A DNA stretch of 21,183 nt from a virus, in IMG/VR virus record IMGVR_UViG_3300025065_000259, positions 1 through 21,183 of that record. One strand, written 5' to 3'. The position numbers and the translations under genes are program-made. Shown in pieces: positions 1-21,183 of the stretch. How positions within the stretch are numbered: position 1 is the first letter of the stretch; each line of letters begins with the position of its first letter. A model generated the notes under the pieces. That model saw only the letters and a program-made list of their open reading frames with translations, made no database searches and was not told the DNA's origin.

Positions 1-761
1 TTTTTCCCGCCTCGTTGGGGCGGTGATGTGTTCAGGATCCCAACCACCCTAACTTTATTACCTGGCTGTAAGGTTCCACACAAATTCCCATCCAACCAAC
101 AATATATATGATCTGGTTGGCAACCAGTCTTGACTTTATCCAGATGTTCCTCAATCGTTATCATCTGGGTCATCCAGGATATAGTCATCTCGGGAATTTC
201 CTTGAAGAATGTTGAACTCGCAAGCCTCTGACATCCAGGACATTCGAGAGGTTTAATCTTTCGGAGATATTCTTGCTTAATTGGGAATATTTCTTGACAT
301 CGACCACAATGATAGGCGATCTTATGTGCTCTATTACCAACCTTATGTATCTGTTTTATCGTCCCCTGGAATGATAAAAGTTGGCATTGCTTCAATTTCC
401 ATATTTTTGGAATGGTTGTTTTAATCATTGATACTATCGTTTTGCCGGAATTATCCAGATATACATAGGGTTCGGGCGAATGATGTTCTGGGATTTCATT
501 CTCAAGCAACCACTCCTTTATTCGACCCATTACAATTTTTCTGATGATCCGAATATGTTTAATGGGGTTTTTGATAATGTAGTAAAATAATTCTTCATCA
601 AAGTTCAGAATATCCATCAACCTTATCGAAAGGTGATCGAACTCCTCCATCATTTTTGACCGGATGATCGTGTCATATTTACCTCTGCTCCCATCGTCTT
701 GATTCCAATTACAAATAAACCTTCGCCACAATTCTTCAACTTCGGCGGAGTTATATTTCAT
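1..761 (-). CDS. mcm: MCM replicative helicase, N-terminal part (cut by window edge)
   Basis: Reading the minus strand from an ATG at 761 gives an uninterrupted frame of about 253 residues running off the left edge. It matches the N-terminal half of archaeal/eukaryotic MCM helicases: an N-terminal helical region with a YYIIKNP segment, then an OB-fold with a CX2C...CX2C zinc finger (C152, C155, C174, C177), a Q-M-I-T-I-E-E strand corresponding to the family's 'QxIxIQE' strand, and PGNKVRVVGIL corresponding to 'PGDRVxVTGIL'. MCM is the hexameric 3'-5' helicase that unwinds DNA at archaeal replication forks. The AAA+ ATPase half lies outside the window, so activity cannot be judged. It starts 3 nt after the upstream gene (765-1106), so the two form an operon. 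A virus-borne MCM would let the element replicate partly independently of its host. Family assignment is from recognisable motifs, not a search. Confidence 0.85.
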   Translation of the reverse strand, partial: MKYNSAEVEELWRRFICNWNQDDGSRGKYDTIIRSKMMEEFDHLSIRLMDILNFDEELFYYIIKNPIKHIRIIRKIVMGRIKEWLLENEIPEHHSPEPYVYLDNSGKTIVSMIKTTIPKIWKLKQCQLLSFQGTIKQIHKVGNRAHKIAYHCGRCQEIFPIKQEYLRKIKPLECPGCQRLASSTFFKEIPEMTISWMTQMITIEEHLDKVKTGCQPDHIYCWLDGNLCGTLQPGNKVRVVGILNTSPPQRGGK

Positions 762-764
762 CAA

Positions 765-1106
765 TCAATCATTCCCCTTGATGATAAAAGGAAGCATATT
801 CATTAGTCGTTCCATTGCCCCTTCATTTGGATTAGAGCTCAAGAAGGATTTCAATCGTTCCAATATGGCACTTCCCTGGGGATTTTGTGTTCTCAAATAT
901 TCTACGAGATATTCAATCATCTTTTCTGTTTCTGAAACCTTCTCTTCAAATTCTTGCTTGTAGAGTTTCAAATTCAACTCCTTCCATCCCATCAAAGGAT
1001 GAGCATTGTATATATCCTCTATCAACTTTATTTCTCCATCCGTTAAGTCGCCAAAACGGATGGTATAATTATGTCCCTTTATCTTCAATATTCTTCTTTT
1101 TGCCAT
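765..1106 (-). CDS. Small hypothetical protein co-transcribed with MCM
   Basis: A 113-residue protein. I chose the ATG at 1106 because AGGTGA sits 5 nt upstream of it on the minus strand; a GTG at 1115 would add three residues but overlaps that ribosome-binding site. The N-terminus is very basic (MAKRRILKIKG), followed by a predicted mostly helical, acidic body with an FEEKVSETEKMIEYLVEYL helix and a C-terminal helix rich in Met. No family is recognised; there are no Cys motifs, signal peptide or membrane segments. It ends 3 nt before the MCM start, so it probably belongs to the replication module, for example as a helicase accessory or DNA-binding protein, but that is only inferred from position. 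Confidence 0.7.
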   Translation of the reverse strand: MAKRRILKIKGHNYTIRFGDLTDGEIKLIEDIYNAHPLMGWKELNLKLYKQEFEEKVSETEKMIEYLVEYLRTQNPQGSAILERLKSFLSSNPNEGAMERLMNMLPFIIKGND

Positions 1107-1218
1107 TTTTTTCACCTTTGTTTACTTTTGGGTCATCTACCCTAAGTTATCATTTGGATTTTAGGGCTCATATCAAAATATTCATATATGGTATGACAAA
1201 ATACACTAATATGTTCAT

Positions 1219-1228
1219 AATATATAAA
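1219..1228 (-). promoter_or_regulatory. Possible archaeal TATA box for the minus-strand operon
   Basis: On the minus strand this reads TTTATATATT, a good archaeal TATA-box match. Transcription would start near 1195, giving a leader of about 90 nt before the ATG at 1106. That leader contains a 6-bp inverted repeat, CCCTAA (1140-1145) with TTAGGG (1161-1166), spaced by 15 nt, which could be an operator or a small hairpin. In an A+T-rich gap such matches arise by chance, so confidence is low. Confidence 0.35.
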
Positions 1229-1242
1229 TGTTGTTGTGTTAT

Positions 1243-1379
1243 TTTACATTCATTCATTTTACTTAGAATTTGTACCCCTATATAATAATAATTATTTTTT
1301 TCTCTAATAGTAATAAATATATATATAGATATATATTCTTATAGGGGTACGTTTTCTGAGAAATATAAATGAATGTAAA
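1243..1379. repeat. Concentric inverted repeats around an A+T-rich core (candidate replication origin or divergent control region)
   Basis: Two perfect inverted-repeat pairs share the same centre, position 1311: TTTACATTCATT (1243-1254) with AATGAATGTAAA (1368-1379), and GTACCCCTATA (1272-1282) with TATAGGGGTAC (1340-1350). Between the paired units the arms also match well, so the full arms 1243-1282 and 1340-1379 pair at 33 of 40 positions. The enclosed 57 nt contain only five G/C bases. The structure lies between the divergent MCM operon and the plus-strand array. An easily melted core flanked by mirrored elements with G-runs, next to a helicase gene, is the arrangement expected of an archaeal-type origin. 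It could equally be mirrored operator/promoter elements for divergent transcription. No initiator gene is visible. Confidence 0.6.
1362..1371 (+). promoter_or_regulatory. Possible TATA box driving the structured RNA
   Basis: AAATATAAAT lies within the right arm of the inverted repeat, preceded by a purine-rich CTGAGA. An archaeal start site about 25 nt downstream would fall near 1391, just where a stable hairpin and the foldable segment begin. The agreement of spacing with the RNA's 5' end is suggestive but not proof. Confidence 0.35.
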
Positions 1380-1390
1380 TAAATTTAAGT

Positions 1391-1560
1391 GCCCTCTTTC
1401 TTCGCCGAAGGGGAGGAAAAGGTTTTTCAAAAACAAAAAGCGGGCTTGATAACTAGGAAGAAAATAGAGGATGGAAACAACAAAACCATCCTCCGAAGAT
1501 ATCACAAGGGGAGGTTATCGGTGGAAACGACGGGAGTTACCAAGCCCGATAAGAATGAGG
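1391..1560 (+). ncRNA. Candidate structured RNA, unknown family
   Basis: This segment has no convincing protein but unusually strong pairing. A 5' hairpin forms from CCTC(T)TTCTTC (1393-1403) with GAAGGGGAGG (1407-1416). A small GTTTT/AAAAC hairpin follows (1422-1434). A long-range stem pairs CGGGCTTG (1441-1448) with CAAGCCCG (1541-1548), continues after one A-C mismatch with TAACT/AGTTA (1450-1454 and 1535-1539), and encloses a perfect 8-bp hairpin GAGGATGG/CCATCCTC (1467-1474 and 1486-1493) with an A-rich 11-nt loop, plus a weaker GATA/TATC helix (1498-1501 and 1516-1519). It is locally much richer in G and C than the flanks. It does not fit a tRNA, RNase P RNA, SRP RNA or a riboswitch I know. 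It could be a viral regulatory RNA, a ribozyme or a replication-control RNA. Confidence 0.5.
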
Positions 1561-1568
1561 GGGAAACT

Positions 1569-1578
1569 TGTATATATT
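1569..1578 (+). promoter_or_regulatory. TATA box of a leaderless promoter for the ribbon-helix-helix gene
   Basis: TGTATATATT, preceded by the purine-rich GGGGAAAC (like an archaeal BRE), is centred about 26 nt before the ATG at 1600. No Shine-Dalgarno sequence precedes that ATG. In archaea a TATA box at this distance places the transcription start on or next to the start codon, so the mRNA should be leaderless. Confidence 0.55.
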
Positions 1579-1580
1579 AT

Positions 1581-1600
1581 TATTGTCATTATTGACAATA
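1581..1600. promoter_or_regulatory. Palindromic operator between TATA box and start codon
   Basis: TATTGTCA (1581-1588) and TGACAATA (1593-1600) form a perfect 8-bp inverted repeat with a 4-nt spacer, ending on the A of the ribbon-helix-helix start codon. It sits exactly where a bound repressor would block transcription from the TATA box at 1569-1578. Ribbon-helix-helix proteins bind such palindromes as dimers, so autoregulation by the adjacent gene is the simplest reading. Binding itself is inferred. Confidence 0.55.
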
Positions 1601-1722
1601 TGAAAACAATACATCTGGAAATAAGGGAGGACATTGTGCAAAAATTGATGACGCTCAAACGACCGAGAGAATCATATTCAAATGTGATACAAAGATTGTT
1701 GGAGGGATTTTATCGGGTATAA
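1600..1722 (+). CDS. Ribbon-helix-helix protein, archaeal VapB/UPF0330-like
   Basis: A 40-residue protein starting MKTIHLEI. It has an alternating N-terminal strand (KTIHLEI), helix 1 (REDIVQKLMTLK) and helix 2 (ESYSNVIQRLLEG), the layout of ribbon-helix-helix DNA-binding proteins. The LKRPRESYSNVIQRLLEG stretch closely resembles the archaeal VapB antitoxin family (UPF0330 type). No VapC PIN-domain toxin follows, so here it is more likely a stand-alone regulator of the virus. A longer in-frame reading from 1471 is rejected because it would run through the structured RNA. The gene probably controls its own leaderless promoter through the palindrome ending at its start codon. Confidence 0.75.
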   Translation: MKTIHLEIREDIVQKLMTLKRPRESYSNVIQRLLEGFYRV

Positions 1723-1822
1723 ACGGATCTGTGTCAAGTGCGGTGAGAAATTTGTATCTGGAGGAACAAAGGAATGTCCTTACTGTGAAGATGGCGGGCA
1801 TGTCATAGATATTAGGGTGTGA
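1712..1822 (+). CDS. Small zinc-ribbon protein with no canonical start codon
   Basis: The frame is open from 1688 to the TGA at 1820-1822 and encodes a tight zinc ribbon: ICVKCGEKF...ECPYCEDGG, with CX2C and CX2C knuckles 13 residues apart. There is no ATG, GTG or TTG in the open stretch. A strong GGAGGG (1701-1706) precedes ATC at 1712, which is the most plausible initiation point given the spacing; that start is uncertain. It overlaps the end of the ribbon-helix-helix gene by 11 nt and is followed 4 nt later by the next gene. The Cys pattern argues for a real protein, perhaps a nucleic-acid- or protein-binding adaptor. A sequence error or a -1 frameshift from the upstream gene are alternatives. 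Confidence 0.5.
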   Translation: MGYKRICVKCGEKFVSGGTKECPYCEDGGHVIDIRV

Positions 1823-1826
1823 TACG

Positions 1827-1964
1827 ATGAACCATGAGCATCGAAAACGGTTAACAGATGAGATACGAGCATTGCGGGATCCATATGGTCATACGCCGAC
1901 CAGAGAAATTATAGATATAATCCGGAGAGAAATTCGGATGGCAAAAGGATCTGACGAAGGATGA
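1827..1964 (+). CDS. Small basic hypothetical protein (45 aa)
   Basis: A short protein starting MNHEHRKRLTDEIRAL with a good ribosome-binding site (AGGGTG, 7 nt upstream). It is highly charged and basic, probably two helices separated by the PYGHTPT turn, with REIIDIIRREIRMAK as the second helix. The family is not recognised. It fills the gap between the zinc-ribbon gene and the ParB-like gene and is in the same orientation, so it is probably co-transcribed. A small DNA-binding role would fit its charge but is not shown. Confidence 0.55.
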   Translation: MNHEHRKRLTDEIRALRDPYGHTPTREIIDIIRREIRMAKGSDEG

Positions 1965-1979
1965 GAGGAGGGAAATACA

Positions 1980-2459
1980 ATGGAAATAGTATACAAGAAA
2001 ATATCTGAACTTAAACCCTGGGACCGTAATCCCCAGCTCCATAATGAGGTTGCAATATCGAAGAGTATAGAACGTTTTGGGTTCAGGGCCCCGATTATTA
2101 TACAGAAAGGAACAGGGAGAATTATCTCCGGACATGGTCGAATAAAAGCACTTAAAATGATAGGGAAAGAAGAAGTGCCATGTATCGAGTGGGATGTCAC
2201 GGACGAGAATGAGATGAAGGCATACACCATCTTGGATAATTCCCTCACAATATTTCCTGGGATGGATGAAGATATACTGGGTGAACTGGTTAGAGAGCTT
2301 GATAATGAAATGGAAGATTTCAATTTAGATATATTGGGATTTGAAGGAGATAAATTAAAGGAGTTACTTGGGAAAATTGAGATTGAAATATTTGAACCTG
2401 AATATGATGAAAATATGGAGACAGAAAATGAATGTCCAAAATGTGGATTTAAATGGTAG
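1980..2459 (+). CDS. ParB/sulfiredoxin-fold nuclease-like protein with C-terminal zinc knuckle
   Basis: A 159-residue protein with a strong GGAGGG site upstream. The N-terminal 100 residues carry the ParB-N fold features: I-SELKPWDRNPQ, then the AIIIQ/GRIISGHGRIKAL block with the GHGR motif at residues 51-54, which binds nucleotide or DNA in this superfamily. A helical segment follows, and the C-terminus ends in a CX2C knuckle (C152, C155). Phage ParB-like proteins are commonly encoded next to or fused with DNA methyltransferases and may nick DNA or help select sites. Here the methyltransferase gene starts inside the end of this one, overlapping by 32 nt, which strongly links the two. It is not a plasmid-partition ParB: there is no HTH domain or ParA partner. 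Confidence 0.75.
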   Translation: MEIVYKKISELKPWDRNPQLHNEVAISKSIERFGFRAPIIIQKGTGRIISGHGRIKALKMIGKEEVPCIEWDVTDENEMKAYTILDNSLTIFPGMDEDILGELVRELDNEMEDFNLDILGFEGDKLKELLGKIEIEIFEPEYDENMETENECPKCGFKW

Positions 2460-3420
2460 GCCTACAGTAATATCATTATTTGCTGGATGCGGAGGATCTT
2501 CTCTCGGTTATAAAATGGCAGGATATAAAGAACTTCTTGCTATTGAATGGGATGATAATGCGATTGAAACCTTTAAACTAAATTTTGATTCACCTATCGA
2601 AAAATGGGATATTCGAGAACTTGTGGGACAGAAAGTATTGGATTATTGTAATATAAAGAAAGGAGAACTTGATCTTTTAGATGGGTCTCCACCATGTCAA
2701 GGATTTTCAACGGCGGGAAAACGAAAAGTATCTGATATTCGTAATGATCTTGTAAATCATAATATCCGATTAATTGATGAGATTCAGCCGAAAGTATTTG
2801 TTATCGAGAATGTTTCTGGAATGGTCAAAGGAAAGATGAAAGGATTATTTATCGAATATATGAAGAAAATGAAATCTATGAATTATGTTGTAAAATGTAA
2901 ACTTTTGAATGCAATGTATTATCAAGTTCCACAATCACGACAAAGGTTAATATTTATGGGTGTAAGAAAAGATTTAGACAAAGATCCGAGTTATCCAATA
3001 CCGAGTAAGAAAATAATAACAGTTAAAGAAGCATTAAAGAATATTCAGAATAATATCTTACCTCCATTGTTATCAAACTTTGTAAAAAATTACGTTCCAA
3101 AAATGAAAATGGGTCAGAATTTAAACGATGTGGGATATAAGGGAGGATTTCAAACAAAAAGGATTAATTCCCGTTATCCATCACCGACATTGACGAAAAT
3201 AATAGGAGGCATAGGTTTTGGTCATCACATTCATCCATATGAAGATAGAGTATTATCAATTTCTGAATTAAAGAGATTACATACCTTTCCAGATAATTTT
3301 AAATTCATTGGAAAATATCAAATTAAATCAGCAAGAATTGGAAATTCCGTGCCGCCTTTAATGATGAAGGCAATTGCATTAAGAATAAAAAAGGATATAT
3401 TAATGGTGGAAAAATGGTAA
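2428..3420 (+). CDS. DNA (cytosine-5) methyltransferase
   Basis: The 330-residue product transfers a methyl group from SAM to C5 of cytosine in DNA. All core motifs are present in order: motif I SLFAGCGGSSLGYKMAG (FAGCGG at 17-22), motif IV DGSPPCQGFS with the catalytic Cys at 90, motif VI ENVSG, motif VIII QSRQRLIF, a short target-recognition region, LSISELKRLHTFPDNF, and motif X IGNSVPP. I chose the ATG at 2428 because a purine-rich GGAGACAG lies upstream; the same frame is open back to 2368. No restriction endonuclease partner is visible, so it is probably an orphan enzyme that protects viral DNA or marks it for further modification by the radical SAM enzyme downstream. Target sequence unknown. 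Confidence 0.92.
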   Translation: MNVQNVDLNGRPTVISLFAGCGGSSLGYKMAGYKELLAIEWDDNAIETFKLNFDSPIEKWDIRELVGQKVLDYCNIKKGELDLLDGSPPCQGFSTAGKRKVSDIRNDLVNHNIRLIDEIQPKVFVIENVSGMVKGKMKGLFIEYMKKMKSMNYVVKCKLLNAMYYQVPQSRQRLIFMGVRKDLDKDPSYPIPSKKIITVKEALKNIQNNILPPLLSNFVKNYVPKMKMGQNLNDVGYKGGFQTKRINSRYPSPTLTKIIGGIGFGHHIHPYEDRVLSISELKRLHTFPDNFKFIGKYQIKSARIGNSVPPLMMKAIALRIKKDILMVEKW

Positions 3421-4667
3421 AACCTGTTGGAATATTATTGTTCACTCATCCTGATACCATTAAGGTATATCGTGAGAATACAACAAATTATTCTTTCGAC
3501 AATAAAAAGGGTGGTGGCATAAAGAAAGTCATATCTGAACTTGAGGTTCCATATGAGTTTTGTTCGCATAGTACAATGGGTAATTATGATGATGTGATAT
3601 GTTCATTGACTTCCTTTAATGATGTGTTAAACTTAGTCATAAATGTTCCTAATAATCTGAAAAATACTCGGATACATATCGGTGGCCCTGCATGTAATAA
3701 TATTCGTCCCATAATTCCATATATTTATTCGGCAAATTTTGGAAGATGTGATGAGGGAAAAATAAACAAAATATTGAATCATGAACCATTAAAGTCAGTT
3801 TGGTATAAAGATGAAGATCCCGATTTTTCAGGAGAATATGAGGTTGATACGTCCTCAGTTAAAGGATTAGGTGATAATGAACGTTCTTTTGGATGTCCCC
3901 AAAAATGTGCTTTTTGTTTTTATTCTCACTGGAATGGTTATAGAACAAAGGGAAAGGGTAGTCATTATGGGTCAGGTATTGAATATGAAGAAGATTTCTT
4001 TCAGTGTTTGGATTGGCCCAAAATAGATAAGTCTCGATATGGCTTAACGGCACTTGACGGGGTAACCGAAGAAACAAGATCGAGGGTACATAAGAAAATA
4101 ACAAGACAAGATATAAAGGATACATTATTGAGATCGAATGAAATAGAATCAGAAAAAGGGTTCAGATTGAAGATATATTTAATTGTGGGGTACCCTTGGG
4201 AAAATAAAGATGAATTAGATAAATTTGATTTGCCTATAATATTCAAGGAAATAGAGGACAATCTCATAAATAAGTTTACAGTAAGATTACAGATTTCTCA
4301 TTTCATTCCATTCCAAAAAACACCCTTGTGGAATGTTCCATTCAATTTCTATAATTATCGTAAATGGGCAAAATCACATCCGAGATTATATGATAGTCAG
4401 AAAGTGAGAGTTTTCTCTGGAGTAGGAAATCCATCCCCTGCATTGGCAGGAACAAGTACTATACTTCAACGAGCATGGAATGATGATACGGATGTAATAC
4501 GACTTTTGGCTACAAAGAAGTTTAGACGAATGAAAGTATCTCAACAATTGAGTATAATGAGAAGGAATTTCAATCGTTTTTTTGTGGAACAAAATGTAGA
4601 AACCATCAAAAACATAATTACTCCGAATAAATATGATAAGATTATCTGGAGGGACAAAAACAAATGA
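3414..4667 (+). CDS. Radical SAM protein, B12-binding-like N-terminal region
   Basis: A 417-residue protein with the radical SAM 4Fe-4S motif C161-X3-C165-X2-C168 in GCPQKCAFCFYS. Upstream, residues 80-120 (RIHIGGPACNN... ANFGRCDEGKIN) resemble the end of the cobalamin-binding Rossmann domain found in class B radical SAM methylases, although the usual DxHxxG signature is not evident. Downstream, a RVHKKITRQDIKDTLLRSNE segment and KIYLIVGYPWE (about 252-263) follow the family pattern. It overlaps the cytosine methyltransferase stop by 7 nt, so the two are coupled. The substrate is unknown. By position it may act on the methylated cytosine or another base of viral DNA, or it could modify a tRNA or protein. 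Confidence 0.8.
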   Translation: MVKPVGILLFTHPDTIKVYRENTTNYSFDNKKGGGIKKVISELEVPYEFCSHSTMGNYDDVICSLTSFNDVLNLVINVPNNLKNTRIHIGGPACNNIRPIIPYIYSANFGRCDEGKINKILNHEPLKSVWYKDEDPDFSGEYEVDTSSVKGLGDNERSFGCPQKCAFCFYSHWNGYRTKGKGSHYGSGIEYEEDFFQCLDWPKIDKSRYGLTALDGVTEETRSRVHKKITRQDIKDTLLRSNEIESEKGFRLKIYLIVGYPWENKDELDKFDLPIIFKEIEDNLINKFTVRLQISHFIPFQKTPLWNVPFNFYNYRKWAKSHPRLYDSQKVRVFSGVGNPSPALAGTSTILQRAWNDDTDVIRLLATKKFRRMKVSQQLSIMRRNFNRFFVEQNVETIKNIITPNKYDKIIWRDKNK

Positions 4668-4969
4668 TATTCTACAACCTTCTACCTTCTCATATCAAGA
4701 TTCTGCTCTGCATTAACAAACCAATTGGGTTCAAGGAACTTGTAGAGAAGACAGGATATTCATTCGCCATGATTTATTCTCATTGCACGAAACTGAAAAA
4801 TGAAGGTTTGATAAAATATGTGAAGGACGGTAGGGGTTGCAAATGTCGTCCATATACGAGAGTAGCACCAACCATTTTATCTATATTCATCAAGATCAAT
4901 CATCAGGGATTAACGATGATTGAGATAATAAGAGAGAACGGACAGAAGGAACGATATAGGGTGTGTTGA
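4664..4969 (+). CDS. Winged-helix transcription regulator
   Basis: A 101-residue protein with one winged helix-turn-helix domain: a helix with KILLCINKP, then IGFKELVEKTGYSFAMIYSHCTKLKNEGLIKYVK, typical of MarR/ArsR-like domains, followed by a wing containing GRGCKCRPYTRV. A CKC pair in the wing could bind metal but is too little to call a sensor. The start overlaps the radical SAM stop as ATGA, so its level is tied to that gene. It probably regulates viral transcription; its operator is not identified. Confidence 0.7.
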   Translation: MIFYNLLPSHIKILLCINKPIGFKELVEKTGYSFAMIYSHCTKLKNEGLIKYVKDGRGCKCRPYTRVAPTILSIFIKINHQGLTMIEIIRENGQKERYRVC

Positions 4970-4970
4970 T

Positions 4971-5528
4971 ATGGGATTTAAAAAGTTTTCACCTGTTCAA
5001 TTTGGACAGAAATATCTTGAAGCACTTGATAAAGGAATCATCCAAAAAGTCGATATTATCAAGTATATGAAGATTTCATCTGCGACATTTTACGCGTATT
5101 GGAAGGATCCTGATTATCGCGCTCAAACTGAAAACAAAATAGATAAATATGAAAATAAGGTAAAAGGTCTGAAATTAGGAACAAATCATAGGGAAAAAAT
5201 CATTGAAACCGCGTATCGTCTTCATGAACAAGGGATTGCGAAAGCACTTTCTCAAAAAAGTTGGGCGAAGGCAAGGAGGATTTCAATCGATGCATTGAAA
5301 ATATGCAAGACGGAAATGGAGATTGAAAGAATATTTATCGTAATGGGAAATATGAATGTCTCAAATACGGTGAGCAATACCCAAATAAATATCACACAGG
5401 AGCGTTTAGATATAGCATCAGGACTTTTGGAGATAGTTAGGGGTACTTTGCTATCAGAATTGAACGAAGAGGTCGCAGATCGGTTGTATGGAACGATTCT
5501 AACGAGATTGAAGGCGATGAGGGAATGA
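4971..5528 (+). CDS. HTH protein, possibly the small terminase subunit
   Basis: A 185-residue protein. Residues 15-55 look like a homeodomain-type helix-turn-helix (IIQKVDIIKYMKISSATFYAYWKDPDYR), as in phBC6A51-type small terminases. The middle is helical and basic. A segment near 125-135 (MNVSNTVSNTQINITQ) is followed by a C-terminal helical part suited to oligomerisation. Small terminases recognise the packaging site and load DNA onto the large subunit. The large subunit is about 10.5 kb downstream, an unusual separation that weakens the call. An alternative is a DNA-binding regulator. The gene starts 1 nt after the winged-helix gene and its stop overlaps the next start. Confidence 0.45.
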   Translation: MGFKKFSPVQFGQKYLEALDKGIIQKVDIIKYMKISSATFYAYWKDPDYRAQTENKIDKYENKVKGLKLGTNHREKIIETAYRLHEQGIAKALSQKSWAKARRISIDALKICKTEMEIERIFIVMGNMNVSNTVSNTQINITQERLDIASGLLEIVRGTLLSELNEEVADRLYGTILTRLKAMRE

Positions 5529-5701
5529 GATTATATCGAGTGACCACAAACTATTTCTGTTGTGGGGTTATGGTCGAGAATGATATTATAAAGGAAACAG
5601 CCCCGATAATGTCATGGGCGAGGGGGAAATCATTATTGAAGGTCATGGATTGGGTACGAAAGAAAAAAGGAACGATAGAGGAGATGAGGGAAGATGGATG
5701 A
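5525..5701 (+). CDS. Small conserved-looking hypothetical protein (58 aa)
   Basis: Starts at an ATGA overlap with the preceding stop and reads MRLYRVTTNYFCCGVMVEN, then a Trp/Lys-rich helix region (PIMSWARGKSLLKVMDWVRKK). The pattern 'YRVTT-YFC-GV-VE...APIL-W--GKSL' is one I associate with small proteins common in phages and proviruses; its function is not known. The frame overlaps the next gene by 8 nt at its end. The longer frame at 5614-5799 is an out-of-register shadow. Confidence 0.65.
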   Translation: MRLYRVTTNYFCCGVMVENDIIKETAPIMSWARGKSLLKVMDWVRKKKGTIEEMREDG

Positions 5702-5780
5702 GACAAAAGAATATTTTTGGATGTGTTTCGAAGCAAAGGAAATTCAAGAAGTTTGGGAGATTGAAGGCGATGAAGGGTGA
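5694..5780 (+). CDS. Very short acidic ORF (28 aa)
   Basis: ATG at 5694 with GGGAAG just upstream encodes MDETKEYFWMCFEAKEIQEV and ends in ...EGDEG. Nothing is recognised beyond an aromatic/acidic composition that resembles the start of some longer phage proteins, so it may be a genuine short peptide or a remnant. It is supported mainly by coupled overlaps with both neighbours. Confidence 0.4.
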   Translation: MDETKEYFWMCFEAKEIQEVWEIEGDEG

Positions 5781-5785
5781 GGAAA

Positions 5786-5938
5786 ATGAGTTTACATAAT
5801 CAACCATGTATGATGTTTGAAGAAATATTGGATGGAAAGTTCTTCTGCGATGGTAATTGCGTTCATCTTATGAAAATCCCTGATGTAGGATTAAGGATAT
5901 GTTCATGTAAATATTATACGGGAAATGAGGAGGGATGA
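5786..5938 (+). CDS. Cys-rich small protein (50 aa)
   Basis: A 50-residue protein starting MSLHNQPC, with SD-like GAGG 5 nt upstream. It has five cysteines in a pattern C8, C21-X3-C25, C39-X-C41, with H27 between them, suggesting a small metal-binding fold. The family is not recognised. Its last codons (GAG GAG GGA TGA) contain the ribosome-binding site of the next gene, tying the two in translation. Confidence 0.6.
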   Translation: MSLHNQPCMMFEEILDGKFFCDGNCVHLMKIPDVGLRICSCKYYTGNEEG

Positions 5939-5940
5939 AG

Positions 5941-6309
5941 ATGAAAAATAAGTTTGTTGTTGGATACAATGTCATTGAATATGGGTTTAATGATTATTTT
6001 GATCTGAAAGAAAAAATATATAAAATTAAACTTGCAGATAAGAAAATATGTTGTGAAGGGATGGTCGAAGAATGGGAGGAGCATATTGGATTTGAGGGGG
6101 GTTCAGATGATATTATTTATCAAGAGATGGGGATTGTTTTTTATAGTTACATTTATGGAAACGATGACAAAGTAAATATCAAGTATTGTCCTTTTTGCGG
6201 TGCGAAGATTGAGTTGGTGGAGAGAAAACGAAAGGTATTAAGGAAACGAAATGTGACGATCCCTGAAAAAACGATAGAAGAAACCTACATCGAAGATAAG
6301 GAGGGATGA
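5941..6309 (+). CDS. Hypothetical protein with CPFCGAKI zinc-binding motif
   Basis: A 122-residue protein. The ATG at 5941 is preferred over the one at 5935, which lies inside the Shine-Dalgarno stretch. The N-terminal part contains KICCEGM; later KYCPFCGAKIELVE forms a CX2C knuckle that could pair with the earlier CC to bind zinc. Small proteins with 'CCEG...KYCPFCG' are frequent in phages and proviruses; their function is unknown. The C-terminus is highly charged. Confidence 0.65.
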   Translation: MKNKFVVGYNVIEYGFNDYFDLKEKIYKIKLADKKICCEGMVEEWEEHIGFEGGSDDIIYQEMGIVFYSYIYGNDDKVNIKYCPFCGAKIELVERKRKVLRKRNVTIPEKTIEETYIEDKEG

Positions 6310-6311
6310 AG

Positions 6312-6521
6312 ATGGAATGTCCTTTTGAGAAATGCAAATTATCAAAGATCACAGAATTGATCCTTGATGATACAATGATCGTCTTGTATCCTCCATCATT
6401 TTCGACGGATGAGGTAGCAAATATAATTGAAGTGTTGCAAAATAATTCAGATTGTAAAATATTGGTCATGTCAGATGAACCGAAAATCAAAGTATGGAGA
6501 GATTTAAAAAATGTTGACTGA
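6312..6521 (+). CDS. Small hypothetical protein (69 aa)
   Basis: The second ATG (6312) is preferred because GGAGGG at 6300-6305 is then correctly spaced, exactly as for the gene at 5941. It begins MECPFEKCKLSK (CX4C) and contains a VANIIEVLQNNSDCKILVMSDE segment with an alternating hydrophobic helix-strand pattern. No family is recognised. Its end overlaps the next start by 11 nt. Confidence 0.6.
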   Translation: MECPFEKCKLSKITELILDDTMIVLYPPSFSTDEVANIIEVLQNNSDCKILVMSDEPKIKVWRDLKNVD

Positions 6522-6702
6522 TTCGATGATGAAGGCTTCATGGTGGACGATGAGCCGGAAGGACCCCAGGTTCAATATTCGGGGGATTGGTCGAGCAGGG
6601 TTTGGTATATGCATAGGATACAGGAAAGCGATCAAAGACAAGGGGGAGGAATTGGGCGTTACGATTCCGGATGATTTGGAGATTGGATACCATAAGGATT
6701 GA
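6511..6702 (+). CDS. Small hypothetical protein (63 aa)
   Basis: Starts MLTDSMMKASWWTMSRKDPR and contains a compact FNIRGIGRAGFGICIGYRKA block rich in Gly and aromatics, followed by an acidic C-terminus (ELGVTIPDDLEIGYHKD). Internal ATGs at 6526 and 6529 are possible alternative starts. No family recognised. The Gly-rich segment is not a Walker motif. It is followed 6 nt later by cysH. Confidence 0.55.
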   Translation: MLTDSMMKASWWTMSRKDPRFNIRGIGRAGFGICIGYRKAIKDKGEELGVTIPDDLEIGYHKD

Positions 6703-6708
6703 TACAAG

Positions 6709-7365
6709 ATGAGTAATCTACAAAAGTATATCCGGCCACTTCATGAAAAATATCGTGATATGGGCATCAGTCAGATAATTCAGGATGCATATGATCGATT
6801 TGGTTCACAGATGATAATGACAACATCATTTGGGCCAAGTGGAATTGTCCTCATGGATTATATTCGTTCTGCCTGTCCTTCATTGGAGATTTATTTCATT
6901 GACACCAAACGACATTTTTTGGAAACATTGATGCTCCGGAATAAGATTAAATCCGATTGGGGTTTGAACATTAAAACTATTTTTCCATCACAGAGCGAAG
7001 ATGAACTTGATACAATAATTTCATGTTCGGATGATTGTTGTCTATATCGGAAGGTTATGGTATTGGATGAGATATTGAGGGGTAAAACTGCCTGGTTATG
7101 TGCCATAAGACGAGATCAAACAGAAGGCAGAAAGAACATTCGGAAAGTGGAATATAAAAATGGTGTGATAAAAATCAATCCTTTATTTGACTGGCCTTCA
7201 TGGAAAATCTGGAAATATATCAAGGATAATGATCTTCCATATAATTCGTTATTGGATAATGGATACAGTTCGATTGGGTGTGAACCCTGTACAGTGAAGG
7301 GAGAATATAGGGGAGCTTCGAGATGGCCAGGTGAAGATAAGAACGAATGCGGGATGCACAGGTGA
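6709..7365 (+). CDS. cysH: APS/PAPS reductase (CysH family)
   Basis: A 218-residue PP-loop enzyme that reduces adenylyl sulfate or phosphoadenylyl sulfate to sulfite. The nucleotide loop is MTTSFGPSGIVLMD (37-50), followed by EIYFIDTKRHFLET, as in CysH. The C110-C111 pair and C191-X2-C194 provide the four ligands of the 4Fe-4S cluster typical of the APS-reducing subgroup, and the C-terminal ECGMH carries the catalytic Cys214. Thus every key residue is present. DndC-type DNA phosphorothioation proteins share the PP-loop but lack the ECGxH tail, so I prefer the sulfur-assimilation role. No other sulfate-assimilation gene is in the window, so it presumably plugs into host sulfur metabolism as an auxiliary metabolic gene. 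Some other sulfur-transfer use is possible. Confidence 0.88.
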   Translation: MSNLQKYIRPLHEKYRDMGISQIIQDAYDRFGSQMIMTTSFGPSGIVLMDYIRSACPSLEIYFIDTKRHFLETLMLRNKIKSDWGLNIKTIFPSQSEDELDTIISCSDDCCLYRKVMVLDEILRGKTAWLCAIRRDQTEGRKNIRKVEYKNGVIKINPLFDWPSWKIWKYIKDNDLPYNSLLDNGYSSIGCEPCTVKGEYRGASRWPGEDKNECGMHR

Positions 7366-7366
7366 A

Positions 7367-7813
7367 ATGATGGGAAATATCATGTCAATATTGAAAAACC
7401 CTGAGAAATGGGTTATGTCGAAATTATTATCCGTACTGAATAACAAGAAGTTCCAGCAAGATATTTTTTGGGTAATTAAGACGAGATTCCTTGAGAATGA
7501 GGAATTTCGCAAAAAGATATTTGGTATGATTGAGGAGGAACTCAATAAACCAGATATGGCCAAAGAATTAAGAAAAATGGTCGAAATATTGGGTATCGTC
7601 GAAACAGTAAAAAAGGATATTATAACTCCTCAATCTGACCATGTAGAGATAATCAATTTATTGGATACGATAAATGAAAATACAGATGAGATGATAGAAC
7701 GAATAAATCAAATAGAAGATGATTTAGATAGTTCTAATATTCGAATGGGAGATATACAGAAAGTTCAGAGAGAATTAACTGATGAGATATTATGGGAGGA
7801 TGGTGGGAAATGA
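7367..7813 (+). CDS. Coiled-coil hypothetical protein
   Basis: Begins at ATG 7367, directly after the cysH stop, with AGGTGAA upstream, and encodes 148 residues. The N-terminal 60 residues are basic/hydrophobic with repeated short units (FWVIKTRFLENEEFRKKIF); the C-terminal half (HVEIINLLDTINENTDEMIE and what follows) has heptad-like spacing of hydrophobics and looks like a coiled coil. No family, signal peptide or membrane segment. It precedes the glycosyltransferases and overlaps the first by 4 nt, so it may be a scaffold or partner in the glycan island, but that is position only. Confidence 0.6.
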   Translation: MMGNIMSILKNPEKWVMSKLLSVLNNKKFQQDIFWVIKTRFLENEEFRKKIFGMIEEELNKPDMAKELRKMVEILGIVETVKKDIITPQSDHVEIINLLDTINENTDEMIERINQIEDDLDSSNIRMGDIQKVQRELTDEILWEDGGK

Positions 7814-8883
7814 AGAGGATAAATTTGGCAATTGCTCAACAGACAATGAGGATAAGGACTGAGAAGGAATTATTGGCAATAGTGGATGATTCTCGAATTG
7901 GTGAGATAATAATGTTCGTCGAAAAGCGGAATGAGAAAAAAGATAAATATAGATGGAGAGATAAAAAACGAATTACATATTATCCAATCGAGGCGATGGA
8001 TCGAGTGGCAAAAATACTTGAGAAACATAAAATTGATATTGTCCATACCCATAATTTTCCCGACAAAATTGGGAAATATTTCATTGGAATAAGAGATAGT
8101 AGGAGATTTAATTCGAAATATAATTTGAATTTCAAGGTGGTTCATGAAGTACATGATACGGGATGGTTTTATACCGAAATGGGACACTATTCCAATCGAA
8201 AAATGAAAGTTCGGCATGATGAGAAATATGTAATGCAAAAATCGGATGGATTGGTTTTTTGTTCTGAAACACAATTGATGTTTTTGTGGGGAAAATATGA
8301 GTTTCCATATAATCGAGGGATAATAATTTATCCTTCGGCATCTAAATATCATGTTCCATCAATGATAAAAAAACCAAAGAATAAACAATTGACATTAGTT
8401 TATTGTGGAAGTTTGGGAAATGATATGGGGGATTATCGATTAATCTTTAAGGATTTACTCGATAAAGGGTTTAAGATTGTAATTTATACATCTCGTCCAG
8501 GGGTTTCAGCGCAATATGAAGATGAAGGGATTGAGATAAGATCAGAATGGCGATATAGAGAAATGTTGAAAGACCTTTCAAAAATGGATGGAGGAATTAT
8601 TCCGGACTATAATGGAAGAAATATTCAGTATTATACAATATTTGGAAATAAATTATGGGATTATTTGGGGGCGGGTATTCCTATCGTATACCATCAGTAT
8701 TGCCCCTGGATGATGAAAAATTTTGTCCGATGTGAGAGAGTTGGGTATTCATTCGATGAAATAAATTCTATCAATATAAAATCAGCAAGAGCAAGAGTGC
8801 AAAAACATCGAGATAAATATCTTATGGAAAACAACATCAATAAACTGATAAAATTATATTATGACGTAATAAAGAGGAAATAA
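7810..8883 (+). CDS. GT-B fold glycosyltransferase (GT4-like)
   Basis: A 357-residue protein beginning MKRINLAIAQ at an ATGA overlap with the preceding stop. It has the two-domain layout of GT4 enzymes: an N-terminal acceptor domain with DIVHTHNFPDKIG, then a linker and the nucleotide-sugar domain with LTLVYCGSLGND and NKLWDYLGAGIPIVYH (KLWDYL at 281-286), the counterpart of the family's 'K/E-x-EYLAAG-PVV' segment. No membrane anchor. It opens the glycan island and ends 1 nt before the next gene. Donor and acceptor cannot be told from sequence. Confidence 0.8.
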   Translation: MKRINLAIAQQTMRIRTEKELLAIVDDSRIGEIIMFVEKRNEKKDKYRWRDKKRITYYPIEAMDRVAKILEKHKIDIVHTHNFPDKIGKYFIGIRDSRRFNSKYNLNFKVVHEVHDTGWFYTEMGHYSNRKMKVRHDEKYVMQKSDGLVFCSETQLMFLWGKYEFPYNRGIIIYPSASKYHVPSMIKKPKNKQLTLVYCGSLGNDMGDYRLIFKDLLDKGFKIVIYTSRPGVSAQYEDEGIEIRSEWRYREMLKDLSKMDGGIIPDYNGRNIQYYTIFGNKLWDYLGAGIPIVYHQYCPWMMKNFVRCERVGYSFDEINSINIKSARARVQKHRDKYLMENNINKLIKLYYDVIKRK

Positions 8884-8884
8884 G

Positions 8885-11041
8885 ATGGATCCTAAACAAT
8901 TTCTGGAACAATTTCCTTTAGATGAGCGATTTAATGATATTATATGCGTAAGTCAAACAACAAATTTCGGATGGAGGGTTGGAAATACACTTGGAATAAA
9001 ATGGGTTGGATGTATGGAACGGTTCCAACAAGAGAAGAAGGGGGATAACTTTGCGATACTTTTTTGGATGGGACCTACCAAAAATGCGTTTTTGAGATCG
9101 TTGGATTATCTGAATGAGATAAGGAATAAGGGCAAAAAGATTATTATCTATTTCATTGGAAGCGAGATGAATACATATGATGGTGATTTCAAGATTGTTA
9201 ATGATAATGTGGATTTGATATTATGTGAAGAACATTTTATTCAAGAAAAATTCAATGTTCCAACTGATATATTGCGAATATGTCCAGAAAATTTACCGAA
9301 ATATAAGAAGAAGTTAGGGAATAAAATTATAACATATCTGCCGCTTACAACTGATGGGAATTTGGTGAGAGAAAAACGAATATATGACCATTATCGATAT
9401 GAATGGATTGTAAAATTGGCGAAGGATTATCCTAATGAAGAGTTTCGGATATTTGGTCGGAACAATAAATACAAAAAAATATTATCGAATTTGATAAATT
9501 TGGGTGAGCTCACAGAAGATGAGAAGAATGATTTATATTATGATTCTAAAATATTTTTACGATTAACGAAAACAGATGGGATGCCATTCACAGTAATTGA
9601 GTTTTTGGCGAGGGGAGGGATGGTATATTTTACTCAAGTTCATCATTTAACGAATTATATTACATCCTATAAAGAATTGAAAGAGGAATTTGAAGAAGGG
9701 AGAAAAATTAAAACAAAATATAAATCTATATCTGATTTAATCCATGACCAATATAATTTAAAGAGATGTCGAGATGATTTTTTTTCAGTCATTAATCAGA
9801 TAAATTTGCGAAGGTATTGGGAAGGTCGAAAGGAAAGATATATTATGGTTCATCAGAATATTTCTATGGATAAAAATAGGGTTTGGTTAAAGAAAAAATT
9901 AGAAGAATACGGGTATACGAATATTATGGAATTGGGATGTGGGACGGGTTCGGGGTTTGGAGTATATAATCAAATGCAAAATGTATTAGCGGTGGATTTT
10001 GTGGATGATTTTATTAATATTGCCAAAACAAATATTAAAACAAGGAACATAAAATGTCAAGTGGCGGATATAACCCAACGAGATATATGGCAGAAAACAG
10101 GATTGATTACATCATGTGTTTGCCTTCAATATATCAGAGAAAGAGATATTGGACGAGTGATAAAAAATATTACGAATAATTGTCAATGTGCCATAATAAT
10201 TGAGAAGGTGAAAGGTGGAGAGAGTGAGTATTACTGGAATCATGATTATATTTCATTGTTTGAGAAGAATGGATTTATACTTGAATATGAAGAGCGTGGA
10301 GGACACCCGAATACAAAAAGAATGATCTTTCGGAAAAAGATAGATGTTACAATTACAACTGTAACCTGTCTTGATAATCGACAAAGAAGGAAATGGTTGA
10401 AGGAATGTATTGATTCGGTATCCAAGCAAAAGGGGTTAGAGTTTGAATATATAATTGTTGATAATGGTTCTACATTCAATATTCCACATGAATGGTTAAT
10501 TTGTCCATTTATCCGATATTATAAAAGTGAGAAAGCACATAGGGGAAAATCTGCGAATTTCTCGATACAAAAAGCATTTGGAAAATATAGGTGTGGTGTT
10601 GCGGATGATGATTTTTTGATTGGGGATGATTCACTTTCTATAAGATTTAAGATGATGGAAGATAATCCTGATGTAATATTGGGGTGGACAAATGGATACA
10701 AAGTTAATGAAGATAGATCGAAACGAATAAGAGAATTTCGGGATCCAGTGAGGATTAATTCAAGTGAACTTTTAAAACGTGGTGGGTTGATCAATGGTAC
10801 AACTTCGATAGTGAAAACAGAATATTGGCGAAAATTTCCATTAAATGAAAAATATACAACAGCAGAAGAATATGATTTCCAGATACGATTGGCGAAATGG
10901 GTCGAGCAAAATGGGAAGATATTCAAATATTTCTCTCAATATTATACCGCGGCGAATCGAGAACATAAAGGAAGATGTTCATCGAATTTGACGAAAGTTC
11001 AGAAAAAACAAAGGAGGCAAATTGTTGAACGAAATTCGTGA
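8885..11041 (+). CDS. Three-domain fusion: GT-B glycosyltransferase, SAM methyltransferase, GT-A glycosyltransferase
   Basis: A continuous 718-residue frame with three units. Residues 1-310 resemble a GT-B (GT4-like) enzyme, with IIIYFIGSEMNTYDG, FRIFGRN and KTDGMPFTVIEFLARGG. Residues about 315-475 are a class I SAM-dependent methyltransferase: NIMELGCGTGSGF (GCGTGSG at 351-357) and AVDFVDDFINIA. Residues about 476-700 are a GT2-type GT-A domain: VTITTVTCLDNR, EYIIVDNGST (VDNGS 535-539) and the metal-binding DDD (574-576) in GVADDDFL, followed by EYDFQIRLAKW. Such an enzyme could build and cap a methylated oligosaccharide in one polypeptide. The first GT lacks some N-terminal acceptor-domain features and could be degenerate. 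Its end overlaps the next gene. Confidence 0.8.
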   Translation: MDPKQFLEQFPLDERFNDIICVSQTTNFGWRVGNTLGIKWVGCMERFQQEKKGDNFAILFWMGPTKNAFLRSLDYLNEIRNKGKKIIIYFIGSEMNTYDGDFKIVNDNVDLILCEEHFIQEKFNVPTDILRICPENLPKYKKKLGNKIITYLPLTTDGNLVREKRIYDHYRYEWIVKLAKDYPNEEFRIFGRNNKYKKILSNLINLGELTEDEKNDLYYDSKIFLRLTKTDGMPFTVIEFLARGGMVYFTQVHHLTNYITSYKELKEEFEEGRKIKTKYKSISDLIHDQYNLKRCRDDFFSVINQINLRRYWEGRKERYIMVHQNISMDKNRVWLKKKLEEYGYTNIMELGCGTGSGFGVYNQMQNVLAVDFVDDFINIAKTNIKTRNIKCQVADITQRDIWQKTGLITSCVCLQYIRERDIGRVIKNITNNCQCAIIIEKVKGGESEYYWNHDYISLFEKNGFILEYEERGGHPNTKRMIFRKKIDVTITTVTCLDNRQRRKWLKECIDSVSKQKGLEFEYIIVDNGSTFNIPHEWLICPFIRYYKSEKAHRGKSANFSIQKAFGKYRCGVADDDFLIGDDSLSIRFKMMEDNPDVILGWTNGYKVNEDRSKRIREFRDPVRINSSELLKRGGLINGTTSIVKTEYWRKFPLNEKYTTAEEYDFQIRLAKWVEQNGKIFKYFSQYYTAANREHKGRCSSNLTKVQKKQRRQIVERNS

Positions 11042-11552
11042 TACATCAATAATATATAATGATGTGAAAATTGGTGATGGAACGAGAATATTTGATTTCT
11101 CGGTGATTCGGGAAGGATGTAGGATCGGAAAGAATTGCACGATCGGGAATCATGTTCGGTTGAATGGAGAATGTATAATCGGAGATGATACAACTATCAC
11201 CTGTGGAGTTCATCTTTCAAGAATGACGAAGGTGGGTAAGAATGTTTTTATTGCTCCAGGAACTGTTGTAGCAAATACGAGACAGTTGAAATGTCAACAT
11301 AAAGAATCATGCGATAATATGGGATGTGTGTCTCCGGTTATGATAGGAAATAATGTTAAGATAGGAATTAACTGTACAATATTGGCGGGGGTGACAATTG
11401 AAGATAATGTATTGATAGGAGCGGGAAGTTTGGTGACAAAAGATGTTCCAGAAAATATTTATGGGTTTGGTTCTCCATTTCGAGATATGGGGGATATTCG
11501 AGATTTGAAATGTAAGGACACAGGCAAATTATTATATGGAGGCATAAGATGA
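11025..11552 (+). CDS. Hexapeptide-repeat acyltransferase (WbpD-like)
   Basis: A left-handed beta-helix protein of about 175 residues. The start is TTG; AAGGAGG at 11011-11017 favours the TTG at 11025, with 11022 as alternative. Repeats of the form [LIV]-G-x4 run throughout (VKIGDGTRIFDFSVI, CRIGKNCTIGNHV, CIIGDDTTI, KVGKNVFIAPG, VMIGNNVKIGINCTI, VLIGAGSLVTKDVPENIYGFGSP), matching N-acetyltransferases of amino-sugar nucleotides such as WbpD. It contains an interruption with CQHKESCDNMGC, a Cys-rich insertion at the loop where metal or acceptor binding could occur. Likely N-acylates the amino sugar made by the DegT aminotransferase. Confidence 0.82.
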   Translation: MNEIRDTSIIYNDVKIGDGTRIFDFSVIREGCRIGKNCTIGNHVRLNGECIIGDDTTITCGVHLSRMTKVGKNVFIAPGTVVANTRQLKCQHKESCDNMGCVSPVMIGNNVKIGINCTILAGVTIEDNVLIGAGSLVTKDVPENIYGFGSPFRDMGDIRDLKCKDTGKLLYGGIR

Positions 11553-12295
11553 ATTGCATTGATTCCCATGTCTTTATAATTCCTGAAGGACAATATGATA
11601 ATATCTCATATTCATTAGAAGAAATAAAATTTAAATACAAATATATCCCGATTGTTCTGATGCAAGGGATAATAACAGAAACGGATTCGATCTTATCCAA
11701 TAGAAATTTTTTGGATTCAATTAAAGGGATTAATAATTTTTATCCGTTTGTATTCCTCCATCCACTTGAAAAGAAACATTTCAAGAAACTTTTTTATGAT
11801 TATAAAATATACGGTATAAAACTTCATCCAAGTATAAGTCAGGTTCGAGTAAACAGTATGCAATTCAAACCTATATTGGAATTTGCTGATAAACAAAATT
11901 TGCCTGTACTGATTCATTGTGGAAGGAATATTAAGAGCAGATTTAGGTATATTATTAATATATTGGGAAAATATAATAATCCCTTTATTGTGGCCCATCT
12001 TGGAGGAATTGCCACTGAACTGATAATGAAAACGCTTAAACAGGTTAAAGAAGAAAATTTATTGGAACGGTTTCCGAATCTATATTTTAATACTTCATCT
12101 ATCTATAATCCAAAATTATTATCTCATGCAATAGATATTTTGGGGCATGATAGGGTCATATTTGGGTCAGATGAACCATTTCATGATTTTGAAGCACAAA
12201 TGATGATATTGAAAAAAGTATTGGATGATGAAGAATCAAAGGAAAAAATATTTTATTCGAACATGAAGAAACTATTGGATGGTGTTATAATATGA
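11549..12295 (+). CDS. Amidohydrolase-2-like metal-dependent hydrolase with altered first motif
   Basis: A 248-residue TIM-barrel protein. Strand-end motifs of the amidohydrolase superfamily are present: GIKLHP (H93), PVLIHCGR (H123), IVAHLGG (H150) and VIFGSDEPF (D208), with NMKKLL near the end. The first motif, normally DxHxH, is DSHVF (residues 5-9), so the second metal-binding His is replaced by Phe. It may use a single metal, or another ligand, or may have lost hydrolase activity. In this island it could hydrolyse an amide or acyl group on a sugar intermediate. Starts and ends with 4-nt overlaps. Confidence 0.75.
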   Translation: MNCIDSHVFIIPEGQYDNISYSLEEIKFKYKYIPIVLMQGIITETDSILSNRNFLDSIKGINNFYPFVFLHPLEKKHFKKLFYDYKIYGIKLHPSISQVRVNSMQFKPILEFADKQNLPVLIHCGRNIKSRFRYIINILGKYNNPFIVAHLGGIATELIMKTLKQVKEENLLERFPNLYFNTSSIYNPKLLSHAIDILGHDRVIFGSDEPFHDFEAQMMILKKVLDDEESKEKIFYSNMKKLLDGVII

Positions 12296-13365
12296 TACCA
12301 TTAACCCGCCCATATTTCACGGTTCGAGAAAAAGAGATTGTAAACAATATTTTGGATTCTGGATGGTTGACAGGGGGAAAATATACCAAGATATTTGAAG
12401 ATCAGGCAAAAGAAATTATGGGATATAAATATGCCTGTGCAGTAAATTCATGTACTTCTGCATTATTTCTTTCGATTAATGCACTTGCTCTGGAACAAAG
12501 AAGTGAGATAATCGTTCCATCTAATACTTTTATTGCTACAGTTAATTCTATATGTTTAAATGGGCATATTCCGATATTCTGTGATATTGATAAAAATGGA
12601 ATGATGGATTTAAAATCGGCAGAGAAAGTATTGAGCGAAAAAACAATGGGAATAATTCCCGTTCAATATGCGGGACAGTTATTTGATATTGATAAATTAA
12701 TGGATTTTTGTTGTTTTCACGATTTGGAAATGATTATGGATTCTGCTCATTCTTTTGGTTCTCCTCAATATGGTTTATGGGGGTCAGAATGTTTCTCCTT
12801 CCATAATACAAAGAACTTCTCAACGGGTGAGGGTGGAATGATAATGACCAATCAGAAATGGTTATATAATGCAGTTAGATGTTCAAGACAGCATGGATTA
12901 GAGATTGAGAAGAATGGGATAATAAAAAATTATATACTTCAATGGCCAGGATATAACATGAGAATGACGGAACTTCAGGCAGGATTGGGATTAACTCAAA
13001 TAGATAAATTGAAAACAATTAAGGAAAAAAGATATTCAATCTATAAAAAATATAAGGAGGCATTTGGGGATTTGATTCCATTATCTGAAGAGCAAGGAAT
13101 GAATTACCATATAATACCTTTATTGGTATCTGAAGATAAACGGGATGAGATAAGGAAACAATTATGGAAATTGGGCATTCAGACAAATATTCATTATAAA
13201 CCATGCCATACATATGATTTTTATAATAATTCATTACATATTCGAACGGATTTATCAAGATCGGAGGAATGGGGTAAGAGGGAAATAACGATTCCATTTT
13301 ACACAGATATGGAAGATACTGATATTGATTATGTGATTGAACGAGTATTGGAGGTTATTATATGA
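12292..13365 (+). CDS. DegT/DnrJ/EryC1/StrS sugar aminotransferase
   Basis: A 357-residue PLP-dependent aminotransferase that converts a keto-sugar nucleotide to an amino sugar. Family landmarks: SGWLTGGKYTKIFE near the start, AVNSCTSALFLS, VPSNTFIATVNSI, PVQYAGQ, MIMDSAHSFGS (Asp150 for the PLP ring), and SFHNTKNFSTGEGGM with the Schiff-base Lys174; GYNMRMTELQAGLG follows. The usual active-site residues are intact and length is normal for the family. Its partner should be the LegB-like dehydratase encoded next, whose product is its likely substrate. Confidence 0.92.
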   Translation: MIPLTRPYFTVREKEIVNNILDSGWLTGGKYTKIFEDQAKEIMGYKYACAVNSCTSALFLSINALALEQRSEIIVPSNTFIATVNSICLNGHIPIFCDIDKNGMMDLKSAEKVLSEKTMGIIPVQYAGQLFDIDKLMDFCCFHDLEMIMDSAHSFGSPQYGLWGSECFSFHNTKNFSTGEGGMIMTNQKWLYNAVRCSRQHGLEIEKNGIIKNYILQWPGYNMRMTELQAGLGLTQIDKLKTIKEKRYSIYKKYKEAFGDLIPLSEEQGMNYHIIPLLVSEDKRDEIRKQLWKLGIQTNIHYKPCHTYDFYNNSLHIRTDLSRSEEWGKREITIPFYTDMEDTDIDYVIERVLEVII

Positions 13366-14333
13366 CAATATTGATAACTGGATCAGAGGGATTTATTGGG
13401 TCTCATCTCGTTGAATTTTTATTGGATAATCATCATGAAAACGTTATTGCATTGGTCAAATATAATTTTCAAAGCGATATTGGCAATATGAGATATATTA
13501 AAAATTTGGATGATTATCAGCGACATAGGAGATTGGTACAATATTTTGGATATACAAATGATTATATTTTTCTGGATAAATTATTTGAGGAAAGAACAAT
13601 AACAAAGGTTTATCATTTGGCTTCAAATGTATCTGTTCCATATTCATTTCAATCAGCAGAAGATTATATTCAATCCAATATTAAAGGAACTTATAATATA
13701 GCAAAACTATGTAATAAATATCAAGCAAAATTAATTCATATCTCATCATCAGAAGTTTATGGAAATCCTGAATATACTCCGATAGATGAAATACATCCCT
13801 ATAATCCACGTTCACCTTATGCCGCTTCCAAGATTGCTTCAGATATGTTTGTTCTTGCGGAAATAAGACAGGGATTAGATGCTTGTATCGTTAGACCTTT
13901 CAATACATTTGGTCCGAGACAATCGGCGAGGGCAGTTATACCCTCCATCATATCACAATATTATTTGAATAATAAATCGATCATGATGGGGAATCTTAAA
14001 TCTATTCGAGATTTTAATTATATTGATGATACAATTAAAGGTATTTATCTTGTGGGACAGAAAGGAAGAGTGGGAGAAATTTATAATATTGGTTCAGGGG
14101 AAAAATATTCGATGGGAGATATTCCACATCTTATCTTTCGGGATTGTGAGATTATCGTATCCAAAGAAAGATTAAGAAGAAGGGCAGAACTTCAAGAACT
14201 TCATTGTAATTATTTCAAGGCAAATGAAGAATTGGGATATTCTCCAGAAATAACTTTCAAAGATGGTTTAAAATTAACAAATAAATGGATTAAAAAACAC
14301 ATTGATAATTTTGATTGGAGGTATGTTTTTTGA
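13362..14333 (+). CDS. LegB-like nucleotide-sugar 4,6-dehydratase (SDR family)
   Basis: A 323-residue extended SDR enzyme. The NAD-binding TGSEGFIGSHL (6-16) is present, with HLASNVSVPYSF, SSSEVYG and the catalytic Y153-X3-K157 in SPYAASK. The stretch RPFNTFGPRQSARAVIPSII is a strong signature of the LegB group, which makes 4-keto-6-deoxy amino-sugar nucleotides in legionaminic-acid-type pathways. It would feed the adjacent DegT aminotransferase and the acyltransferases to give an N-acylated 4-amino-4,6-dideoxy sugar. No neuraminic-type condensing synthase is in the window, so the final product is probably the amino hexose rather than legionaminic acid. Overlaps both neighbours by 4 nt. Confidence 0.85.
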   Translation: MTILITGSEGFIGSHLVEFLLDNHHENVIALVKYNFQSDIGNMRYIKNLDDYQRHRRLVQYFGYTNDYIFLDKLFEERTITKVYHLASNVSVPYSFQSAEDYIQSNIKGTYNIAKLCNKYQAKLIHISSSEVYGNPEYTPIDEIHPYNPRSPYAASKIASDMFVLAEIRQGLDACIVRPFNTFGPRQSARAVIPSIISQYYLNNKSIMMGNLKSIRDFNYIDDTIKGIYLVGQKGRVGEIYNIGSGEKYSMGDIPHLIFRDCEIIVSKERLRRRAELQELHCNYFKANEELGYSPEITFKDGLKLTNKWIKKHIDNFDWRYVF

Positions 14334-14977
14334 AGGCTTCCATTATCGTTCCTTGCTATAACGAGGAAGGAAATATTGGAAGGATGGTTAAACAATTATT
14401 GGAGTTGTATCCCGAAGATCAAATAATAGTTGTATTGGATGGATGCACAGATAAATCACTTAATGAAATCAAAAAGTATAAAGATAAAATAATAATAATT
14501 GAGAATAAATTGAGAGTAGGGAAAACCGAAAGTATTATCGGGGCGATTGATATATCCCATAATCCTCTCATTGTTTTCATTGATGCAGATTTTCAATATA
14601 ATCCAGAAGATATAAAGAAGATGAAAAAACGATGTGAACGATATGATATAGTTGTTGCAGATCGATATGAAGGAGAAGGACCAAAAGAATTGATGTTGAT
14701 CCGAATCCTTATTTTCTGTTTCAGAAAATTACATGGAATAAAAATTAAAGATATTCAGGCAGGGTTTAAATGTGTTCAACGAGATAAAATTAAAGATATA
14801 GAATTTGAATCTGATGATTTCATATTTGATCTTGAGTTATTGATAAAATTGAAAGAAAATGGATGTTCAATAAGAAGTATTCCTATAATATGTAAAGAAC
14901 GAGAGATCGGAGAAAACAAATATAACAAACAATTCCTTATGTTCTGGAAGATGTTAAAGTATATGATAAAAAGGTGA
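14330..14977 (+). CDS. GT2 family glycosyltransferase (dolichol-phosphate-mannosyltransferase-like)
   Basis: 215 residues from a TTG start at 14330, chosen because GGAGGT (14317-14322) is 7 nt upstream and because TTGA overlaps the preceding stop. The GT-A fold is clear: ASIIVPCYNEEGNI, QIIVVLDGCTDKS, RVGKTESIIGAI, VFIDADFQY (DAD at 85-87), then DIQAGFKCVQRD and an FDLELLIKLKENG segment, all as in DPM-type GT2 enzymes. There are no C-terminal membrane helices. Acceptor unknown; presumably a lipid- or protein-bound glycan. Confidence 0.85.
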   Translation: MKASIIVPCYNEEGNIGRMVKQLLELYPEDQIIVVLDGCTDKSLNEIKKYKDKIIIIENKLRVGKTESIIGAIDISHNPLIVFIDADFQYNPEDIKKMKKRCERYDIVVADRYEGEGPKELMLIRILIFCFRKLHGIKIKDIQAGFKCVQRDKIKDIEFESDDFIFDLELLIKLKENGCSIRSIPIICKEREIGENKYNKQFLMFWKMLKYMIKR

Positions 14978-14981
14978 AACA

Positions 14982-15437
14982 ATGTTAAGAAGCGGAGTAA
15001 ATCTGAAAATAGGACAGTACAATGTCATTGACAACATAACTGTTGGTGATGATTGTATAATAGGGAATTTTTGTGAAATACACGAAGGAGTTATTGCAGG
15101 AAATAAAGTCATATTTCAAGGCATGAACCGAATTGCTCCCAACTGCAAGATTGGGAATAATGTTACCTTCAAATATGGAACGATACTGACTACGGGCGTG
15201 AAAGTGGCGAATAATGTTTTCTTCGGTCCTCATTCGGTTGTATTGGGTGGATTGGCAAATAGGAAAACGAAATATGGAACGAGGATAGGGAAGAATTGTT
15301 ATATTGGAGCAGGTACGAAGTTGAAGGCAGGAATCAAGATATGTCCTGATGTCATAATCGGGGCGAACTCATTTGTAGATCGAGATATAACCGAGAAAGG
15401 AACTTACGTGGGATGTCCGGTCCGGAAGGTGAAATAA
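14982..15437 (+). CDS. Second hexapeptide-repeat acyltransferase
   Basis: A 151-residue beta-helix protein with a GGTGAAACA ribosome-binding region. Hexapeptide units run from residue 8 to about 130 (LKIGQYNVIDN, CIIGNFCEIHEGV, CKIGNNVTFKYGT, VKVANNVFFGPHS, TRIGKNCYIGAG, VIIGANSFVDRDI) and end with YVGCPVRKVK, the usual GxPAxxx tail. Distinct from the enzyme at 11025: shorter and without the Cys-rich insertion. Two acyltransferases suggest two acylation sites, for example a diacylated sugar. The last gene of the glycan island. Confidence 0.8.
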   Translation: MLRSGVNLKIGQYNVIDNITVGDDCIIGNFCEIHEGVIAGNKVIFQGMNRIAPNCKIGNNVTFKYGTILTTGVKVANNVFFGPHSVVLGGLANRKTKYGTRIGKNCYIGAGTKLKAGIKICPDVIIGANSFVDRDITEKGTYVGCPVRKVK

Positions 15438-15712
15438 TGGGGAGAAAATATGAGGCACAAGATAAGGAGATGGATTTCTGTTTCATTTGTGAATACAAAA
15501 ATATTCCTGATGAAGAAGAACCATGCAATGAATGTAAATTAAAGAGGCCAACAAAATTCAAGACGAAAGAGCTGAATGCTGGTGAAGTTTGGGATTCATT
15601 GGATATATTATATAATTCCATTCCGAAACCAACGGGAAGGAAATTTTTAATTCTATGTCAGATACAATCTTTCTTATATGAAGAGATGCAAAAAGAGGAG
15701 GCGAACGAATGA
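15437..15712 (+). CDS. Small zinc-finger-like protein (91 aa)
   Basis: Starts at 15437, overlapping the preceding TAA as TAATG, with GGTGA upstream. A four-Cys motif, C15-X2-C18-X11-C30-X2-C33, in DFCFICEYKN...PCNECK should bind zinc. The rest is basic then helical. No family recognised. Ends with a 4-nt overlap to the next gene and sits between the glycan island and the terminase, so it may belong to either block. Confidence 0.6.
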   Translation: MGRKYEAQDKEMDFCFICEYKNIPDEEEPCNECKLKRPTKFKTKELNAGEVWDSLDILYNSIPKPTGRKFLILCQIQSFLYEEMQKEEANE

Positions 15713-15993
15713 AAACAGAAAATGGTCGAATAATATATAGTATGGAAACATGGGAAAATATGATATATCAATATTTTAAAAAGAAAGGGTATCTTGAATT
15801 ACAATTTGTAGATAATCCAAATATGTATGTTTTTATTAATGTTAGTTTGGATTGTTTATATTTTGAGGTATATCTTAATTCCATTGAGGAAATTGTTGAA
15901 ATTTATCCAATGTTAAAAATGAAAAGAATATCATATGAAGATACAATAACTTTTTTTACAGAATTAGAATCGGAAATGAAAATTGAGGAATGA
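15709..15993 (+). CDS. Hypothetical protein (94 aa)
   Basis: Starts MKTENGRIIYSMETWENMIYQ, with AGAGGAGG about 8 nt upstream. It has alternating beta and helix character with many aromatic and acidic residues, and no Cys-motif, signal or membrane segment. The family is not recognised. It ends 6 nt before the terminase, so it is probably co-expressed with packaging. Confidence 0.55.
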   Translation: MKTENGRIIYSMETWENMIYQYFKKKGYLELQFVDNPNMYVFINVSLDCLYFEVYLNSIEEIVEIYPMLKMKRISYEDTITFFTELESEMKIEE

Positions 15994-15999
15994 CAAAAT

Positions 16000-17478
16000 A
16001 TGGACAATGAATTATGGCAGGCTCTATCCCAGGCCGCAGAGATCGAGGAGAAACGAATATCCACAGAGGGATATTTAAGGGATGCTCAAAAGTTCGCTAT
16101 GAAATATTTGGATTGGTCTCTTTATCGGTGTCAGATTGAATGGGCAAAATTGGTAATGGAGCATAAAAACGATAAGATATTCATTAATGTTCCTGTCGAT
16201 CATGGGAAATCTGCATTATTGAGTTATGTCATTCCATTGATGGATATTTGTAGAGATAGAAATACGCAGATATTATTCGGCACAGCATCGCCCGATTTGA
16301 AGAAATCCACCACAATGAGAATAAGAGATCAATTAAGATATAATCGTAAACTGATTGGGGATTTTGGTAAATTTTATGACCGAGAAAATGTTTGGGAATC
16401 CCATCGATTCACTGTTATAAGGGATGATAAGAATTTACGGGATCCTACATTTACTGCCTGCACTGTGGGTCAGTCCATTGAAGGCATAAGAGCCAAAAAG
16501 GGTATCTTGGATGATTTTATAGATTTTCGAGCATCCACATCAGAAGCAGCGAGGCGAGAGGCGGAAAGATGGTTAGATCAGGTGTTCCTTAATCGCCTTA
16601 TTCCATTAGCTCCTGTCCATGTGATTGGGACACGTTGGCATCCTCAAGACACATATCAATACATAATTGAGAAGGGGACATTCATCCTCAAAAAATATAT
16701 GGCAATTGATAGAGATTGGAATAAGGAATCCATCTTATGTCCAGAGAGATGGAGCATTGAATCACTGATTGAGAGAAGGAAAAACATAGGTGAACGGGTA
16801 TTCGACCAAAAGTTTAGAAATAATCCTTCAGCAATGACGGGGGCAAGGTTCAATTCTGAATGGCTGACATACTATAAAGATTACCCTGAACTTAAGAAAG
16901 TTGTTATGGCGATCGATCCGGCGATAGGTGAGAAAACGACAAACGATTATTTCGCCAGGGCGGTTGTAGGGTTGGGGATTGATAACAATCTTTATCTGAT
17001 GGAGATGTTTCGGGATAGGATGGATTTTCCTGCACAAGTCAAGGATATTCAGGGGGCATATGATAAATGGAGACCATCCATAATACTGATTGAAGATGTC
17101 GCTTATCAGCGGTCTTTGATTCAACAATTGAGGTCAGAAAGAATGTTACCCATTAAAGCGGTTCCACATACCAGCAATAAGTTAGCAAGATTGGAGGAGA
17201 TGGGAATATTTTTCGAGAATGGAACGATCAAGATCAAAGAAGATATGTTCGATTTCATACATGAATATACGAACTTCCCTGGGGCTCACGATGACCAATT
17301 AGATGCTCTTGAAATGTGTGTATCGTTCATGGGCCATAAACACAATAGAAGTATAGTGGGTTTCGCGCCTGGGCCAAGTAGACACGAAATGAAAGGGATA
17401 GATCATATATTAAAGATGAGAGAACAGAGAGCGAAAGAGGGGAAAGATAAACCGAGAAGAAGGATAATGGCATTTTGA
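16000..17478 (+). CDS. terL: Terminase large subunit
   Basis: A 492-residue DNA-packaging motor. ATPase motifs: Walker A NVPVDHGKSALL (K70, S71) and Walker B GILDDFID (D171-D172), with a GTRWHPQDT segment between ATPase and nuclease. The C-terminal RNase H-like nuclease has its acidic residues at VMAIDPAIG (D306), ILIEDVAYQ (E365) and HDDQLDALE (D431/D432/D435). The full-length protein with all catalytic residues should be functional: it translocates DNA into the prohead and cuts concatemers. The portal follows 1 kb downstream after three small genes. The candidate small subunit is far upstream at 4971, an unusual arrangement. Confidence 0.93.
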   Translation: MDNELWQALSQAAEIEEKRISTEGYLRDAQKFAMKYLDWSLYRCQIEWAKLVMEHKNDKIFINVPVDHGKSALLSYVIPLMDICRDRNTQILFGTASPDLKKSTTMRIRDQLRYNRKLIGDFGKFYDRENVWESHRFTVIRDDKNLRDPTFTACTVGQSIEGIRAKKGILDDFIDFRASTSEAARREAERWLDQVFLNRLIPLAPVHVIGTRWHPQDTYQYIIEKGTFILKKYMAIDRDWNKESILCPERWSIESLIERRKNIGERVFDQKFRNNPSAMTGARFNSEWLTYYKDYPELKKVVMAIDPAIGEKTTNDYFARAVVGLGIDNNLYLMEMFRDRMDFPAQVKDIQGAYDKWRPSIILIEDVAYQRSLIQQLRSERMLPIKAVPHTSNKLARLEEMGIFFENGTIKIKEDMFDFIHEYTNFPGAHDDQLDALEMCVSFMGHKHNRSIVGFAPGPSRHEMKGIDHILKMREQRAKEGKDKPRRRIMAF

Positions 17479-17484
17479 GGGAAT

Positions 17485-17688
17485 ATGATGAAGAAAAACG
17501 AAGTTAAAATAAATGGGGAAGAATATGAATTAACTATTTTTGGAGAGGATACATATGGTCGGCAGATTGGGCACGTATTAGTAAAAATAAATGAATATCA
17601 TTTGTATACCAGAAGTATTGGAGGGGATTGGGAAAAAATCGGTATAATAAAAGATTTTGATGTAGAAAATAAAAGAGAAGGTTATTGA
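17485..17688 (+). CDS. Hypothetical small protein (67 aa)
   Basis: A small protein starting MMKKNEVKING with GAGGGA upstream; ATG 17488 is an equally possible start. Mostly beta with charged residues (EEYELTIFGEDTYGRQIGHV). No family recognised. It is followed 1 nt later by the YopX-like gene. Confidence 0.5.
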   Translation: MMKKNEVKINGEEYELTIFGEDTYGRQIGHVLVKINEYHLYTRSIGGDWEKIGIIKDFDVENKREGY

Positions 17689-17689
17689 T

Positions 17690-18139
17690 ATGAGAGAAAT
17701 AAAGTTCAGGGCATGGGATAAAAAACGAAATAAAATGACGAGTATATTTTCAATCAAACATCTTTTGAATCATTATTGTGATGAATGGGATTATCACACT
17801 ATTGCAGGAAATGATTTATCAAAATTAGAAGATTATGAAATTATGCAATATACGGGAATGAAGGACAAAAATGGCAAAGAGATTTATGAAGGAGATATAT
17901 TAAAAGAAACTGTCAAAGATATTCCCGAATATTATAAAGGAAAACCGAAAGAGAAAAGATGGTATGGTACAGAACAATATATTGTATTATGGAATGAAGA
18001 GTTACATTACGATTCTGAATATAGTGATTGTGATATATTTGGTGGGTGGAATATATGCATGAAACGCCCATATAATGTTGGGGTAACTCATGAGATAATT
18101 GGGAACAAATTCGAGAATCCTGAATTGATTGGAGGATAA
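17690..18139 (+). CDS. YopX family protein
   Basis: A 149-residue protein with the family hallmarks: N-terminal MREIKFRAWDKKRNKM, then MQYTGMKDKNGKEIYEGDILK in the middle, and EIIGNKFENPELIGG at the C-terminus. YopX proteins are common in phages of Gram-positive bacteria and in proviruses; their function is not established. A ~45-residue insertion (after EIYEGDI) separates the conserved central block from the C-terminal block, containing EKRWYGTEQYIV. It is a good marker of viral origin. Confidence 0.85.
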   Translation: MREIKFRAWDKKRNKMTSIFSIKHLLNHYCDEWDYHTIAGNDLSKLEDYEIMQYTGMKDKNGKEIYEGDILKETVKDIPEYYKGKPKEKRWYGTEQYIVLWNEELHYDSEYSDCDIFGGWNICMKRPYNVGVTHEIIGNKFENPELIGG

Positions 18140-18140
18140 C

Positions 18141-18419
18141 ATGATTCCCGAGGTCATTACCAAACTTATCGAGTCCAGCCAAATACCTGATGAACTGCTC
18201 ACGGATATTATCAGGATCGTTATTTATCTTCATTTGAAGGGTGAGAACTCAGCATTGATATTGAAGAAGTATATCGTTGAGATCGAGGAGAAAAAGATAA
18301 CGGATTATGTTCATATCCTCAAGGTGACGAAAGGGGAAGGTAAACGATTAAGAATCAATCTGCCGTTCGATACAATGCTGAAATACGGTGAAGATGTGAA
18401 GATTTTTAAGGTCAAATGA
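18141..18419 (+). CDS. Hypothetical protein (92 aa)
   Basis: The ATG at 18141 is preferred because GGAGG (18131-18135) lies correctly upstream; a TTG at 18129 would overlap it. The N-terminal half is helical (PEVITKLIESSQIPDELLTD), and the C-terminal half (HILKVTKGEGKRLRINLPF) is beta-rich with an ending FDTMLKYGEDVKIFKVK. The C-terminal part is vaguely like a swapped-hairpin fold, but this is not a claim. It closes the array before the late promoter. Confidence 0.55.
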   Translation: MIPEVITKLIESSQIPDELLTDIIRIVIYLHLKGENSALILKKYIVEIEEKKITDYVHILKVTKGEGKRLRINLPFDTMLKYGEDVKIFKVK

Positions 18420-18463
18420 ATAATATGCATTGTACCATAAAATACTTTATTGTATACGGATGG

Positions 18464-18469
18464 TTTTTT
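18464..18469 (+). terminator. Possible T-run terminator
   Basis: A run of six T after GATGG, 44 nt past the stop of the preceding gene, fits archaeal T-rich termination, which needs no strong hairpin. The gap 18420-18523 contains no gene. In A+T-rich DNA a T6 run is weak evidence alone; position before the next promoter supports it. Confidence 0.35.
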
Positions 18470-18492
18470 ATCTATTTCAATTATGGAATACA

Positions 18493-18500
18493 TTTAAATA
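18493..18500 (+). promoter_or_regulatory. TATA box of a leaderless late promoter
   Basis: TTTAAATA is centred 27 nt before the ATG at 18524, and no Shine-Dalgarno lies upstream of that start (CCCATAGAATTTAATCTTG). This is the geometry of a leaderless archaeal mRNA and repeats that of the ribbon-helix-helix gene at 1600. It likely drives the head genes. Confidence 0.55.
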
Positions 18501-18523
18501 TTATCCCATAGAATTTAATCTTG

Positions 18524-20716
18524 ATGGTGAAAGGGAAAAAGACCGACAGCAAATCCAATCGTTCTATAAGCGCATCTGCAACCAATAAAGATAACCTTCT
18601 CCCAACTTCAATGGCTCCTCCCATCAGGCGAATGAACTCGAAGTCAATTAATGCTGAACAGTTTCTCCCACATTATCAGGGTCAGAAAGAAGAAGGTAGG
18701 CCGATAAGAACCTTTTATCCGACTACAAGTTCAATTTATGCTTATTATTTCAAATATTTTTATGAACGAGATGAAGCGGCCAATCGTCTTGTTGAGATGG
18801 TTAAGGGTGATGTTTTTAATCCCTGGTTCGATGTTAAATCTGAAGATGAGGAATTGGCGGAATCCATCAAGGAAGCCAACAAGAAGTTTCGAGTTAAGAA
18901 TGTTTTTGGTCGATCGTTTCGATTATCTTGGATTTATGGTTGGTCTTTAATCGTTTACAATTTTGAGGATAACACAAAATACATGACTGACCCTGTGGAT
19001 ATTTCTGATATTCATGGTCTTAAATCCATCAAGGCATGGTCACCAGAATATATCATGGACATAAACAGGAACGAGAATTTTAATTCTAATTCCTTCGGAG
19101 ATATTTTATCTTATACAATATATCGTGAATCAGTTACAGCGGGGGATTATCTCAAGGTTCCTGCTGAAAGATTTCTGCATATTGAAAGGGAAGGGTGCAA
19201 TGATGACGGAAAAGGACAAAGTATCTATCTTGGGTTGTTTAATACTCTCTTGGATAAAGAAAAGGTTAATTGGTCTGAATCTGAAACGTATTATCAATGT
19301 GCCTCGCCGCTTAAGTGGTTGGGTTTGCCGGATGATGCAGATGAAACGGAAAGGCAAGCCGCCCAAAATGTCTGGTTGAATCTTAACACCAAAACCATGA
19401 TGGTTGGTCCTCAAGTTTATGACCCTAAAATTATCCCGATGAATACGGGGATGGATGCATCTGGAGTATATCAGACCATACTAACACGGATGGGCATAGG
19501 TTCAGGGATTGGTAAACAGTTTTTAGCGGGGGACCCATCTGGAGCCATAGCAGCGGCAAAGGAAACGAGATTATCTTATCAATCCTATATTAACAATATT
19601 CAGACTGAAGTGGTTGAATATTATCTTCGTGAATTTTACGATCTTCTTCAGGAAATTGGAGAGATAAAACAGAGCGAATCATCCTATGAAATAATTTGGA
19701 ATCCGATTTATCCAGCCGACCAGGGTGAATTGGCGGAGATAAAAAGAAGGATGGCTTCGACCGCTCACCTGACGGCAACCGCTCTGGTTAATATGTCAAA
19801 TGCGGGGATGACGTTCCAGATACATGACCATGATGTTTATGCCGTTCCACCTGATTCAAATATTGGTATAGTTATTCCTGGAATATCTGGTTCAGAAATG
19901 AAGGAATTGAACGCCATTAAAAATGCATTGAAAATAACGAAAGCGGAAAGGATGAAAATAAGGGAACATTGGGCGTTCAAAACGGAACGAGTTGAACCCA
20001 ATTTCAATAATGATCTTCAATCTGCCATAGTCAATTATCAGAATAAATTTACTGAATGGTTCAAAGATTTGTGGGAGACTGAAGTTCAACAACTTGATTT
20101 CTCTCAATTATCTGAAAATGATATAACCGACCTCATTGAAGAAGTCATTGAATATCGGGCAGAAACCAAAGAAATAAGGGATGTCTTGAGCCAATATATT
20201 GAGGAATCATATCTTGAAGGATGGGAGGAAACTGAGGACGCTTTTCTGGCTTCACTTGACGAAAGTACTCCGATTGTAGATATGCCAGAAGTTCGGGATT
20301 ATATAATTATTACTGCTCCACCATTGACAAAAGATATTTCTGATGATCTCAATGATAAAGCATTACGAACCATTGCAGAAGGTGTTCGAGCAGGTGAAAG
20401 TTATAAAGCAATAAACGATCGAATTATTAAAAAATATGAAAAATATAATCTCAATATTCCCAAAACCGTTCATCGAGTTGTCCATGAGGCAATGATGGCA
20501 TCGAGAATGGATGCAATGGAAAAGAAGGGTGAGGACCAGGTTGATTGGATAACGGCGGGAGATGATAGGGTTCGACCAGAACATCAATTATTGGAAGCCG
20601 CTTCACCCATCCTAATATCTCTTGCCCGACAATATGAAGGCGATTGGGCTTGTAGGTGTGCCGTCGCCCCAGTTAGCGTATTAGTAAAAATCAGAAGTGA
20701 AGGAGGAATGGGATAA
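18524..20716 (+). CDS. Portal protein fused to C-terminal MuF-like domain
   Basis: About 730 residues from ATG 18524 (TTG 18521 and GTG 18527 are adjacent alternatives). Residues ~60-430 follow the DUF1073-type portal pattern: YERDEAANRLVEMVKGDV near the start, RSFRLSWIYGWSLIVYNF, AWSPEYIMDINRN, IGSGIGKQFLAGDPSGA and YQSYINNIQTEVVEYYLREF. The C-terminal ~60 residues (DWITAGDDRVRPEH from 675, then WACRCAVAP with C711 and C713) match the SPP1 gp7/Mu F head-morphogenesis module. The portal is the dodecameric ring through which DNA enters the head, and MuF-type domains are minor head proteins. Fused portal-MuF proteins occur in other viruses. The intact frame suggests function. Next gene starts at its stop codon. 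Confidence 0.87.
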   Translation: MVKGKKTDSKSNRSISASATNKDNLLPTSMAPPIRRMNSKSINAEQFLPHYQGQKEEGRPIRTFYPTTSSIYAYYFKYFYERDEAANRLVEMVKGDVFNPWFDVKSEDEELAESIKEANKKFRVKNVFGRSFRLSWIYGWSLIVYNFEDNTKYMTDPVDISDIHGLKSIKAWSPEYIMDINRNENFNSNSFGDILSYTIYRESVTAGDYLKVPAERFLHIEREGCNDDGKGQSIYLGLFNTLLDKEKVNWSESETYYQCASPLKWLGLPDDADETERQAAQNVWLNLNTKTMMVGPQVYDPKIIPMNTGMDASGVYQTILTRMGIGSGIGKQFLAGDPSGAIAAAKETRLSYQSYINNIQTEVVEYYLREFYDLLQEIGEIKQSESSYEIIWNPIYPADQGELAEIKRRMASTAHLTATALVNMSNAGMTFQIHDHDVYAVPPDSNIGIVIPGISGSEMKELNAIKNALKITKAERMKIREHWAFKTERVEPNFNNDLQSAIVNYQNKFTEWFKDLWETEVQQLDFSQLSENDITDLIEEVIEYRAETKEIRDVLSQYIEESYLEGWEETEDAFLASLDESTPIVDMPEVRDYIIITAPPLTKDISDDLNDKALRTIAEGVRAGESYKAINDRIIKKYEKYNLNIPKTVHRVVHEAMMASRMDAMEKKGEDQVDWITAGDDRVRPEHQLLEAASPILISLARQYEGDWACRCAVAPVSVLVKIRSEGGMG

Positions 20717-21183
20717 TGCCTTGGAGTTTAGATAATTTGCCTTCGAGTTGGGTTAATTTACCTGAAGGATTACAGAAAATACTTATTTCTGTTGGCAATA
20801 AAATACTTAAAAAAGTGGGGGAAGATAATGTCGTTCAGGCGATATTCGGAGCGTGGGGAGCGGCAAAACAGAAATGGGAAAAGAAGGAAGGGAATTGGGT
20901 AAAACGGAAATCTGATTGTTTATGTTCAAATTCTACATTTCAAGATCGACCTGTTCATTTTATTAGGTTACGTAATGATGATAATATAAATATTATTGAT
21001 GAGGATGAATATTTCACTCATATCGATAAGACCATCACAACGGTTGGAGTGATGAATGGAGCCTTTAAACCTGCCGTTGAGATAAGGAAAATTCCTTCAT
21101 TATTGCCGGAGAGGTATGAGGGGGCACTTCCTGTTTTTAATGACCATCCAAATGATGAGAACAGCGAAAACTTGGAGTTGGCT
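20716..21183 (+). CDS. Head gene with ChaB-like N-terminus and protease-like region (cut by window edge)
   Basis: The ATG at 20716 overlaps the portal stop as TAATG, and the frame stays open for 156 residues to the right edge. Residues 10-65 (WVNLPEGLQKILISVGNKIL... IFGAWGAAKQKWEKK... WVKR) resemble a ChaB-like domain, often fused to virion proteases or scaffolds in head-tail viruses. Further on, VMNGAFKPAVEIRKIPSLLPERYEGALPVFNDHPN resembles the DUF2213-type prohead protease start, where the HP pair lies in the first conserved motif. The catalytic residues would be beyond the edge. The gene's order after the portal fits a capsid maturation protease. Confidence 0.65.
   Translation, partial: MPWSLDNLPSSWVNLPEGLQKILISVGNKILKKVGEDNVVQAIFGAWGAAKQKWEKKEGNWVKRKSDCLCSNSTFQDRPVHFIRLRNDDNINIIDEDEYFTHIDKTITTVGVMNGAFKPAVEIRKIPSLLPERYEGALPVFNDHPNDENSENLELA

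Follow-up and report, generated by a model that had tools for sequence, protein, structure and literature searches.

A candidate replication origin with paired arms around an A+T-rich core beside the MCM gene of a putative archaeal virus

In the oriC1 origin of Haloarcula hispanica, which has been dissected experimentally, inverted boxes lie on either side of an A+T-rich region; G-strings and a G-rich inverted repeat within the origin are further features (PMC3936714). The genomes of Thermococcales viruses, described in a 2026 preprint, contain neither Orc1/Cdc6 nor classical ORBs, so their origin recognition must differ from that of the host; in most of their MCMs there is an additional DNA-binding domain at the N terminus, for which the authors suggest a role in origin recognition (PMC12934983). 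Halovirus BJ1 also brings its own MCM (PMC2194725). A search of the open literature returned no description of a class of paired elements linked to mcm, although such an absence is not proof of novelty.

Here we analysed a linear IMG/VR contig of 21,183 bp (the window), in which a sequence-only reading had proposed a bidirectional origin with paired initiator sites beside a viral MCM gene. Similar to oriC1-type origins with inverted ORBs (H. hispanica, PMC3936714; Methanomassiliicoccales, PMC4153887), the element is single and compact and lies near replication genes; its inverted boxes, which end in G-runs, surround an A+T-rich region, and a G-rich inverted repeat is present within. It differs in that its arms lack the TTCCA–GAAAC dyad, the G-runs stand at the inner end of each 40-nt arm, and it adjoins mcm rather than cdc6; a search of the virus for orc1/cdc6 found none. 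The virus shares a virus-encoded MCM with the Thermococcales viruses and BJ1; however, its MCM has an ordinary N terminus and is preceded by a separate small gene instead. On balance, we favour the reading that the element is a virus-specific replication origin of a non-ORB type that overlaps divergent promoters.

An inverted repeat around an A+T-rich core

The element consists of a left arm (positions 1243–1282, + strand; outer segment TTTACATTCATT, inner segment GTACCCCTATA) and a right arm (1340–1379, − strand; TATAGGGGTAC ... AATGAATGTAAA on the + strand), which are complementary at 33 of 40 positions and separated by 57 nt, with the centre at 1311. Only 5 of the 57 nt in this core (1283–1339) are G or C, making it 91% A+T, compared with an average of 63% in the flanks (500 nt on each side); it is a candidate DNA-unwinding element. 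CCCC (1275–1278, + strand) borders the core on the left, at −36 from the centre, and GGGG (1344–1347, + strand) on the right, at +33. Recounting upheld the arm and core figures of the sequence-only reading. Its two ‘concentric’ pairs, an outer 12-bp and an inner 11-bp segment without mismatch, do share the centre at 1311, but they belong to one long imperfect repeat and are not two coincidences. Mismatches fall at 1255, 1258, 1261, 1264 and 1269–1271. The spacing of every third base to which the reading had drawn attention is real (chance of 0.6% for this spacing and 2.5% for any equal spacing) but uninformative, because the gap is non-coding.

Scored at +1 for a match and −2 for a mismatch, the repeat reaches 19, against a mean of 9.4 and a maximum of 15 in 2,000 dinucleotide shuffles of the surrounding 355 nt (1116–1470); no other inverted repeat in the window exceeds 11. 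Within the window, the inner unit TACCCCTATA is confined to the two arms, once in each direction as previously stated; it is also present once per strand in each of two near-identical contigs, G001 and G002. G002 offers no further good match to either half of an arm. The outer 12-mer alone has one additional exact copy, at window position 15527.

Genes and signals around the element

The element occupies a gap between divergent genes. To the left, a gene cut by the window end (3–764, − strand) encodes the N-terminal part of a viral MCM helicase, in which MCM_N and MCM_OB exceed the Pfam cut-offs. The full-length protein has 689 amino acids (G002:20061–22130), and the MCM_N match at residues 11–103 indicates, as far as Pfam matches go, an N terminus with no extension. 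The element had thus been rightly placed beside MCM, with one gene standing between them: that of a 113-amino-acid helical protein (765–1106, − strand), the first of the leftward pair with MCM. This small protein has no Pfam match; it matches L026:3268–3624 (E = 6e-7), and a low-confidence structure model, based on a two-sequence alignment, is mostly helical (pLDDT of 67). The first rightward gene (1600–1722, + strand) encodes a 40-amino-acid ribbon-helix-helix-like protein of the VapB antitoxin family (PF02697, 29.0 bits, just above the cut-off of 27.9), and a ParB-like protein is encoded after it in the same direction. By eye, we noted what could be an archaeal TATA box serving the leftward operon of the small gene and MCM (TTTATATAT, 1216–1228, − strand) and a possible BRE/TATA for rightward transcription within the right arm (GAAATATAAATG, 1360–1371, + strand). 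The promoters of both gene blocks are likely to coincide in part with the element.

Right of the element, a non-coding stretch (1380–1600) is strongly structured, folding well on both strands (RNA fold z = −4.1 on + and −4.5 on −). It contains a long-range stem (GCGGGCTTGATAACT/AGTTACCAAGCCCG) and a GGATGG/CCATCC hairpin, and matches no Rfam family; it may be a leader, a small RNA or a secondary structure of the DNA.

The host of the virus appears to be archaeal, judging from MCM and its comparison with the MCMs of haloviruses and methanogen viruses. The contig is that of a tailed virus, and one long block between the early genes and terminase (7792–15437) contains, on reading the translations, glycosyltransferase-like, sugar aminotransferase/epimerase-like and acyltransferase-like genes.

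Near-identical contigs

In IMG/VR, this MCM is found only in G001 (25.9 kb) and G002 (39.7 kb), which are 99.93% alike across the shared 25.9 kb. The element is unchanged in both (22609–22745 in G002); these contigs provide no conservation test because not one base changes over window positions 1–4327. Searches of IMG/VR for close relatives with the N-terminal part of MCM, the full MCM, the small protein and the arm pattern each returned G001 and G002 only, and a scan of genome contigs with the full MCM gave a single, unrelated match; an alignment search contributed just one more contig, the more distant G003.

The window (1–5330) aligns to G002:21367–26695 with zero differences over 4,327 bp, followed by gradual divergence over about 1 kb and a loss of similarity after 5330, beyond which the two differ in their terminase and portal genes. 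This boundary may reflect a recent exchange of modules between viruses or an assembly chimera.

Other features of G002 (L009) deserve mention. At 13390–13904, and partly in G001, around 14 consecutive stem-loops run through two successive small reading frames; many are perfect stems of 7–15 bp, each different in sequence, at a spacing of roughly 35–50 nt. The RNA fold of 13260–13980 has −270 kcal/mol, versus −152 when shuffled (z = −22). The array, which is absent from the window and from the more distant relative G003, looks extraordinary and unexplained. The second divergent gap of G002 has a short 11-bp inverted pair (TACAATAGTAA, 13293–13338), and one more half-site (CAATAGTA), the third, is located at 13179. 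The pair, whose score is attained in about 10% of shuffles, resembles an ordinary operator. A further inverted pair in G002 (12709–12818/14641–14751) was rejected as an origin, as by eye it represents paralogous small zinc-ribbon genes on opposite strands.

The geometry recurs in a distant relative

An alignment search identified 34 further viral MCM loci. The closest is G003 (31.2 kb), the MCM of which is 32% identical to that of the window virus over the whole alignment and 38% over the best segment. A homologue of the small gene directly precedes MCM in this genome (E of about 6e-7), and its genes also form two divergent blocks, the gap between which carries an inverted repeat (10174–10292) with an A+T-rich core, near the cumulative GC-skew minimum (9483) and with mcm 2.4 kb downstream. 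The sequence-only reading had suggested a search of relatives for the same element near mcm; what recurs is the geometry, whereas the arm sequence of G003 is unrelated to that of the window. The C-run and G-run are at −36 and +33 from the centre in the window and G002, and at −36 and +32 in G003, and the A+T-rich core between them measures 62–65 nt in both elements. On its own, the G003 repeat has a modest score, equalled in 3 of 500 shuffles, and G003 is the sole distant instance of this geometry; it is the coincidence of position and geometry that carries weight.

In viral MCM contigs totalling 717 kb, counting copies, a C-run followed by 50–80 nt of at least 82% A+T and then a G-run occurs in three places only (window/G002, G003 and L058), and the control with the runs in reversed order occurs in none. 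L058:151–217 was not accepted as a third element, given that it has no arm repeat and its GGGG looks like a ribosome-binding site. Searching IMG/VR for the G-rich inverted pattern gave 46 stretches, with an A+T-rich core only in G003 and L145; the latter adds no support, as it is a 99.7% copy of G003 on a contig that ends within 100 bp of the element.

Inverted pairs near mcm in other viruses

Strong inverted repeats (score of at least 16) are present in 7 of 39 viral mcm zones (−800 to +50 of the gene; the window is included) but in only 3 of 314 controls, which were other 850-nt windows of the same loci (Mann–Whitney p = 3e-6, an optimistic value because some mcm loci are near-duplicates). 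The BJ1-like haloviruses (L022, L025, L075–L089 and L094) have a near-perfect inverted pair before mcm, for example GTTTTATCCCGAAAATAAAAC, with arms of 17–31 nt that are 186–211 bp apart from centre to centre; most pairs are centred about 115–133 nt before mcm. Over 16 loci, similarity between arms averages about 96% inside one genome and 49% across genomes, which is a sign of co-evolution with one binding protein. The arm is present exactly twice in BJ1 and MFTV1, and the complete genomes of BJ1 and HJTV-4 were found to contain no third good copy. Outside the BJ1-like group, Methanocaldococcus fervens tailed virus 1 and L054 have similar pairs, lying −0.8 to −1.0 kb from mcm. No such mcm-proximal pair is present in HFTV1, HSTV-1 or HRTV-29. 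Ribbon-helix-helix domains were suspected by eye in small genes that precede mcm in other viruses, but Pfam did not confirm them. Upstream of the mcm gene of plasmid pMEFER01 (L097:802–844/1620–1662), 43-nt near-perfect inverted arms are 818 bp apart.

The halovirus pairs (BJ1, HJTV-4, Humcor1 and IMG/VR relatives) resemble the window element in having long, near-perfect inverted arms beside mcm. With twice the arm spacing and spacers that are hardly more A+T-rich than their flanks, they may nevertheless be a different type of element, or mcm operators. We tentatively suggest, at a confidence well below that for the window element itself, that the mcm-side pairs of many MCM-encoding archaeal viruses are origins that rapidly changing, virus-specific initiators recognise, in place of host-type Orc1/Cdc6 boxes. 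Such a class would have a single element per genome, with arms that co-evolve within a genome and differ between genomes, and two or more geometries: one with an arm spacing of about 95 bp and an A+T-rich core bordered by a C-run and a G-run, and another with a spacing of about 195 bp.

Origin boxes and GC skew

The features that the element has in common with ORB-type origins are the A+T-rich unwinding region (91% versus 63%) and the inverted boxes flanking it (33/40). The arms do not contain the TTCCA–GAAAC dyad followed by GGGGT, and none of nine published ORB motifs (PMC4164010, PMC4153887) scores above background in them. The best hit to one ORB consensus lies in the structured stretch (1515–1537, 16/23) and was discarded, being no better than hits elsewhere in G002. 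No match to TIGR02928 (Orc1/Cdc6) was found in G001, G002 or G003, records that may be incomplete; BJ1, by comparison, encodes its own Orc1/Cdc6 homologue, and several haloviruses with pairs encode Orc1-like proteins. A virus without orc1/cdc6 could borrow the host protein. The sequence-only reading had suggested a test for binding by host Orc1/Cdc6; recognition through a standard box is unsupported because the arms match no published ORB motif above background.

GC skew, which that reading had proposed as a check, does not provide independent evidence, because it follows the gene strand. The detrended minimum of G002 (22772) adjoins the element; however, every skew switch in G002 coincides with a switch of gene strand, with local minima of the cumulative skew at both divergent points and maxima at both convergent points. 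In BJ1, the detrended minimum is far from the repeat.

Origin, operator or neither

A bidirectional origin with paired sites is the best-supported interpretation, because G003 shares the geometry and viral mcm genes are enriched for upstream inverted pairs; standard Orc1/Cdc6 boxes and independent proof from GC skew are the unsupported parts of the original proposal. The origin would sit in the gap between the two divergent early gene blocks of the virus. Both arms would be binding sites for one sequence-specific protein acting pairwise, and its binding may cause melting of the A+T-rich core within the C-run and G-run borders, and the virus’s own MCM may then be loaded outward in both directions. 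Two proteins are candidates for this role: the 113-amino-acid product of the gene preceding MCM, and the ribbon-helix-helix-like product of the first rightward gene. Given that MCM has no N-terminal extension by Pfam match, a separate small protein is the natural candidate.

The main rival, which we regard as plausible but less likely, is a divergent operator: a regulator (for example, the ribbon-helix-helix-like protein encoded at 1600–1722) would bind both arms, which are 97 bp apart and possibly looped, to control the small gene–MCM operon and the rightward block, and the core would be two promoters. The location between divergent genes, with TATA-like stretches at or near both arms, agrees with this, as do the nature of the first rightward gene and the overlap of the halovirus pairs with the mcm start region, which is common for operators. 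Against it, the arms are long (40 nt), their inner unit is found nowhere else in the genome and further copies at other promoters of G002 are missing, the one extra outer 12-mer in the window notwithstanding. Moreover, the possible TATA boxes are placed asymmetrically with respect to the two arms, the short pair and third half-site in the other divergent gap of G002 are more operator-like, and G003 keeps the geometry of C-run, core and G-run despite the distance to its mcm. In archaea and viruses, origin and operator functions can share one stretch of DNA, and we regard such sharing as likely here.

It is improbable, in our view, that the element has no function of its own and is either mobile and MITE-like or a product of template switching that left an inverted duplication. 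Terminal inverted repeats of 40 nt around a 57-nt interior do resemble a small MITE, and the mismatch pattern is odd; yet G002 has no second copy, IMG/VR has it only in the near-identical contigs, the ends show no clear target duplication and G003 has the same geometry with a different sequence. Although A+T-rich intergenic DNA yields many weak palindromes (ten more were listed), a chance product of base composition is highly improbable, as none of 2,000 composition-matched shuffles reaches the score and the inner and outer segments, which carry G/C, contain no mismatch.

The replication start sites of archaeal viruses that bring their own MCM are largely unmapped. The element is small and well bounded, is present once per genome and has a geometry that recurs in a distant relative; it offers a concrete piece of DNA for cloning and testing. 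The mcm-linked inverted pairs of cultivable haloviruses (BJ1, HJTV-4 and Humcor1) open the idea to laboratory testing.
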